This document shows positions 1 through 64,000 of a DNA stretch of 64,000 nt, in pieces. The translations under genes and the position numbers were made by a program. Source of the stretch: Clostridia bacterium. Its GTDB lineage: Bacteria > Bacillota > Peptococcia > DRI-13 > SM3-B62. Where the stretch lies: NCBI GenBank assembly GCA_018432615.1, contig JAHDSQ010000001.1, positions 1-64,000 on the forward strand. The letters run 5' to 3'. The first letter of the stretch is position 1, and every line of letters begins with the position of its first letter. Under the pieces are notes generated by a model, which saw nothing but the letters and a program-made list of their open reading frames with translations, did no database searches and was not told the origin of the DNA.

Positions 1-33
1 ATTTCAAGGCAGGAGAATAAAAAATGAATGTAC

Positions 34-396
34 GTCGCGCCCTACGCGGGCGCGTGGATTGAAACTGTTAAAACTCCACCCGATGCACCACTGTCAAGAG
101 TCGCGCCCTACGCGGGCGCGTGGATTGAAACTATATGATTGAGGTGTTGGAGGGCGTAACGGTCGGTCGCGCCCTACGCGGGCGCGTGGATTGAAACTTG
201 GCGCAGAGTGTATGCAGTGATTATGTATGTTGTCGCGCCCTACGCGGGCGCGTGGATTGAAACCATCATATCCACATTATCCCATATCACCACCTAAGTC
301 GCGCCCTACGCGGGCGCGTGGATTGAAACGGCGGTAGCACGTACAACAAAGAGACAGGAGAAATGTCGCGCCCTACGCGGGCGCGTGGATTGAAAC
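34..396 (+). CRISPR. CRISPR array, type I-C-like repeats (leader-distal end)
   Basis: Six identical 32-bp repeats start at 34, 100, 166, 232, 298 and 365. They are separated by five unique spacers of 34, 34, 34, 34 and 35 bp. Each repeat begins GTCGCGCCC and ends GTGGATTGAAAC. A 7-bp stem, CGCGCCC with GGGCGCG, encloses a 5-base loop. The GTGGATTGAAAC 3' end is typical of type I-C repeats, which are transcribed so that this end becomes the crRNA 5' handle. That puts transcription on the + strand and the leader before position 1. Bases 1-33 are probably part of another spacer, so the array is cut by the window edge. The last repeat shows no decay. No cas gene lies in the window, so the subtype rests on the repeat alone. 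Confidence 0.97.
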
Positions 397-568
397 TGTA
401 ATATTGGGGCTGTTAGAAAAAATACTTTATAACACTACGATTCGCAAATAGAAATAAAAGCAGAAAAATATTTATAGGATGTTTACATTAGATAATAACC
501 TAAGATATCATGTAATTAGGATTAATTAATGGAATAGTGGTAATGGAAACGGAAAGGAGAGGGTAGCA

Positions 569-679
569 ATCAAAGAGATGAAGGAACCTTGGTACACAAA
601 AATCCCACCCTGAATGTTTATATATATCCTGCTGGGAGCAGGACTTGGCATATACTCATTGATCAAATATCTAATGTGA
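569..679 (+). CDS. Candidate small membrane selenoprotein with one in-frame TGA (or a broken small gene)
   Basis: The frame reads IKEMKEPWYTKIPP, then TGA at 611-613, then MFIYILLGAGLGIYSLIKYL to a TGA stop at 677. The part after the TGA is a plausible transmembrane helix with a basic end. Fourteen bases past the TGA, TCCTGCT (627-633) and AGCAGGA (637-643) form a perfect 7-bp stem with loop GGG, 20 bases from the TGA. That geometry and the loop G fit a bacterial SECIS element. A terminator follows at 701-733, so this is probably its own transcript. AGGAG at 555-559 is best placed for an ATC start at 569. The first ATG is at 578, which gives about 33 residues. The alternatives are a TGG-to-TGA pseudogene or a 20-residue peptide starting at 614. 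I do not recognise the family. Confidence 0.45.
627..643 (+). promoter_or_regulatory. SECIS-like hairpin after the TGA at 611
   Basis: A perfect 7-bp stem with a GGG apical loop starts 13 bases after the in-frame TGA, and the loop starts 20 bases after it. Known bacterial SECIS elements have short apical loops with a G in the first two positions, roughly 16-37 bases downstream of UGA. The match is by eye and no folding energy was calculated. Confidence 0.45.
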
Positions 680-700
680 GCTCTATAGAAACTGATAGCC

Positions 701-733
701 CGAAATCACCCTTGTAGGTGATTTCGTTTTGTT
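701..733 (+). terminator. Intrinsic terminator
   Basis: A perfect 10-bp stem, CGAAATCACC (701-710) with GGTGATTTCG (717-726), is followed by a T-rich tail. It closes the short unit holding the small TGA-containing frame. Between it and the next gene at 933 I see no further gene. Confidence 0.8.
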
Positions 734-932
734 TAGCTCCCAATTTAAACAATGGAAGGACTTCAACTGCCCACACACCTTGTCCTCTGGAAAATTAAGT
801 TTTTAGGCAAGAGAAGGAATTATGATAGAATAACTACACAAAGCTACAGAACAATTGCTAATAGTATGTAGATAGTCGTCCGGGGAAAAATCGCGGTCTT
901 ATCGTGATAACGCTGGAAAGGGGAGAATAACA

Positions 933-1523
933 ATGCTGAAGAGAAAAAGATGGCTTTGTCCTATTCTTATCATTGTGCTGATTTTTGCGGTTCTGGTCAT
1001 GTTTTATAACCTGACTGACCTGTTTTCGTTTAATCATAACGAGGAGAAACACAGTATGATTATTACGGAAAGGATAGAAAAATTGTGTGACCTGGCTACG
1101 GTAAGGTATAATTATCAGGAAATACTGGATTACAGCGATGCCCTGCAATTTGGCAACACTGAATTGCCTTTCATAGGCAAAAAAAAGATCTTGATAATCT
1201 ACCAATCCTACATCAACGGAGGGTGTAAACTGATTGATTTTGAAAAGGTGGATAAAGACAGCGTCAGGATTCAGCTCAGTAAGGGTCAAATCCTCGACAA
1301 CGTCCTGGTTTTAGATAGTGTGAACATCTATGATGTGCAGCAGGATATTTTTAATAAATTCAATATTGGTGACGACATGGTCCTTATCAACGAGGATATG
1401 AAAAAATATGCGGCAGAAAATGAGGAAAAGATTGTCAGGACAGCGGAAGAAAATGCCGCGGAATTAATCACAGGCTTTATGCAAAGTTTAGGTTATAGCA
1501 GTACGGAGATTGTTTTCCGATAA
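933..1523 (+). CDS. Membrane-anchored protein of unknown function
   Basis: This is a 196-residue protein with a basic start (MLKRKR) and one hydrophobic segment at about residues 8-27. The remainder is charged and probably lies outside the membrane. The predicted topology is an N-terminal anchor or uncleaved signal peptide with an extracytoplasmic domain. GGAAAGGGGAG lies shortly before the ATG. I recognise no conserved domain. It lies 19 bp upstream of the DUF3784-like gene on the same strand, so the two are probably cotranscribed. The function is unknown. Confidence 0.75.
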   Translation: MLKRKRWLCPILIIVLIFAVLVMFYNLTDLFSFNHNEEKHSMIITERIEKLCDLATVRYNYQEILDYSDALQFGNTELPFIGKKKILIIYQSYINGGCKLIDFEKVDKDSVRIQLSKGQILDNVLVLDSVNIYDVQQDIFNKFNIGDDMVLINEDMKKYAAENEEKIVRTAEENAAELITGFMQSLGYSSTEIVFR

Positions 1524-1542
1524 CCGTAAGCGGAGGTGAGCT

Positions 1543-2286
1543 GTGTTATATTATGCTATAGGTGGGTTCTTTATTATCCTGGGTTTTGCGGTCCATGTCT
1601 TAAAATGGCATTTTCTTATCTCAGGCTACAACACCATGTCAAAAGAGAAAAAGGCGAATGTCGACACCAAAGGGCTTGGTCGGCTTATGGGTTTCTACTC
1701 CTATGTAAGCGGCGGGGTCTTCATAGCGTATGGTGTCCTTGATGTTTTAGGGCTAAACCCGGGAATGGTACCGATATTTGTCTATTTAGGTATTTCAACT
1801 ATGCTTCTGTTGATTAAGGCCCAAAAATACGATGGTAACATCTTCGATGAAAACGGCAAGATTCGGAAAGGCGCGGGGAAACAACTGGCTGTGCCTATTG
1901 GTATAGCCATTGCCGCACTGATATTCACTGGGGTTTTGATTTTTTATTCTGCCCAGGCAACAAAAGTGACCTTTCTCGAGGAAGGGTTGAAAATACACGG
2001 GCTATATGGAGAAGTCTACTCGTGGGATACGATAGATAACGTTGTCCTGATGGAGGAATTGCCAAATATCGAAATGCGAACCAACGGTTCGGCCTTGGGG
2101 TCGCAATTGAGGGGGAATTTCAGGACCACAGAGTTGGGTTCGGTAAAGCTGTTCGTCAACGCGCAAAATCCGCCCTTTATTTTTCTTCAAACAGTTGAAG
2201 GAATCGTCATCTTTAATTTAGAGGATACGGGTAAAACACAAGATGTGCTTGAAGAAATCTTGAAACAGTCGGATATTGATAAGTGA
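1543..2286 (+). CDS. DUF3784-like membrane protein with C-terminal soluble domain
   Basis: This 247-residue protein starts with GTG after GGAGGTGAG. The N-terminal ~95 residues contain about three hydrophobic segments and a central motif around GYNTMSKEKK, which resembles the DUF3784 family of small Firmicute membrane proteins. A fourth helix at about 108-132 leads to a ~115-residue soluble tail with beta-strand character (EGLKIHGLYGEVYSW), possibly PH-like. The family has no assigned function. The gene probably forms an operon with the preceding membrane protein. The DUF3784 call is from recognition of the N-terminus only. Confidence 0.75.
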   Translation: MLYYAIGGFFIILGFAVHVLKWHFLISGYNTMSKEKKANVDTKGLGRLMGFYSYVSGGVFIAYGVLDVLGLNPGMVPIFVYLGISTMLLLIKAQKYDGNIFDENGKIRKGAGKQLAVPIGIAIAALIFTGVLIFYSAQATKVTFLEEGLKIHGLYGEVYSWDTIDNVVLMEELPNIEMRTNGSALGSQLRGNFRTTELGSVKLFVNAQNPPFIFLQTVEGIVIFNLEDTGKTQDVLEEILKQSDIDK

Positions 2287-2334
2287 AAGAGGTTAATAAG
2301 CAAGGTGTCTCTTTTCTATTAATGGGGGAAAAAG

Positions 2335-3258
2335 ATGGATAGGGCAAAGCAGGAGTCATATCAAATTGAATTCACCGTCGGATCGGAGGAAGGCAACCGT
2401 TTGATTCGTTCTTACCTTACAGGGATCAAACACCTGTCGGCAAAAGCCTTACGGAGACTTAAAAACCGGGGAACGGTATTAGTCAATGATGTTCCTGTCT
2501 ACCTTAAAAGCACTATCCATGAAGGTGACCGGATCATTCTTATCTATCCACCCGAAAACAACAATCCCTACCTTACTCCGGAGGAAGTCCCAATCAACAT
2601 TGTTTACGAAGATCAGGATATCATGGTTTTAGATAAACAGGCAGGTATATGTGTCCATCCTACCAAACATTATCCTCGGGGCACCCTTGCTAATGGTGTG
2701 CTTTTTCACTGGAGAAAGATAGGGGAGAATAGCACCATCCATTTTATCAATCGTTTGGATAGAAATACGACGGGCTTAGTTCTTTTGGCGAAAAACACCT
2801 ACGGGGCTCAACAGTTCTTTAGACAGCAAAGGGAAGGAATCATCAAGAGGTCTTATCTTGCGCTGGTTCAAGGCGAAGTGAAAAATAATAGCGGTTATAT
2901 TGATTTGCCGATCGCCAGGGAAGACAGCCCCACAACAAAACGTCTGATAAGTAAAGAGGGAAAGCCTTCGGTAACGCACTATCAGGTGATGGAAAGGTTT
3001 TCCGGATACACGCTATTGGAGGTTAGGCTGGAGACAGGGCGTACCCATCAAATCCGCGTTCATCTGGGTCACCTGGGCTATCCTATTATAGGGGATTCAT
3101 TTTACGGAGGAGATACTACACTATTAAACAGACAATTCCTTCATGCTTTTCGACTTGTCTTTTACCACCCCATAAACAGTAAGAAGATGGAGTTTACTAC
3201 AGAAATACCCGAGGAGCTGACAAGGGTTCTGAGCGAGATGAAAAATAAAAGCCTTTAA
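2335..3258 (+). CDS. RluA-family pseudouridine synthase
   Basis: The 307-residue protein isomerises uridine to pseudouridine in RNA (rRNA in the RluD/RluC branches). It has an S4-like N-terminal RNA-binding region (about residues 20-75) and a catalytic domain. The RluA signature INRLDRNTTG places the catalytic aspartate at residue 142, and a later GRTHQIRVHLGHLGYPI motif is typical of the family. A good ribosome binding site (GGGGG) precedes the ATG. The exact RNA target cannot be read from sequence, so no rlu letter is assigned. The length is normal for the family. Confidence 0.95.
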   Translation: MDRAKQESYQIEFTVGSEEGNRLIRSYLTGIKHLSAKALRRLKNRGTVLVNDVPVYLKSTIHEGDRIILIYPPENNNPYLTPEEVPINIVYEDQDIMVLDKQAGICVHPTKHYPRGTLANGVLFHWRKIGENSTIHFINRLDRNTTGLVLLAKNTYGAQQFFRQQREGIIKRSYLALVQGEVKNNSGYIDLPIAREDSPTTKRLISKEGKPSVTHYQVMERFSGYTLLEVRLETGRTHQIRVHLGHLGYPIIGDSFYGGDTTLLNRQFLHAFRLVFYHPINSKKMEFTTEIPEELTRVLSEMKNKSL

Positions 3259-3286
3259 TATCAAGGATTGAAAGGATGAATATCTT

Positions 3287-3673
3287 ATGAAGAAACTTGC
3301 AGTAATCTTGACGTGTTTGGTGTTATTGGTCTGCGGTGCTGCCTGTCAACAGGAAAACGCTGAATCCTTTCAAACAATAACCCCCGAAAAGGCTTACCAA
3401 CGCTTAGACCAGGAAGAAGGGATTGTTTTAATTGATGTCAGAACAGAGGAAGAATACCAAGAAAAACACATCCCTGGTAGTGTGCTTCTTCCCCTTAGCG
3501 AGCTGGAGAAGGAAATAGAGGAAGTCGTTCAAGATAAGGAAACGGTAGTGTTCATATATTGCCGAAGTGGGAACAGGAGTGCCCAGGGGGCAAAGATTCT
3601 CAGCGAGATGGGTTATACAGAGGTTTATGATCTGGGAGGTATCATAGATTGGCCGTATGAAACCCAGCCGTGA
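3287..3673 (+). CDS. Rhodanese-domain lipoprotein
   Basis: The 128-residue protein has a lipoprotein signal peptide with lipobox ending at Cys20 (VCGAAC). A single rhodanese domain follows, with the active-site loop CRSGNRS. It should be anchored on the outer face of the membrane and carry a persulfide on the active cysteine, moving sulfane sulfur or acting as a redox partner. The DVRTEEEYQEKHIPGS segment is the usual first half of the domain. It follows the pseudouridine synthase by 28 bp and may be cotranscribed with it. The substrate is not evident. Confidence 0.92.
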   Translation: MKKLAVILTCLVLLVCGAACQQENAESFQTITPEKAYQRLDQEEGIVLIDVRTEEEYQEKHIPGSVLLPLSELEKEIEEVVQDKETVVFIYCRSGNRSAQGAKILSEMGYTEVYDLGGIIDWPYETQP

Positions 3674-3768
3674 TTTTAAAAAGAATAGATAGAGGATTTA
3701 TGACTGATGATGTAGAATTTTTTTAATCCTATACAGACGTGAGAAGACGCATCACGGAGGACGGAGCA

Positions 3769-5178
3769 TTGAAAAAGAGTTACGCAGATATTGTCTTATC
3801 ATACGGGTTGTTTTTAGGGTGGCTTTTGTCCTTCCCATATAACGGTCCGGTGTTGAAATACCTTGTCGCGGCACACGACTTTTCTGTCGCTTCCTTCAGT
3901 ATGATTTATACCGTTGCTCCGTCAATCTTCTTAATAGTCTATGCATTCTTTACCGTTAAAGAAGAACATGCCGGGAGCATTATGAGATGGAGCGGTGTCG
4001 CTTGTTTCGTATGCACGATTATCTTGTTTGCCGCAGCACCCGCTTATTGGTATCCGGTTCTGGCTGTGATGGGAATTGCCAGTGTCCTTTTTATCATTGC
4101 CTGGAGCTATTATTACACCATGGAGGTTCCGATAGACCGGAAGCTGCGAGTCATGGCCCTGGTTATTGTTACCGGCAATGTAGTTTACTATTTATTAAAA
4201 ATCATTCACACTCATGTTTCTTCCGGACTTCTTTTAGTTTTAGCATTGGTGCCGCTGGCAGGAAGCCTGTGGGTCTCTGCCCGCGTTAAGGTGCAAAACA
4301 AAATAGATGTAAAGCTTGAAGGGAAGCCTTTGCCGGCAAAATTAATCTTTGTGCTTTGCTTCTTCTTATTTGCCCTTAACCTAACTGATGGTATGGCATT
4401 TCATACCATCAAGGCATCATTCGAGGAGATATTCATAGGCTATCCAACCTTTTATGGGGTGATTCCCTATATTGTTACGTTGCTGATTGTCTTTTTTTAT
4501 AGTGGCAAACTCTCTCTTATGCTACCCTTATATTTTGGGGTTTCTTTTGTTGGTCTGGCCTATCTCTCTTTCGGGCTGCTGGCGGGGAATTGGTATAACT
4601 ATTTCCTCACCGAGACCTTGCTGCAAATGGGCTGGGCCTTGTTGGATTTGGTCTTGTGGACCCTTTTCGGGTTGATTGCTTCCATTTACGGACGTCCATT
4701 AAAGATTTGCGGCTATGCGTTTTTAGCCAATCTTTTCGCGGTCTTTGTCGGTGGCTTGCTGGGCGTTGTTTTCCAACACAGCCGTGAGGGATATTTCCTA
4801 TTCTCAGCTTCCTTTGCCGTTGCTATTGTCTTTGTTTCTTTTCTGATTGTTCCTTGGCTGAATGCAGCTTTAGAGAAGGATCTGAGACAGAATCTCATAG
4901 AGAATGCTCCACTGGGTGCCCTTTCTCCTGGCAACCAAGCATTATATGTCAGCCTACGGCATCAAGAAGCTCTTTCTCCTCGCGAAAGACAAGTGGCGGA
5001 ACTGTTGATACAAGGCTATACCAACAAGCAGATTGCGGAGATGCTGCATATTACTGAGAACACTATCAAAACCCATACCAGAAAAATATATCGGAAACTG
5101 GGAATCACTAATAAAAGAGAACTTCTGCAGCAGTCAATTACATTTTCGGATTCAGGACATGGGAATCATTTACTCTGA
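3769..5178 (+). CDS. Membrane LuxR-family transcriptional regulator
   Basis: The first ~370 residues hold about ten to twelve hydrophobic helices. The C-terminus (last ~65 residues) is a LuxR-type helix-turn-helix: SPRERQVAELLIQGYTNKQI followed by ITENTIKTHTRKIYRKLGI. It probably senses a signal in the membrane and binds DNA directly from the cytoplasmic tail. The frame is open from a GTG at 3739. I prefer the TTG at 3769 because GGAGG (3756-3760) lies 8 bases upstream, giving 469 residues. Similar MFS-like or helix-rich LuxR proteins are common in Actinobacteria and anaerobic Firmicutes. Its targets are unknown, and the downstream gene is convergent. Confidence 0.88.
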   Translation: MKKSYADIVLSYGLFLGWLLSFPYNGPVLKYLVAAHDFSVASFSMIYTVAPSIFLIVYAFFTVKEEHAGSIMRWSGVACFVCTIILFAAAPAYWYPVLAVMGIASVLFIIAWSYYYTMEVPIDRKLRVMALVIVTGNVVYYLLKIIHTHVSSGLLLVLALVPLAGSLWVSARVKVQNKIDVKLEGKPLPAKLIFVLCFFLFALNLTDGMAFHTIKASFEEIFIGYPTFYGVIPYIVTLLIVFFYSGKLSLMLPLYFGVSFVGLAYLSFGLLAGNWYNYFLTETLLQMGWALLDLVLWTLFGLIASIYGRPLKICGYAFLANLFAVFVGGLLGVVFQHSREGYFLFSASFAVAIVFVSFLIVPWLNAALEKDLRQNLIENAPLGALSPGNQALYVSLRHQEALSPRERQVAELLIQGYTNKQIAEMLHITENTIKTHTRKIYRKLGITNKRELLQQSITFSDSGHGNHLL

Positions 5179-5219
5179 ACAAGAAGGCCTATGCGGGGGA
5201 AGCTAATTGGATAAAGAAA

Positions 5220-5265
5220 ACCAGGTATCAGATGGGATACATTCTGTCTGATGCCTGGTCTTTTA
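5220..5265. terminator. Intrinsic terminator between convergent genes
   Basis: A stem of about 13 bp is formed by 5220-5232 (ACCAGGTATCAGA) and 5247-5259, with one G-T pair. It is followed by CTTTT. It sits after the LuxR gene and may also serve the surface-protein gene on the other strand. Confidence 0.75.
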
Positions 5266-5298
5266 CAGTCGGAGTGTTATCGATTATAGACCGTATCC

Positions 5299-8280
5299 TT
5301 ACTCAGCCATAACGATGTCGTACTCCGCATTGTCAGTGCCGTTTCCGGCTGTAACCTCCACTACCATTGTATCGGTAACATCGGTTGTAGTCTGGTCAGA
5401 GACAACTGTTCCACCTGGGCCGGTGAGGATTTCCACAGTGGCGTTATCCGACACTGAAATAACACCTTTTAGGGCAAAAACCTTGGTTCCGGCGGGTACT
5501 GAGGTTATTTTCTCCCCATCCCAGCTTCCTATTGCCGCGCCTGTTATATCTGTCGTAGTACCTGTTATGGCAGTTCCGGTAGCGGTGGGGTCTAGCATTT
5601 TGCACAGGGCTAGGGATTGAGATAAACCGTTGTAGGCTACCGCAAAGTAATCTCCCACAGGGCTGAAGGCCACTCCCTGTGACTGAGCTCCTTCTCCCAA
5701 GTCAGGCATATTGTCAAGCTTGATAAATGTATCGCCATACCGGACAAAAAGAGCGGCAAAGGGAGACCATGAGTGACCTACGCCCAGGTATTTACCGTCA
5801 TGATTGAAAGCAATACTCCAGCCGGTTGAAGGAGGTAGGTCATCCGGGTTAGCCACCTTGGTGAAAGTATCACCATCCTGCTTGTAAACGGTCAGATAGG
5901 GGGATGAACCATGGGCCACCGCCAGGTACTGGTCGTCAGAGGTAGGGATGAAATCTATACCGAAGGCCGAGCCGGATGGCAATGTTTCAGGATTATCCAG
6001 CTTGGTAAAAGTGTCATCCGGATTTCGCTTATATACTGTAACGTAAGGTGTATTGAGGTGTGATACCGCCAAATACTGGCTGTTATGGTTGAAATCCACG
6101 CTATTGCAGGTTCCTGCAGGCAAAACATCGGGGTCAGCCAGTTTGGTAAAGGAATCACCACTGCGCTCATAAATCGTGATGTAGGGTGATCCCCAATGGG
6201 AAACTGCCAGGTATTGACTGTTATGGTTAAAGGCTACATCCGTTGCCTCATTAGTTCCAGCCGGGGGCAGTACGTCCGGGTTATTCAATTTGGTAAAGGT
6301 GTCCCCATCTCTTTTGTAGATGGTGATATAGGGTGATGTCTTATGCGCAACAGCCAGGTAATTATCACAAGGGCTGAAGGTGATTCCGTAACCATAGCCG
6401 CTTGGGGGTTCAGCTAGGGACAGTTCAACAAAGGTATCCCCTTGCCTTTTGTAAATGACGAGATTTGGGTCTCCATGGAGTCCCGTGAACGCGACCGCCA
6501 TATACTGACCGTTGTGGCTAAAGGCTACATCATTAGCAGAGCTTGAGGGTAAAGAAGACAAGGCATTCAACCTGCGCAAAACCAAGGGGGTCGGTTCGGC
6601 GGATAAGGTTGTGCCGCCACTGGCCTCTGAAGGCAAGTGAGTTGCTGTTTCTTTCACTCGGGCAACAAAGGTATATGGTGTTCCCGGCAAAAGGCCTTCG
6701 AAGATGTTATTACCCCAAGTGCTACCGCCATCGCTGCTGAACTCGTTGTCTGCATTAGCCGCCAAAGTAACACTGTTATGGGTTTTATAATCAACTGTCG
6801 GTGCCGCAGGTGCGGCGGGTCCGTCGGCTTTTGCTACTGCTGCTGTTGCCCCGCTAGTTACACTGCCGGTGGCATTAGTCCCATCGGCGCTGACCGTAAC
6901 GGTAATCGCTTGTCCAATGTCAGCTTCTGCCAGGGTATAGGAATTGTTCGTAGCGCCAGCAATAGCAGTGCCGCCGCGTTTCCATTGATAGGAGGGCACA
7001 TCACTTGACGTATCCGGGGTATAGGTCAATTCGCCGATGTTGGCTGTCAGGGTTTCGCCGAATTTGGCTGTACCGCTGATAGTTACAGTACCTCCTAATT
7101 CCGCCGGTTGCTGCGGGGGATTGTTACTTCCGCTGTCTCCGCCGCCACCATCGCCTCCGGAGGGGGTTGAGGGCGGTAAAGCCGGAGGGATTGTTACTGT
7201 GCCTGTCACTTCGGATTCTTGGGGCATCTTTTCAAAGACCACACCGTCAGCCTTTACTTCTGCCTTTATTATTGTCCCGGAACCGGTTATGACCGCCTTT
7301 TCTTCCAGGACCATTTTCTCGATTGATGTAGCACTGGTTAAATTGATTGCGGCATTTTCCGCTTCAACGGTTACTGAGGCAAAATTACCTTCGAGGAATA
7401 TTCTTTCACCCGCAACATCTCTGGCCAGTACAACAATGAGGCCATCTGCGTCTTTTGCCACCACACGCACCTCACCGCCGATTTTCTGGATGATGATGCT
7501 GTTGTATTGTCCGCTATTGATATAGATACTGTCTTTACCGCCGCCTCTGATATAGGTCTGACCTTTGACGGTAATATTGTTCAGGGTGACATCTCCGTCG
7601 CCTACCTCTTCGGCAATGATAAGGTTCCCCTTGATATAAAGGTCATTTAAGATCACGCCGGGGGCTTTGACGATGACATTGCCCTCAATCGTTTCCGTAC
7701 CGATGTCAGGTCCATAGTTGACGCTGTTGTCGAAGATGAGGTTTTTCCCGTAGAAATAGACCTCTTTTGTTTCTCCCAACCATTCATAGCCTACATCCAA
7801 GGCCCGAGCGATAAAGGCAATAGGCAGCATTGTGCGACCGCCGCCATTACCTACATTCACTACTTCGGCTGCTGTATCCATTTGCAGCACTTTGCCGTTA
7901 ACCAACATTTCTGTGCTACCGATAAATATCTCAATATCTTTTTCGCCCTTGGTAATCAAGACCTTGCGTTCCGCGGGAAACCATTGTGCCGGTTCACTGC
8001 CGAGAGCCGGTGCCACAAAGGACACCGGAACCATGGTTCGGCCCAAGCCGCCGCCAATATCCTTAATATATGGGGCTGCATCAGTTTCTATGGCTTGAAG
8101 GCCTTTTTGATAGCTCTTTTCACCAATGGAAAATACGACCGTTTCTGCATCAATACTTGTGTTTTCCGTTACAACTCCCTGAGCCCCCGTACCGATGACC
8201 ATGCTTGCCGCCAGTACAAAGGTCAATAAAAATAGGAGCGACCGCCTTTTTTTACGGAGCTTGTTAGGTTTTTCAATCAC
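5299..8280 (-). CDS. Large secreted stalk-domain protein with seven-bladed propeller
   Basis: The 993-residue protein starts with GTG, with AGGAGG about 12 bases upstream. Residues 1-34 form a signal peptide. Residues ~45-165 resemble the copper amine oxidase N-terminal ('stalk') domain, with GRTMVPVSFVAPAL and GRTMLPIAFIARAL motifs. A beta-rich, possibly beta-helical region spans ~170-345, and a Gly/Pro-rich linker ~350-395. An Ig-like domain (YQWKRGGTAIAGAT) and an FN3-like domain follow. Seven ~45-residue repeats of the form HNSQYLAVSHxxSPYITIYKR (~570-900) suggest a seven-bladed propeller. A C-terminal Ig-like domain ends the protein. It is probably cell-surface attached through the stalk domain. 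No catalytic site is seen. Confidence 0.9.
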   Translation of the reverse strand: MIEKPNKLRKKRRSLLFLLTFVLAASMVIGTGAQGVVTENTSIDAETVVFSIGEKSYQKGLQAIETDAAPYIKDIGGGLGRTMVPVSFVAPALGSEPAQWFPAERKVLITKGEKDIEIFIGSTEMLVNGKVLQMDTAAEVVNVGNGGGRTMLPIAFIARALDVGYEWLGETKEVYFYGKNLIFDNSVNYGPDIGTETIEGNVIVKAPGVILNDLYIKGNLIIAEEVGDGDVTLNNITVKGQTYIRGGGKDSIYINSGQYNSIIIQKIGGEVRVVAKDADGLIVVLARDVAGERIFLEGNFASVTVEAENAAINLTSATSIEKMVLEEKAVITGSGTIIKAEVKADGVVFEKMPQESEVTGTVTIPPALPPSTPSGGDGGGGDSGSNNPPQQPAELGGTVTISGTAKFGETLTANIGELTYTPDTSSDVPSYQWKRGGTAIAGATNNSYTLAEADIGQAITVTVSADGTNATGSVTSGATAAVAKADGPAAPAAPTVDYKTHNSVTLAANADNEFSSDGGSTWGNNIFEGLLPGTPYTFVARVKETATHLPSEASGGTTLSAEPTPLVLRRLNALSSLPSSSANDVAFSHNGQYMAVAFTGLHGDPNLVIYKRQGDTFVELSLAEPPSGYGYGITFSPCDNYLAVAHKTSPYITIYKRDGDTFTKLNNPDVLPPAGTNEATDVAFNHNSQYLAVSHWGSPYITIYERSGDSFTKLADPDVLPAGTCNSVDFNHNSQYLAVSHLNTPYVTVYKRNPDDTFTKLDNPETLPSGSAFGIDFIPTSDDQYLAVAHGSSPYLTVYKQDGDTFTKVANPDDLPPSTGWSIAFNHDGKYLGVGHSWSPFAALFVRYGDTFIKLDNMPDLGEGAQSQGVAFSPVGDYFAVAYNGLSQSLALCKMLDPTATGTAITGTTTDITGAAIGSWDGEKITSVPAGTKVFALKGVISVSDNATVEILTGPGGTVVSDQTTTDVTDTMVVEVTAGNGTDNAEYDIVMAE

Positions 8281-8343
8281 ATTACACCACTTCCTCCTAA
8301 AGTTTTCCTGTTGCTTTGTTTCAATATTAATACGAAGCGGTAT

Positions 8344-8372
8344 AAAAAGATATCACCCCTTAGGGGTGATAT
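8344..8372 (-). terminator. Intrinsic terminator of the ArsC-like gene
   Basis: An 11-bp perfect inverted repeat (8350-8360 with 8362-8372) is followed on the minus strand by a T-rich run (8344-8348). It lies directly after the stop codon of the ArsC-like selenoprotein gene, separating it from the surface-protein gene. Confidence 0.85.
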
Positions 8373-8399
8373 TGTCAGGGTCGGTATTCTTTTCTTCTT

Positions 8400-8762
8400 T
8401 CAACCGTCGGACATTTCAGTCAGGAAGGTGTGATACTCCTCCTCTTTAAAGCCGATAACCGATTTTCCGTCGGCTATGAGGATCGGTCGCAGCATAATCG
8501 AAGGATTTTCTTGAATAAGCTGCCGGATTTGCTGGTCATTCATTTCCAAAAGTTCAGGCTTAAGTTTTTTAAAGGTTTGGCTTTTCGTGTTTACCAGTTG
8601 ACGGATTGCTAAACCGTTGGATTGGGCGATTTCTTGCAATTCTTGCTCCGAAGGTGGTTCTTTGGCAATGTTACGATAGGTAAAGGTAACCTGTTGTTGG
8701 GAAAGCCACGCTTTCGCCCTTCGACAGGTCTGTCAGGTATTAATGCAGTAAAATGTCAGCAT
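8400..8762 (-). CDS. ArsC/Spx-like thioredoxin-fold selenoprotein (TGA at codon 10)
   Basis: A conventional reading gives only a 79-residue fragment starting at a TTG at 8639. The same frame continues upstream to an ATG at 8762 with a good GGGAGGG site, interrupted only by TGA at 8735-8733. The full product is about 120 residues. It begins MLTFYCINT, then the TGA, then QTCRRAKAWL. This aligns with the CxxC motif of the ArsC/Spx/YffB family (for example CxTCRKA), so the TGA sits exactly where the first redox cysteine belongs. A SECIS-like hairpin follows. The C-terminal half has the family's RPILIADGKSVIGF motif. I infer a selenocysteine-containing oxidoreductase. A nonsense mutation is possible but would have to hit exactly the active-site codon. 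Confidence 0.8.
8699..8715 (-). promoter_or_regulatory. SECIS-like hairpin in the ArsC-like gene
   Basis: On the minus strand GAAAGC (8715-8710) pairs with GCTTTC (8706-8701) around loop GTG (8709-8707). The stem can extend by GG-CC past a bulged C. The loop begins 23 bases after the TGA and contains G at its first position, as in bacterial SECIS elements. It was judged by eye only. Confidence 0.55.
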
Positions 8763-8846
8763 AATTGTCCCTCCCGCATAATTTTTCTTAATAATAACAA
8801 ATATGAATACATACATTCCATATAAATGCAAAAAAATTATAAAATG

Positions 8847-8876
8847 TTTACACCGCATGATAATCTGGGATATTAT
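8847..8876 (+). promoter_or_regulatory. Predicted sigma-70-type promoter for the lipocalin gene
   Basis: TTTACA (8847-8852) and TATTAT (8871-8876) are separated by 18 bp, about 40 bp before the lipocalin start. Confidence 0.5.
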
Positions 8877-8917
8877 TAAGGCAGATAAGACCAATACAAC
8901 TGAAAGGGGAACAGCTT

Positions 8918-9415
8918 ATGGTGATGTCGAAAAAGAGCTCAAAAAGTAGCACTGAAGAAATTCCTGTCATCTGTAACGTTGATGTAGAGAGGTATCTTGG
9001 TAGGTGGTATGAAATCGCCAGATTTCCCCATGTTTTTGAAAAGGACTTAGATAATGTTACTGCAGAATACAGTCTCATGGATAAGGGGAAAATCAGGGTA
9101 ATCAATGGGGGTTTGAAAAACGGCAAAGAAAGCGTAGCTAAAGCAATTGCCTGGATAGCGGATGAGGATTGCAAAGGAAAGCTTTTTGTACGGTTCTTTT
9201 GGCCTTTCAAAAGTGAATACAGGATTATTAAGCTTGACGAAAAAGACTATCAATTTGCTGTAGTTACGGGTAGCACGAAGAACTATCTTTGGATTCTGTC
9301 ACGGGAGCCGGAGATGAGCGATGAACTATATGAAAATTTGGTTGCTTTTGTGGCTTCCCACGGTTTTGATACATCCCAAATTATCAGGGTAAATCAAGAC
9401 AGCAACATAGATTAA
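8918..9415 (+). CDS. Lipocalin family protein
   Basis: The 165-residue protein carries the lipocalin signature YLGRWYEIARFPH at about residues 27-39 (the GxW motif in the first strand), then the YSLMDKGKIRVINGG and YLWILSR strands expected of a Blc/apolipoprotein D-like barrel. Bacterial lipocalins bind lipids or other small hydrophobic compounds. Unlike E. coli Blc there is no signal peptide or lipobox, so this copy appears cytoplasmic. GAAAGGGG precedes the ATG. A second ATG two codons on is an equally possible start. Confidence 0.9.
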   Translation: MVMSKKSSKSSTEEIPVICNVDVERYLGRWYEIARFPHVFEKDLDNVTAEYSLMDKGKIRVINGGLKNGKESVAKAIAWIADEDCKGKLFVRFFWPFKSEYRIIKLDEKDYQFAVVTGSTKNYLWILSREPEMSDELYENLVAFVASHGFDTSQIIRVNQDSNID

Positions 9416-9559
9416 GATAGCAGTAAGACTGACAATTCAAGAGATTAATACTCTTAAAAGGTGTTCGTAATGTGTAAAATATAGCGAAGATAGGAATGTG
9501 TCGGAGACCAAAAGAGGAGGTGAGGGTCTATCGCGTTCATTTCAACTTGGCAACAGGCG

Positions 9560-10819
9560 GTGACATGGCTTGTGCTATTCATAGTCCTATTCTCCATAGT
9601 GTCCGGGAAAATGCGGTATGACTTGACGGCTTTTGGGGGGCTTTTGCTATTAGGGTTGCTCGGACTGAGAGGTCCCTCTGATTTATTCTCCGGTTTTTCC
9701 TCGCCGGCTCTCTTTACGGTGGCCACTGTGCTGGTAATGAGTGCCGGCATTGTTGAATCCGGACTCTTCTCCGGTCTTGGCAAGAAAATCGCAGAGCGGG
9801 TGAGTAAACCCAGCAGCCAGATACTTGCCGTTTTTCTCTCCACCGGTTTTATCTCAGCCTTTATGAATAATGTCGGGGCCATAGGCATTATGCTTCCCAC
9901 CGCAAAAAGAATGGCCCGCAGGGCAGGTGTCTCCCAGTCAACTTTCGGTATTCCCCTGGCTTACTCTTCCATCCTTGGAGGATCGTTAACCTTAATTGGT
10001 ACGGCTTCAAACCTGATTGTATCTACCTACAGGTTCAGGGCATTTGGGGAGTCTTTTAAGATGTTCGATTTTGCCTTCCATGGTCTGGCTATGATAGTAT
10101 CAGGGTTAGCCGTTGTGTTTATTTGTAGGATTTGCGGGTTTGGGCCGCTTGGGCAAAAAGAGCTGGCTAGAAACAGCAAAGAAGAGCAGACAGAACAGGA
10201 AGCAATAGAAAACGTAATCGAACGTAACCGCAAAAAAAGCCTTATCGTGCTTTTTACCCTCATTCCGGCGGTGATGCTTACAAGCATAGGTCTTTTACAT
10301 CCTTCTGTTGGTTTCGGAATGATAGTAATCTTCTGGCTTCTAACAGGAGTATTTTCATACAAGGTTGCAATTTTTAATGTTAATATACCTATTATCATCT
10401 TTCTTGGCAGTATGTTCGGTATATCGAGTGTGCTGGAAAAGACAGGGGCCTTAAATGCCGTGGTACACTTGATAAGTCCTTTATTTACTTCTCTTTCACC
10501 CTTTGTGCTGATTCTTGTTATATTGTTTGTCACTGCGTTGTTTGCGAATATACTTGATAACTCTGTGGCCGCTGTTTTGATGTCTCCGGTCGTTATAGAA
10601 TTAGCCAGGTCAGGGGCTGTTACCCTAAACCCCGATGCACTTTTGATGGCTGTTGCCGCAGGTGCCAGCCTTGCGGTGGTGATACCGACTCATCAGGCGG
10701 CAATTGTAGTCATGAATAGTATGGAATTTCCCAGAGACAGCTTTATCAAAACCGGTGCAGCTATTGCACTGGTTGCGGGTATCTTAGCAGCTTTCACTAT
10801 CTTTGTCGTTTGGCATTGA
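9560..10819 (+). CDS. SLC13/ArsB-type anion or cation permease
   Basis: This 419-residue integral membrane protein has about 11-12 helices and two related halves. Motifs such as SAFMNNVGAIGIMLP and ALFANILDNSVAAVLMSPV are the paired re-entrant loops of the SLC13/ArsB/NhaD superfamily. TrkA-C domains found in many homologues are absent. The GTG at 9560 has a poor ribosome binding site. The frame is open back to 9524, and GGAGG (9516-9520) would best serve an unusual ATC start at 9530. The next genes act on sulfane sulfur, so sulfate, thiosulfate or another sulfur oxyanion is a reasonable substrate guess. It lies 30 bp upstream of the hydrolase gene. Confidence 0.85.
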   Translation: MTWLVLFIVLFSIVSGKMRYDLTAFGGLLLLGLLGLRGPSDLFSGFSSPALFTVATVLVMSAGIVESGLFSGLGKKIAERVSKPSSQILAVFLSTGFISAFMNNVGAIGIMLPTAKRMARRAGVSQSTFGIPLAYSSILGGSLTLIGTASNLIVSTYRFRAFGESFKMFDFAFHGLAMIVSGLAVVFICRICGFGPLGQKELARNSKEEQTEQEAIENVIERNRKKSLIVLFTLIPAVMLTSIGLLHPSVGFGMIVIFWLLTGVFSYKVAIFNVNIPIIIFLGSMFGISSVLEKTGALNAVVHLISPLFTSLSPFVLILVILFVTALFANILDNSVAAVLMSPVVIELARSGAVTLNPDALLMAVAAGASLAVVIPTHQAAIVVMNSMEFPRDSFIKTGAAIALVAGILAAFTIFVVWH

Positions 10820-10849
10820 AATAAATAAAATTAAAGGAGGTATGAATTA

Positions 10850-12253
10850 ATGGAATTCAAGCAGCTTTACACTCCGGGACTTGCCCATTGTTCCTATGTC
10901 ATTGGGGGCAAAAATGCCTGTGTCGTCATCGATCCTTCCAGGGAAGTCGACAGGTACATTAAGATTGCAGCTTCTTTAGGGCTCCCCATTAAGGCAATAA
11001 TCGAGACTCATCTCCACGCCGATTTTGTGTCAGGACATGTGGAACTAAGGGAACGCACAGGGGCAACGATATACATGACCGCACAGGCGAAGGCGAAATT
11101 TGAACATCACGCTCTTGCTGACGGAGAGGAAATATTAATTGATACCTTACTCATCAAAATGCTGGATACGCCGGGGCATACGCCTGAATGTACGGTATTT
11201 ATTGTTTCAGACTTGGAACGGGGAAAAGAACCGGCCTTGGCTTTTACCGGGGATACCCTGCTGGTCGGGGACGCCGGAAGACCCGATCTTTTCCCTGATA
11301 TCAAAGAGGAATTGGCCTCTAAACTCTATCAAAGTCTACGCAGGATTGAAGGGTTGAGCGATAATATTGAGATGTACCCGGCCCATGGGGCAGGCTCATT
11401 GTGCGGGAAGATGCTCTCCTCCAAACTCTCATCTACCATCGGGACAGAAAAAATGCACAACGCAGCTTTACAGATTTATCCCGAGGAAGAGTTCATAAAA
11501 GGCTTTTTGGAAGGGATGCCTGAAGCACCGGACCACTTTTCCAGGTGTTCGGAGATAAACAGGAAGGGTGCGCCGGCCCTTTCTAAACTGAAAAAACCGG
11601 TGGGATATGCACCGGAAGAGTTTTTGAAACTTAGTCGTGAAGGGTATGTGGTTGTCGATACCCGTGATCATCTGGCCTTTGGAGCTGCCCATGTTCCAGG
11701 AGCCGTAGGCTTGAGTTTAAAAGGGAATTTCGCCACTTTTGCGGGCTGGGTACTGCCTCCGGATAAGCCTTTGCTTTTGGTTGTGGAAAATGAAAGTGAC
11801 ATGCAGGTCGCGTTAAAAGCACTATATAGCGTAGGCCTCGATGATGTAGCAGGTTACCTGGCAGGCGGCATGGCGGCCTATGGGGCAAGCGGACTGGAAA
11901 CGGCCGGTTTCGAGAGTATTTCGGTCACCGAAGCCAAGAGAAGGTACGAAAAAGGAGAAATCATCCTTATCGATACAAGGCTCAAAAGCGAGTGGGAAAC
12001 CGGACATATTAAGTGTAGCGGTCACATTCCTGCGCCTGATGTGCGAAAGAAGTACAAGGAGCTGATGGGGAATACTCCTGTTGCTTTCATTTGCAACTCG
12101 GGGAACAGGTCGCTGCTGGCCACAAGCCTCATGCTGAATTTGAGCGGTATGAAAAACGTTATTAATGTGATCGGAGGTACGACAGCCTGGACAAATCTCG
12201 GTCACCCGACCGTTGCTAAGGGGGAGGATGATTGTGAACTTCCTGTTCGTTGA
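10850..12253 (+). CDS. Metallo-beta-lactamase/rhodanese fusion (persulfide dioxygenase-like)
   Basis: The 467-residue protein begins with an ETHE1-like metallo-beta-lactamase domain (residues ~1-240) with the motif THLHADFVSGH (His54, His56, Asp58, His63) and DTPGHTPEC. Two rhodanese domains follow (~265-355 and ~365-460). The second has the active cysteine (~residue 415, FICNSGNRS). The first lacks it and is probably structural. Homologues oxidise glutathione or low-molecular persulfides to sulfite, or move sulfane sulfur. AAAGGAGG precedes the ATG. Its 3' end overlaps the YeeE/YedE gene by 20 bp, so the two are translationally linked. Confidence 0.92.
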   Translation: MEFKQLYTPGLAHCSYVIGGKNACVVIDPSREVDRYIKIAASLGLPIKAIIETHLHADFVSGHVELRERTGATIYMTAQAKAKFEHHALADGEEILIDTLLIKMLDTPGHTPECTVFIVSDLERGKEPALAFTGDTLLVGDAGRPDLFPDIKEELASKLYQSLRRIEGLSDNIEMYPAHGAGSLCGKMLSSKLSSTIGTEKMHNAALQIYPEEEFIKGFLEGMPEAPDHFSRCSEINRKGAPALSKLKKPVGYAPEEFLKLSREGYVVVDTRDHLAFGAAHVPGAVGLSLKGNFATFAGWVLPPDKPLLLVVENESDMQVALKALYSVGLDDVAGYLAGGMAAYGASGLETAGFESISVTEAKRRYEKGEIILIDTRLKSEWETGHIKCSGHIPAPDVRKKYKELMGNTPVAFICNSGNRSLLATSLMLNLSGMKNVINVIGGTTAWTNLGHPTVAKGEDDCELPVR

Positions 12254-12749
12254 ACTCTGGCCCTGGTGGCTTGGCGGAATAGGGGTAGGCCTTTTGGTGC
12301 CGCTGATGTATTACTTTCTGAATACGGCCTTAGGTGTATCTACAGGGTACGGTAATCTTTTAAAGATTATCCTGCCAAAGACAAAGCTTAAATGGCTTAA
12401 TTCCGAGAAATTCCGGGATAAATTCAACTGGAGATTTATTTTCATCTGCGGGATGATAGCAGGAGGATTTCTATCTGCACGGACCTCTGGAATGTCCTTA
12501 ACAACCTCTCAGATGGGTATCTTTACAGAAAAAACAAGCTGGTCTCTTGCGACTTACATCATTTGGTTCTTTGCAAGTGGCATTCTTCTGGGTTTAGGTG
12601 CGCGCTTGGCAGGAGGTTGCACTTCGGGACATAGTATCCATGGTTTGGCCACTTTCCAGAAGTCGAGTTTGGTGGCAACGGTATTTTTCCTGCTTTTTGG
12701 GGTGATTGCTACTTTCCTCATTAAACTTCTTGTTTGGGGAGGTGCTTGA
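12234..12749 (+). CDS. YeeE/YedE family transporter, first half
   Basis: The 171-residue membrane protein carries the YeeE/YedE motifs GLGARLAGGCTSGHSIHGL, where the conserved cysteine passes thiosulfate in characterised TsuA-type transporters. The GTG at 12234 is preferred. GGGGGAGG (12219-12226) lies at correct spacing, while the ATG at 12228 is too close. It overlaps the persulfide-hydrolase gene and is followed after one base by a second YeeE/YedE gene. The two together make one transporter that is a single chain in other species. The likely role is uptake of thiosulfate or a related sulfur species. Confidence 0.9.
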   Translation: MNFLFVELWPWWLGGIGVGLLVPLMYYFLNTALGVSTGYGNLLKIILPKTKLKWLNSEKFRDKFNWRFIFICGMIAGGFLSARTSGMSLTTSQMGIFTEKTSWSLATYIIWFFASGILLGLGARLAGGCTSGHSIHGLATFQKSSLVATVFFLLFGVIATFLIKLLVWGGA

Positions 12750-12750
12750 G

Positions 12751-13164
12751 GTGACAAAAAAGCTCGGATATCTCTTGGCCGGTATTTTCTTCGGTTTTGT
12801 GCTAAGCCGTTCCGGGGCTTCGGAATACAACTATATTCACTACATGTTCACCGGCGAAGACTTGAAACTAGCCTTGTTGATGGGAACAGCGATAGTTACC
12901 GGAGCAATTGGCATGAAGGTGCTCAAGCATTTCGGTAATAAGGATAGCGGGGGTAAGGAAATCAAGATAAGCACAAAACCGCTGACTAAACATACTGCTA
13001 TCGGAGGGGCCTTATTCGGTATTGGCTGGGCAGCGACGGGCGCTTGCCCCGGCACCGTTTTGGCCCAAGTCGGTGAGGGTAAGTTATTGGGGTTATTTAC
13101 CATGTTAGGTATGATGTGCGGTACATATATCTACGCTTTGATAGTTGAAAAAGCGGACTTGTAG
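12751..13164 (+). CDS. YeeE/YedE family transporter, second half
   Basis: The 137-residue protein has four to five helices and the second conserved motif GWAATGACPGTVLAQVGEG, whose cysteine complements the one in the preceding subunit. The frame is open from 12706, but the GTG at 12751 follows GGAGGTG at good spacing and avoids overlapping the first half. It is the last gene of the sulfur unit. I see no clear T-tailed terminator before vapBC. Confidence 0.9.
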   Translation: MTKKLGYLLAGIFFGFVLSRSGASEYNYIHYMFTGEDLKLALLMGTAIVTGAIGMKVLKHFGNKDSGGKEIKISTKPLTKHTAIGGALFGIGWAATGACPGTVLAQVGEGKLLGLFTMLGMMCGTYIYALIVEKADL

Positions 13165-13202
13165 TGTAGATGGTCTGTATGAAAACTAAAATTAATAAAA
13201 CC

Positions 13203-13232
13203 TTGACAATAGTATATACTAAAATATATATT
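13203..13232 (+). promoter_or_regulatory. vapBC promoter with dyad operator
   Basis: TTGACA (13203-13208) and TATATT (13227-13232) flank the palindrome TAGTATATACTA (13210-13221). A dyad inside the promoter is what is expected for autorepression by a VapBC complex. Confidence 0.6.
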
Positions 13233-13251
13233 ATGAATGAGGTGATTAGAA

Positions 13252-13482
13252 ATGGAAACTGCAAAGTTATTTGTTAATGGTCAGAGCCAAGCTGTCCGGC
13301 TACCGAAAGAATACCGTTTTTCGGGTAACGAAGTATATATTAAAAAAGTGGGCAATACTGTTATGTTGTTTCCAAAAGAGCGTGCATGGGAAACCTTTCT
13401 TAACGGCCTTAACAGCTTTACTGATGATTTCTTTGCTGATGGACGTAATCAGGGTGTTCAAGTGCCGAGGGAGACGTTATGA
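13252..13482 (+). CDS. vapB: VapB-type antitoxin
   Basis: The 76-residue protein has an AbrB/MazE-like swapped-hairpin DNA-binding domain (KLFVNGQSQAVRLPKEYRF) at residues 4-50 and a short acidic tail, which normally wraps the toxin. AGGTGAT lies before the ATG. Its stop overlaps the vapC start by 4 bp (ATGA), the usual arrangement for stoichiometric control. It probably neutralises VapC and represses the promoter at 13203. Confidence 0.93.
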   Translation: METAKLFVNGQSQAVRLPKEYRFSGNEVYIKKVGNTVMLFPKERAWETFLNGLNSFTDDFFADGRNQGVQVPRETL

Positions 13483-13883
13483 AATATATGCTGGATACGA
13501 ACATTTGTGTATATCTCATAAAGAGAAAACCAGAAAATGTGCTCATAAATCTCCATTCGAACATAAGCGATGGTGTTGTCATTTCTGCAATTACCCTTGC
13601 AGAACTCATGCATGGCGTAGAAGCAAGCACATATCCGGAAAAAAACGCACTTGCACTAAATCAATTTCTGTCCATTGTGGACATTTTGCCGTTTGATGAT
13701 GAAGCGGCTGTAGAATACGGGAAAATTTGTGCAACGTTACGGCGAAAAGGAACTCCAATTGGAACTATGGATATGTTGATTGCAGCACATGCGAAAGCTA
13801 AAGGACTTATTATCGTTACTAATAATGTCCGTGAATTTGAGCGAGTTGAGGACCTTGGGCTCGAAAATTGGGTTAGTGAATGA
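13479..13883 (+). CDS. vapC: VapC PIN-domain ribonuclease toxin
   Basis: The 134-residue PIN domain has acidic residues in the expected places: Asp6 (MLDTN), Glu at about 42 (LAELMHG), Asp at about 98 (MDMLIAAHA) and Asn/Glu near TNNVREF. VapC toxins cleave tRNA or rRNA. The overlap with vapB and the complete active site suggest a working module. A 21-bp bidirectional terminator follows. Confidence 0.95.
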   Translation: MKYMLDTNICVYLIKRKPENVLINLHSNISDGVVISAITLAELMHGVEASTYPEKNALALNQFLSIVDILPFDDEAAVEYGKICATLRRKGTPIGTMDMLIAAHAKAKGLIIVTNNVREFERVEDLGLENWVSE

Positions 13884-13915
13884 GAGCCCATTGGCATAAC
13901 TTAGCTGGCTAAGAG

Positions 13916-13966
13916 AAGATACAAAAGAGGTGCTTCATTGAGAAGCACCTCTTTTGTATCTTTCCG
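13916..13966. terminator. Strong bidirectional terminator
   Basis: A perfect 21-bp stem (13916-13936 with 13942-13962) has a 5-base loop and T runs in both directions. It separates vapC from the convergent ABC transporter gene. Confidence 0.92.
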
Positions 13967-13968
13967 TA

Positions 13969-15474
13969 TTAGAACCAACTGTCAACTAAACTGCGGTTTT
14001 CTTCAATCCAGGCTTTTGCACCTTCCAGGTCATCATCATATTCTTCCATCGCAGCAATCAGTGAACCGAAATCCGCCGTGGAAAGGTGATAGTTGTCCAG
14101 AAATTCATTGATTTCCGGATGGTCTTCGGCAAATCCGATTCTGGTAATCGGGTTGATGGTTTCTTCACCGCCAAAGGAAAGCTTCGGATCTTCCAGGAAC
14201 TTCAGGTCAAATGCTCCAAACTTCCAATGGGGAGCCCACCCGGTAACAACAATCCATTCTTCCTGTTCATAGGCTGTTTTTAGTTCAGCGGTCATAGCGG
14301 CATCATTGCTTTGTAAGAGATCCAGATCGAGACCATAATCCGTGATGGCTTGATCAGCAGCAACCACCGTTACCGGTATCGATGACTGAAGGGTTAGCTC
14401 GATAATATCCTTAATATTAGTGTCCGGCGAAATCCGGTTCACTTCATCTTCTTTTGTAATGTCATGCAGCGTTGTCTTTCCTTCAGAGATTGCTTTCTTG
14501 ATTTCATCAATAGTTACTGTCCCGGAAAGGATTCTGCCTTCTTTGGTGACTAAAAGGGTTTCCAAACCGTGTTTTTTACATTCCGCAAGGGCAAATCGCG
14601 GCCCATGGTTGATGCCGACAGTTGTCCACGGTTTAACCATTATGTCTGCGGCAGTCAAGAGGTCGCTTCTGTTAACTCCCTGTACAAACCGTTCAACGTA
14701 TTCATCAGCCGGATTGGATAGAATATCTTCTGCTTTGCCGATTTGAATGACCTTACCGTCTCGCATCAACATGATTCGATCCCCAATCTTCAAGGCTTCA
14801 TCTAAATCATGGGTGATAAAGACGATGGTCTTTTTCATCTTTTGTTGCAGATCAACCAATTCATCCTGCATGTCGCTACGAATCAGAGGATCAAGGGCAC
14901 TGAAAGCCTCATCCATTAAGAGAATTTCCGGATCGTTTGCCAATGCCCGCGCCAAACCGACACGCTGCTTCATTCCGCCGGATAACTGATCCGGATAGCT
15001 GTCTTCATACCCTTCCAATCCGACGAGTTTCAGCGATTCTATAGCCTTTTCCTTGCGCTTTATCGCATCAACCCCTTGAACTTCCAAGCCATATTCCGTG
15101 TTTGCCAAGACAGTTCGATTTGGCAAGAGGGCAAAGTTCTGGAACACCATGCTCATCGCAGTGCGTCGCACCTCAATCAACTGCTTCTTATCCATTTTCG
15201 TAAGGTCTTTACCGTCAAGGATGATCTCCCCTGCTGTCGGTTCTATTAAACGGTTTAAGCACCGAATAACGGTGGATTTTCCGCTTCCCGAGAGTCCCAT
15301 AATAACAAAGGTCTCCCCTGCTTTAACCTCAAAGCTTACATTATTAACACCGACAGTCAGTCCGGTTTCTTTTAAGATTTCATCTTTCTCTTTTCCCTCT
15401 TTGATTAGTTTTATCCCCTGTTTGGGATTAGAACCAAAAACTTTATACAAATTATTAACAATTAGCTTGCTCAT
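13969..15474 (-). CDS. Glycine betaine/proline ABC ATPase fused to binding-protein C-terminus
   Basis: Residues ~1-270 of this 501-residue protein form an OpuAA/ProV-type ATPase with Walker A GLSGSGKS, signature LSGGMKQR and Walker B ILLMDEAF. Residues ~275-385 form a CBS pair. From about residue 388 the sequence changes to the C-terminal half of an OpuAC/ProX binding protein (WIVVTGWAPHWKFGAFDLKF, FLEDPK). The permease and the first half of the binding protein are missing, so this looks like an in-frame deletion joining opuAA to opuAC. The product lacks a membrane subunit here and the periplasmic-type lobe would stay in the cytoplasm. Osmoprotectant import from this gene alone is doubtful, though a permease elsewhere is possible. 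Confidence 0.88.
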   Translation of the reverse strand: MSKLIVNNLYKVFGSNPKQGIKLIKEGKEKDEILKETGLTVGVNNVSFEVKAGETFVIMGLSGSGKSTVIRCLNRLIEPTAGEIILDGKDLTKMDKKQLIEVRRTAMSMVFQNFALLPNRTVLANTEYGLEVQGVDAIKRKEKAIESLKLVGLEGYEDSYPDQLSGGMKQRVGLARALANDPEILLMDEAFSALDPLIRSDMQDELVDLQQKMKKTIVFITHDLDEALKIGDRIMLMRDGKVIQIGKAEDILSNPADEYVERFVQGVNRSDLLTAADIMVKPWTTVGINHGPRFALAECKKHGLETLLVTKEGRILSGTVTIDEIKKAISEGKTTLHDITKEDEVNRISPDTNIKDIIELTLQSSIPVTVVAADQAITDYGLDLDLLQSNDAAMTAELKTAYEQEEWIVVTGWAPHWKFGAFDLKFLEDPKLSFGGEETINPITRIGFAEDHPEINEFLDNYHLSTADFGSLIAAMEEYDDDLEGAKAWIEENRSLVDSWF

Positions 15475-15597
15475 GCATTACACCACATCCTTTATGAGAT
15501 TTATATTATCCTGATTTATGAAATTTCATCAGCAAGACCATCAATATTTATGATAAAAAACAAAAAATACCGCGTTACAGAACGAATTCCTGTTATG

Positions 15598-15660
15598 TAA
15601 AAGAAAAACCAGCTGCAGGGTCGACGTGGCAATGTGTCTGAACAGTTTAAGAAAGAAAAC
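15598..15660 (-). promoter_or_regulatory. Terminator-like hairpin in the leader of the fused ABC gene
   Basis: On the minus strand ACCAGCTG and CAGCTGGT form the base of a long hairpin, with an inner ACAGTTT/AAACTGT stem, followed by a T-rich run. It lies between the promoter at 15724-15752 and the gene start at 15474. It could attenuate that gene or end a short RNA of about 110 bases. Confidence 0.5.
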
Positions 15661-15699
15661 TGTCAGCTGGTAGAAACAGTCGCAACGATACGGCTGGAT

Positions 15700-15752
15700 G
15701 ATAGAATTTAAGTAACAACTTAAATTCTATCAACAAGTTGCCATATTGTCAA
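15700..15752 (-). promoter_or_regulatory. Promoter with overlapping 14-bp dyad operator
   Basis: The minus-strand TTGACA (15752-15747) and TAGAAT (15729-15724) are separated by 17 bp, close to consensus. A perfect 14-bp inverted repeat with a 4-base spacer (15700-15713, 15718-15731) covers the -10 box and start region. That is the position of a repressor operator rather than an RNA hairpin. Confidence 0.65.
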
Positions 15753-15779
15753 ATACGGGTGGTTTGTGATATTTATCAC

Positions 15780-15809
15780 TTGATTTTTATTGAACGTCCA
15801 TATTATAAT
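15780..15809 (+). promoter_or_regulatory. Promoter of the TM1266-ABC-HydE operon
   Basis: TTGATT (15780-15785) and a perfect TATAAT (15804-15809) are separated by 18 bp. It is divergent from the promoter of the fused ABC gene, leaving only 27 bp between the two -35 boxes. Confidence 0.65.
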
Positions 15810-15815
15810 AAAGCA

Positions 15816-15920
15816 ACAATATAACCGTTCTGACTCATTTGGGTACGTCCCGGATGGAAAGGCGAATATAACAAGCAGCAGATAATGCATGTTATTTCCG
15901 CGTCTTTCAACGCGGTTTTT
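15816..15920 (+). promoter_or_regulatory. Attenuator-type leader ending in a terminator
   Basis: The ~125-base leader before the GTG at 15942 ends in a compact terminator: CCGCG and CGCGG around an 8-base loop at about 15898-15915, then TTTTT. It lies 25 bases before the ribosome binding site. Upstream are possible stems GGG-TACGT-CCC and ATAACA/TGTTAT. A terminator in this position implies regulated readthrough. It does not match any riboswitch class I know, including TPP, SAM, cobalamin, FMN, purine and glycine. Confidence 0.55.
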
Positions 15921-15941
15921 CTATTTAAAGGGGGGAAAAGT

Positions 15942-16211
15942 GTGGAAAACAGGATTTCGATTGTTAGCATTATCGTTGAGGATACGGAGTCTTCAGGGGA
16001 AGTTAACGAGCTGTTGCACAAATTTGGGGAATATATTGTTGGCCGGATGGGAGTTCCCTATAGAGAAAGAAACATATCTATTATTTGTGTGATTATGGAG
16101 GCTCCCGGTGATGTAATAAGCTCGCTTTCCGGAAAGCTCGGCATGATTAAGGGAGTCAGTATAAAAACGGTTATCTCAAAAGAAAAATATGGAAAGAGGG
16201 AAATAACATGA
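15942..16211 (+). CDS. TM1266-like iron-only hydrogenase system regulator
   Basis: The 89-residue protein has an ACT/ferredoxin-like fold typical of the TM1266 family, annotated as a putative regulator of the [FeFe]-hydrogenase system. The frame is open from 15885, but that would run through the leader terminator. The GTG at 15942 directly after GGGGGG is the credible start. It is the first gene of an operon and overlaps the next by 4 bp. Its DNA or ligand target is not known. TM1266 in Thermotoga is likewise near hydE, which supports the assignment. Confidence 0.85.
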   Translation: MENRISIVSIIVEDTESSGEVNELLHKFGEYIVGRMGVPYRERNISIICVIMEAPGDVISSLSGKLGMIKGVSIKTVISKEKYGKREIT

Positions 16212-17188
16212 AAAAAGCACTAAGTTTAGCATTATTGTTTGCGATGGCTCTTTTGGTTTTTACAGGATGCAGTAATGCTGCACAGGAGACACCCGAGGAA
16301 GTGAACATTAGAATTGGTGGGCTCAAGGGACCAACCTCCATGGGGATGGTACACTTAATGGAAGCAGCGGAACAAGGGGATGCGGCCAATCAATACACTT
16401 TTACGATTTCCGGGTCAGCAGACGAAGTAACGCCGAAGCTGATTCAGGGCGAATTAGATATTGTGGCTGTACCGGCCAATCTTGCTTCCGTACTTTATAA
16501 CAATACGGAAGGTGCGATCAAGCTTTTGGCCGTGAATACCCTTGGCGTTATGTATATAGTTGAAAACGGGAATAACATCAGTTCGGTAGGGGATTTGCGA
16601 GGCAAAACAATTTACTCCACCGGCAAGGGCTCCACACCGGAATATACACTGCGCTATTTGCTGAGCCAGGAAGGAATTGACCCCGATAAAGACGTTAATA
16701 TCGAGTGGAAATCGGAGCCAACGGAGATCGTGGCACTTCTTTCCCAAACCAATCAAGGTATTGCTATGTTGCCTCAGCCCTATGTTACAGTTGCCCAGTC
16801 GAAGCTTAAAAACCTGCGTATTGCTATAGACATGAATAAAGCTTGGGAAGAACTTAACAGCAAAAGTATGATGATAACGGGAGTCCTTATCGTTAGAAGC
16901 GAGTTTGCGGAGAATTATTCCCAGCAGTTGGAAGCTTTCCTTGATGAGTATAAAATATCCACTGAGTACATCAACGCCAATGTTGCAGAAGGCGCCAAAC
17001 TGGTTGAAAAGTTCGGTATCGTAAATGCGGCTGTTGCCGAAAAAGCCATTCCTTATTGCAATATTACTTACCTTGTAGGAAACGAAATGAAAACTGCTAT
17101 GGGAGGATACTTAAATGTTCTCTTCGAACAAAATCCGAAATCAGTCGGCGGGTCAGTCCCCGGAGACGACTTCTATTACCAGAGATAA
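16208..17188 (+). CDS. ABC transporter substrate-binding lipoprotein (NrtA/SsuA/TauA-like)
   Basis: The 326-residue protein has a lipoprotein signal with Cys21 (VFTGCS). A two-lobe binding-protein fold of the nitrate/sulfonate/taurine class follows (IRIGGLKGPTSMGMVHLMEA, then LIQGELDIVAVPAN). It delivers a small solute to the permease encoded next. The gene overlaps both neighbours. Its enclosure between a TM1266-like regulator and HydE suggests the solute is linked to [FeFe]-hydrogenase cofactor assembly or to HydE chemistry. That is inference, since the ligand cannot be read from the sequence. Confidence 0.9.
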   Translation: MKKALSLALLFAMALLVFTGCSNAAQETPEEVNIRIGGLKGPTSMGMVHLMEAAEQGDAANQYTFTISGSADEVTPKLIQGELDIVAVPANLASVLYNNTEGAIKLLAVNTLGVMYIVENGNNISSVGDLRGKTIYSTGKGSTPEYTLRYLLSQEGIDPDKDVNIEWKSEPTEIVALLSQTNQGIAMLPQPYVTVAQSKLKNLRIAIDMNKAWEELNSKSMMITGVLIVRSEFAENYSQQLEAFLDEYKISTEYINANVAEGAKLVEKFGIVNAAVAEKAIPYCNITYLVGNEMKTAMGGYLNVLFEQNPKSVGGSVPGDDFYYQR

Positions 17189-17930
17189 GAAAAATACAGA
17201 AAGGGTTGCATCGGTCCTGGCCGCACTTTTGTTATGGCAGGTCAGTGCTATGCTGACAGGTAACCAGCTCTTGCTGGTTACACCCTTTGTTGTACTAAAA
17301 AAACTGGTCGTACTGCTATCAGACGCCGGGTTTTGGAGTGTTGTATCCTTCTCCGTTATACGGATCGGGTTGGGATTTTTACTGGCCTTGCTCACGGCTA
17401 CGCTTCTTGCTGCGTTTGCCGGTCGCTTTCGTTTGGTGGAAGTCATGCTATCGCCATATATATCAGTTATCAAATCTACGCCGGTGGCTTCATTTATTAT
17501 CCTCTGCCTTATCTGGCTGGATGCCCAAAGTCTCTCGGTCTTTATAGCCTTCCTGATAGTCCTGCCCGTGGTTTACACCAATGTTCTACAGGGGATCAAG
17601 AGTACTGATGCCAAACTTTTAGAGATGGCTGAACTTTTTGAAGTAGGTTGGTGGCGCAGACTGCGCTACATATACGTGCCCCAGATCAGTCCATATTTGG
17701 TTTCGGCCTGCAGTGTCTCCATCGGCATGTCTTGGAAGGCTGGGATAGCTGCAGAGGTAATCGGCATACCCGATGGGTCCATCGGCGAAAAACTCTATGA
17801 AGCCAAAGTATACTTCAGCTCGGGAGACCTTTTCGCTTGGACTGTAGTAATCGTCGTTATCAGTATTCTTTTCGAAAAACTGTTCATGTCTGGGTTGAAA
17901 ACATTTTTGACCAGAAGGGAGCAGGATTAG
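17115..17930 (+). CDS. ABC transporter permease (SsuC/TauC-like)
   Basis: The 271-residue protein has about six helices and the permease EAA-type loop around EMAELFEVGWWRRLRYIYVP, which contacts the ATPase. GGAGG (17102-17106) is well placed for the ATG at 17115, so the gene overlaps the end of the binding-protein gene by 74 bp. A ~30-residue hydrophilic N-terminus precedes the first helix. It forms the membrane channel of the transporter and is followed by the ATPase gene after 1 bp. Confidence 0.9.
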   Translation: MFSSNKIRNQSAGQSPETTSITRDKKNTERVASVLAALLLWQVSAMLTGNQLLLVTPFVVLKKLVVLLSDAGFWSVVSFSVIRIGLGFLLALLTATLLAAFAGRFRLVEVMLSPYISVIKSTPVASFIILCLIWLDAQSLSVFIAFLIVLPVVYTNVLQGIKSTDAKLLEMAELFEVGWWRRLRYIYVPQISPYLVSACSVSIGMSWKAGIAAEVIGIPDGSIGEKLYEAKVYFSSGDLFAWTVVIVVISILFEKLFMSGLKTFLTRREQD

Positions 17931-17931
17931 T

Positions 17932-18519
17932 ATGGATATAGAAATCAAGAACATTTACAAGAGTTTTGGAGACCAAGCTGTGCTCGAAAACTTTTCGGCA
18001 AAACTGAAGGAGGGGCAGGTTACCTGTATCATGGGTCCTTCCGGTGTTGGGAAAACGACGCTTCTTAATATCTTGATGGGTTTTATGCAGCCGGACAGCG
18101 GTGAAATTCTAGGTGTGCCCGCCAAAAAGAGTGCTGTTTTTCAAGAGGAAAGGCTGTGCGAATCTTTTAGTGCCGTGACTAATGTGCGCTTGGCTTGCTC
18201 TAAAGAACCCTGCACCGAGATCATTAAAGAACATCTCAGCAGGATAGGGCTAAAAGACAGCATGTACAAACCCGTCAGCGAACTGAGCGGGGGAATGAGG
18301 CGTCGTGTGTCTATTGTGCGTGCCGTTTTGGCCAACCGGGACATTATCTTCCTGGATGAGCCCTTCAAGGGTCTTGATGAAGGCACAAAGGAAGCTGTCA
18401 CGGAGTATCTCAAGGCTAACATCCAAGACAAAACAGCAGTAATGATTACTCATGACCCCGATGAAGCTAAAACGATGTGTGGGGAGCTTATTTACATGGA
18501 AGAGGGGAAAAAACAATGA
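17932..18519 (+). CDS. ABC transporter ATP-binding protein
   Basis: The 195-residue ATPase is compact, with Walker A GPSGVGKTT, Q-loop FQEERL, signature LSGGMRRR, Walker B IIFLDEPF and switch His in ITHDP. It powers import by the neighbouring permease and binding protein. At 195 residues it is shorter than SsuB/TauB (about 250) and lacks the C-terminal extension. Its stop overlaps the hydE start by 4 bp. Confidence 0.93.
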   Translation: MDIEIKNIYKSFGDQAVLENFSAKLKEGQVTCIMGPSGVGKTTLLNILMGFMQPDSGEILGVPAKKSAVFQEERLCESFSAVTNVRLACSKEPCTEIIKEHLSRIGLKDSMYKPVSELSGGMRRRVSIVRAVLANRDIIFLDEPFKGLDEGTKEAVTEYLKANIQDKTAVMITHDPDEAKTMCGELIYMEEGKKQ

Positions 18520-19496
18520 TTAAACCGTACGATAAAGAAGACATCCTACAAATTCTGCAAATGCCTGATGAGGAATTTAGGGGTACAGTCATGGCTGAGG
18601 CCAAGAGGATACACCGTGAGCAAAATGACAATACTCTGCGGGCTGTGGCTATGTTGGGATTCGATAATATCTGTAAAAACCAATGCCTTTATTGCGGGAT
18701 GAGGGCCGGAAACAACACTATTCAGCGGTATCGAATCGATTCTGCTACGGTTGTCAAATCAGCACAGGCAGCTTATCGCCTGGGTTTTAGGCGCATCTTC
18801 CTGATTTCGGGGGAAGATCCGAAATATGGATTTGACAATTTATTGACAATGACCGAGCAGGTCAAAAAAGTCGGGTTTTGGATTAGTATGGCTTGCGGAG
18901 AGTTTTCCCTTGACCAATACCGAGCCCTTCATGAGGCGGGTGTTGACGAATACGTCTTGAAATTTGAGACATCCAATCCGCAAACCTTTGACCGTCTGAA
19001 ACCGAATACGACATTTGCAAAAAGGATGAAGTGCATCGAATGGGTACGAGAGAGCGGGATGCAGCTTGCCTCAGGAAATATTGTTGATTATCCCGGTCAG
19101 ACCTTGGAGGAACAAGCCGAGGACATACTTCTAATGAAGAAATTGCAAATCAGCTGGGCTCCGGTGATACCTTACCTGCCGGCCAAGAATACTCCTCTGG
19201 CGCAAGAAGGAGGGAGGGGAAGCCTTGAAAAAAACCTGAAAGAAATTGCTATTCTGAGGATAATGATGCCCGGGATCAATATTACAGCTCAGCAACCCGG
19301 GGAAAACAGCGCACAAGGTTTGGCCGATGAAGAAGGGAATTTAAATGCCCTAGAGGCGGGGGCAAATATGCTTTTTGCCGATATGCTTCCCGATACCCTT
19401 GCAAAGAACTTCAGTGTGGTCGACAATAGGATAACTCTAGGTCTTGAACATATACAGAAAATGGCCGGGTTAAGCGGCATGAAGATTGAATACTAA
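18516..19496 (+). CDS. hydE: HydE-like radical SAM maturase
   Basis: The 326-residue protein has the radical SAM motif CKNQCLYC (Cys53, Cys57, Cys60) in a BioB/HydE-type barrel. The sequence MLGFDNICKNQCLYCGMRAGN is cut across the motif in a form characteristic of HydE rather than BioB. HydE acts with HydG and HydF to build the [FeFe]-hydrogenase H-cluster. The ATG at 18516 follows GAGGGG and overlaps the ATPase gene. PylB is a close relative, but no pyl genes are seen. No hydrogenase, hydF or hydG is in the window. It is the last gene of the operon. Confidence 0.87.
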   Translation: MIKPYDKEDILQILQMPDEEFRGTVMAEAKRIHREQNDNTLRAVAMLGFDNICKNQCLYCGMRAGNNTIQRYRIDSATVVKSAQAAYRLGFRRIFLISGEDPKYGFDNLLTMTEQVKKVGFWISMACGEFSLDQYRALHEAGVDEYVLKFETSNPQTFDRLKPNTTFAKRMKCIEWVRESGMQLASGNIVDYPGQTLEEQAEDILLMKKLQISWAPVIPYLPAKNTPLAQEGGRGSLEKNLKEIAILRIMMPGINITAQQPGENSAQGLADEEGNLNALEAGANMLFADMLPDTLAKNFSVVDNRITLGLEHIQKMAGLSGMKIEY

Positions 19497-19601
19497 TAAA
19501 AGATTTATTAAGTAATTGAAGGAATAATAAGGTATAATGGGGAACAGTAATCTATTTTTAAGTAATCCAAAGTATGAGGGACAAAAGGAGAATAGCGGGG
19601 A

Positions 19602-20291
19602 ATGCTGGGAACCATAGTAAATGCCATAGCAATAGTTGCAGGAGCAATTATCGGCTCCTTTCTGAGAAAAGGGATTAAGGAGAGGTATAAAGACATTGTT
19701 ATGCAGGGAATAGGCTTGGTGGTGGCTTTAATTGGTATAAATATGGCCATGGGGTACAACAATATATTAGTTATAACTTTTAGTATGATTATCGGCGGAT
19801 TGGTTGGGGAAACCATTAATATTGATGCGTGTCTGGAAAGTGTAGGACAGAAACTCAATGCTCGCTTTGGTTCGGGAGAAACTGAATTTGTACAGGGTTT
19901 TGTTACTGCCAGTCTGGTGTACTGTATCGGAGCGATGGCTATTATGGGTTCCTTGGAAAGTGGGCTCACCGGCAAACATGATATCCTGTTTGCTAAGGCC
20001 ATGTTAGATGGAGTCAGCGCGATAGTATTTGCTTCCACATTAGGTATAGGGGTGGCTTTTTCCTTTCTTCCTGTTTTTATATATCAAGGTACCATAACTA
20101 TCTTAGCCGGAGTTGCAAAACCTTTCCTGACGGGCGAGGTTATTGCCGCAATGACGGCAACAGGAGGGCTGCTGATTGTGGCCATTGCCACCGGTATCCT
20201 TGGTATCAAAAAGTTTAACATCGCCAATCTTTTGCCGGCAATTTTTGTTGCGGGGGCATTGACTATGCTAATAGACAGATTGCTATTATGA
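19602..20291 (+). CDS. DUF554 membrane protein
   Basis: The 229-residue protein has about seven helices and matches the DUF554 (YdfK/YqgA) family: MLGTIVNAIAIVAGAIIGSF at the start and GFVTASLVYCIGAMAIMGSL in the middle. The family has no established function, and a transport role has been suggested. AAGGAG precedes the ATG. The 105 bp before it contain AGGTATAATGG, a likely -10 box, so it probably has its own promoter. Confidence 0.93.
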   Translation: MLGTIVNAIAIVAGAIIGSFLRKGIKERYKDIVMQGIGLVVALIGINMAMGYNNILVITFSMIIGGLVGETINIDACLESVGQKLNARFGSGETEFVQGFVTASLVYCIGAMAIMGSLESGLTGKHDILFAKAMLDGVSAIVFASTLGIGVAFSFLPVFIYQGTITILAGVAKPFLTGEVIAAMTATGGLLIVAIATGILGIKKFNIANLLPAIFVAGALTMLIDRLLL

Positions 20292-20343
20292 TTGCTGATA
20301 CAGACAAAAGCCAAAATAAAAGACAAAACAAAGGAGGAAGAAA

Positions 20344-21102
20344 ATGTTTAATTTAAAAAACAGGGTTGCCGTCATAACAGGAGCATCTTCAGGATTGGGA
20401 GCACAAATGGCCAAAGGGTTCGCCGCACAAGGGGCGGATCTAGTTCTGCTGGCACGCCGTAAGGAACGTCTGGATGATTTGGCTAAAGAACTTGAAAAAA
20501 ACGGTGTAAAATGCCTTACCGTCCAATGTGATGTCACTAACACGGACTCTGTTAATAATGCTGCAAAAGAGGCAGAAAAAGAATTTGGCAAAATCGATAT
20601 TCTCGTAAACAACGCGGGTTCGGCCCGTAATGCCGGTGTGTTGGATATGACAGACGAGGACTGGGACTTTACCATTGACACAGATATGAAAAGTGTATTC
20701 TTGGTTACGCGAGCCTTTGGGAATATCATGAAAAAGAACAATTACGGACGTATCATCAACATTGCGTCAATGTACGGGCTTGTCGGAAACACAGCCATCG
20801 ATACGGTCGCATATCATGCGTCAAAGGGCGGAGTTGTAAATTTCACAAGGGCTGTTGCCGCCGAGCTTGCTAAATACAATATTACCTGCAATGCGATTTG
20901 TCCGGGATACTTTGCCACAGAATTGACCATAGATACGCTGGAAACTGATGAGTTTAAAAGCTATATGAAGGCAACTGTCCCCTTATGTCGTTACGGTAAA
21001 GAAGGAGAACTGAACGCCGGAGCTATTTTCTTGGCCAGTGACGAGGCCTCTTATGTCACAGGTGTAATCCTGCCGATTGACGGTGGTTACACAGCAGTAT
21101 AG
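20344..21102 (+). CDS. Short-chain dehydrogenase/reductase
   Basis: The 252-residue classical SDR has the cofactor motif TGASSGLG (residues 12-19), NNAG at about 90 and catalytic Ser-Tyr-Lys with YHASK at about 158-162. Arginines after the second strand (LARRKERL) favour NADP(H). It resembles gluconate 5-dehydrogenase and 3-oxoacyl reductase relatives. The substrate is unknown. AAAGGAGG lies before the ATG, 52 bp after the DUF554 gene, so cotranscription is possible. Confidence 0.93.
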   Translation: MFNLKNRVAVITGASSGLGAQMAKGFAAQGADLVLLARRKERLDDLAKELEKNGVKCLTVQCDVTNTDSVNNAAKEAEKEFGKIDILVNNAGSARNAGVLDMTDEDWDFTIDTDMKSVFLVTRAFGNIMKKNNYGRIINIASMYGLVGNTAIDTVAYHASKGGVVNFTRAVAAELAKYNITCNAICPGYFATELTIDTLETDEFKSYMKATVPLCRYGKEGELNAGAIFLASDEASYVTGVILPIDGGYTAV

Positions 21103-21110
21103 CAAAGAAG

Positions 21111-21134
21111 GGCCCCCTTGTTTTCAAGGGGGCC
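21111..21134. terminator. Intrinsic terminator
   Basis: A perfect 10-bp GC-rich stem (GGCCCCCTTG with CAAGGGGGCC) has a TTTT loop, between the SDR gene and the convergent GGDEF-EAL gene. The downstream T run is weak on both strands. Confidence 0.7.
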
Positions 21135-21162
21135 TTAGTGTAACCGTCGGTTGAAACATCGG

Positions 21163-23583
21163 TTATAATAATTTGAGTATTGATTCAATTTCATTTGCCG
21201 ACATCGGTCTATAGAAATAATAGCCCTGAATTTTATCACAAGCCTTATTTTTTAAGTATCTAAACTGTTTTTCGGTTTCAACACCTTCTGCTAAAACCTC
21301 AATCTCTAGGTTTTTTGCGATTTGAATGATACTTTTAATAATTGCTCTATCCTTCTTTGATTTAGAGGATATTCCGCGCACAAAATCCATATCAATCTTT
21401 ATCAAGTCAATCGGGAATGTCCTAAGCCTGCTAAAAGAAGAATAACCCGTACCAAAATCATCTATGGCTATCGAAATTCCGAGATCCTTAATGTCTTTAA
21501 GGCGCTGTAGGACAAAGGGTTCTTCGTAAAAAGTAGTGCTTTCGGTAATCTCTATCTGAATATTCTTTGCGTCAGTTTGTGTGTTGTTTAATATCCTTGT
21601 AATCTTATCAGTTATTTTAGGATCCTTTAATTGTACCAGTGATAAGTTAATAGAGATAAGGAAATCTTTATCATAAATCTCTCGAAACCTCTTATGTTGA
21701 AGACATGCCTGCTCAACAATCCATAATCCGATAGATCGTATCAGGCCTGTTTGCTCTGCTATTGGTATAAAAACGTCCGGTGTAACCGTTCCGTACTCAT
21801 CATTATTCCAGCGCAGAAGTGCTTCGAATCCGATTATTTCTTGCGTTTCTGCTTTCACCTGAGGTTGATAGTGTAAAAACAATTCATTTTTATCAAGGGC
21901 TCTGTATAGGCTGTTTGTTAGTTTTACCATTTTAGTGACGTCATTTTTCATACCTGAAGAAGAATAAACGCATTGGTTTTTTCCTTTGCTTTTTGCCGAA
22001 TACATAGCAATATCGGCATTCTTTATCAAGGTTTCCGAATTTTCGCCGTCTACAGGAAAGACGGCTACGCCTGCGCTGGCTGAAATGAAGAATTCAACAT
22101 CCTGAATGATGATAGGCGTTTTGAAAACTCCCATTATTTTATTTGATATTTCATTGATATCTTTCGTCTTATGTATGCTATCAATCATTATGAGAAACTC
22201 ATCTCCACCAAACCTTGCAATAGTATCTTCTTCCCTTAAGCAAGAAGATAATCGATTAGCCATTTGCCTCAGTACCATATCACCAATTGTATGTCCCAGT
22301 GTATCATTGACTGACTTAAAAGAGTCTAAATCAATTAAGGCTACTCCGATGAAGGAATCATTTCCTTTTGCTAAATGGATTGCTTGCTCCAAGCGTTCAA
22401 CAAAGAGATCTTTATTGGGAAGCCCTGTCAGGGAGTCATAATAGGCCATATGATATAAGTTTTCTTTAGATTTTTCGAGAATTCTCCTTTGGTTATAGAT
22501 TTCTTCAATGTTATTGGCTACTTTCCTTTTGTAGTTTGTTATCAGTGCCATTATCATCAGCACGCCTAAATAAGAGATAATTCCCGGCAAAGAGGCGGTA
22601 GTTTTATTGTTAATCATAAAGACTGTTGAACCAAATATGCTGATGGTATTTAGTAAAACGGCTGTTATTAATCCCGGCTTATTCTCTTTTAGTACCAGAT
22701 AAAGTGAAATAAGCATCTGTAGTTGCGTTAGAATCCCTCTAAATGAGGATACTTCCAAGGATAAGAAAGTAGTCATATTAGTTGCTATAGACACGTTTCT
22801 CAACGAGAATATAAGAATAGAGTAGAGAATAACGCATACAACAATATTTGTGTAGCTTGTCCTATTATCAGTTCCCTCAGATATTATAAAACCATATTTC
22901 TTTATAGTGTAATACAGCGCCATAATTGGTATCAACGTGACAATAGGCGCCATTTGCGGTAGTTTTGCGTGCGTACTGCTTAGCAGTACATCTGTAATAG
23001 TTGCAAGAACAACGGCGGACATAAAAGACAGGAATATAATACGGGCTTGGCTCTTAACTTTTAGATCCGATGAGTCTTTACCCCATCGCCACACGAGTAT
23101 CAAAGTCGTTGTCATAAAACTCAGATAGTAAGCATAAAAAAACAAGTCCCAAACATTGTGCTCCGCTACATTGACCCAACCGAATTCCGTGGGTTGAAGT
23201 TGATATGGAACTGGATTGATGCCGGATGGAATGGCAAAAGTTAATACAGTTATTACGGCGGGGAGATACAAGAATAAATAGGACCACCATTTCTTAAGCA
23301 AAGCTTTTCTGCCGGTAATAATCAATATAAAGTGGAGAACGATGCTGTAAGCTGTTCCCCAACCAAGTGCTGAAAAACGGCGCCATGCTTCGCACGTCGC
23401 CATATCAACAGCGGAGGTTGCAAGGGCAAACCCTGCCGACCAAATACTAATCGTCACAGTCAGAGCAAAATAGCATCTGTTGGTAAGTGTCTTATGGTTG
23501 TTTTGTAATACAAATATACCGCTAACCAGGGAAACAATGCATACAGAAAAGAATAATATTGAGAACAATGTTGAATAGAGCAT
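21163..23583 (-). CDS. Membrane GGDEF-EAL cyclic di-GMP enzyme
   Basis: The 806-residue protein has an N-terminal region of about 340 residues with roughly ten helices, resembling the 7TM sensor module of Firmicute histidine kinases plus extra helices. A GGDEF domain follows (~375-535), with intact GGDEF and an upstream RxxD inhibitory site (REED, five residues before). The EAL domain (~550-800) has an intact EALLRW motif plus EITES and DDFGTGYSS. Both cyclic di-GMP synthesis and breakdown are therefore possible. The ligand of the membrane part is unknown. It is a single-gene unit. Confidence 0.93.
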   Translation of the reverse strand: MLYSTLFSILFFSVCIVSLVSGIFVLQNNHKTLTNRCYFALTVTISIWSAGFALATSAVDMATCEAWRRFSALGWGTAYSIVLHFILIITGRKALLKKWWSYLFLYLPAVITVLTFAIPSGINPVPYQLQPTEFGWVNVAEHNVWDLFFYAYYLSFMTTTLILVWRWGKDSSDLKVKSQARIIFLSFMSAVVLATITDVLLSSTHAKLPQMAPIVTLIPIMALYYTIKKYGFIISEGTDNRTSYTNIVVCVILYSILIFSLRNVSIATNMTTFLSLEVSSFRGILTQLQMLISLYLVLKENKPGLITAVLLNTISIFGSTVFMINNKTTASLPGIISYLGVLMIMALITNYKRKVANNIEEIYNQRRILEKSKENLYHMAYYDSLTGLPNKDLFVERLEQAIHLAKGNDSFIGVALIDLDSFKSVNDTLGHTIGDMVLRQMANRLSSCLREEDTIARFGGDEFLIMIDSIHKTKDINEISNKIMGVFKTPIIIQDVEFFISASAGVAVFPVDGENSETLIKNADIAMYSAKSKGKNQCVYSSSGMKNDVTKMVKLTNSLYRALDKNELFLHYQPQVKAETQEIIGFEALLRWNNDEYGTVTPDVFIPIAEQTGLIRSIGLWIVEQACLQHKRFREIYDKDFLISINLSLVQLKDPKITDKITRILNNTQTDAKNIQIEITESTTFYEEPFVLQRLKDIKDLGISIAIDDFGTGYSSFSRLRTFPIDLIKIDMDFVRGISSKSKKDRAIIKSIIQIAKNLEIEVLAEGVETEKQFRYLKNKACDKIQGYYFYRPMSANEIESILKLL

Positions 23584-23790
23584 CTCTTATCTCCTTTTCA
23601 AGGCATATCTCGGTGTATTTATCCTCAGAACCAGGTTGTTTAAAGAATATTTAGTGCTTTTGTACTAATTATATCATGAATAGTCGCAAAATGGATGATT
23701 TAATAGTTCCTTAATGATAGATTACATACTCTTTATAAGATATAATAAACTACAACAGGAGATTAATGAAAGACAAAGGAGGAAACAAAA

Positions 23791-24093
23791 ATGCCGGACT
23801 TTGGACATCCTTTTTCGGGCCTTGCTAAAGATCGTAAAATAAGTGACCAGGAGTTGATTAGGGCAATTCGTTTTATGATCTCTGCAGAATACGAGGCAAT
23901 TCAGCTGTATATGCAGTTAGCCGAATCGACTGATAACAAATTGGCTATTGAAGTACTGAAAGATATCGCTGATGAGGAAAGAGTTCACGCTGGTGAGTTT
24001 TTGAGATTGCTGAAGGAACTCGATCCTGATGAAGAAAAGTTTTATGCTGAAGGTGCCGAAGAAGTAGAAGAAGAAATTGAGAAACTAAAATAA
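23791..24093 (+). CDS. Ferritin-like (rubrerythrin-type) protein
   Basis: The 100-residue protein has two helices carrying iron ligands: EYEAIQLY and the DEERVHAGEF pair (ExxH). This is the half-ferritin form of the encapsulated ferritin/rubrerythrin group. Such proteins oxidise and store iron or remove peroxide, often as encapsulin cargo. Here no encapsulin gene is adjacent, and the acidic C-terminus (EEVEEEIEKLK) is not a clear encapsulation tag. AAAGGAGG is strong. A terminator follows, so it is monocistronic. Confidence 0.9.
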   Translation: MPDFGHPFSGLAKDRKISDQELIRAIRFMISAEYEAIQLYMQLAESTDNKLAIEVLKDIADEERVHAGEFLRLLKELDPDEEKFYAEGAEEVEEEIEKLK

Positions 24094-24160
24094 CGTTGTG
24101 AGGAAACAGTTTGACTTTAGGACAGGGTGTACAAGTTGGATTTTGCTCTAAAAAGAAAAA

Positions 24161-24198
24161 AACAAGCGGACCCGGTTTGGGGTTTCGCTTGTTCTTTT
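24161..24198 (+). terminator. Intrinsic terminator
   Basis: An 8-bp stem (AACAAGCG, 24161-24168, with CGCTTGTT, 24186-24193) carries a GC-rich inner part. It is followed by CTTTT, after the ferritin-like gene. Confidence 0.8.
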
Positions 24199-24476
24199 AG
24201 CTATTGGCTAGCTTTAAATTTGTTTCTGATTAATAAGTGATGTAATTATGCGGACAGTAGAGGAAAGCCATCAAAGGAATCCTGGGAACGTGTTGTTGAT
24301 ATCCAAAGCATAAGGAATCCTTGGCGCAATCCGATTTGCTTATTCATGCCTTGATTTCTGATTTGTGCAGAGTACCGATTATTAGTTTCCATAGAATTTT
24401 TAATTGGATTAGCTTAATTTTCGCCGGGTTTCCCCCTTTGCGGGCAAAAAACCCTATCCTCTTAAGTGGGGGAGGT
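24199..24476. other. Non-coding stretch between terminator and CDGSH gene
   Basis: I see no credible gene here. Short frames exist on the + strand but lack ribosome binding sites. A weak hairpin near 24425-24455 may end the minus-strand CDGSH transcript. Confidence 0.4.
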
Positions 24477-24962
24477 TTATGTTTCTTTCTTCTTCTGCTC
24501 GGCAGCTTCGGCCTTCATTGCCCTTATGCTGGGGTCATGCGAACCATCACAAAACGGCATATTGTTTGACAAACCGCACTGACAAAGGGTCATACGGCTG
24601 GCTTCTTTGATTAAATCCCCTTTGATGTCATAAAGGGCAGTTGGCCCCTCCACAAACAGTGGGCCTTTTTTTATTGATCTCATTGTTGTAATCGTGCTTT
24701 TATCGATAAAATCAAGGGAGCCGGGTCCTTTGGCAAGACAAGGTTTTACCTTGGAACCGGGCGGAAGGGAATAGCGTAAAGCACCTGACGGACAGGTATC
24801 GATCAGCTTAATAATCTCTTCCGGCGTAGCGCCGTTGATGTTTACCCATGGCCTTTTGTGGATATCAAATACATCAGGCAGTTTTTTAATACAATAACGA
24901 ACATGTGCACATAACTCCGGATACCAATATACAATAAGATCTTCATTTTGATAAACTCTCAT
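24477..24962 (-). CDS. CDGSH iron-sulfur protein with Fer4_19-type N-terminus
   Basis: The 161-residue protein has two modules. The N-terminal part (~1-65) carries CAHVRYC and DTCPSGAL cysteines of the mono-cluster '4Fe-4S'/Fer4_19 family. The C-terminal part has the CDGSH-type [2Fe-2S] motif CQCGLSNNMPFCDGSHD (three Cys and His). Such proteins are redox or iron-sulfur storage/transfer factors. The ATG at 24962 follows GGGAGG and is preferred over the one at 24980. The gene stands alone. Confidence 0.92.
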   Translation of the reverse strand: MRVYQNEDLIVYWYPELCAHVRYCIKKLPDVFDIHKRPWVNINGATPEEIIKLIDTCPSGALRYSLPPGSKVKPCLAKGPGSLDFIDKSTITTMRSIKKGPLFVEGPTALYDIKGDLIKEASRMTLCQCGLSNNMPFCDGSHDPSIRAMKAEAAEQKKKET

Positions 24963-25109
24963 TGCTATTCCTCCCATCAAATACTAATTCGCTTTCTGCC
25001 AGAAATATTTCTGTAATATGCTAATATTATACATTAAAAGCGGGTGCTTCCACAAGAAAGTAGTTGTTGTTATGTAGTATAAGTTACTTAATGTCGCATA
25101 CTGAGAAAT

Positions 25110-25235
25110 ATGATTATGTCAAAAGAAACAAATAAAGAATTAACGCTTCCCAAGATAATTCTTTGGATATATGTTATTCTCTGTTTTATTAGTGCAGCTT
25201 TTATGAAAACTGGATCAAAACTATTTTTATCATGA
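25110..25235 (+). CDS. Possible 41-residue membrane peptide
   Basis: The ORF encodes MIMSKETNKELTLPKIILWI followed by a second hydrophobic half, with one likely transmembrane helix and a basic tail. The ribosome binding site is weak and no homologue is recognised. It lies in the 400-bp gap before the O-antigen ligase-like gene. It could be chance. Confidence 0.25.
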   Translation: MIMSKETNKELTLPKIILWIYVILCFISAAFMKTGSKLFLS

Positions 25236-25361
25236 CAGCCAGTAGTAGCAGTCCTTAAAATTTGCAAAATAACATAATTTGCAGAAATTTAAAAATCGTG
25301 GTATTCTAATTCTGCAGAAAGAGTGCCCTAAAACTGCATTTGCTATATCGAGGGTGAAATA

Positions 25362-26939
25362 ATGGGAAGCAGGGATGTAAAAACATTGATGTCAGCTTTG
25401 CAGCATAAAGGAAAACCTGTCCATATATTAGAGCGGTGGACAGATTGTTTTTTGCTCGTTATGTTTGCGGTTTTTCCGTTATGGACAGGTGCAAACGGAT
25501 ATGCTGTGATTACCCATGCAAAGTATACTTTTTTTAGGGGAGCCGCTAGTATATACCTAATCGGGATGGTAGTCATAACTGCTGAAATGTTTTTTATCGG
25601 GGCAAAGGAAAGTATTGATGTAAAAAGGTTTTATCGAGATATTTCGTTTTCCCAAAAATTTATTTTGGTATATTTAACAGCCATCTTAATCTCTGCCCTA
25701 CTATCCGATTTTTCGGATGTTGTGTGGATAGGTAATCGGAGGTATGAGGGGTTTTTTACACAATTGCTCTATGTCGGGATATTTTGGGGCCTTGCTTCCT
25801 ACGGAAGGCCAAAGCCTATGCATTTGCTTGCTTTTGCGCTGGCTATGTCTTTAAATTCCTTTTTGGTTACGGCACAATTCCTTGGGTATAACCCCTTCGA
25901 GCTTTATCCCCAAGGGTTGAATTTCCATGATAGGTATTTAGCATATACCGGTGAGTTTTTAGGGACAATCGGCAATTCCGATCTTTTGTCAGCCTTATTA
26001 ACTATTGCTGTGCCTTTGCTGGTCTGCGGATACATGATGCTAAAAGAAAAATGGCGATGGGTGTTGTTGATTTCTACCGTTCTAAGCTGGTGGTCTCTTT
26101 TGCTTTCGGAAGTATCGGGGGGTATTGTCGGCATTGTAGTGGGAGTATTTCTGGTCATCCCTGTTATAATGTCTGACGAGCAATATCAACAGCGCATTTT
26201 AGTGGTAGGAGCTATATTCTGTAGCGTTACAGCATTTTTCTCAGCTATTGAATATTCATATATAGGAAAGACACTCGAGTTTGGTTTTAATCCGTCAGAA
26301 GGGACATTGATTTTTTTTAGCACGGCTATCGCGCTTGTTCTTCTGATGAAAGCACTTAATACTTTCAATACGGGTGGAAGGAGGTATTACGACAAAAGAA
26401 TATTTTATTTGGTGCAAGCGGTAACCTTAATTATTGTTTTTTTGCTCTTATTCTCTTATTCAGGAACGACATGCTTGTTGTACGAGGCATCCCAAATATT
26501 ACACGGTAATATTCTCGATTCCTTCGGGAGCTCTAGAATAGCTATCTGGCGTAATGCTATGGCTGTAGTTCCGGAGAAGCTGTTCTTCGGCGGTGGTCCC
26601 GACACTCTTGAATTGCGAATAAACTTAACATTCGAGAATACAATGAAATCGGGAGTTTTGCTCAGGGCGGCTGTTGACGTGGCACATAATGAGTACCTGA
26701 ACATACTCGCCAACACCGGGCTTATCAGTCTGACAGCTTATCTGGCGGCGCTCATCTCTGTATATAAGAGATGGGTTAGCCGGGAAGCCTTGGTTAAACC
26801 CCTTCTGACATGGAGTCTGCCGTTACTATGCTATTGCATTCAAGCATTTTTTGGCATAAGTCAGTGTGTTACGGCACCATTTTTTTGGATTCTTTTTGGT
26901 TTGTTTGAAAGTGAACTGAGGAAAGGAACGGTGTTTTAA
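25362..26939 (+). CDS. O-antigen ligase/polymerase-like membrane protein
   Basis: The 525-residue protein has about 12 helices and a large extracytoplasmic loop (~residues 400-455) carrying the conserved HNEYLNILANTGLISL motif of the O-antigen ligase (Wzy_C/RfaL/PilO) family. These enzymes join or polymerise lipid-linked glycans, and in Gram-positive bacteria they act in surface polysaccharide or glycoprotein assembly. GAGGGTG precedes the ATG. The downstream surface-protein gene lies within ~40 bp, so the product may modify it. That link is inference. Confidence 0.85.
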   Translation: MGSRDVKTLMSALQHKGKPVHILERWTDCFLLVMFAVFPLWTGANGYAVITHAKYTFFRGAASIYLIGMVVITAEMFFIGAKESIDVKRFYRDISFSQKFILVYLTAILISALLSDFSDVVWIGNRRYEGFFTQLLYVGIFWGLASYGRPKPMHLLAFALAMSLNSFLVTAQFLGYNPFELYPQGLNFHDRYLAYTGEFLGTIGNSDLLSALLTIAVPLLVCGYMMLKEKWRWVLLISTVLSWWSLLLSEVSGGIVGIVVGVFLVIPVIMSDEQYQQRILVVGAIFCSVTAFFSAIEYSYIGKTLEFGFNPSEGTLIFFSTAIALVLLMKALNTFNTGGRRYYDKRIFYLVQAVTLIIVFLLLFSYSGTTCLLYEASQILHGNILDSFGSSRIAIWRNAMAVVPEKLFFGGGPDTLELRINLTFENTMKSGVLLRAAVDVAHNEYLNILANTGLISLTAYLAALISVYKRWVSREALVKPLLTWSLPLLCYCIQAFFGISQCVTAPFFWILFGLFESELRKGTVF

Positions 26940-26976
26940 ATAACTGGTTTTCCTTAATCTCTCTCTGCTGCTGATT

Positions 26977-29900
26977 TTGACCGTGTCAGTGGTGGCTTTT
27001 GGCGTTGATAGTTCTGGCGGAGGCTCTGGTACACCGGTTATTCCCGACGATTTGACAGTGCCTGCCTCGCCGAGCGATTTGACCGTTTTACATGAGGGCA
27101 ATCAGATGATCCAGTTAGGCTGGTCGGCTCCCGCAGCAGAGCCTGAACTGGAGAGTTACCAAATGGACTATAAAGCAGCAGAGTCCGCTACATGGAATAT
27201 TGCTTGTGACACTATCAGTGCTGCCGCAACTACTTATACCCAGAGTGGTTTGACCAACGGAACTACCTATCAATTCAGGCTTAAAGCCCTTGTGTCGGGA
27301 AACTGGTCTGAATATTCTTCGCTTGTATCCGGGACTCCCCAGGATTCCGGAGGTAGTATTGGAGTATTTGATGGTGCCAGCAGATTTACATCAATCGCTG
27401 AAATCGATAAGACTAGTATTGCTGCATATGGTCTTGAGTCAGCCACGGTAACGGTACACGTTTACGATGCTGAAAATGATGCCGCAGAAGCGGGGGAGTC
27501 AGTCTATTTCACTTCTAATCGGGCACCGGTTGAGCAGTTCATGGACGCTTACGGAACGGAATTGACACCGGCGGCAGGGAATGTATATTGTCTTCAAACT
27601 GATGCGGAGGGGAAGGTCATTTTCAAAGTAAAGTCCTCTATGCTTGGGAATGCCCTTATCGGCGTTGGCTTATTGCCCGGCGAGACTGGGACAACAGACC
27701 TTTATGCATACCTTAACGAATGGGCCGGTGCCACAGCGGAAACTTGCGGTCTCATAAATACTCATAGTATTACCATAACGGAACCTCAAGCCAATAGCCT
27801 AGTTATTACAACCTACCCGACTAAACTGACATATCGGTACGGTGAATCTCTTCAGGTTGCAGGGGGAGTAATTACAATTACAACAAGTTCCCCTGAAATC
27901 AGTCCGGATATTCCTCTTTCTATAGACATGGTAAGCGGATATGACAGCAGAACTTTGGGTGAACAAACTCTAACGGTAACATTTGGCGGTAAAACCACAA
28001 CATATAATGTTAATGTGGAAGACTTAGAGCGGGCCCAAAGCATTACGATGTTTATTGGAGCAACAGGGTATGTACAGGATAGGGTGGCAAAAGTTGCTGA
28101 TGTAGCGCCATTCATCCAGGATGGGCGCGCCTTTGGGCCTGTACATCATATTGCTGAGGGTTTTGGCGCGCTTGTTGATTGGGACGAAAAAAAGACCTTA
28201 ACCTTGACTCGTTCCGACAGGACGTTGACCATCGTAAAAGGTTCCAATATTATTACAAAGGTTGCCGGTGGAGTTACTACCACTCATGAAGCTGCAGAGG
28301 TAGCCATCCTTAAGGATGGCTATATTGTCCTGCCAGTTCGGGCCATCGCGGATATGTTTGATGCGGTCTTATACTATGATGCGGCCAGTCAAGCTGTAAC
28401 CTTTAGTAACGGAATATTTGATGGGGCTGACAGATTTGTTTCAACCACAGCAATTGACAAGGAAATTGTAGTAGCAGATGCGGTTGATATGGCTACGGTC
28501 ACTGTTTATGTTAGAGATTCCGGCTGCGATGATGCAGGAGCAGGGGAATTAGTCTATTTTGCTTCCAAACGAGGAGCAAATGACCAATTTACTGACGATA
28601 CCGGGACGGAATTGACACCGGTGGCAGGGAATGTATATATGCTCCAAACTGATTCCAAGGGCAAGGTTATCTTCAAGGTTAAGTCTGCTGATTACGGGTA
28701 TGCCGATATCGGCATAGGCTTATTACCCGGAGATACAGATACGACAGACCTTTATGCGTATCTCAACGAAATTGCCGGAGCCACTGCGGAGGCTTGCGGC
28801 TACATAGATACACATTATTTTAAGTTCAAATCGACTGTTACCACAAGCATTGCCATAAAGACCTGTCCGACTAAGCTGACCTATCAAAAAGATGAAAGCC
28901 TCGATGTATCAGGTGGGGTGATAGCTGTAATTCCGGGGATTCCTGAGGCAAGTGCAGATATTCCGCTTATTGCGGAAATGGTAAGCGGATTCAGCAGTGC
29001 GACTCTGGGTGAAAAAACATTAACGGTGACATACGATGGCAAAACCACAACATATATGATTACTGTTGCTGCTGCCAGCACTCCTCCCAATGGTGGTGCT
29101 GCCCCAACACCTGTTGTAACACCGCCACCTGTGATAAAGACATATGAATCACCTCTTTCGAATCCGATTACCCCGGGGGATAAGGAACTTGATAAAAATC
29201 TCAAAGAGACAGGCAAAGCTATAGTTGATCTTTCTAACTATAACAATCGGCTTATTGACCTTTCACCCACAACGTTACTTGATCTAACCAAAGATAATAA
29301 GCCGCTCAACGTACAGGGCTCCGGGGTCAAGATTGAGTTTTCTCCGGCCGTGAATTCAACAATAGCGGGATCGCTGCAGAATAATCAGACTGTACAAATA
29401 GGGGCACAGGAGATATCAAGTGCGGAGAAGGAGAAGCTTCTGGCGAATGCACCTATCGGGGAAAGTACGGGTATATTTGAAATAGGCGGCAAAGTATTTG
29501 ATTTTACCGCTCAGATTGTCGCAACCGGCGGGGGCAATGACACGCCAACTAAAATTACCGGTTTTTCCGAACCTGTACCGGTGACAATCGATTTGTCCGG
29601 GTTGGATTTGACCCCGGAAGAAATCAGCAATCTTTGTGGTGTCAGATTGGAAAAAGACGACAAGGGAGAAATAGTACCCGTTTTATTGGGTGGAACCTAT
29701 GACAGTGAGAGCAAGACATTCACCTTCTATACGGAAAGATTCAGCCACTACACTGTCTTCAAGAAAAGAAACCTTGTAAAAATGAATCTTACTATCGGGG
29801 CTGATATCTTAGTTTTAAACGGAGCAACTAAAAAGATGGATGTACCCCCCAGCATTATCAACAACAGAACCATGGTTCCCCTGCGTTTTATCGGTGAAGC

Positions 29901-30123
29901 GATAGGAGCGACCTTTGACTGGGACGAAATAACCAGAACCGTGACCTTCACATCTGAAGGAAAAGAAGTAAAGCTAGAAATAGATAAACCCGGGCCGGGA
30001 TTGGATACGCCTGCCACTATAGTTTCAGGCCGGACCCTGGTGCCCTTGCGCTATATCACCGAAGCATTTGGGGCTCAGGTTATGTGGTTCCCGTCAACTA
30101 AGACCGTGTCTGTGGTTAAATAG
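26977..30123 (+). CDS. Large secreted stalk-domain surface protein
   Basis: From the TTG at 26977 the product is 1048 residues. The hydrophobic start (VSVVAFG) looks like the end of a signal peptide. The frame is open back to 26944 (LVFLNLSLLLIL) but has no ATG, GTG or TTG with a ribosome binding site there, so the true start may be non-standard or frameshifted. An FN3 domain (~28-125) is followed by two ~130-residue repeats (at ~128 and ~483, each with LTPxAGNVYxLQTD and DLYAYLNE). Ig-like segments follow each repeat, a stalk-type domain lies between them (~350-475), and a C-terminal stalk domain (~920-1048) has MVPLRFIGEAIGA. It is probably a cell-wall-associated partner of the O-antigen-ligase-like enzyme. 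Confidence 0.85.
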   Translation: MTVSVVAFGVDSSGGGSGTPVIPDDLTVPASPSDLTVLHEGNQMIQLGWSAPAAEPELESYQMDYKAAESATWNIACDTISAAATTYTQSGLTNGTTYQFRLKALVSGNWSEYSSLVSGTPQDSGGSIGVFDGASRFTSIAEIDKTSIAAYGLESATVTVHVYDAENDAAEAGESVYFTSNRAPVEQFMDAYGTELTPAAGNVYCLQTDAEGKVIFKVKSSMLGNALIGVGLLPGETGTTDLYAYLNEWAGATAETCGLINTHSITITEPQANSLVITTYPTKLTYRYGESLQVAGGVITITTSSPEISPDIPLSIDMVSGYDSRTLGEQTLTVTFGGKTTTYNVNVEDLERAQSITMFIGATGYVQDRVAKVADVAPFIQDGRAFGPVHHIAEGFGALVDWDEKKTLTLTRSDRTLTIVKGSNIITKVAGGVTTTHEAAEVAILKDGYIVLPVRAIADMFDAVLYYDAASQAVTFSNGIFDGADRFVSTTAIDKEIVVADAVDMATVTVYVRDSGCDDAGAGELVYFASKRGANDQFTDDTGTELTPVAGNVYMLQTDSKGKVIFKVKSADYGYADIGIGLLPGDTDTTDLYAYLNEIAGATAEACGYIDTHYFKFKSTVTTSIAIKTCPTKLTYQKDESLDVSGGVIAVIPGIPEASADIPLIAEMVSGFSSATLGEKTLTVTYDGKTTTYMITVAAASTPPNGGAAPTPVVTPPPVIKTYESPLSNPITPGDKELDKNLKETGKAIVDLSNYNNRLIDLSPTTLLDLTKDNKPLNVQGSGVKIEFSPAVNSTIAGSLQNNQTVQIGAQEISSAEKEKLLANAPIGESTGIFEIGGKVFDFTAQIVATGGGNDTPTKITGFSEPVPVTIDLSGLDLTPEEISNLCGVRLEKDDKGEIVPVLLGGTYDSESKTFTFYTERFSHYTVFKKRNLVKMNLTIGADILVLNGATKKMDVPPSIINNRTMVPLRFIGEAIGATFDWDEITRTVTFTSEGKEVKLEIDKPGPGLDTPATIVSGRTLVPLRYITEAFGAQVMWFPSTKTVSVVK

Positions 30124-30168
30124 CTTGCATGAAACTCTGCTATTTATGTTATTGCTGAATTAAAAAGT

Positions 30169-30279
30169 CTATGTATCCGGCTTATCCCTACCACCGATGA
30201 ACTCAATATGCTGCAGAATATTGTGTTCTAAAAGAGTGGCCACCTCAGAAATGTATTCCGAGGTGGCCATTTCACTGCA
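30169..30279 (-). pseudogene. Fragment of a gene related to the one at 44691-45077
   Basis: The minus strand reads EMATSEYISEVATLLEHNIL and then QHIEFIGGRDKPDT to a stop. This closely parallels GELATSEYIAEVAVLLEEYI and QYIEQIGGKDK in the 128-residue protein at 44691-45077. Only about 35 residues remain, with no start or upstream part, so it is a decayed copy. The strong GGCCACCTC/GAGGTGGCC hairpin here (30238-30268) falls inside the old coding region. Confidence 0.7.
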
Positions 30280-30372
30280 TTTCTCTACCCTTCTAAGGCC
30301 TACCTGAGATTTGCTCCAAGACAAATGATATAATAACGTTAAAGCACGAAAATAAGGAAGTGATAAAAAATT

Positions 30373-31161
30373 ATGCTTGGTGCTATTGTAGGTGATATCG
30401 TTGGTTCGGTTTACGAAAGAGATGGAATCAAGAGTAAGGACTTTCCGCTCTTTAAAGCAGGGTGTACTTTTACCGATGACACGGTAATGACTGTAGCGGT
30501 GGCCGAAGGATTGCTTAACGGTGGTCAGGCAGAAGACTTTATCACGGCGATGAAGAAGTACGGTCAGCTCTATCCTGAGGCTAGATACGGGAGGCGTTTC
30601 CGAGAATGGGTGCTTTCTGATGATCCCAATCCCTATTACAGTGACGGGAACGGAGCGGCTATGCGGGTTTCGCCGGTAGCTTGGGCCTTCGATACCTTAA
30701 ACCAGGTAGAAAAAGCAGCCGCCCTTACTGCCTCCGTGACCCATAATCACCCTGAAGGTATTAAAGGGGCACAGGCAACCGCGGCAGCCATTTTTCTGAC
30801 ACGTCAGGGCGCGACACGAGCAGAGGTTAGAGAATATATTCAGCAACAATATGGTTATGATTTAAGCCGCAGTCTGGAGGAAATACGCCCTGACTATAAG
30901 TTTTACAGGAGTTGTAAGGAGACAGTGCCCGAAGGTGTGACGGCTTTTCTGGAAAGCAATGATTTTGAAGATGCGCTGCGGAATGCCGTTTCCTTAGGAG
31001 GTGACAGTGACACCTTAGGGGCTATTGCCGGCAGCATTGCCGAAGCAGCTTATGGTGTGCCGGAAGAAATTGCAAAGCAGGTGCTATCTTTTCTGGATGA
31101 ACGTCTGCTTCAGGTGTATACTCGCTTCGGTTCGTTTAAAGAACATTTATGCAGAAGTTGA
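30373..31161 (+). CDS. ADP-ribosylglycohydrolase family protein
   Basis: The 262-residue protein is a DraG-type hydrolase with the metal-binding motifs GDIVGSVYE, FTDDTVMT (residues ~35-42) and GGDSDTLGAIAG near the C-terminus. It removes ADP-ribose from proteins, nucleic acids or small molecules. Spacing and metal ligands look complete. No nitrogenase or DraT gene is nearby, so a nitrogenase role is not supported. AAGGAAG precedes the ATG. Confidence 0.93.
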   Translation: MLGAIVGDIVGSVYERDGIKSKDFPLFKAGCTFTDDTVMTVAVAEGLLNGGQAEDFITAMKKYGQLYPEARYGRRFREWVLSDDPNPYYSDGNGAAMRVSPVAWAFDTLNQVEKAAALTASVTHNHPEGIKGAQATAAAIFLTRQGATRAEVREYIQQQYGYDLSRSLEEIRPDYKFYRSCKETVPEGVTAFLESNDFEDALRNAVSLGGDSDTLGAIAGSIAEAAYGVPEEIAKQVLSFLDERLLQVYTRFGSFKEHLCRS

Positions 31162-31215
31162 GCTAGCAAAGATACAGTTGTTCGCAAATTGGGGATAGTG
31201 TAAAGGAGAATTGAA

Positions 31216-31893
31216 ATGAATGCCAATAAACTCGTTGACACAAGAACGGATAAAGAAAAATTAACAAACAGATATACCCTGGCAGAAGAAATATTTAACA
31301 GTATCACCCATGGCATAGGGGCTTGTCTCAGCATTGCCGCGCTGGTTATACTTGTGGTTTTTGCCAGTGTACGCGGTGATGTCTGGCGCATCGTGAGCTT
31401 TAGCATCTATGGGTTCACGCTTTTCTTTCTCTACTTATCTTCTACCCTCTATCACAGTATTTGCCATGAAGGTGCTAAAAAGGTTTTGCGAAAAATTGAC
31501 CATGTCTCTATCTTCTTGTTGATAGCCGGCAGTTATACTCCCATTACACTGGTATTTATGCGGGGTGTCTGGGGTTGGACATTATTCGGTATTATCTGGT
31601 TTTTGGCTATCACGGGAATTATCCTCAACATTTTCAGTGTGGAAAAGATGAAACATCTATCCTTATGCTTATACATCGGCATGGGCTGGTTGGTAGTTAT
31701 AGCTGTTAAACCAATGTTAACGATGGTACCGACAGGTTTTTTAGTCTGGTTATTAATTGGCGGATTATTCTATACGTCTGGTGTAGTATTTTATTTATGG
31801 AAGAGACTGCCTTTTAATCACGGAATATGGCATTTGTTTGTTTTAGGCGGAAGCGTTGCTCATTACCTTGGCTTTTTATTCTATTTGGCGTAA
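31216..31893 (+). CDS. Hemolysin III/PAQR family membrane protein
   Basis: The 225-residue protein has seven helices and the HlyIII/PAQR signatures NSITHGIGACLS (residues ~29-40), STLYHS with the metal-site histidine and a C-terminal WHLFVLGGSVAHY. The three histidines and a serine/aspartate expected of the zinc site are visible. Bacterial members are involved in membrane-lipid homeostasis, and haemolysis is not general. AAAGGAG precedes the ATG, 55 bp after the hydrolase gene. Confidence 0.93.
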   Translation: MNANKLVDTRTDKEKLTNRYTLAEEIFNSITHGIGACLSIAALVILVVFASVRGDVWRIVSFSIYGFTLFFLYLSSTLYHSICHEGAKKVLRKIDHVSIFLLIAGSYTPITLVFMRGVWGWTLFGIIWFLAITGIILNIFSVEKMKHLSLCLYIGMGWLVVIAVKPMLTMVPTGFLVWLLIGGLFYTSGVVFYLWKRLPFNHGIWHLFVLGGSVAHYLGFLFYLA

Positions 31894-31957
31894 TTCAGCA
31901 TCACTTGCTAAGAGATTAAAACAAGGTTTTGCACGCGATTGAAGGAGTTGCAGACAG

Positions 31958-32719
31958 ATGTGCGAGTACTTTTGGCTCTACGAAACAGACCTACCGCCGG
32001 GTGCAGGCATCGAAACTTTCAGCGCGTTTCATCTGGCTTGGGTGACGACTGCGCTTGCTATTATCTTTCTGACGACACTTATTTACCGCAGGCGGGTTGA
32101 GGCAATACGGCGGCGGATACAAATGAGCCTGGTTTTCATCATGGTAACAATCCAGCTTTTCTCGTGGTTATGGACGGCTGTAATCGGGCACTACACAATT
32201 CAACAAATGCTTCCGCTGCACCTGTGCACATTATCCGTGTGGGTCGAAGCCTTTGCAGTCATCAGCGGGAGCACGCTGATGAAGGAATTTTCTCACTGCT
32301 GTGGGATGCCGGGTGCTGTTTTTGCTTTGTTGACCCCGGTTATGGGCGAGTATCCTTTTTGCAATTATTTCTATATGCAATTTTCATTAGCGCATTCGAT
32401 CCTCATTCTGCTACCGCTTTTATGGATATTTGGCGATGGTTTCCGGCCAAATATAAGAAGGCTTCCGCACTGTTTTGGCTTGCTGTTGGTTTTTGCGGGT
32501 ATTGCCGCCCTGACCAATAAGCTGGTTGGCAGTAATTATATGTTCCTGCGGTATGCGCCTTTAAACACGCCGCTTGAAGTGTTTGAGAGATGGTGCGGAA
32601 CTCCTGGATATATCATTCCCTTAATACTTCTGGTCTTTGCTGTTTGGATCATCCTCTATATCCCTTGGTTAGTGTATGAAAGTATGCAGGGGAAAAGAGG
32701 CAAAGAAATCAGTCTGTGA
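31958..32719 (+). CDS. YwaF/TIGR02206-type integral membrane protein
   Basis: The 253-residue protein has about seven helices and the family features LPLHLCTLSVW and FNYFYMQFSLAHS-like segments (here YPFCNYFYMQ). It matches the TIGR02206 family typified by Bacillus YwaF, whose function is unknown. GAAGGAG lies before the ATG, 65 bp after the HlyIII gene on the same strand. Confidence 0.85.
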   Translation: MCEYFWLYETDLPPGAGIETFSAFHLAWVTTALAIIFLTTLIYRRRVEAIRRRIQMSLVFIMVTIQLFSWLWTAVIGHYTIQQMLPLHLCTLSVWVEAFAVISGSTLMKEFSHCCGMPGAVFALLTPVMGEYPFCNYFYMQFSLAHSILILLPLLWIFGDGFRPNIRRLPHCFGLLLVFAGIAALTNKLVGSNYMFLRYAPLNTPLEVFERWCGTPGYIIPLILLVFAVWIILYIPWLVYESMQGKRGKEISL

Positions 32720-32770
32720 AGACAGGGCTGTCAATAATTTTGTGGATTCTGTAGCCTTAGTGTGAGTCTC

Positions 32771-32791
32771 TCTTCTTTCGATGAGTTTGCA
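32771..32791 (+). repeat. 21-bp match to hsdR coding sequence
   Basis: The 21 bases here are identical to 43178-43198 in hsdR, where they encode SSFDEFA. The same peptide can be read here (VSLSSFDEFALIKQ, then stop). It is either a scrap of a second hsdR or a recombination footprint at the left side of the accessory region. Confidence 0.45.
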
Positions 32792-32913
32792 CTCATTAAG
32801 CAGTAATTAGCAGGAAGATCGTCTATGTTACTCCCCAAAAACCTGAATGAAAGATTGCAAATTTGGCTATACTCTACTATACTGATACTAATTGATACTA
32901 TAATATATCAAAG

Positions 32914-34104
32914 GTGATGAGAGTGGACGCCGTGCTTTTTGCAAAAATGATTTCGGACAAGAGCGTGACTGATCTGAAAAAGTTAGGTTACAAATATCCA
33001 CAGGCCGATATCAAGGAATTTGTCGACCTGCTTAGAGTCGGCTTTTACAAGACTCTGCCGCTGAAGGATTTTAGCGGGAAGAGTATAGTCTATCTGGGAA
33101 GCATTGCACAAGTCCATATGTCCGCGGCGAAGGTGCTGTTGACGCCGCAAAACAGTATCCGGCTTTATGGTGTCAAGGCCATGGAGGAGGAGATCATCTC
33201 CACCTTTACCATTGAGCAGATTGACTTCTCCAGGGAAAGCGTGCGCAAAATTTTGTCTGGCTATGCGCCTGCAGACGAAAGCGAGAATCGTATCTACGGC
33301 ATGAAAAAGGGGCTTGAGTTTATTAGCGATCCCCATAACAAAATCAGTGAAGAAACCATGTATTACCTCTATGAGATTACCATCGGAGATTTTCTCCCTC
33401 GAGAGGATTGTCTGCTGCCCGGAAACAAATACCGGCATGGCAGCGTTTATATCGTCGACGAAAAGGTTGAGCACACCGGTTTGCCCTGGCAGAAACTTTC
33501 GGAATACATGGACGATCTGATTGCCTTTATTCAAGAGGATTCGGATATTAACGATTTAATCAAAGCCGCATTGATCCATTTTTATATTGCCTATCTGCAT
33601 CCTTATTTTGACGGCAACGGAAGAATGGCGCGTCTGTTGCATCTCTGGTATCTGGTGCAGCAGGGCTATTCCTCGGTTCTGTTTATTCCTCTTTCTGAGT
33701 ACATTGGAAAAAGCCGCAAGGGCTATTACGATGCCTATACGCTTGCCGAGAGCAACGCCGGCATTAGCGGCGTGATGGACGCAACGCCTTTTCTGGTCTA
33801 CTTCATCGAGCATGTCTATCATAAGCTGGGCAACGCGCTGCCCGCGCCTAGGACTACGGATGAGTTCCGCAAGGCGCTGGAGCGCGGCAAGGTAACAGAG
33901 AAGGAAAATGCTTTATGGCAATTCGTCCTTTCTGCATACGGAGAAAGTGAGTTCTCCACCAAGCAGCTGGAAAAGGATTTCGGCAACGCCGCTTATGCTA
34001 CAATCCGTAGCTTCGTGCTGAAGTTTGAAAAGCTCGGGCTACTCTGTTCCGCGAAATACGGGAATCGGGTCAAATATCAAATTGCAAATCGGGAGGTCGG
34101 TTAA
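32914..34104 (+). CDS. Fic domain protein
   Basis: The ~395-residue protein carries the Fic motif HPYFDGNGRMARLL at about residue 226, which transfers AMP or another nucleotide to a target hydroxyl. A STFTIEQI segment near residue 92 occupies the place of the inhibitory helix motif (S/T)xxxE(G/N), with Q in the last position. The C-terminal ~80 residues look like a winged-helix DNA-binding domain (STKQLEKDFGNAAYATIRSF). GTG at 32914, ATG at 32917 or GTG at 32923 are possible starts, and AAGGTGATGA suits the last. Homologues often sit with restriction or toxin genes, as here. Confidence 0.9.
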   Translation: MMRVDAVLFAKMISDKSVTDLKKLGYKYPQADIKEFVDLLRVGFYKTLPLKDFSGKSIVYLGSIAQVHMSAAKVLLTPQNSIRLYGVKAMEEEIISTFTIEQIDFSRESVRKILSGYAPADESENRIYGMKKGLEFISDPHNKISEETMYYLYEITIGDFLPREDCLLPGNKYRHGSVYIVDEKVEHTGLPWQKLSEYMDDLIAFIQEDSDINDLIKAALIHFYIAYLHPYFDGNGRMARLLHLWYLVQQGYSSVLFIPLSEYIGKSRKGYYDAYTLAESNAGISGVMDATPFLVYFIEHVYHKLGNALPAPRTTDEFRKALERGKVTEKENALWQFVLSAYGESEFSTKQLEKDFGNAAYATIRSFVLKFEKLGLLCSAKYGNRVKYQIANREVG

Positions 34105-34140
34105 CCCTTAGTGGGTCAGTCGACCTCCCGATTTTGTGGG
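34090..34140 (+). terminator. Intrinsic terminator of the Fic gene
   Basis: A 10-bp stem (CGGGAGGTCG, 34090-34099, with CGACCTCCCG, 34121-34130) is followed by ATTTTGTGGGTTTTTT. The first arm overlaps the last codons of the fic gene. Confidence 0.8.
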
Positions 34141-34289
34141 TTTTTTGGGCGGATTAGAATGGTTGCTCCGTTATTAAATAGTTGCGGTTGTTGCTAAGGT
34201 ACTATAAATTTATTCGCCCATTAGCCAATGCAACAGATTAACTTGCCTGATACCCTCGTAGTTCGAACCTACTCCAACTTCGTCAAGAG

Positions 34290-35026
34290 TTAAAAGCATT
34301 TTAGGGTGGTTGTCTGGTATTTTTTCCAGCGTCGCAATTCTAAGAAAACTACATTTTCTATGAGATGTCCAATGTCGGATTCAGAACTTGATAAAAGCAT
34401 ATTCCGTATGCCTGTATCAACAATGTAGTATTTCCCCAGCGTTTTTAAGAGCTGTCGGCCTTTAATATCATAGCGATCTGCTTTATACAAGATGTAGCTA
34501 TCAGTAAGCTCTCTCAAATAGTTGTCCACAGTATTTACTGAAATCCTTCTTCCGGAAGAATTAATGGCGTCGCTTATTTTTTTTGTTGATACAGGGCAAT
34601 GCTGCTGGCAACAAATCGGACAATACTCTCCAACAGTGCGATGTCAGTAATGCCTTCCATCTTCGCAACATCTTTTACGAGAATTGTATTATATATTCCA
34701 TCGGTGAACGGAGTAACCTCAACGTCACTGCGCTCAAGCTGTGCTATATAGGGAAATGAACCGAAACGCAGATAATCATTGAAAGTTTCTCTTAGGCTTT
34801 TTTTGTTTTCGGTCTGAGCGACGCAATACTCCTTAAATGATAATGGAAGCATTTCAATCTTTATATAACGCCCTGATATAAGCGTTGCAAGCTCCCCCAA
34901 AAGCATATAGGCATTGGAACCGGTTATATATACATCCACATTCGGCTTGATATAAAGGCTGTCTACAGTTTTTTCATAGTCCTTGCAATTTTCTACTTCA
35001 TCAAGAAAGACATAGGTATATTTGCC
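34290..35026 (-). pseudogene. Broken AAA_14/DUF4143 ATPase
   Basis: Two minus-strand reading frames together match the middle and C-terminal part of the AAA_14-DUF4143 ATPase family. They read GKYTYVFLDEVENCKDYEK (Walker B region), VYITGSNAYMLLGELATLIS (sensor) and a DUF4143 part ending VFLELRRWKKYQ. The N-terminus with Walker A is missing beyond about 35026. A frameshift lies near 34590-34610 and the C-terminus is cut at 34290. The gene is therefore a remnant and not expected to work. Confidence 0.8.
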
Positions 35027-35067
35027 TTTTTACAGGCGTTCCTTTCGGTTATACGGCAATAAAATAA

Positions 35068-35111
35068 GAAAGTCAAAGTTTTTTCTCTGTACAGAAAAAA
35101 CTTTGACTTTC
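35068..35111. terminator. 19-bp perfect inverted repeat, bidirectional terminator
   Basis: Positions 35068-35086 and 35093-35111 are perfectly complementary around a 6-base loop, and each arm has a T/A-run. It can act as a terminator in either direction. It sits between the ATPase remnant and the lipoprotein gene. It could also be a small mobile repeat, but only one copy is seen. Confidence 0.65.
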
Positions 35112-35251
35112 GACACATTTTTTTCATATTGTCTTGAATTCGTGTTAATTTCCAGCATTTGTAAGCTTAGCCATGCTTTAGTAGTGTAATTGTGAGGCAT
35201 ATGTAACAATATATAGTATCAGCAGGTAACGTTTCCTTTTTGCTTTATTTG

Positions 35252-36346
35252 TTACTTCAATAAAATTTGATATAGTTCGTTTGTATTTCCTTTGGCGACT
35301 AAAAGACTGTAACTTGTGGCATCATTTGGAAGCTCGAACACTAAGTTTCCATTTTCTTTAATGCTTGGTGAAAGATCTCTGTAGTCGATATAATTATCGA
35401 TTGATAAGATTGTATCTGAATAAGGTTTAAACTCGCGGTCTTTATTATCTGTAACAACTACCCCGGGAGAAAATGAAAATGAGGTGTTGGTGGTATTCAT
35501 TAAATCAAGATTCACAATGATGAATTTTGCACCTTCTTTTGCGGATACAGGAGAGCCATATTTAGGTGCGAGTGTCTGCGCTTCGTCGACACTATTAACC
35601 TTGAGGTTTAACGTTGCGAAAGCAATTTCCTCACCAACCTGCTTTTGTATGATTGTCATATTATCTTTTTGGGCTTTTTCTAAAACAGTCGTTGATTTAT
35701 TTTCAGAGTTATCGGTGGATGTACCACCCATTGATTCGCCAATTTCCTTGCCAGCCGAAATGAAACCCGACATAAGCACATTGAGGAAGTCATCATTCAG
35801 TTCATTGATATACCATTTTTTATCGATCATTGTTAATTTCATGTCTACAACAGTATCTTTAAAAGATTCTTTGATTATTTCTTGTTGCTTTTTCATGGCA
35901 TTAATGTACATTTGCTCTGTTTCCTCATCGCTTAGTTTTGTGCCAGAAAATGCTAAGGGTATTAATTGTTGAAAAACTTCTCCAACCGTTGCTTTGAAGA
36001 GTAAGCCCCCGTCAATATGTTTTAATTCAATAGAGACGGTAGCATCATCACCTTCGATTTCTGATTTTACAATTTTATACGTTATTTTAGCTGCATTTTC
36101 TTTGAAGTAGTCAATAAAATATTTCTCCATACTGTTGTCATCGTTTTCTTTTGTTAAATTTTGAATATCTTCTTTGCTAGTAGAATTTTCAGGATTGATG
36201 AATTCTGTCATTTTAACTAAATCAAAATCTTTTGCTGCCTCAATAAATCCCGATACCGTTGTTTCTGGTTTAGGGGTTGCAGAGCATCCCATTAAGAGAA
36301 ACATGCCAATAACTAACATGCTGATAAATTTTTTCAATCTATACAC
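35252..36346 (-). CDS. Lipoprotein with C-terminal DUF4352-like domain
   Basis: The 364-residue protein has a lipobox ending at Cys21 (LLMGCS). Residues ~28-200 form an alpha/beta domain with similarity in style to DUF4878/DUF5105 lipoproteins (helices plus a beta sheet, KITYKIVKSEIEGDDATVSI). The C-terminal ~120 residues match the DUF4352 telokin-like beta sandwich (GAKFIIVNLDLMNTT, then VFELPNDATSYSLLVAKG). It is exported and membrane-anchored. The function is unknown. No operon partner is seen. Confidence 0.85.
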   Translation of the reverse strand: MYRLKKFISMLVIGMFLLMGCSATPKPETTVSGFIEAAKDFDLVKMTEFINPENSTSKEDIQNLTKENDDNSMEKYFIDYFKENAAKITYKIVKSEIEGDDATVSIELKHIDGGLLFKATVGEVFQQLIPLAFSGTKLSDEETEQMYINAMKKQQEIIKESFKDTVVDMKLTMIDKKWYINELNDDFLNVLMSGFISAGKEIGESMGGTSTDNSENKSTTVLEKAQKDNMTIIQKQVGEEIAFATLNLKVNSVDEAQTLAPKYGSPVSAKEGAKFIIVNLDLMNTTNTSFSFSPGVVVTDNKDREFKPYSDTILSIDNYIDYRDLSPSIKENGNLVFELPNDATSYSLLVAKGNTNELYQILLK

Positions 36347-36384
36347 TCCTATAATTTATATTATTTAATATTTTAGTTGTAACT

Positions 36385-36545
36385 CAGTTAACATCACTAA
36401 TCCCATTATACCAAAACAAACGCAAGAACCCACACAAAAAGCCCTGGACATGTCCAGGGCTTTTTGACAATTCGCAAACTAAACCTGATTTTTGTAAGCA
36501 ATAATATCTCCTTCTTTTTCTGCAACATTGAAGGGTTTCTGTTTC
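36385..36545. repeat. Direct repeat copy 1 (integrase 3' end plus terminator)
   Basis: About 160 bp are closely similar, in the same orientation, to 48577-48740. The repeat includes a shared CATTATACCAAAACAAA block, the GCCCTGGACATGTCCAGGGC hairpin (36436-36465) and the last ~20 codons of an integrase. The two copies flank a 12.2-kb segment. Confidence 0.75.
36436..36465. terminator. Perfect palindromic terminator
   Basis: A 15-bp perfect palindrome (AAAAAGCCCTGGACA with its complement) carries T/A runs at both ends. It terminates the integrase remnant on the minus strand and possibly the other strand too. Confidence 0.85.
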
Positions 36546-36800
36546 CCCAAAAGCATGTCCAGCTTGTTTATAGTTTCATCCTGTATTTCCACTAAAACGT
36601 GAGCATAAATATCGCCGGTGATACGAATCAAACTGTGGCCCGCATGTCAGAAAAAACCTTAAGAGAAATACCCTCAACAAGCAACATTGTGGCAAAACCG
36701 TGACGAAGATCGTGGAAGTAGATGTTTGGGACATCATCCAGAGATACCACCGGACGATGAAAGTGCCGTGCAGAAGTGCGTTCCTTTTCGATCTGTATTT
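36479..36800 (-). pseudogene. C-terminal remnant of a tyrosine recombinase (phage-type integrase)
   Basis: The minus strand encodes NIYFHDLRHGFATMLLVEGI, which contains the catalytic HxxR box. After a frameshift near 36646 it continues GHSLIRITGDIYAHVLVEIQ, which includes the GH box and the region of the catalytic tyrosine (IYAHV). The tail ends YKNQV. The N-terminal two-thirds of the gene, including the first catalytic arginine, are missing. It marks a former integrative element. Confidence 0.85.
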
Positions 36801-36814
36801 ATCTGCTAGAGGAA

Positions 36815-36837
36815 AAGGAAAAAGCCCCGGCAGGGGC
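36815..36837 (-). terminator. Terminator of the RelE/AbrB pair
   Basis: On the minus strand GCCCC-TGCC-GGGGC is followed by TTTTTCC, starting only 6 bp past the RelE stop codon. Confidence 0.8.
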
Positions 36838-36842
36838 GTTTG

Positions 36843-37139
36843 TTAAAGGGATTTCATGTAACGTTTGAGTTCTTTATAAAAGTTCTCCCTTGTGCCGGCT
36901 AGGAGGACCACAATGACCTTGTCGTCAGCCGCAATGATTGTATAAGCCAGCTCATAATTAATCTTATTGTGGTAAATATCGCAACTATACACACCAGACA
37001 AATCACCGGTTTTCGGCACGCCATAATAGGGGTCTTCCAAAAGACGATCGATTGTATTTTGGAATTTTTGTTTCAGATGTTTGTCTCTAAGTTTTTTAAT
37101 AAAGTGGGCGGCAGGAGGCAGAATACGCAAATCATACAT
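36843..37139 (-). CDS. RelE/ParE-type toxin
   Basis: The 98-residue protein has the RelE-fold pattern: ILPPAAHFIKKLRDKHLK at the start, LLEDPYYGVPKTGDLSGVYS in the middle, and a C-terminal strand VIVVLLAGTRENFYKELKRY with basic and aromatic residues. RelE toxins cut mRNA on the ribosome, while ParE relatives poison gyrase. The pattern is closer to RelE. The gene follows its likely antitoxin by 2 bp and is ended by its own terminator. Confidence 0.88.
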   Translation of the reverse strand: MYDLRILPPAAHFIKKLRDKHLKQKFQNTIDRLLEDPYYGVPKTGDLSGVYSCDIYHNKINYELAYTIIAADDKVIVVLLAGTRENFYKELKRYMKSL

Positions 37140-37141
37140 TT

Positions 37142-37480
37142 TTAATCCTCCCGGATAAAAACATCTTCGTAAGTAGAACTTGGCCGTTGTCCTTTCACTG
37201 CAAGACTGGCTTCTTCCAAGAGGCGCTCAACAGCCGGACGTATATTGCGTCGCGTTTTCTTGAATTTTTCCAATAGCTTTTCACCAGATAAACCTTGTGC
37301 GATCAAATCGGCCAGGATCTCTTCATCGAATTCCCCATCAGCATCCCTAACAGGACGAATCACGAGGCTATTGTTGTGCAGATAGCATTCTACTTCATTT
37401 CCGATGCCTATTGTATTAAAAAACTCAATAGGGATAGTGATTTGGCGCTTGGGGGATACAGCTATTCTCTTCTTTAACAT
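37142..37480 (-). CDS. AbrB/MazE-type antitoxin
   Basis: From the ATG at 37480 the protein has 112 residues. It begins with an AbrB-like swapped-hairpin domain (KKRIAVSPKRQITIPIEFFN) and continues with a helical C-terminus that would bind the toxin. Another ATG two codons upstream (37486) is closer to GAGGAG. Longer upstream frames lack support. Pairing of an AbrB-type antitoxin with a RelE-type toxin is known but less common than RelB/RelE. Confidence 0.85.
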   Translation of the reverse strand: MLKKRIAVSPKRQITIPIEFFNTIGIGNEVECYLHNNSLVIRPVRDADGEFDEEILADLIAQGLSGEKLLEKFKKTRRNIRPAVERLLEEASLAVKGQRPSSTYEDVFIRED

Positions 37481-37552
37481 ATTCATTCGCTCCTCGTTTA
37501 TTTGCGCATTTCCTATCAAAATATCTTTGAAATAATAATAGCAAAGAAACAA

Positions 37553-37885
37553 AGAAGAAGCAAGATAAATACCAATAAAAGGTAGTAAATAACAATTTCC
37601 GGAGGTTTAAAAAAGCACCACTACTTATTGCCCGGAAAAGAGGCGAGAGCATTTTGCCTGCAGCAAATGTGTGCTGAAACTAATTTATTTTAGCAAATTA
37701 GCATTTAACGGAAGGAAACAGGGGTACTTCCTGATGCCTTTGAATATCTCCAAATTGAATACTGGAAGAGCAAATATATTGCCTTCCTACTAGTATGAAA
37801 ACTGCAGGAAAACAGGGTGAACATATGGAATTAACTTAAGGTATTAATTTCGACATTTTACAACACAGATAAGAAAGGAAAAACT
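37553..37885. other. Non-coding stretch before the type I R-M operon
   Basis: No gene is evident. AAGAAAGGAAAAACT before 37886 is the hsdM ribosome binding region. The rest is AT-rich and holds no clear repeat. Confidence 0.4.
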
Positions 37886-39478
37886 ATGGCGGATAACAGA
37901 AAAGAACAAGAACGCGCGGAGTTGCACCGTACCATATGGAATATTGCGAACGATTTGCGAGGAAGTGTAGATGGTTGGGATTTTAAACAGTATGTTCTAG
38001 GAATGTTATTTTACCGTTACATATCGGAGAATATTACCGCCTATATCAATGCCACGGAACATGAAGCCGGAGATACAGCTTTTGATTATGCCAAGATTTC
38101 CGATCGCGACGCAGAACAGGCACGCGAAGATTTGGTCAAGACAAAAGGCTTCTTCATATTACCCGGTGAGTTGTTTGGGAACGTTCTCCTTCGTGCCAAG
38201 GATGACGAAAACCTGAATGAAACTCTGGAACACGTTTTTACTAACATTGAAGAATCCGCACAAGGAACAGACAGCGAGGATAATTTCAAAGGCCTCTTTG
38301 ATGATATCGACGTTAACAGTAATAAGCTGGGCGGCACTGTGGCCAAGCGCAACGAAAAGCTGGTCAAGCTGATGAACAGCGTTTCTGAAATGAAACTCGG
38401 CGATTACAAGGATAATACAATTGATGCGTTCGGAGATGCTTACGAATTTTTGATGGGCATGTACGCCTCTAACGCAGGTAAAAGTGGTGGTGAATATTTC
38501 ACACCGCAGGAAGTATCCGAACTGCTCACATGTCTTGCCTTAGTGGGAAAAACTGAAGTTAACAAAGTCTATGACCCGGCCTGTGGTTCCGGCTCGTTGT
38601 TATTGAAGTCTGCAAAGATCCTTGGTAAAGAAAATGTGCGTCTGGGTTTCTTTGGACAGGAAATTAACATTACCACTTATAACCTGTGCCGCATCAACAT
38701 GTTCCTGCATGATATTGATTATGACAAATTTGATATAGCTCTTGGCGACACATTGATCGACCCTTTGCACTGGGATGATGAACCATTTGAGGTCATCGTT
38801 TCCAATCCGCCTTACTCTATCAAGTGGAAGGGTGACAGCGATCCGATTCTGATTAACGATCCTCGCTTTTCCCCTGCGGGAGTGCTTGCGCCAAAATCCA
38901 AAGCGGACCTTGCTTTTATTATGCATAGCCTTTCATGGCTGGCGACAAACGGAGCAGCGGCAATTGTATGCTTCCCAGGCGTAATGTACCGTGGCGGTGC
39001 AGAAAAGAAAATCAGGCAATACCTGATTGATAACAACTATATCGATTGCGTGATTCAATTACCGTCTAACCTGTTTTTCGGTACCAGCATTGCTACCTGC
39101 ATTATGGTGCTGAAAAAATCAAAATCGGAGAACAGCACTCTTTTTATCGATGCATCAAAGGAATGTGTGAAGGTTACAAATAACAATAAGCTGACACAGG
39201 AAAATATTGAAAACATACTAAATGCCTTTAAAACAAGAAAGGATATCGGGTATTTTGCCAGACTTGTACCAAACAGCGAAATTGCCGAGCGGGATTACAA
39301 TCTTTCTGTATCTACCTATGTGGAGCAGGAGGACACCAGGGAGAAGATCGATATTGTAGCCTTAAATGCCGAGATAGAAAAAATCGTGGCACGGGAACAG
39401 GTTTTACGTGACGAGATTGCCAAGATCATCGCGGAAATCGAGCTGCCTGCCGGCAGGCAGGGGTGGTCAAATGAGTAG
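37886..39478 (+). CDS. hsdM: Type I restriction-modification methyltransferase subunit HsdM
   Basis: The 530-residue protein has the N-terminal HsdM helical domain ([20 protein letters not shown]), a SAM-binding motif [11 protein letters not shown] at about 231 and the catalytic motif NPPYSIKW at about 308. It methylates adenine in the bipartite site chosen by HsdS. The EcoR124-like (type IC) pattern is seen. Near the C-terminus (codons 520-525) an 18-bp palindrome encodes LPAGRQ, which looks like an insertion. The gene overlaps hsdS by 8 bp. Confidence 0.97.
39443..39460. repeat. 18-bp in-frame palindrome (LPAGRQ), copy 1
   Basis: CTGCCTGCCGGCAGGCAG is a perfect palindrome falling exactly on six hsdM codons. 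It ends 10 bp before the hsdS ATG, so a hairpin here could affect hsdS translation. A near-identical copy lies in hsdR at 41081-41098. Confidence 0.9.
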
Positions 39479-40661
39479 GCTGGAAGAATTGATTAAAGAG
39501 CTTTGCCCGAATGGGGTGGAATATAAAAAGATAAAAGAAGTTTATAAAAGGCTTAAGGGTACACCTATCACCGCAGGAAAAATGAAGGAAATTGATAATC
39601 CTAATGGTGAAATCAAAATCTTTGCGGGTGGGAAAACTGTAATAAATGCAATGGAACACGATATTCCAAAAGCAAATATTACAAGAGTCCCAGCAGTATT
39701 GATACAGTCCAGAGGGGTAATTGATGCTGTTTATTATGATAAGCCATTTACATTTAAAAATGAAATGTGGGCATATACGTCAGATAGCGCAATAGCGGTG
39801 AAATATTTATATTATGTACTTAAGAATAGCATCTCACATTTTAGAGAAGCGGCATCAGGTATGGGTTCGTTACCACAGATTTCTCTACGAATTACAGAAG
39901 AATTCGTTATCCCCCTTCCGCCGCTACCTGTGCAGCAAGAAATTGTCCGAATACTGGACAATTTCACAGAGCTTACAGCAGAGCTTACAGCAGAGCTTAC
40001 AGCAGAGCTTACAGCACGGAAAAAGCAATATGTGTATTATAGGAACCACCTTCTGACATTCGGAGATGTTGTGCCTATGACTACGTTGGGGGAGGTATCA
40101 AAAAAGACCTATTCCGGTGGTACACCACTTGCAAATAATGCCGAATATTATGGCGGTGATATTCCTTGGCTTCGTACACAAGAGGTGCGTTTTGTGGATA
40201 TTTATGACACAGAAATACGAATAACTCCAGCGGCGCTAAAAAATTCAGCCGCAAAATGGATACCGGAAAATTGTGTTATTATAGCAATTTCTGGGGCGAC
40301 TGCAGGAAGATCCGCTATTAATAAGATTCCCTTGACTACTAATCAACACTGTTGCTGTTTAGAAATCAACTCTCAAAAAGCAAACTATCGCTATGTTTTT
40401 CATTGGGTAAACAGCCAATACGAAAAATTAAAAGCACTTGGTCAAGGCGCACGATCAGACTTAAATCCAGGTATTATCAAAAGCTATCCTATTCCTTTAC
40501 CATCCCTTTCAGAACAAGAACGCATCGTTGCCATTCTCGATCGCTTTGACGCCCTATGCAACGATCTAACCAGTGGTCTCCCTGCTGAAATCGAAGCCCG
40601 GCGCAAGCAGTATGAATATTACCGCGACAAGCTACTCACCTTTAAGGAGGCGACGGCATGA
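39471..40661 (+). CDS. hsdS: Type I restriction-modification specificity subunit HsdS
   Basis: The 396-residue protein has two target-recognition domains (~1-150 and ~205-345) and two conserved helical regions ([20 protein letters not shown] and [20 protein letters not shown]). It selects the two halves of a bipartite DNA site. Between TRD1 and TRD2 a TAEL repeat ([19 protein letters not shown]) forms the spacer helix, as in EcoR124I, where repeat number sets the gap length of the recognised site. The start at 39471 overlaps hsdM and is preferred over the open frame from 39408. Confidence 0.95.
39969..40016 (+). repeat. 12-bp tandem repeat x4 in hsdS (TAEL repeat)
   Basis: Four exact copies of GAGCTTACAGCA are followed by a diverged base run. 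Identity at the DNA level shows they are recent or prone to slippage. Copy-number change would alter HsdS spacing and thus DNA specificity. Confidence 0.95.
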
Positions 40662-43600
40662 GTACATACAACATCGTCGCAAGCACCGACGAAGCTACTG
40701 TTGTTGCCGAATATTTAGCTGAATACAACGTCCGCTCTGAAAAATACCAAAGCGAGGCAGAGCTCGAGCACGAATTTATCCGTCTGCTGGCTTCGCAGGG
40801 CTATGAATACCTGACAATCCACAATGAAGCTGCATTGATAGCGAATCTGCGCAGGCAGCTTGAGCTACTCAATGGTCTCACCTTTACGGATGGCGAATGG
40901 GACAGGTTTTTCAAGGAATGTATTGCCAATACCAATGAAAGCATTGTGGAGAAGACTAGAAAGATTCAGGATGATCATGTACAGATTCTGCGCCGTGAAG
41001 ATGGGACGACCAAGAACATCTACCTCCTTGATAAGAAGAACATCCACAACAACCGTCTGCAGGTTATCAACCAGTACGCCGTGCCTGCCGGCAGGCAGGA
41101 GGAAAAAGGCGGTAAGCATGAAACACGGTATGATGTGACAATACTCGTCAACGGGCTACCCCTTGTCCATGTTGAGCTGAAACGTCGCGGAATTGCTATC
41201 CGCGAAGCCTTCAATCAGATCAACCGCTACCATCGCGACAGCTTTTGGGCTTCGTCGGGCTTATTTGAGTATGTACAGGTTTTCGTAATTTCTAACGGCA
41301 CTCATACAAAGTACTATAGCAACACCACCAGGAATGCCCATATTAGAGAGCAAAACAGCAGCGAACGCCGAAAGAGCAAGAAAACCAGCAACAGCTTTGA
41401 GTTTACCAGCTTTTGGGCTGATGCAAACAATAAAGTCATCGCTGACCTTGTGGATTTCACCAGAACGTTTTTCGCCAAACATACCCTTTTAAATGTTCTG
41501 ACCAAGTATTGTGTTTTCACATCCGAGGAACTGTTGCTTGCCATGCGACCATATCAAATCGCTGCTGCGGAACGTATATTGTCTCGTGTTGGGGTTGCAG
41601 CTAATTATAAGAGGATGGGAACAACAGACGCAGGGGGATATATTTGGCACACAACCGGCTCCGGCAAAACATTGACCAGCTTTAAAACAGCACAATTGGT
41701 TTCTGCCTTGCCCTATATTGACAAGGTATTGTTTGTTGTTGACCGAAAAGATCTAGACTATCAGACGATGAAAGAATATGATCGTTTTGAAAAGGGTGCG
41801 GCAAACGGAAATACATCCACGAGGGTTCTCCAACGACAACTGGAGGATAAAAACGAAAAAGGCAATCCTCACGAATACAAAATCATCGTAACAACGATTC
41901 AAAAGCTGGACGTATTTATCCGTAAAAACAAACGGCACGATATATATAAAAAGCATGTTGTACTGATTTTCGATGAGTGTCACCGTTCTCAGTTTGGCAA
42001 TATGCACCGGGCTATCACGAAGAGTTTTAAGAATTATCATATCTTCGGCTTTACCGGAACACCGATTTTTGCCGCAAATGCCGCCTCAAGTGGTAATCCA
42101 CTGATGCGGACAACCGAGCAGGCTTTTGGCGAAAAGCTCCACACCTACACGATTGTGGATGCTATTAATGACGGAAATGTATTGCCTTTCAGGATAGATT
42201 TTATCAATACTATCAAAATGCCGGACCACATTGATGATAAAAAAGTATATAGCATAGACCGTGAAAAAGCCTTGGCGGATCCGCAACGAGTCAGTGAAAT
42301 AGTTGAATATGTTCTCGAGCACTTTGATCAGAAGACAAAGCGGAACAATTACTATATATTTACTGCCAAATGGGAGGAATCCGACAAGCATAATCCCAAG
42401 ACGATGGTAGAAAAGCGTGAAACAAGGCGTGTGGCTGGTTTTAATTCCATATTTGCCGTTGCCTCCATCCCAATGGCTATCAGGTACTATGGTGAGTTTA
42501 AAAAGCAAATAGCGAAAATGGGTCGTAACCTCACCATAGCAACCATTTTCAGTTTTAGTGCAAATGAGGAAGAACCAGATGGGTTGTTGCCTGATGAAGA
42601 CTTTAATATAGAGAATCTTGATCAGAGCTCCCGGGATTTTCTTGAAGGGGCTATCAGGGATTACAATGCGACCTTTAACACAAATTACGATACTTCCTCT
42701 GAAAAATTTCAGAATTACTATAAAGACCTTTCTCTTCGTGTAAAGAATCGGGAGATTGACTTGTTGATTGTTGTAAATATGTTCCTGACAGGTTTTGATG
42801 CAACTACTCTCAACACGCTTTGGGTAGACAAAAATCTGAGACAGCATGGACTGATTCAGGCTTTTTCCAGGACAAACCGGATTCTTAACAGCGTCAAAAC
42901 CTTTGGCAACATCGTATGTTTTCGTGATTTGAAAGAAGAAACGGATAAGGCCATTGCCCTTTTCGGCAATAAAGATGCTGGCGGTATTGTACTGTTGAAA
43001 ACCTATGAAGAATACTATAACGGCTATGATGAAAAAGGTGAGTACAAGCCGGGTTATGAAGAGTTAATCAGAAAACTTATTTCCCAATATCCTCTGGGAC
43101 AAGCTATTATCGGTGAAGAATCACAAAAGGGGTTCATCCGATTGTATGGGTTGATATTAAGGTTGCGCAACATTCTATCTTCTTTCGATGAGTTTGCAGG
43201 AAATGAAATTCTGTCCGAGCGTGATTTTCAGGATTATCAGAGTGTTTATATCGATCTGTATCAGGAATATCGGAAAGGCACCGATGGTGATAAGGAAACT
43301 ATCAACGATGATATTGTTTTCGAAATTGAGCTTATCAGGCAGATTGAGGTCAATATTGACTATATCCTGATGCTTGTAGCGAAATACCAGGAATCCAACT
43401 GCAAGGATAAAAATATTCTCACGACTATCGATAAAGCCATTAATGCAAGTATTGAGCTTCGCAGTAAGAAAGAGCTTATCGAGCGTTTCATAGAACAGGT
43501 CAACATTTCTACAAAAGTCGATGAAGATTGGCGTACATTCTTAAATGAGCACAGGGAAGCGGATATCATAGCCATTATTGAAGAAGAAAAATTAAAGCCG

Positions 43601-43786
43601 GAGGAAACGCGACGTTTTATGGAAAATGCCTTCCGAGACGGCTTACTGAAGACCACAGGCACAGCTGTTGATAGAATAATGCCCCCTGTTTCACGCTTTT
43701 CCAATAGCGGTCGACAAAGAAAAAAGCAAAGTATTATTGAGAAGCTAATGAAATTCTTTGAGAAATATGCAGGGCTGGTCTATTGA
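40658..43786 (+). CDS. hsdR: Type I restriction endonuclease/translocase subunit HsdR
   Basis: The 1042-residue protein has an N-terminal nuclease domain with the PD-(D/E)xK-type motif YDVTILVNGLPLVHVELKRR (~155-175), and an SF2 helicase motor with Walker A HTTGSGKT (~332) and DECHRS (~438). Helicase motif VI is seen at QAFSRTNR. It translocates DNA and cuts unmethylated sites at a distance. It is similar in style to type IC enzymes. A VPAGRQE segment near residue 142 is the second 18-bp palindrome insert, located in a loop just before the nuclease motif. The gene overlaps hsdS by 4 bp and all catalytic motifs are intact. Confidence 0.97.
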   Translation: MSTYNIVASTDEATVVAEYLAEYNVRSEKYQSEAELEHEFIRLLASQGYEYLTIHNEAALIANLRRQLELLNGLTFTDGEWDRFFKECIANTNESIVEKTRKIQDDHVQILRREDGTTKNIYLLDKKNIHNNRLQVINQYAVPAGRQEEKGGKHETRYDVTILVNGLPLVHVELKRRGIAIREAFNQINRYHRDSFWASSGLFEYVQVFVISNGTHTKYYSNTTRNAHIREQNSSERRKSKKTSNSFEFTSFWADANNKVIADLVDFTRTFFAKHTLLNVLTKYCVFTSEELLLAMRPYQIAAAERILSRVGVAANYKRMGTTDAGGYIWHTTGSGKTLTSFKTAQLVSALPYIDKVLFVVDRKDLDYQTMKEYDRFEKGAANGNTSTRVLQRQLEDKNEKGNPHEYKIIVTTIQKLDVFIRKNKRHDIYKKHVVLIFDECHRSQFGNMHRAITKSFKNYHIFGFTGTPIFAANAASSGNPLMRTTEQAFGEKLHTYTIVDAINDGNVLPFRIDFINTIKMPDHIDDKKVYSIDREKALADPQRVSEIVEYVLEHFDQKTKRNNYYIFTAKWEESDKHNPKTMVEKRETRRVAGFNSIFAVASIPMAIRYYGEFKKQIAKMGRNLTIATIFSFSANEEEPDGLLPDEDFNIENLDQSSRDFLEGAIRDYNATFNTNYDTSSEKFQNYYKDLSLRVKNREIDLLIVVNMFLTGFDATTLNTLWVDKNLRQHGLIQAFSRTNRILNSVKTFGNIVCFRDLKEETDKAIALFGNKDAGGIVLLKTYEEYYNGYDEKGEYKPGYEELIRKLISQYPLGQAIIGEESQKGFIRLYGLILRLRNILSSFDEFAGNEILSERDFQDYQSVYIDLYQEYRKGTDGDKETINDDIVFEIELIRQIEVNIDYILMLVAKYQESNCKDKNILTTIDKAINASIELRSKKELIERFIEQVNISTKVDEDWRTFLNEHREADIIAIIEEEKLKPEETRRFMENAFRDGLLKTTGTAVDRIMPPVSRFSNSGRQRKKQSIIEKLMKFFEKYAGLVY
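41081..41098. repeat. 18-bp in-frame palindrome (VPAGRQ), copy 2
   Basis: It is identical to the hsdM copy except for the first base (G instead of C), with a perfect 16-bp palindrome at 41082-41097. It is read in the same phase and gives the same PAGRQ peptide. Confidence 0.9.
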
Positions 43787-43800
43787 TAATCAGGCAAACA

Positions 43801-43830
43801 AAAAGGAGACGATTTCGCCTCCTTTTCGTT
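43801..43830 (+). terminator. Terminator of the hsd operon
   Basis: AAAAGGAG (43801-43808) pairs with CTCCTTTT (43819-43826), followed by a T-rich tail, 15 bp after the hsdR stop. A similar hairpin occurs after tRNA-Thr at 49385-49410. Confidence 0.8.
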
Positions 43831-44171
43831 TGGGATTTTGCCATCTGAAAAATATTTACATCTTTGTAGTCTCAGCATCAATGGAGATGGTTGTTCATCA
43901 GGTATTATCAACGCATCATTAATTCCACTCCTTCGCAATAGCCGTGACCAATAGGCCGATTGGATATATCTTTTATCGCCATATACCCGCTGAATTTATT
44001 GAGTATTCCGGAATTTAAGTTCTTGGTTCAAAGACTTTCAATACTCCGTCCTTTCTTTGTAGAGAACTGGCAACCTGCAAAGACCTGCTTTTAAAGACCA
44101 CGTTATTTCATTTTAAAACCATAATCTCACCGCATCTTAAACCCGTATTGATATGTAGTATAAGCTAACTT
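43831..44171. other. Non-coding stretch after hsdR
   Basis: No credible gene was found. The minus strand carries short frames (for example DEQPSPLMLRLQR) that might be decay products, but I cannot assign them. Confidence 0.35.
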
Positions 44172-44648
44172 CTAGAAAGTGTCCTCAAAAGCACTGGCCT
44201 TAATTAGCAGAGCTTTTTCTCTGCCGCCGCCAACAGAGATGCGAAAATATTTTTCGTTTTTCGCTCGACTGATTGTGAAAGAACCGTGTGTTAAGGTCAG
44301 GACTTCTTGGATATCTTTCTTGTTAAGAACAGCCAGTTCACTTTTGTATAGGGGTTCAGTGATACAAACCAAGGCGAGGGACAGGTTTTTGCAATTCTGA
44401 AAATAGTTTTCGATACTCCGCAATTCTTTTTCAGTGAAATTAAACTGCCAGCTACTGTAGTCTTTCTTTTTGCCTTTTTGAATTTTTTTGCGGTATTTAA
44501 TATAGAGCCTCGTATCAAATTTATCTGCATATAAATCATAAACCTGGCTGTCGTCGTCACCCTCTACCAATGCCGGCCTGAAGTGTTTGTTTAATAACTT
44601 GGAAAGCACTGCTCCGTAATAAAAGTCTTCAGAATTTAATTTTGACAT
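44172..44648 (-). CDS. Protein of unknown function, pair member 1
   Basis: The 158-residue protein is soluble and mixed alpha/beta. It starts MSKLNSEDFYYGAVLSKLLN and has a basic middle (KYRKKIQKGKKKDYSSWQFN). A strand-rich end has SELAVLNKKDIQEVLTLTHG. I recognise no family. GGGGGAAA precedes the ATG. It lies 42 bp downstream of another unknown gene on the same strand, and the two probably form a small operon between the R-M system and the DUF89 genes. Confidence 0.75.
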   Translation of the reverse strand: MSKLNSEDFYYGAVLSKLLNKHFRPALVEGDDDSQVYDLYADKFDTRLYIKYRKKIQKGKKKDYSSWQFNFTEKELRSIENYFQNCKNLSLALVCITEPLYKSELAVLNKKDIQEVLTLTHGSFTISRAKNEKYFRISVGGGREKALLIKASAFEDTF

Positions 44649-44690
44649 GTTAATTTCCCCCTTCTAAATATTATTTCTTTTACTTTCGTG

Positions 44691-45077
44691 TTATTCCTTT
44701 CCGGTCAGCCCATAAACGCTTCTTAAAGATTCTTGATAGCGGCGGAGGGCAGCCAGTATTTCTTTATCCTGCTGTTTATAAATAACCTCCAATTCTTCAG
44801 TGGAGTATAGATTCAATTTATCTTTGCCACCGATTTGTTCAATGTATTGCAGAATATATTCTTCTAAAAGAACGGCCACCTCAGCAATATATTCTGAAGT
44901 GGCCAGTTCGCCAGAAGCCTCTATTATCTCATGAGCATAGACTTTGCACATTCTTGTTATATTGGTATATCCATCCTCGCGAAAATTTGAGAGAAAAAAC
45001 TCCACAGATCTTGGAATGTATTCCTCACTTTGGACGTAAATTTCCCATGCCCTTTTTGGGGTGAGATTCTTATACAT
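44691..45077 (-). CDS. Protein of unknown function, pair member 2
   Basis: The 128-residue, largely helical protein starts at the ATG at 45077 after AAGGGGGC. The frame is open further upstream without a site. It is rich in Glu, Tyr and Ile (VQSEEYIPRSVEFFLSNFRE). No family is recognised. A decayed fragment of a paralogue lies at 30169-30279, so this family has been duplicated or moved in this genome. It is likely cotranscribed with the gene downstream. Confidence 0.75.
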   Translation of the reverse strand: MYKNLTPKRAWEIYVQSEEYIPRSVEFFLSNFREDGYTNITRMCKVYAHEIIEASGELATSEYIAEVAVLLEEYILQYIEQIGGKDKLNLYSTEELEVIYKQQDKEILAALRRYQESLRSVYGLTGKE

Positions 45078-45119
45078 CTTTGTTAGCCCCCTTTTTAATA
45101 CTATCAGGTACGAAATCAA

Positions 45120-45569
45120 ATTTTGACACAGTAATCAACTCCTTTCTATATATTACTATCCGTTAGAAGGTCAAAATATAAACCCTATATTTTTAATTTT
45201 TAGATGAAGATAGCGGGATACATTGTCGGTTAGAAGGTTAAATAGATAATATGTTGTGTCCGGGGAAATTACTATTTCTTGATAAAGAGGGAGTGGATAA
45301 TTACGGATTTAATAAGTTCGTTTTCATAGCTTCTCATGGAGGGAATATGAAGATAACTGAAGAAATCATTAATGAAATCGCTACGTGATGTTACCACAAG
45401 GTTTGAAGGAGAGTACAATTTGACTTCTGGATCCTGTAGAGCCATGCATATGTTGAAGTGCAGGACAAGGAATTTCTTGATAACATGTTTAAAAACGGAA
45501 TAAAAGGAGTTCCTGGACGAACCCACAGGAGTATGCAATGAAATCATATAAAAGAAAAGGTGAAGTAGA
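45120..45569. other. Gap with possible gene debris
   Basis: Several short + strand frames (for example VEVQDKEFLDNMFKNGIKGV near 45453-45515) read like broken coding sequence. They are interrupted by stops and have no ribosome binding sites. I cannot name the source gene. AAAGGTGAAG before 45570 is the ribosome binding site of the next gene. Confidence 0.35.
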
Positions 45570-46418
45570 ATGGAATTATTTTTAGACTGCCTGCCCTGTA
45601 TACTTAGACAGGGACTTGAAGCAGCATATGAATCAACCGATAACACTGAATTACAGGAAAAAATAATGGATGATGCAGTAAAAGTGATAGCTGATTACAG
45701 AAAATATGATTATGCACCGGAGCTTTGTAGGGCGGTACACAGTGCTGTCAAACATCATACCAACAATCAGGATCCTTATAGAAAAATAAAAGACTCCGAT
45801 ATCAAGGAAGCTAAAAAGCTGGAGGATGATATACGGAGCTTTATAAAAAATGGAGAGGACAATCTAAAGGGAGCTATAAAAGCGTCTGCTACAGGCAATG
45901 TAATGGATACTGCTATATTTAAGGACTTGGATATAAAGAAATGCTTGGAAGAAGAATTACACAAGAAATTTAAAAGATGTGATATTGAAGACTTAAGGTC
46001 AGAGTTAAAAAAAGACAGCAGCATTTTAATAATAGGCGATAATTCCGGAGAAGGTGTCTTTGATAAGATTTTAATTGAAATGCTCTCAAAAGACTATAGA
46101 GTGACATTTGCCTATAGAAGTGAACCTATAATCAATGACATCACGAAAAGAGAAGTGAATATAATAGGCATCGGCGATTATGCTGAGGTGGTTTCCACAG
46201 GGTGTTCCGCTCCGGGGGCCTTGGTCAAGGAATTCAGTAATGAATTTAAGGAAAATTTCTATAATAGTGATATAGTAATAAGCAAGGGCCAAGGCAATTT
46301 TGAAGCTCTTTCTGAAGTTGATAGGAGCATTTATTTTCTGCTTAAGGCCAAATGCCCCAAAATCGCTAAGGCACTGGATGTCGAAGTTGGAGACTATGTC
46401 TTCCGGCTGAAAAGATAA
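45570..46418 (+). CDS. DUF89/ARMT1-like metal-dependent phosphatase
   Basis: The 282-residue protein has the family's N-terminal CLPC motif (residues 8-11), the metal/phosphate motif GDNSGEGVFD (~155-164) and SKGQGNFEAL (~235-244). DUF89 proteins hydrolyse damaged or side-product phosphometabolites, the 'damage-control phosphatase' role. The class with CxxC is found in archaea and anaerobic bacteria. It lies 15 bp upstream of a metallo-hydrolase gene and probably forms an operon with it. Confidence 0.88.
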   Translation: MELFLDCLPCILRQGLEAAYESTDNTELQEKIMDDAVKVIADYRKYDYAPELCRAVHSAVKHHTNNQDPYRKIKDSDIKEAKKLEDDIRSFIKNGEDNLKGAIKASATGNVMDTAIFKDLDIKKCLEEELHKKFKRCDIEDLRSELKKDSSILIIGDNSGEGVFDKILIEMLSKDYRVTFAYRSEPIINDITKREVNIIGIGDYAEVVSTGCSAPGALVKEFSNEFKENFYNSDIVISKGQGNFEALSEVDRSIYFLLKAKCPKIAKALDVEVGDYVFRLKR

Positions 46419-46433
46419 TTTGGGGCTGATAAG

Positions 46434-47381
46434 ATGAAAATCGAAATAATTGGAACTGAATCCTTGGGAGTCAGGGGACTCTGCTGCAGTGTTGAATTCG
46501 ATAATAGGAAAATAATTATCGACCCAGGAGTTTCCTTGGGCTATATCAGAAATGGTTTAAAACCTCATCCACTTCAGATTGCTGTTGGAAATATTATTAG
46601 GAATAAGATAATTGAAAAAGTCGAAACTTCAACAGATATTATTTTCAGCCATTTTCATGGAGACCATATACCTTTGATGAATGCCAACCCATATCAACTG
46701 TCCATAAGTCAACTGGGAACCATCGGAGATGATTGTAGAATTTGGGCTAAAAAAGAAGACGGTTCTAACAGTCGAATGAAAGCCAGAGAGGAGTCCTTAA
46801 TTTTTGGACTCGATCATGATATAGACAGTGCCGAAGGTAGAATAGATGAGAACTTGTTCTTTTCTGTGGAAGTTCCTCACGGAATAAGTGGAACCCAGGG
46901 AGGCACTGTTGTAATGACTTGTATAGAAGCAGACGGTACAAGGTTTTTACATGCCTCGGATATTCAATTTCTTGATAACGAAGCGGTTAAGGAGATAATG
47001 AGGATCAGTCCTGATATTGTACTTGCAAGCGGACCTCCCATTTATCTTGAGGATTCTACGAGAGATATAAAAGACTTGGCCTGGAATAATCTACTGGAAA
47101 CATCAGGAAATGTTAAAACCTTGATTCTGGACCACCATATATTAAGGTGCAGTGAAGGGGTTGAATGGCTGGAAAGGTTAAAAGCCGAATCTCATAATAC
47201 AGTATGTTGCGGTGCAGACTATATGGGGAAGAACAGACATTTTCTTGAAGCTTTAAGAGAAAACCTCTATAAGGATATTCCCGTTGAAGATGGTTGGCAC
47301 GATCTCTATGAAGTCAAAAAAATTGACCTTGCTGATTTCTTGATTGAAGGCAGGAGAAAATACAGCTGGTTTCAGTATTAA
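46434..47381 (+). CDS. Metallo-beta-lactamase-fold hydrolase (UPF0282-like)
   Basis: The 315-residue protein has the motif HFHGDH (His73, His75, Asp77, His78), DHHILR near 230 and an ASDIQF strand that carry the binuclear metal site. The overall layout (MKIEIIGTESLGVRGLCCSV start) resembles the UPF0282 family of archaeal and clostridial hydrolases of unknown substrate. Linkage to the DUF89 phosphatase suggests successive hydrolytic steps or repair of one metabolite, but the substrate is not known. Confidence 0.85.
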   Translation: MKIEIIGTESLGVRGLCCSVEFDNRKIIIDPGVSLGYIRNGLKPHPLQIAVGNIIRNKIIEKVETSTDIIFSHFHGDHIPLMNANPYQLSISQLGTIGDDCRIWAKKEDGSNSRMKAREESLIFGLDHDIDSAEGRIDENLFFSVEVPHGISGTQGGTVVMTCIEADGTRFLHASDIQFLDNEAVKEIMRISPDIVLASGPPIYLEDSTRDIKDLAWNNLLETSGNVKTLILDHHILRCSEGVEWLERLKAESHNTVCCGADYMGKNRHFLEALRENLYKDIPVEDGWHDLYEVKKIDLADFLIEGRRKYSWFQY

Positions 47382-47390
47382 GGTAATTCT

Positions 47391-47720
47391 ATTCGCAGTG
47401 TAGCTCAACGTAAAGTTCCGGTGATTATTGTTGACGGCAAAGGAGACGATAGCTTAGTTAATAATGTACAAAGTATCGCTGGGGAGTATGGAAGAAAATA
47501 CCGTGTTTATATTCAGTTTGAACATTCTTATGTTTGCTGAGCATTCAAGGTTTTTAGGAAGATTGGTCGTGATTGATGCTAAAACAATGGCAGCAAGAAT
47601 GTTGGGAAAAGGCAAGAAGGTATTTTGTTTGTTTGATTGATGAGTTCGGGGTGTTTGCAAGGCCTCAGGTTGCTCTCCAGCATTGCCCTATCCTGTCGAT
47701 AAGCAAGAGCCAGTATTAGT
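47391..47720 (+). pseudogene. Decayed conjugation coupling protein (VirD4/TraG-like) fragment
   Basis: Three overlapping + strand frames give pieces of a type IV coupling-protein ATPase. They are KVPVIIVDGKGDDSLVNNVQ, then LNILMFAEHSRFLGRLVVID, then DEFGVFARPQVALQ, with frameshifts near 47517 and 47635. The DEFG segment is the Walker B region. Both ends are missing. It is a scar of a conjugative element in this accessory region. Confidence 0.7.
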
Positions 47721-47821
47721 ATTACCAATCTATGTGAAAAATCCATTTACACAAAATATTTTACATTCCCTCTCCTTTTTATGGGATGGATAGATATGTG
47801 AAGTTGCTCAACTCTTTACTA

Positions 47822-48295
47822 CTATAATAACAAAATCTTGGTTATATCAGTTATATCCTTATCATTTAAGACGCCATTTTTTAAATGCAAAATATGTCCA
47901 TTCTGGTGGGTACTATATTTCGAATATATGCCAATAACATTATGAGGAATTTTATATGCGCCTTTAACAGTAAAATCTTTATTGAATAAGACGCCTATTA
48001 AATAATCAAACTCCTTTTTTTCGTAGTTTCTAATAACGCCTAACTGAGTTGAATTATTTGTTGGATCAAGTCTTCTGGATTTTATTTGGTATCTTATACC
48101 AGAATTATCAATAGCATCAAATCCTGCCTTAGAATTCGTTTGGAGAGCCAACCCCATCTTTTTTGATACTAACCATTCGGCATAGTCCGCAACTGGATTG
48201 TTTCTAGTCCTAATTATTTTTCTACTTTTCAACTCATCCAACAATTCACTATTTAATTGAAGGAGTTCTATATCTGTTAGGTTTGATATATTCAT
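47822..48295 (-). CDS. Small nuclease-like protein of unknown function
   Basis: The 157-residue protein starts at the ATG at 48295, directly after AAAGGAGG, although the frame is open to 48391. The middle carries SKAGFDAIDNSGIRYQIKSR, a pattern (D...xQIK) reminiscent of PD-(D/E)xK restriction-like folds found in small DNA-modification proteins. A nuclease role is inference, and a DNA-binding or antirestriction role is possible. It stands alone between element remnants. Confidence 0.7.
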   Translation of the reverse strand: MNISNLTDIELLQLNSELLDELKSRKIIRTRNNPVADYAEWLVSKKMGLALQTNSKAGFDAIDNSGIRYQIKSRRLDPTNNSTQLGVIRNYEKKEFDYLIGVLFNKDFTVKGAYKIPHNVIGIYSKYSTHQNGHILHLKNGVLNDKDITDITKILLL

Positions 48296-48576
48296 TTTTC
48301 CTCCTTTATGTCCGCGACTGTTGCGGAAATGCAGTGTCCAAGCGAAGTGATAAACTAACTCACGAAATAATTCTTTAAGGAAAATTTCCAAGCATAAAGA
48401 AATACACTTGTTTTTTCCGATTTAATATAATCACTTATCTGTTTGAATACTTATTTTCCAAGTTGACCCTTTTTAATTTCAACAACAACTTCTCCGCCCG
48501 ATAATCGGATGAGTGAGCATAGGGAAGCGATGGCCGACTATCTTATAAATTTATAAACTTCAAACACAAGCCAGTT

Positions 48577-48740
48577 AAGATCACTACCCTCATTATACCA
48601 AAACAAAACCAATGACCCACACAAAAAGCCCTGGACATGTCCAGAGCTTTTTGATAATACGCAAATTAGGCCTGATTTTTATAATCAATAATATCTTCTT
48701 CGTTGTCAACAATAGTGTAGGCTTTCTGTTATCCAGAAAT
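48577..48740. repeat. Direct repeat copy 2 (integrase 3' end plus terminator)
   Basis: It is closely similar to 36385-36545 and in the same orientation. It contains the shared CATTATACCAAAACAAA block and the hairpin at 48623-48652 (one mismatch). The last ~20 codons of an integrase end YKNQA, with a stop at 48668-48666. The frame is closed by a stop codon at its upstream end. Confidence 0.75.
48666..48730 (-). pseudogene. Integrase C-terminal scrap
   Basis: The minus strand reads QKAYTIVDNEEDIIDYKNQA and then a stop, parallel to QKPFNVAEKEGDIIAYKNQV at 36479. Nothing of the catalytic domain remains. Confidence 0.7.
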
Positions 48741-48830
48741 ATGAAGGTTGGTTAATGAGAAAGCGGGGGCAAGAGAGCTTGAATTTATGGTGAGGAAGAA
48801 ACACCCCACTTTGATTTGCAGGGTTTTACA

Positions 48831-49325
48831 TTAAGATGCGGGTCTTTCAGGCAGGACCTTAAGCGGAATTCTGCCGCGGAGCTTAAGCAGTTCCTTTATA
48901 GTACAGTATTTGTCAATCAAACTTACGATTAGTGCCTCGCGAGTTCTGGGTGGTGTGATCGTAAGCGGCCACATGTGCCGCAATATAATATTTTGCTCTG
49001 TTTGATTTAAATCAAATTGCTGCGAAGCGGTATTCAATGCTTCACGCGGGTGAGTAAAACCATGCAATGTCTGCCCCTTGCGCCCAGTTTGCTCACGCCA
49101 ATCATATAGGAAAAAATCATGCAAAAGCGCTCCACGGATAAGACTTCTGTTGTCAATAGTAAGTCCCAATCGGATACTCAATCTGTAACTGTGGTAGGCA
49201 ACGGATATACTGTGATCCAGACGAGTTGTTCCACGATGTTGCGTGAAATATTTAAGCTGCTGCACTTCATCGCATTTCAGAAGTTCTTGTGTGCAGGAGC
49301 AAAAAAAACTATTTATGTGTTCCAA
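48831..49325 (-). CDS. HD-domain phosphohydrolase
   Basis: The 164-residue protein has HD superfamily residues: RLDHSISVAYHSYRLS (His), ALLHDFFLYDW (HD pair) and a late aspartate in SLIDKYC. It probably hydrolyses a nucleotide or other phosphoester. The frame is open to 49541, but that would read through the terminator and the tRNA gene and begins with tRNA-derived sequence. The TTG at 49325 after AAAGGAATG is the realistic start. Confidence 0.8.
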   Translation of the reverse strand: MEHINSFFCSCTQELLKCDEVQQLKYFTQHRGTTRLDHSISVAYHSYRLSIRLGLTIDNRSLIRGALLHDFFLYDWREQTGRKGQTLHGFTHPREALNTASQQFDLNQTEQNIILRHMWPLTITPPRTREALIVSLIDKYCTIKELLKLRGRIPLKVLPERPAS

Positions 49326-49384
49326 TAATATTTTTTCATTCCTTTCATATACTAGACGAACTGGTCTGGTGAAAAGTAGGCATA

Positions 49385-49410
49385 CAAAAAGGAGGCTTAA
49401 TCGTCTCCTT
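49385..49410 (-). terminator. Terminator downstream of tRNA-Thr
   Basis: The minus strand reads AAGGAG, an ~10-base loop and CTCCTT, then TTTTG. It lies 70 bp past the tRNA 3' end. Confidence 0.75.
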
Positions 49411-49480
49411 GATTTTCTATGGGGTTTTTGTGGTTTTTTCCTCCTGGAAAACATGCCCATCCTCGTATTCTTAGTGTGAG

Positions 49481-49555
49481 TGGAGCTGATGGGGGGATTT
49501 GAACCCCCGACCTGCGCATTACGAATGCGCTGCTCTACCACTGAGCCACATCAGC
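49481..49555 (-). tRNA. tRNA-Thr (anticodon CGT)
   Basis: A complete cloverleaf is visible. The acceptor stem is GCTGATG/CATCAGC and the D-arm contains TGGCTCAGTGGTAGAGCA. The anticodon loop TTCGTAA reads ACG codons, and the T-arm has GGGGGTTCAAATCCCCC. CCA is encoded at the 3' end (49483-49481). Being next to integrase remnants, it may have been a target for element insertion. Confidence 0.95.
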
Positions 49556-49611
49556 ACAACACGAGCACATAACAATTATAAAGAGGTAAAGGTAAAATGT
49601 CAATTCTATGA

Positions 49612-50013
49612 TCATTCTTTGGTTATCCTTTGCCCAATCATTATTATAATAAAATCACTATTTGATTTAGCACTTACAAGTGCTTCTTGCATATCTCTTT
49701 CCTCCAGCACCAATTGCGTTGGATACCTTGGCTGTATCCCATAAGCTGTCAAATCAGAACACTGATCTGCTATTTCCACAAAGTTATCAGATATACTCGA
49801 ACATAACACTTGTAATTGATTTAAGTCATGGGTTTTTGGAGGATTCATCCCATGTAATACAAGGTATCCTTTTAGATATTTCTCGGCTGATTGTTGACAA
49901 TGATAACATATAATCTCAAAGGGAACGGGGCGCATATCAAGAAGATATTCTGCACTCATTAAATCCATTTCCGCAAGCTTTTGCCATTCTTTTGAACTTA
50001 TTAAATTATCCAT
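49612..50013 (-). CDS. HEPN-domain toxin of HepT/MntA type
   Basis: The 133-residue helical protein is of the HEPN class (SKEWQKLAEMDLMSAEYLLD at the start and CYHCQQSAEKYLKGYLVLHG in the middle). The C-terminal RYPTQLVLEERDMQEAL segment is common in this group. HEPN proteins are RNases kept in check by the partner nucleotidyltransferase. It lies 33 bp downstream of the MNT gene in the same direction. The canonical RxxxxxH motif is not obvious, so activity is uncertain. Confidence 0.88.
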   Translation of the reverse strand: MDNLISSKEWQKLAEMDLMSAEYLLDMRPVPFEIICYHCQQSAEKYLKGYLVLHGMNPPKTHDLNQLQVLCSSISDNFVEIADQCSDLTAYGIQPRYPTQLVLEERDMQEALVSAKSNSDFIIIMIGQRITKE

Positions 50014-50046
50014 AGAGCATCATACCTTCCTGTACTACTTGACGCT

Positions 50047-50295
50047 CTATTGACGGAGTATACTTTCGTTGATTAAATTTGTTTTTTTATCCCTAATTGC
50101 TTTGTTTATCAGTTTTATAGCATCAATCTCTCGAATGTCAGCATCCTCTTTTATTACAACAAAAATATCTAAGTCTGAATCAGCATGTGGTATACCGGTA
50201 GCATATGAACCAAAGAGATATATTTGTTCAACGGGAACGATTCCAATAATAGTATCTATTATCGTTTGTAATTCACCTTGTATTTTCTGGTCCAA
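50047..50295 (-). CDS. Minimal nucleotidyltransferase (MntA-type antitoxin)
   Basis: The protein has 82 residues from the TTG at 50295 after GGAGGTG. An ATG at 50328 has no ribosome binding site. The Pol-beta-type motif LFGSYATGIPHADSDLDIFV carries GSx10DxD with both metal-binding aspartates, and a third acidic residue is missing or distal. In related pairs MNT adds nucleotides to the HEPN protein to silence it. It precedes the HEPN gene as in known pairs. Confidence 0.9.
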   Translation of the reverse strand: MDQKIQGELQTIIDTIIGIVPVEQIYLFGSYATGIPHADSDLDIFVVIKEDADIREIDAIKLINKAIRDKKTNLINESILRQ

Positions 50296-50403
50296 GCTCA
50301 ACACCTCCGTTTGCTTTTCGGTGTTCATATAAATAAATACCTTAGTAATTATTATACCAAATTCTGTCGTTATATTCAGCTATATCAAAAGAGCAGGTCA
50401 TAT

Positions 50404-51483
50404 CTATCCCAAATCGACTTCAGTATCCAGCAGTGTAGCGGATTCTTTGGCGGCCCAGCGTATCTTGTAGGTAACGAGGGAAACCTCGACTAATGCGTGT
50501 ATGTAATAACTGCCCATTGGGAAGCGATCGTGCCAGCGGTTTAAGATATTATCCAGCCTTCTCCAGATGTGGGGTTCGGTTACTTTTTCGAACTTTTTGC
50601 CGGACAGTTTGTTTTGCAGTTCATCATTGTAAGAGGTAAAAAGGAGCAGGCCATTTTCCAGAAGGGTCAAGATTTCTTGAAACTCCGAACTGACGGGTAA
50701 TTTCCCGGTTTTTTTCCGCCTCTTTATTCTCTCCTCCGTTAGAAAATGAATATCCCGTGTTCTTTGCCAAAGGCCTTTGTTGTATGAAATATAATCGTTG
50801 TAGAATTTGTTTTTTCTCTCTTGAAGAGAATCCTCTTCTTTTTCCCGTGCAGGACCCAGGTTGTACTTATAAAGCTCGTATAGGTGTTGGGTCTCCTTAA
50901 ACAGGCTATTAACTTCCAGCTTCTTTTCCTCTAAATCACTGGGGGTCAGGGCATCTGCATCCAAATACCCGTGTACGGCATCACAAAAAGCTACAGTAAT
51001 AACGCTGTTTAATTCACAGAGCTTATCGCGCAAAGGCCTTGAATAACGCGGAGGGACAATAATCATATTGACCAGTAATGCTGCGCCTATCCCTATAAAT
51101 ATGGCGAGAGAACGGGTCATGGCATGGGAAAGAAATTCAGTCGCCGGTGAACCCAGGATGAAGATGGAGGCCATGATACCTCCTGCCATACCCGCTCGCA
51201 ACTTAAAGCGGCTGCAGGTGAGAATTACCAGCACGGTTGAAAGGCCCATGCTGATGGGATTTGAGCCAATTATAACTCCCAGGGTAATGGCGATACTGAT
51301 GGAAATGATATGGATAAGAACCTGCTCTTTAGCGTTGGACAGGCTCATGCCCAGTGAGGGCTGCAGATTCAACACTGCGGCCGCCGCAGCAAAAATGGCG
51401 GGTTGAATGTCAAAGTGTACACAGATGTACATACTGATCGTTACGGCTATTCCTGTTTTAATGATTCTGGCACCAGCTAACAT
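50404..51483 (-). CDS. Aromatic acid exporter/FUSC family membrane protein
   Basis: The 359-residue protein starts at the ATG at 51483 after AAGGAG. Its N-terminal half has about six helices of the ArAE_1/DUF939 type (GIAVTISMYICVHFD, AVLNLQPSLGMSLSNA). The C-terminal half is a helical cytoplasmic domain. Relatives (YgaE-like, AaeB) export aromatic carboxylates or other anions. It follows the CapA-like gene by 19 bp, so the two are cotranscribed. Confidence 0.87.
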   Translation of the reverse strand: MLAGARIIKTGIAVTISMYICVHFDIQPAIFAAAAAVLNLQPSLGMSLSNAKEQVLIHIISISIAITLGVIIGSNPISMGLSTVLVILTCSRFKLRAGMAGGIMASIFILGSPATEFLSHAMTRSLAIFIGIGAALLVNMIIVPPRYSRPLRDKLCELNSVITVAFCDAVHGYLDADALTPSDLEEKKLEVNSLFKETQHLYELYKYNLGPAREKEEDSLQERKNKFYNDYISYNKGLWQRTRDIHFLTEERIKRRKKTGKLPVSSEFQEILTLLENGLLLFTSYNDELQNKLSGKKFEKVTEPHIWRRLDNILNRWHDRFPMGSYYIHALVEVSLVTYKIRWAAKESATLLDTEVDLG

Positions 51484-51502
51484 TATTCTTCTCCTTAATT
51501 GT

Positions 51503-52741
51503 CTAATAGGATTCAATCAAATCAAGTTGAGATACGGGAAGTGGAAGTCTGTGGAGCATAAACATTTCGGAGTGTTCTCCTGAAAGGCGGGAATCAATCA
51601 GCTCCCAAGCCTGATTTAGTGCTTCGATTTCTTTATTGCTAAAATTATGTTCTTGTCCCGTCTCAATGCTGGTCAGGCAAGGTTCAATCGGCAACACCTC
51701 AAAAGAAGTTCTGCCTCCAGTCTGATACCGTCTTGTCCAGATTGGAATATAGGTGGCCTTTTCGAAAGTAACCTTGTCGGTATCCGGCTCAATGGTCAAG
51801 AAAACGTTGAGAAGCACGCTGGATTTACGATCCAGTTTGGATTGGTCCGAAATGAAATTACCTAACGAATAAATGACAAAATTATTGGTGCCCCTGTCCT
51901 CGTTCTTGATTACTGCGGTGGGCTGAAGGACGTGGGGATGACTGCCAAAGATGATGTCGGCACCTGCCGAGAAAAGGGAATGGGCTAACTGCTCTTGGTG
52001 GCTGTTAGGTTTTGTCTGGTACTCCTGTCCAAAATGCAGGCAGACGATAATATAATGAGCACCTTGCTCTTGAGCTTTAAGGATGTCCCCCTTGATAACT
52101 TCTTCATTTATGTAGTTGACGCAGAACTCCTTATCCTTGGGAGGGTTTAAGCCGTTAGTACCGTAAGTATAGGAAAGTACGGCCAGTTTGATATTCTCGA
52201 CATCCAGTAAAAGCAGCTGTTCTTGCTCTTCTTTGGTACGTGAAGTTCCGGTATGGAGGAGACCGGCGGCATCAAGGTTATCGAGTGTTGAAACGAGTCC
52301 CCCATAGCCTTTATCCAGGCTATGGTTGTTTGCTGTTGTGAGGATGTCGAAGCCGGCTTTTTTTAAATTGATGGCAAGTTCTTCGGGGGTATTAAAGCGA
52401 GGATACCCGCCATATCCGGCAGTTTTTCCGGCGAAGGTCGTTTCCAGATTCCCGATTAGTATATCAGGAACCTTTAATAGGGGGGATATTCTCTTGAAAA
52501 AGGGAGAATAGTCGTAATTGCCCTGTTCCGCTTGATATCCTGACTGAAGCTGGGTGTTATGCATCATGATATCGCCGGTTACGGATATAATCAGGGTTTT
52601 GTTTTGCTTTGGCGGGGGAGGAGGCGGTTCGTTGACGGAATCGCCGGCTGTAGTGACAGTGGGTCGGCAACCTGAAAGGAAGAAAACGAGGAAGAAGAAA
52701 AAAACAGTAAGTACCTGTAAATTGTTGCGGTTTGTTCTCAT
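51503..52741 (-). CDS. CapA-like lipoprotein (metallophosphatase fold)
   Basis: The 412-residue protein has a lipobox at about Cys25 (FLSGC) and a Pro-rich spacer. The PGA_cap domain has VTGDIMMHN, GNLETTFAG, TANNHSLDKG and FGSHPHVLQP, all ligands of the calcineurin-like metal site. CapA/PgsA proteins take part in poly-gamma-glutamate synthesis, but many free-standing copies have unknown surface roles. No capB or capC is nearby. It is the first gene of a two-gene unit with the exporter. Confidence 0.92.
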   Translation of the reverse strand: MRTNRNNLQVLTVFFFFLVFFLSGCRPTVTTAGDSVNEPPPPPPKQNKTLIISVTGDIMMHNTQLQSGYQAEQGNYDYSPFFKRISPLLKVPDILIGNLETTFAGKTAGYGGYPRFNTPEELAINLKKAGFDILTTANNHSLDKGYGGLVSTLDNLDAAGLLHTGTSRTKEEQEQLLLLDVENIKLAVLSYTYGTNGLNPPKDKEFCVNYINEEVIKGDILKAQEQGAHYIIVCLHFGQEYQTKPNSHQEQLAHSLFSAGADIIFGSHPHVLQPTAVIKNEDRGTNNFVIYSLGNFISDQSKLDRKSSVLLNVFLTIEPDTDKVTFEKATYIPIWTRRYQTGGRTSFEVLPIEPCLTSIETGQEHNFSNKEIEALNQAWELIDSRLSGEHSEMFMLHRLPLPVSQLDLIESY

Positions 52742-52929
52742 AGAAAATCACATCCGTCTATGTAAGTTCTCAATACCATTGTTAATACAATCATTATAGC
52801 AATAATTTCTATATTTTGTCCCACCATATTAATCGGTCAATATTGAGAGGTCGAGTAGCCATTTGACCCTTGACGGCATAAGGTAAAGGAGCAGCTAATT
52901 GCCTTGTTGTCAGAGAAAGGGGAATATAA

Positions 52930-54075
52930 ATGACAAATGCTGATGCCTCTCAAACCTCGGTGAGAAAGATAATATCAGTTGAAAATAGAGAAGAAATGGA
53001 GATGTTGAAAAAGACTCTTGTTTCGCAAGATGTTTGTATTATTAAAGAGTTACCGCTTGTTAATGGGTTTCTGTGTGAATATATGGGGGAAAAAAGCATT
53101 GAAGGCGTGAACCGTGGACTAGACAGTAAAATATTAGTTGAAGAAGACCTGGAGTTTAGATTGTGTGACAGGTGGGATTTTTTCTTTCCGGGATACTCTT
53201 TTTTTCCCTTTTGGCCCGAGCCGATACAGCCTAAAACCCCTCTTTTGCCGAAGAAGGGGTTGCAGAATGTAGATTGGGGTTTAAAAAGAATAGGAGCGCC
53301 ACAGGTATGGGATAAGTTGAAAGAACGCAGGGTTGGCATAGGTATCATAGATACGGGGATTAATTATCATCATCCCGATTTGAAAGACAACGTGCGGGAA
53401 GGGGTCAGTACGTTAGACGGGGTAGAAAGCTTTCTGGATGATTACGGGCATGGGACACATGTGGCCGGAATCATAGGTGCCAGCAGTAAATACGGAAAAA
53501 CAGGTATCAACCCGTACGTCGATATCTATGCAGTGAAGGCTTTTAACAAAAAGGGCAGTGGCACCATGTCCGATATTATTGAGGGACTAGACTGGCTGAT
53601 GAATAAACCTGTGAATATTATCAATATGAGCTTTTCTACCTCCGAAACCAACAGTACTCTGGAAAGAGCAATGCAAGCAGCTTATGAAAGGGGAGTACTC
53701 ATTGTAGCGGCGGCCGGTAATGACGGTGGGCGTGTAAACTATCCTGCCCGGTTCCCAAGTGTTTTGGCGGTATCGGCTACGGATGAGAATGATAAGTTGG
53801 GCGAATTCTCCAGTTCCGGTCCGGAGGTTAATTTTTGTGCTCCGGGAGTGGATATCAACTCTACCTGGCTTGGCAGCGGGTACGCAATAAAGAGCGGGAC
53901 GTCGTTTGCGGCACCTCACATTACCGGTGCGGCAGCAGATCTCTTAAACTGTTACGGATTAATGACAATACCTCAGGTTGTGGGAATGCTGGCACGGGGA
54001 GCGGTTAAAATCCAAGGATTAAGTCGAGAACAGCAGGGAGCGGGTATGGTGGAGCTCCCACGGATAATACGCTGA
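52930..54075 (+). CDS. Subtilisin-like serine protease (S8)
   Basis: The 381-residue protein has a complete triad: Asp in GIIDTGIN (~141), His in GHGTHVAG (~176) and Ser in GTSFAAPH (~326). The oxyanion Asn is in AAAGNDGG. An ~95-residue N-terminal region resembles an I9-type propeptide, ahead of the catalytic domain. No signal peptide is visible, so it is either intracellular or exported by another route. AAAGGGG precedes the ATG. A bidirectional terminator follows. Confidence 0.94.
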   Translation: MTNADASQTSVRKIISVENREEMEMLKKTLVSQDVCIIKELPLVNGFLCEYMGEKSIEGVNRGLDSKILVEEDLEFRLCDRWDFFFPGYSFFPFWPEPIQPKTPLLPKKGLQNVDWGLKRIGAPQVWDKLKERRVGIGIIDTGINYHHPDLKDNVREGVSTLDGVESFLDDYGHGTHVAGIIGASSKYGKTGINPYVDIYAVKAFNKKGSGTMSDIIEGLDWLMNKPVNIINMSFSTSETNSTLERAMQAAYERGVLIVAAAGNDGGRVNYPARFPSVLAVSATDENDKLGEFSSSGPEVNFCAPGVDINSTWLGSGYAIKSGTSFAAPHITGAAADLLNCYGLMTIPQVVGMLARGAVKIQGLSREQQGAGMVELPRIIR

Positions 54076-54115
54076 AGTTAAAAGACACCTTCTGCCTGAG
54101 GTGTCTTTTAACTTC
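54074..54115. terminator. 17-bp bidirectional terminator
   Basis: GAAGTTAAAAGACACCT (54074-54090) and its exact complement (54099-54115) flank an 8-base loop, between the convergent protease and carboxypeptidase-like genes. Confidence 0.9.
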
Positions 54116-54134
54116 GGCGATTGTTCACAACTCT

Positions 54135-54824
54135 TTACCTTCGTAATAAAAAATCTTGGGATTTATCATCTCCTGCGGCCACAATGTAATTTTTAATTAT
54201 TAGGGGAAGATAACGAGGATGCTTAACCTTGATATCGTAAATTCCCGGAATGATTTCTCCACATGCGTATCGGCCTTTGTTGTTAGAGGCAACCTTTACT
54301 ACAGGAGAGTCCTTGTCCTTTTGGTAGAATTCAATAATAGCATGGGGCAGGGGAACTAATCGATAAGCATCAAGCACAGTGCCATTTAAAGCGGTATGAA
54401 TGTCATTACTCGGCGGTAAAGACTCAGGCTCGCTGAGGGGCTCCTCGCTTGCAACAAAATCTATCAAAAGAATAGTTTCCAGAGTTAAATGAAGACGCAA
54501 ATCTTGTCCTCTTTGATAAACAACATGGGCAGAAAGATTACGGGGCTTTTGGTGGTAAGAAACCGTTATTTTCCGCGGGAAACTTGATGTCCATTCGCAT
54601 TCCTCTTCCCAAGGTTGTTCGAATTCCAAAAAGCCCGGAACAATAGTAGGTTTCTCTTCTTGGCACGAGGAACAGGCTATTTGGATTTTCCAAAGATCCT
54701 CAAAGACCAATTTTTTACCGGTTACCTGATAGTATGGGGCATTGCTTGTTTCTACACGCAAACCGAGGACGGTGATTTTTGTTTCCAAGGGAAGGGCGAA
54801 CTTTTTTTGAAACGCCTTGAACAT
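54135..54824 (-). CDS. Protein with carboxypeptidase regulatory-like domain
   Basis: The C-terminal ~85 of 229 residues form a beta-sandwich of the carboxypeptidase regulatory-like type (LNGTVLDAYRLVPLPHAIIE, then GRYACGEIIPGIYDIKVKHP). The N-terminal 120 residues resemble the DUF3794/SPOCS-type beta domain of sporulation and coat proteins in style only (KITVSYHQKPRNL). CSSC may bind metal. No signal peptide is visible. GGAGGGA precedes the ATG. The function is unknown. Confidence 0.75.
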   Translation of the reverse strand: MFKAFQKKFALPLETKITVLGLRVETSNAPYYQVTGKKLVFEDLWKIQIACSSCQEEKPTIVPGFLEFEQPWEEECEWTSSFPRKITVSYHQKPRNLSAHVVYQRGQDLRLHLTLETILLIDFVASEEPLSEPESLPPSNDIHTALNGTVLDAYRLVPLPHAIIEFYQKDKDSPVVKVASNNKGRYACGEIIPGIYDIKVKHPRYLPLIIKNYIVAAGDDKSQDFLLRR

Positions 54825-55132
54825 GTATATCCCTCCTAGTAAGTTCTTATTTTATGTACTATCGCAAGATGGGATTAATGACAAAAATTAATCCTATTTA
54901 TTATGTAAAGGATTATTATAAACAAACTTGAATTTAGAATATATCGAGTGAAAGAAAATATTGAGAGAAAAAATAATTAGTAGGTTTTGCTCTGTCAAGG
55001 TGAAAAAACAGAATAATATAACTTGCCAGTATAACAAGGGGGAGGTGTAAACAATAATAAAAACCATATCGTTATAGGTGACTCTATAGAAAAATAGATT
55101 AGATTATTCTTGCAATAGGGGAGGTTAGTTTA

Positions 55133-55966
55133 ATGAGTAAATTTATTGGCAAGGAAGTATTGGAGGCATTCATAACCATCGCACCATATTTGAAAGATTT
55201 ATATCCGTATGACGTGTTTGTATTTGCCTGCGACACAAAAAAATACCTTGCGTATATACCCGGAGATACTTTTGATATAAAAATCAAGGCAGGAGATACG
55301 GTTCAAACCGGAAGCTCATCGTATGCGGCGATGCAGGAAAGAAAAAAAGAAGTAATGATCATTGGAAAGGAAGTATATGGGGTTCCGTATAAAGCCATTA
55401 CTGAACCAGTCTTTGATGAGAACGATAACGTAATTGGGGCCGTCGGGATTGGTTTGAGCTTAGAAAATCAGAACAAACTGCAAGAGGTTATCGAACAATT
55501 CAGTTCTGCTTTTGAACAGGTGAACAGTGGTGTACAGGAGATAACTTCCGGTGCTCAAAATCTAGCAAACATCGGTTCCAGGCTGGCGGGGGCTTCTCAG
55601 CAGACGAGCGAAAACGTTAAGCAGACTGATGAAATTATTCAGATGATACGAAGTATTGCCGATATGAGTAAGCTGTTGGGATTGAATGCGGCGATCGAGG
55701 CGGCCAGAGCGGGAGATCAGGGCAGAGGTTTTGCCGTTGTAGCAGAAGAAATCAGGCGGCTGGCGGAAGAAAGCAATACCTCCGCCAAGCAGGTGGAGTC
55801 TATTCTGCTGGAGATAGCTGATTCAATAAAGGTTATTAATAACGACACCCAGGAAACTAGTGCGGTAAGCGAAGAGCAATCCTCAGCAACGGAGGAGATA
55901 GCGGCTTCTATGGAAGAATTGATTGCTCAGTTGGAGACGCTGAATGATTTTGTTAAACTGCTGTAA
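55133..55966 (+). CDS. Soluble methyl-accepting chemotaxis protein, copy 1
   Basis: The 277-residue protein has an N-terminal ~125-residue sensor region and a short MCP signalling domain (~126-277) whose hairpin tip is [20 protein letters not shown]. It has no transmembrane helix or HAMP domain, so it is cytoplasmic. The sensor region may be a PAS/Cache-like fold but is not recognised. It is the first of three tandem copies whose signalling halves are almost identical while the sensors differ (here [20 protein letters not shown]). GGGGAGG precedes the ATG. It is followed by its own terminator. Confidence 0.9.
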
Positions 55967-56007
55967 TGAGAAGTTTTTACTATTTAATGCCAGGAAAGAA
56001 AGTAATT

Positions 56008-56052
56008 AAGGCTTCTGTCCATAGTTAAAAGCGTGGATTGAAGCCTTTTTAT
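56008..56052 (+). terminator. Terminator of MCP copy 1
   Basis: AAGGCTTC (56008-56015) and GAAGCCTT (56040-56047) are followed by TTTTAT. Confidence 0.8.
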
Positions 56053-56230
56053 AACACGATATAAACGCGCTGTTACGACAAATTGCAGGAAAACAGCAAT
56101 AAATATAAAGAGGGAAATAATAAATTGATGTCGAATTTAGGACTACAATAACAATATCTTAGCAAAAGACAGAATAAGGTGCTTCGATATTTAATGAACA
56201 TAAATATGTAAAAATAAGGAGGCATATTCG

Positions 56231-57064
56231 ATGGGAAAATTTTTAGGAAGAGAAGTCTTAGACGCATATGTGACCATTGCGCCATGTTTTAAAGCTTTGT
56301 ACCCATATGACGTATGTGTTACTATCTGTGATGTGGATAAAATTATCGCATACGTACCCGCAGATACTTTCGATATAAAGCTTAGTGTCGGAGAAACAGT
56401 TAATACTGGTTCTTCGGCATATGCCGCTATGCAGGAAGGAAGAAGGAAAGTCATAACTGTGGGGAAAGAGGTTTATGGTGTTCCATACAAGGCGATTACC
56501 GAACCGGTTTTTGACGAGAATAATAATGTAATCGGGGCAGTAGGGGTCGGTCTAAGCTTGGAAAACCAAAACAAGCTGCAAGAGGTAATAGAGCAGTTTA
56601 GTTCAGCCTTTGAGCAGGTGGGTAGTGGTGTGCAAGAGATAGCCTCTGGGGCCCAGAACTTGGCGAATATCGGTGCCAGGCTGGCGGGAGCGGCGCAGCA
56701 GACGAGTGAAAATGTGAAGCAGACTGATGAGATTATTCAGATGATACGAAGCATTGCCGATATGAGTAAGCTGTTGGGATTGAATGCGGCAATCGAGGCG
56801 GCCAGAGCGGGAGATCAGGGCAGAGGTTTTGCCGTTGTGGCTGAAGAAATCAGACGACTGGCAGAAGAAAGTAATACCTCCGCCAAGCAGGTGGAGTCTA
56901 TCCTGCTAAAGATTGCTGATTCAACAAAGGTTATTAATAACGACACCCAGGAAACGAGTGCGGTCAGCCAAGAGCAATCTTCAGCAACAGAGGAAATAGC
57001 GGCCTCCATGGAGGAATTGACAGCCCAGTTAGAGACGCTGAACGATTTTGTTAAACTACTGTAA
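56231..57064 (+). CDS. Soluble methyl-accepting chemotaxis protein, copy 2
   Basis: It has the same length and architecture as copy 1. The signalling half differs by only a few residues. The sensor half has its own sequence ([20 protein letters not shown], then [15 protein letters not shown]). AAGGAGG lies before the ATG. Ligand specificity probably differs from its neighbours, while the output to CheA is shared. A terminator follows, so each copy has its own transcript. Confidence 0.9.
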
Positions 57065-57080
57065 ACACTAACTAAGAAAA

Positions 57081-57127
57081 AAACAAGGCGTTTGCTCATA
57101 CTTCAAGTTATGGCAAAGGCCTTGTTT
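57081..57127 (+). terminator. Terminator of MCP copy 2
   Basis: AAACAAGGC (57081-57089) pairs with GCCTTGTTT (57119-57127) across a 29-base loop with some further pairing. Confidence 0.75.
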
Positions 57128-57296
57128 AAATATAAACAGATGTTTAAGCTTCGGTTCTTCAAAGAAACGCAAATAAACTCGGATACAATTAAAGGAATAG
57201 AATGAATTAATATCGAAATTATAGTACATAGATAAGTCTTTAAAAATGTTAAAAAAATAAAAACATTTTAAATAATACAAGGCAGGAGGTTTAATA

Positions 57297-58130
57297 ATGG
57301 GTAATTTAGTTGGGAAAGAAGTGTTTGATGCGTTTATAACCATTGCTCCTCACTTAAAAGCCCTTTATCCTTATGATGTTTTCGTTACTATATGTGATTT
57401 CAACCAGGCCGTTTTACATGTGCCGGGCGATACCATTGACCTCAAAATCAAGCCGGGTGATCCGATTATAGAGGGAGCCGTAGCACGTAAGGCTATGGAT
57501 AAAGGAAAACGGGAAGTCAGGGTTACCGGAAAGGAACTTTATGGTGTCCCTTATAAAGCCATGGCAGAACCGGTATATGATGAGAATAATAAGGTGATTG
57601 GGGCGGTTGTGGTCGGCCTGAGCTTGGAAAATCAGAACAAGCTACAAGAAGTTATTGAACAATTCAGTTCAGCCTTTGAGCAAGTAAGCAGTGGTGTACA
57701 AGAGATAGCCTCCGGAGCCCAGAATTTGGCAAATATCGGTTCCAGGCTAGCGGAAGCGGCACAGCAGACGAGTGAAAACGTTAAGCAGACTGATGAAATT
57801 ATTCAGATGATACGAAGTATTGCCGATATGAGTAAGCTGTTGGGATTGAATGCGGCAATCGAGGCGGCCAGAGCGGGAGATCAGGGCAGAGGTTTTGCCG
57901 TTGTGGCTGAAGAAATCAGGCGACTGGCAGAAGAAAGCAACACCTCTGCCAAGCAGGTGGAGTCTATCCTACTGAAGATTGCTGATTCAACAAAGGTTAT
58001 TAATACCGATACCCAGGAAACGAGTGCGGTCAGCCAAGAGCAATCTTCAGCAACAGAGGAAATAGCAGCCTCCATTGAGGAATTGACAGCTCAGTTGGAG
58101 ACGCTGAACGATTTTGTTAAACTACTGTAA
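57297..58130 (+). CDS. Soluble methyl-accepting chemotaxis protein, copy 3
   Basis: The third copy is 277 residues and again has a nearly identical signalling half. The sensor is the most diverged of the three ([40 protein letters not shown]). GGCAGGAGG precedes the ATG. The conserved hinge [20 protein letters not shown] is shared by all copies. It is followed by a terminator. Confidence 0.9.
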
Positions 58131-58163
58131 AGATTGAGGCATCATTGTTTTCCAATGTTAATA

Positions 58164-58216
58164 AAACTAAGGTTTCTTTTCATGAACAAAGCATGTTGGG
58201 AGCCTTAGTTTTTTGT
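58164..58216 (+). terminator. Terminator of MCP copy 3
   Basis: AAACTAAGG (58164-58172) pairs with CCTTAGTTT (58203-58211), followed by TTTG. Confidence 0.75.
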
Positions 58217-58333
58217 GATTTATACAAATTTACAAATACATAAACATTTCATAACGTGATATAAACTCACCATTAACAATCATAATTTATAATTGAAAAC
58301 GCATAGTGAAGCTCCAAGTCCTCCCTTCATATA

Positions 58334-58362
58334 AGTGAGGGTGCCGATTCGGCACCCTCACT
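58334..58362. other. 13-bp perfect hairpin without T tract
   Basis: AGTGAGGGTGCCG (58334-58346) and its complement (58350-58362) enclose ATT. It lacks a T run on either strand. It may be an operator, an mRNA stability element or a relic. The 58217-58491 gap is otherwise empty apart from TATAAT at 58449-58454, a likely -10 box. Confidence 0.5.
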
Positions 58363-58491
58363 GCGCATATAATCAGGAGAAACATCGCAAACGCCTGATT
58401 TTAACAGGGTTTTAATATATAATGCCGATTTTCTTAACACGAACTAGGTATAATAGGGTTGCAAAACGATGCGGATATGGAGGTGTGTGAA

Positions 58492-59013
58492 TTGCAGAGT
58501 ATTATAAGAATTATGGGTGTAGGTGATATTAATGTTTTTATGTATTTAAATCACAGGTTGCATTGTAAAATTCTAGATAAACTGATGCCGCTTTGTACAT
58601 TTTTGGGGGGAGCAACGTTTACAATTCTTATTTCAGTTGGCCTAATAATTTTTGGGAAAGAAGGTATAAAAGTCATTGCTGCAAGAGGGTTAATTGCTTT
58701 AGCAGTAAGTTTTGCTATTGGCACTTTTCTAAAAAAGATTCTTGGAAGACCTAGGCCATACATGGTGATACAAAATATTCATATTTGCGATAAGGTTTGG
58801 AAAGATTATTCCTTTCCTTCAGGACATACGGCGGCTAGTTTTTCACTGGCAATTAATTATAGTTTATCTTATCCGCAATTCACAATTCCATTAGCCCTAT
58901 ATGGGGTGTTAGTAGGAACATCTCGTGTTTATCTAGGACATCATTATCCTACTGATATTTTGGCAGGGGCAATTTTGGGTACATTGACAGCTGCGATTAT
59001 TCATATGTTTTAA
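58492..59013 (+). CDS. PAP2-family membrane phosphatase
   Basis: The 173-residue protein has the three PAP2 motifs KKILGRPRP (~85), PSGHTAA (~114) and SRVYLGHHYPTD (~149), with catalytic His residues in the last two. Five to six helices are present. It probably dephosphorylates undecaprenyl pyrophosphate, phosphatidic acid or another lipid phosphate. The TTG at 58492 after GGAGGT is preferred over an ATG 15 bases upstream, which overlaps the ribosome binding site, and over the open frame from 58459. Confidence 0.93.
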   Translation: MQSIIRIMGVGDINVFMYLNHRLHCKILDKLMPLCTFLGGATFTILISVGLIIFGKEGIKVIAARGLIALAVSFAIGTFLKKILGRPRPYMVIQNIHICDKVWKDYSFPSGHTAASFSLAINYSLSYPQFTIPLALYGVLVGTSRVYLGHHYPTDILAGAILGTLTAAIIHMF

Positions 59014-59155
59014 ATGGAAATAAGAACCCTTATAGATATGACCGTTTCTATTTCCGAAATTCAAGTTATACCCGAATATTTTTCTCTCTTTCTTGTAGCA
59101 TTTATTTTTTCCCCACCTATAATAAGTATAGAAGCTTACCTTATGGGGGGATAAA

Positions 59156-59410
59156 ATGGCGCATGTTCATATAACGCTGTCTAAAGAAATGTTGCAGGCT
59201 TTGATTGCCAATCTGACTGATTTACGTTCCCCTGCCGGCGAATTCGTGGTTGAAAGCGAAGTTGACGGACCTAACGAGATTACAAGGATTATTAATTTGG
59301 CAAGCGGTGATGTTTTTGAACAAGCGGTACAGAAACAGGAACCGGCTGGCGATGGTAAAAATAATTGCAGGATTATAGAATTCCCTAAACAAGACAAAGC
59401 TGGCGGATGA
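59156..59410 (+). CDS. Small conserved-looking hypothetical protein
   Basis: The 84-residue soluble protein (MAHVHITLSKEMLQALIANL at the start, then VESEVDGPNEITRIINLASG) has no recognised domain. GGGGGG lies before the ATG and a terminator follows, so it is a real transcript unit. The Gly/Lys-rich tail is probably disordered. Confidence 0.7.
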   Translation: MAHVHITLSKEMLQALIANLTDLRSPAGEFVVESEVDGPNEITRIINLASGDVFEQAVQKQEPAGDGKNNCRIIEFPKQDKAGG

Positions 59411-59431
59411 ACCGGGATATAGCGGAAACTT

Positions 59432-59458
59432 AGCTCTCGCATGCGGGGGCTCTTTTTT
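59432..59458 (+). terminator. Intrinsic terminator
   Basis: AGCTCTCG (59432-59439) pairs with CGGGGGCT (59444-59451), including G-T pairs, followed by TTTTTT. Confidence 0.75.
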
Positions 59459-59508
59459 GTTGCCTGTCTATTGTGTATAATAAGGGAGCAGATACAAGGA
59501 GTGATGGT

Positions 59509-59997
59509 ATGGATAACTTATTCTGTCACGAACTAGATACGCCGGTGGGAATAATAGACGTAATCTCCGACGAACAGTATTTGAGATACGTGAAGTTCGT
59601 TCGGAAGGATCTTCCCAAGGTTGGCAATTATCTTTCCCGGGGCTGTTTGCTGCCGGTGTTGGCGCAGGCAGTTGATGAACTGAGGGCCTATTTTGCCGGT
59701 GAATTGCATGAGTTTAAGGTGCCATGGCGTACAGTAGGGACACCTTTCCAGATGGCAGTATGGCAGGAAATGGCGAAGATTGAACACGGTACGACCATGA
59801 GTTACGGTGAATTGGCATCCCGTATTGGCAGAGAAAAGGCCTGCCGTGCGGTGGGACAGGCTTGTAATAGTAACCCCTTGGCAATTGTAATACCCTGTCA
59901 TCGCGTAATTGGTAAGGATGGACAACTTACAGGCTTCGGGGGAGGTCTTGAGGTAAAAAAGTGGTTGCTGGATTGGGAAAGCCCATCAAGGAGGTAA
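59509..59997 (+). CDS. ogt: Methylated-DNA-protein cysteine methyltransferase
   Basis: The 162-residue protein has the active-site motif IPCHRVIG (Cys ~129), the helix-turn-helix GTTMSYGELASRIGREKACRAV cut into MGMT consensus parts, and the C-terminal GGLEVKKWLLDWE. It removes O6-alkyl groups from guanine by transfer to its own cysteine. The ATG at 59509 after AAGGAG is preferred over the open frame at 59473. It is followed 45 bp later by endonuclease IV, forming a small DNA-repair unit. Confidence 0.95.
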   Translation: MDNLFCHELDTPVGIIDVISDEQYLRYVKFVRKDLPKVGNYLSRGCLLPVLAQAVDELRAYFAGELHEFKVPWRTVGTPFQMAVWQEMAKIEHGTTMSYGELASRIGREKACRAVGQACNSNPLAIVIPCHRVIGKDGQLTGFGGGLEVKKWLLDWESPSRR

Positions 59998-60042
59998 AAT
60001 TTCCCGGGCAATAAGATAGAATGTGTCGAGAAGGGAGAAAAA

Positions 60043-60870
60043 ATGATGTACCTTGGAGCTCATATATCGATTGCAAAAGGACTATACAAGGCAGTGCAGA
60101 CTTCCATGGAAATGGGTGGCAACACCTTTCAGTTTTTCACCAGAAATCCACGGGGCGGAAGTGCTAAAAAACTGGATGAAAAAGACATTCTAAAGGCTCA
60201 ACAGTTGATGAAAGAAAATGATTTTGGCCCACTGGTTGCCCATTCTCCATATACGTATAATCTAGCCTCAAAAAAAACCGAGGTAAGGGAGTTTTCCTTA
60301 AGGATGCTGCGGGAGGATTTTCAAAGGGTCAAGACCATGGGTGTACCATATATTGTTTTGCACCCGGGCAGTCACGGCGGGCAAGGTGAGGAAATAGGGC
60401 TGGAACTTGTGGTGGCAGGTCTTAAGAATGTGCTGGCAGAAATCCCGGCAGAAACATTTCTTTTGTTGGAGGGAATGGCAGGGTCGGGAACGGAGCTGGG
60501 ATATACCATGAAACATCTGGGAAGCCTCATAACACAATGCGATAACCACCCACAGCTTGGGGTTTGCCTTGATAGCTGCCATTTGACCGGTGCCGGTTAT
60601 GACTTGACTCGCTTAGACGAACTAAAACATGATTTTGAAAAAGAAGTTGGATTTGATAGACTGAAGGCTTTTCATTTGAATGATTCGGTTCATTCGGTAG
60701 GATCGCGGCGTGATAGGCATGCTAAGCTTGGGGAAGGAGAACTGGGTTTAGACATAATTAAGAGCATAATCTTCGATGAAGACCTCAGCAAGGCGGTATT
60801 TATATTGGAAACACCTAACGATGAAGAAGGGTATGCCCGGGAAATTGCTTTGATCAAAGAGTGGCTTTGA
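60043..60870 (+). CDS. nfo: Endonuclease IV (AP endonuclease)
   Basis: The 275-residue protein is a TIM-barrel AP endonuclease. It has GAHISIAKG at the start, the zinc-ligand motifs VLHPGSHGG, LLLEGMAG, GVCLDSCHLTGAGYD and HLNDSVHSVGSRRDRHAKLGEG (quoted in parts), and a C-terminal ILETPND. It cleaves DNA 5' to abasic sites in base-excision repair. The length is normal. It probably shares a transcript with the alkyltransferase. Confidence 0.96.
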   Translation: MMYLGAHISIAKGLYKAVQTSMEMGGNTFQFFTRNPRGGSAKKLDEKDILKAQQLMKENDFGPLVAHSPYTYNLASKKTEVREFSLRMLREDFQRVKTMGVPYIVLHPGSHGGQGEEIGLELVVAGLKNVLAEIPAETFLLLEGMAGSGTELGYTMKHLGSLITQCDNHPQLGVCLDSCHLTGAGYDLTRLDELKHDFEKEVGFDRLKAFHLNDSVHSVGSRRDRHAKLGEGELGLDIIKSIIFDEDLSKAVFILETPNDEEGYAREIALIKEWL

Positions 60871-60954
60871 GATAAAATTTATAGAACATTTATTGAGTCT
60901 TGTTTTCAGTGAGTAATGTCGATATAATATATGACGTGAAGGAAAAAAACTCTA

Positions 60955-61150
60955 TAAGGATTAGGTGCCCGTAAGGGAGAATAGGGAACGGGGTGCAAAT
61001 CCCCGGCGGACCCGCCACTGTAACTGCCAAACCGACTGCGTGCGTGAAAGTGCAAAAAGGCCACCGTGAAGAATAACGGGAAGGCCGCAGAAGGTAATGA
61101 AGCAGAGCCAGGAGACCTGCCTGATTTGGTTTGAACGGGATGGATGAAGG
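60955..61150 (+). promoter_or_regulatory. Cobalamin (B12) riboswitch
   Basis: The conserved core is present: GGTGCAAATCCCCGGCGGAC, GCCACTGTAA (61014-61023) and the B12 box GCCAGGAGACCTGCC (61107-61121). A terminator at 61154-61184 follows directly. Adenosylcobalamin binding should therefore favour termination and lower cobT expression. Confidence 0.96.
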
Positions 61151-61153
61151 TAA

Positions 61154-61184
61154 AGTCCACAGTTATATGACTGTGGGCTTTTTT
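61154..61184 (+). terminator. Riboswitch expression-platform terminator
   Basis: AGTCCACAGT (61154-61163) pairs with ACTGTGGGCT (61170-61179), with one G-T pair, followed by TTTTTT. It lies 38 bp before the cobT start. Confidence 0.9.
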
Positions 61185-61221
61185 GCATTATAAATGGATA
61201 TTGATAGGAGGAGAAAGGAAA

Positions 61222-62283
61222 ATGACAAAAAAAAGAACCGGAGTTCTCTTGCGGGAAACTTTGCAAGAGATTAAAGCCCTTGATGAGAACGCAATGAGGG
61301 AAGCACAAGCAAGGCAAGAAGGTCTTCTGAAACCGCCGGGCAGCCTGGGAAAGCTGGAAGACATTTCTGTCAGGTTGGCCGGAATATATGGGGAGTCCAG
61401 ACCCCAGATCCGGGAAAAAGCTATTGTAATGATGGCTGCCGATAACGGTGTGTATGCAGAAGGTTTCAATGGTTATGCTCAAGAGTTTACAGGAGCCATT
61501 GCGGAAATGACAGGTCCGGGATTGGTTGGGATCTCGGTGCTGGCGAGGCACGCCGGTAGCAGATTAGCAGTTGTCGATGTAGGGATCAAGGATGAGGTAG
61601 CCGGAGAACATATTATACCCAGGAAAATAAGAAAAGGTACGGCCAATATTGCCAAGGGCCCCGCCATGAGCAGAGAAGAGGCGGAAAAAGCCTTGGAGGT
61701 AGGAATAGAGATTGCCGCCGGCTTGATTAAGGAAGGTATAGGGGTATTGGGTATGGGAGAAGTAGGCATCTGCAATACCACCACTGCCGCAGCAGTCGCT
61801 TCCGCTTTGACCGGCGAAAACCCCGAAAACATTACAGGAATAGGGACCGGCGGAGATGAAAAGGCTTTGGCCTTGAAAATCGGGGCCATCAAGAGCGCCT
61901 TGGCAGTCAACAATCCTGATCCCCAGGATCCCATAGATGTGCTGGCTAAGGTGGGGGGGCTGGATATTGCCGGTATGGCCGGGTGCTGTTTGGCTGCCGC
62001 ACGATACAAGGTGCCTATCGTTGTGGACGGGTTCATTGCGGGAGCTGCGGCGCTGGCGGCTGTGAGGATGAATCCGCTGGTCCGGGAATACATGCTGTCC
62101 TCTCATGTTTCGGCGGAAAAGGGAGGCAGATTTATTTTAGACTGTTTGAGAATGGAACCCATGCTTTGCATGAATATGCGTTTGGGGGAAGGAACAGGTG
62201 CAGCATTGGCTTTTAACCTGATCGATGCGGCCTGCAGGATCATTAATGAAATGGGTTCATTTGATGATCTGAAGAAGGGTTAA
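61222..62283 (+). CDS. cobT: Nicotinate-nucleotide-dimethylbenzimidazole phosphoribosyltransferase
   Basis: The 353-residue protein makes alpha-ribazole phosphate from the lower-ligand base and nicotinate mononucleotide in late cobalamin synthesis. Family motifs are KPPGSLGKLEDISVRLAGI (~35), MAADNGVYAEG, GMGEVGICNTTTAAAV and the catalytic-region Glu in MRLGEGTGAALAF. The ATG at 61222 after GGAGGAG is preferred over the open frame from 61183, which starts inside the riboswitch terminator. It converges with the YitT gene, overlapping by 4 bp. Confidence 0.96.
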   Translation: MTKKRTGVLLRETLQEIKALDENAMREAQARQEGLLKPPGSLGKLEDISVRLAGIYGESRPQIREKAIVMMAADNGVYAEGFNGYAQEFTGAIAEMTGPGLVGISVLARHAGSRLAVVDVGIKDEVAGEHIIPRKIRKGTANIAKGPAMSREEAEKALEVGIEIAAGLIKEGIGVLGMGEVGICNTTTAAAVASALTGENPENITGIGTGGDEKALALKIGAIKSALAVNNPDPQDPIDVLAKVGGLDIAGMAGCCLAAARYKVPIVVDGFIAGAAALAAVRMNPLVREYMLSSHVSAEKGGRFILDCLRMEPMLCMNMRLGEGTGAALAFNLIDAACRIINEMGSFDDLKKG

Positions 62284-63110
62284 AAAGGTTTTTTAAAGCC
62301 TTCTCCCATGACTTCATGAACATTATTGACGATAACAAAAGCCTCGGGATCCAGGTCTTGAATGATTTTTTTCAGACGCAAAAGCTGTCGTTTTCCCACG
62401 ACAACATAGAGAATGTTTTTTTCGATGCCGGTGTAGGCTCCGTAACCTGTGACAATGGTAGCTCCCCTTTGCAGTTCGGTGGTAATTTTTTGGGTCAGGG
62501 CGGCAGTGCATGTGCTGATGATAATGACCCCTTTAGAATCCCGGAGACCTTCTATGACCAAATCCAATACATAACTGGAAACATAGAGTGCGACCAAGGA
62601 ATACAAGGCTTTTTCCAAGCCAAAGAGTATTGCCACCAAGGTTATGACACCCAGGTCGAAAAGGAGGAAGACCTTGCCGAAAGTGATGCCATACCTTTCG
62701 TGTATGAAGCGGGCAATAATGTCCAAACCGCCGGTTGTGGCTCCGTTGCGAAAAACTATGCCGATACCCAGACCCGAAAAAACACCGCCATAGAGAGCAG
62801 CCAGTAAAAGGTCGTTGGTGGGTAGCCCGTACTTGGCGGTTAAATCAACTGATATGGAAACCGCCAAGACACTCCAGAGGGTTTTAATGATAAAGGAACG
62901 GCCCCATTTGAACCCGGCCAAAAGAAGTAGAGGAATGTTCAAAGCCAGTAAAATAGCGCCGACAGAGAAGTCGGAAAGATAGTGGATTATTAAGGCCAGC
63001 CCCGTAAAACCCCCTTCCGCCAAACCATTGGCGATAATGAAATAGTTAAGGCCGAAGGAGAAGATGAAGGAGCCCAATGTTATACCGATAAATGGTAAGA
63101 GAATATGCAC
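62280..63110 (-). CDS. YitT family membrane protein
   Basis: The protein has 276 residues, with about five to six N-terminal helices and a C-terminal DUF2179 soluble domain (GVIIISTCTAALTQKITTEL, then DPEAFVIVNNVHEVMGEGFK). The signature GGVFSGLGIGIVFRNGATTG is typical. The frame is open to 63269, overlapping the divergent ligase gene. The GTG at 63110 after CGGAG is the credible start. YitT proteins are widespread in Firmicutes and their function is poorly defined. Confidence 0.92.
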   Translation of the reverse strand: MHILLPFIGITLGSFIFSFGLNYFIIANGLAEGGFTGLALIIHYLSDFSVGAILLALNIPLLLLAGFKWGRSFIIKTLWSVLAVSISVDLTAKYGLPTNDLLLAALYGGVFSGLGIGIVFRNGATTGGLDIIARFIHERYGITFGKVFLLFDLGVITLVAILFGLEKALYSLVALYVSSYVLDLVIEGLRDSKGVIIISTCTAALTQKITTELQRGATIVTGYGAYTGIEKNILYVVVGKRQLLRLKKIIQDLDPEAFVIVNNVHEVMGEGFKKPF

Positions 63111-63240
63111 TTTATATCTCCGATCATATTCGTTCTGTTTGTAGTATACCTTAATTATTGCAGTCAGAACAGTTATGTCATATACTTTAAGTTGGTGTTT
63201 AACATATATCAGTAAAGAGAAAGCTAGAGGTGGAGGAGTT

Positions 63241-64000
63241 ATGTATTGGAATAAACCATATGAATGCATGCCCCGGGAGCAGTTAGAAACATTGCAGCTA
63301 AAACGTTTGCAGAAAATTGTTGAGAAGGTCTTTCATAATGTCCCTTTTTACCGCCAAAAACTGCAGGAAGCGGGTTTTGAGCTGGGAGATATCAAGACCC
63401 TTGACGATATAAAAAGACTGCCCTTTACAACAAAACAGGATTTGCGAGATAACTATCCCTTCGGGATGTTTTCCCTTCCTATGTCGGAAATAGTGAGGGT
63501 GCATGTTTCCTCCGGTACGACCGGTAAACCTACGGTTGTTGGGTATACTCGGGGAGATATTAATAATTGGTCGGAGGTAATGGCACGGACTTTGACCTGC
63601 GGAGGCGCTACAAAGAATTCCATCGTACAAGTTGCTTTCGGTTACGGCTTGTTTACGGGCGGGTTAGGTGCTCACTATGGTGCGGAGAAGATCGGCGCAT
63701 CGGTAATACCCATCTCGGGAGGTAATACCAAAAGGCAGCTGATGCTGATGCAGGATTTTGGCACGACTGTTTTAGCCTGTACACCTTCTTATGCCATCTA
63801 TTTGGCGGAGGCTGTAGAGGAAGCCGGTATTGACCTCAGCACACTGAAATTAAAGCATGGTATATTTGGTGCCGAACCATGGTCGGAAAGAATGAGAATG
63901 GAAATTGAAAAGCGTTTGGGGATCAAGGCCATTGATATTTACGGACTGTCTGAAGTAATCGGGCCCGGAGTAGCCAGTGAATGCCAGGAGCAGAATGGGT
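63241..64000 (+). CDS. Phenylacetate-CoA ligase (N-terminal part)
   Basis: The gene runs off the window, with about 253 residues visible. The start is [20 protein letters not shown], and the AMP-forming P-loop [12 protein letters not shown] lies near residue 90. [17 protein letters not shown] near the edge is the PaaK A5-type motif. It activates an aryl acid (phenylacetate or a related compound) with ATP and CoA. In anaerobes such ligases often sit with indolepyruvate oxidoreductase genes for amino-acid breakdown, which may lie beyond the edge. GAGGTGGAGG precedes the ATG. Confidence 0.93.

Follow-up and report, generated by a model that had tools for sequence, protein, structure and literature searches.

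Known bacterial selenoproteins depend on a UGA codon, a downstream bSECIS hairpin and the selenocysteine (Sec) machinery, and the family described here appears to use the same three elements. A 2026 review lists 119 prokaryotic selenoprotein families in its Table 1, e.g. SelW-like CxxU, PrxU, Uxx-star and KCU-star proteins, and none of the 119 has the motif of our selenopeptide (PMC13188914). Nearly all known families have Cys homologues, which are usual but not required in a selenoprotein, whereas the selenopeptide showed none in the same-phylum genomes searched. SelW-like proteins share CxxU with five selenopeptide members; the family does not pass a SelW-like CxxU test, as C-x-x-U occurs in only 5 of 30 members and the copy studied here reads IPPU. 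PrxU (NF040737) resembles the selenopeptide in its Sec-based redox character, but it is a soluble enzyme of the AhpC/TSA fold, about 235 aa long, with no sequence relation to the selenopeptide. Proteins of the DsrE/DsrF-like type (PF02635), found as a CxxC neighbour in six genomes, are candidate partners; they are separate soluble proteins, not homologues. Eukaryotic selenoproteins K and S are, like the selenopeptide, small single-pass membrane proteins with Sec in the cytosolic part, but they are larger, carry Sec near the C-terminus and use a eukaryotic SECIS in the 3' UTR; we know of no sequence similarity between them and the selenopeptide.

The selenopeptide gene lies at 569..679 on the forward strand of the window, i.e. 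the whole stretch of 64,000 nucleotides analysed here. Judged by sequence comparison, it belongs to a conserved, previously uncatalogued family of predicted one-helix membrane selenoproteins. The 36-codon frame with one internal TGA that the first-pass annotation described is present: its codons run ATC AAA GAG ATG AAG GAA CCT TGG TAC ACA AAA ATC CCA CCC TGA ATG TTT ... ATG TGA, with the TGA that we read as Sec at 611..613 (+) and the stop TGA at 677-679. The predicted product is (I)KEMKEPWYTKIPPUMFIYILLGAGLGIYSLIKYLM, which has 36 aa if codon 1 is the ATC at 569 and 33 aa if it is the ATG at 578. A Shine-Dalgarno sequence, AGGAGAGGG, stands at 555..563 (+), with its AGGAG at 555-559; its spacing fits a start at 569, and the homologues share this layout. 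An intrinsic terminator, CGAAATCACC-CTTGTA-GGTGATTTCG-TTTTG, follows the stop at 701..726 (+). Members are about 33-40 aa long. Their N-terminal tail is basic and is followed by the motif W-Y-x-[KR]-[ILVC]-[SP]-P-U, after which comes one hydrophobic helix, encoded in the window at 614..676 (+). AlphaFold2 predicts a helix at residues 14-35 of the 36-aa form (mean pLDDT 82), and the 19-residue mean hydropathy is 1.7-2.7 in every member tested; with 30 homologues, this supports the earlier idea of a one-helix selenoprotein of about 33 residues. By the positive-inside rule, the positively charged N-terminal side points to an N-in topology, in which Sec would lie at the cytoplasmic membrane interface.

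As far as homology searches can tell, at least 30 genomes of anaerobic Bacillota carry the family. Among 100 relatives one homologue was found (G068), 63% identical and with TGA at the same site; a two-row profile run on 398 same-phylum genomes picked out, apart from the window, four strong matches, each with one TGA; and an IUPAC pattern applied to 84,980 species genomes found 29 loci, of which 27 are members. Two pattern-scan loci, L071 and L088, were rejected as chance matches, and so was a match in L039 that lies within the frame of another gene. Genome scan and HMM searches yielded 30 aligned full-length members, and in 30 of 30 the TGA occupies the same codon; no version with Cys, Trp or another sense codon at the Sec site was found in about 490 same-phylum genomes. 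W8, P14, U15, Y19, L21 and L22 are invariant in this 30-row alignment; a further member outside it, L131, has Leu in place of the Trp. Searching 98 genomes of one class with the 30-row profile located the selenopeptide at 28 places, spread over 27 genomes and each with TGA; in one family it was present in 24 of 43 genomes. One genome, G439, has two copies (C77 and C12). The carriers are Syntrophomonadaceae MAGs (many from the sampling series CSSed), Pelotomaculum, Desulfotomaculaceae, Desulfoscipio and unclassified Bacillota. The sole record outside Bacillota, L074, is a MAG labelled Sumerlaeota with 7% contamination, and its sequence is identical to that of G068. No selenopeptide was found in plasmids, phages or viral contigs.

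The perfect 7-bp hairpin with a GGG loop that had been noticed 13 bases past the TGA is confirmed. It reads TCCTGCT-GGG-AGCAGGA at 627..643 (+), with 627-633 paired with 637-643 and the loop at 634-636. Taken alone it is weak evidence, since the window segment 605-665 folds with a z-score of only -0.52 and, of 2,214 TGAs in the whole window, 2 are followed at the same spacing by a 7-bp stem closing a GGN loop. The fold that the first reading had expected near the TGA is thus poorly supported by thermodynamics, but it is conserved and covarying in the homologues, and conservation across 30 genomes makes it more than chance. In the 30 sequences 96.7% of the cells are paired, the loop is GGG or GGC and lies 20 nt past the UGA, and pair 2 is AU in 18 members, CG in 5 and GC in 2, with AU at pair 5 in one member. 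Double changes occupy 8 cells against 1.8 in shuffles, and none of 500 shuffles reaches 8. Synonymous divergence collapses at the same place, with pS 0.11 in the five hairpin codons vs 0.81 on either side. The hairpin codons CTG CTG GSA GCA are almost fixed, whereas the codons for Leu, Gly and Tyr vary in other parts of the gene. Part of this fixity came from our search pattern, which specified YTGG and S over the second Leu and the next codon; the third bases of Leu21, Ala23/Gly23 and Ala24 were left free by it.

We consider it almost certain that the UGA of this family is decoded as Sec, although no expression, 75Se or mass-spectrometry data stand behind the claim. Coding constraint persists past the UGA: upstream of the TGA pN/pS is 0.33 and downstream of the hairpin it is 0.41, vs 0.98 and 1.62 in shifted frames. 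The genome of the window encodes SelA, SelB, a tRNA-Sec directly after SelB, and a SelD with an in-frame TGA (Sec-type), so all four genes, selA, selB, selC and selD, that the first-pass annotation proposed to look for are present. The SelD hairpin of this genome is comparable, with a G-rich loop and a stem that begins 9-13 nt after the UGA. Together with the conserved TGA and hairpin, this machinery makes Sec use by the organism credible, as was first supposed. Two carrier MAGs, G430 and G454, have both SelA and SelB below the cut-off, probably because the MAGs are incomplete or contigs are missing, which has not been shown; a recent loss of the Sec trait is the alternative to missing contigs. 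SelA is found in 89 of the 98 genomes of the class, and its co-occurrence with the selenopeptide there is therefore uninformative. A reading of UGA as Trp (a code-4 genome) was rejected, considering that this peptide has its Trp encoded by TGG and the ORF stop is TGA. The homologues have TGA, not TGG, at the site and keep a covarying hairpin, so the finding that would have marked the locus as a pseudogene, Trp at this position without hairpin conservation, was not obtained. The second case offered in support, at 8400-8762 (-), is indeed a selenoprotein, but a separate one: an ArsC/Spx-family UxxC protein with a U-Q-T-C active site (MLTFYCINTUQTCRRAK...), above the TIGR01617 cut-off and far below that of the Sec-type ArsC model NF041106.

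The selenopeptide gene mostly stands alone, and most members, the window's included, have no conserved neighbour. The neighbours that do recur are soluble redox or sulfur proteins, and they point to redox or sulfur chemistry. In six genomes (L059/L092, L068, L075, L079, L084 and L131) a DsrE-like gene starts about 20 nt behind the selenopeptide gene; it encodes about 112 aa with CKAC and matches Pfam DsrE at E 4e-4, just under the gathering score. Among the 98 genomes of the class, the peptide is present in 5 of the 6 that have the DsrE-like protein (p = 0.006), and the two genes are adjacent in four. The copy at L068:3959-4294 and its relatives form a compact DsrE-like subfamily (FNGNPMCF ... 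GICKACSA), usually adjoining the selenopeptide. PrxU lies directly upstream in L066, L067 and L069, which are three of the five CxxU members; an in-frame TGA at its peroxidatic site splits the gene, and the product matches NF040737 with 394 bits. A rhodanese and a peroxiredoxin follow the selenopeptide in L080, a rubrerythrin neighbours it in L091 and a flavodoxin in L076 and L077. In the window, a lipoprotein-like rhodanese 2.6 kb downstream is 41% identical to the L080 rhodanese.

Other features of the window were noted in passing. A 32-bp CRISPR repeat (GTCGCGCCCTACGCGGGCGCGTGGATTGAAAC) occurs in six perfect copies at 34-396, at the start of the contig, where the array is cut. The adjacency to a CRISPR array that was first remarked upon is real, but the array looks incidental; an association was rejected, as no CRISPR link appears in the other neighbourhoods examined. 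A metallo-beta-lactamase/rhodanese fusion and, behind it, two YeeE/YedE-like membrane ORFs (10850-13164) look, by eye, like a sulfur or selenium transport cluster. Three tandem chemoreceptor-like signalling genes of 277 aa each (55133-58130) differ in their N-terminal halves and are nearly identical in their C-terminal halves, and a cobalamin riboswitch (60946-61138) lies immediately upstream of a CobT-like ORF at 61183.

We propose that the selenopeptide is a membrane-anchored cytoplasmic selenol relay working with soluble peroxide- or persulfide-handling proteins, a reading that we hold to be reasonably probable, with topology, partners and chemistry all inferred. SelB and Sec-tRNA would read the UGA 13 nt ahead of the 7-bp bSECIS hairpin with its GGG or GGC loop, a step that the comparison strongly supports. 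The product, a short basic N-terminal tail, [I/L/V/C]-[S/P]-P-Sec and one membrane helix, would place Sec at the cytoplasmic face of the membrane. There the tethered selenol may alternate between its selenol form and a selenenylsulfide (or selenenylpersulfide) as it exchanges with soluble partners in the cytoplasm, presumably those encoded adjacent to it in some genomes, namely the DsrE-like CxxC protein, PrxU/AhpC peroxiredoxins or rhodanese. Such a relay would deal with peroxide or sulfane sulfur formed at the membrane and link this handling to it. Against this, most members have no second thiol, which means that a self-contained redox couple is not general. Alternatively, the selenopeptide could be a true selenoprotein that belongs, as a small subunit with a structural or regulatory role, to a membrane complex whose genes lie elsewhere; Sec would then be a ligand or a redox switch. 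CydX-like proteins are one-helix subunits of membrane complexes, and the one-helix architecture, the mostly stand-alone gene with its own terminator and the patchy presence would all suit such a role; the recurrent neighbours, however, are soluble redox proteins and not membrane complexes, and we regard a subunit role as unlikely.

Whether the window copy itself is functional is a separate question. The ribosome binding site and terminator described at first are there, but the ancestral start codon is ATC, not ATG. The relatives' start aligns with the window's ATC at 569-571, where 26 of the 30 members have ATG, two have GTG and one has TTG; the first window ATG (578) is codon 4 and stands 18 nt from AGGAG, a poor spacing. 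The copy may start at ATC, may start at ATG578 or may be fading, and its expression is uncertain. A decaying member of a genuine family, with weak or absent translation, would also be in keeping with the absence of the gene from the same-genus genome G001 and with the degenerate copies known in L138 and L140. These two, at about 1440-1640, are degenerate or N-terminally short, retain the TGA and hairpin and miss the normal start region. In the window, on the other hand, frame, TGA, hairpin, ribosome binding site and invariant residues are all intact, ATC is among the possible starts in table 11, and a start at ATG578 would retain W, P, U and the helix; decay is thus an unlikely account of this copy.

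Two further possibilities were considered. First, a short ORF with UGA and a hairpin, with another gene beginning about 20 nt downstream in six genomes, could be a selenium-sensing leader peptide, in which UGA decoding versus termination controls the downstream genes and the peptide as such would not matter. This is very doubtful, because the amino acids after the UGA are conserved (the pN/pS of 0.41 above), P, U, Y, L and L are fixed and the helix is kept hydrophobic, while the downstream genes vary between genomes and a terminator stands behind the window gene. Second, by its size and hydrophobicity the product could be a toxin- or stress-type membrane peptide whose synthesis is gated by selenium. 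A membrane toxin does not need the conserved W-x-x-x-x-x-P-U-x-x-x-Y, neither an antitoxin partner nor an antisense arrangement was seen, and the neighbours are redox genes; this idea, too, is very doubtful. An ordinary stop followed by a fortuitous hairpin, which is not rare genome-wide by itself and is not disfavoured by the weak folding z-score, is practically ruled out by 30 homologues sharing TGA, spacing and a covarying hairpin.

The gene was thought easy for annotation to miss, and it is: gene callers would take the UGA for a stop and keep only about 11-14 codons of the ORF, and no NCBIfam model (June 2026) matches the 30 members above noise (best E = 0.08, EssA). Pfam, searched with the window member only, gave no usable match, and a literature search that could not reach most subscription journals found no prior description of the family. 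The deep-Sep authors note that a selenoprotein may escape detection when it has no Cys homologue (PMC12013277). The omission of this family from the catalogues fits that limitation, by which finders relying on Cys homologues miss Sec-only families (PMC12013277). Returning to the relay, we put forward, tentatively and with less than even confidence, that the family is a Sec-only membrane peptide of 33-40 residues that never settled for cysteine and serves PrxU and a DsrE-type sulfur carrier as a membrane-surface selenol hub in anaerobic Bacillota. Sec is apparently kept at every known instance, in at least 30 genomes, which raises the question of why cysteine is insufficient in so small a peptide. 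The selenopeptide offers a small and cheap model of membrane Sec chemistry, and the family suggests that further Sec-only microproteins are still hidden.
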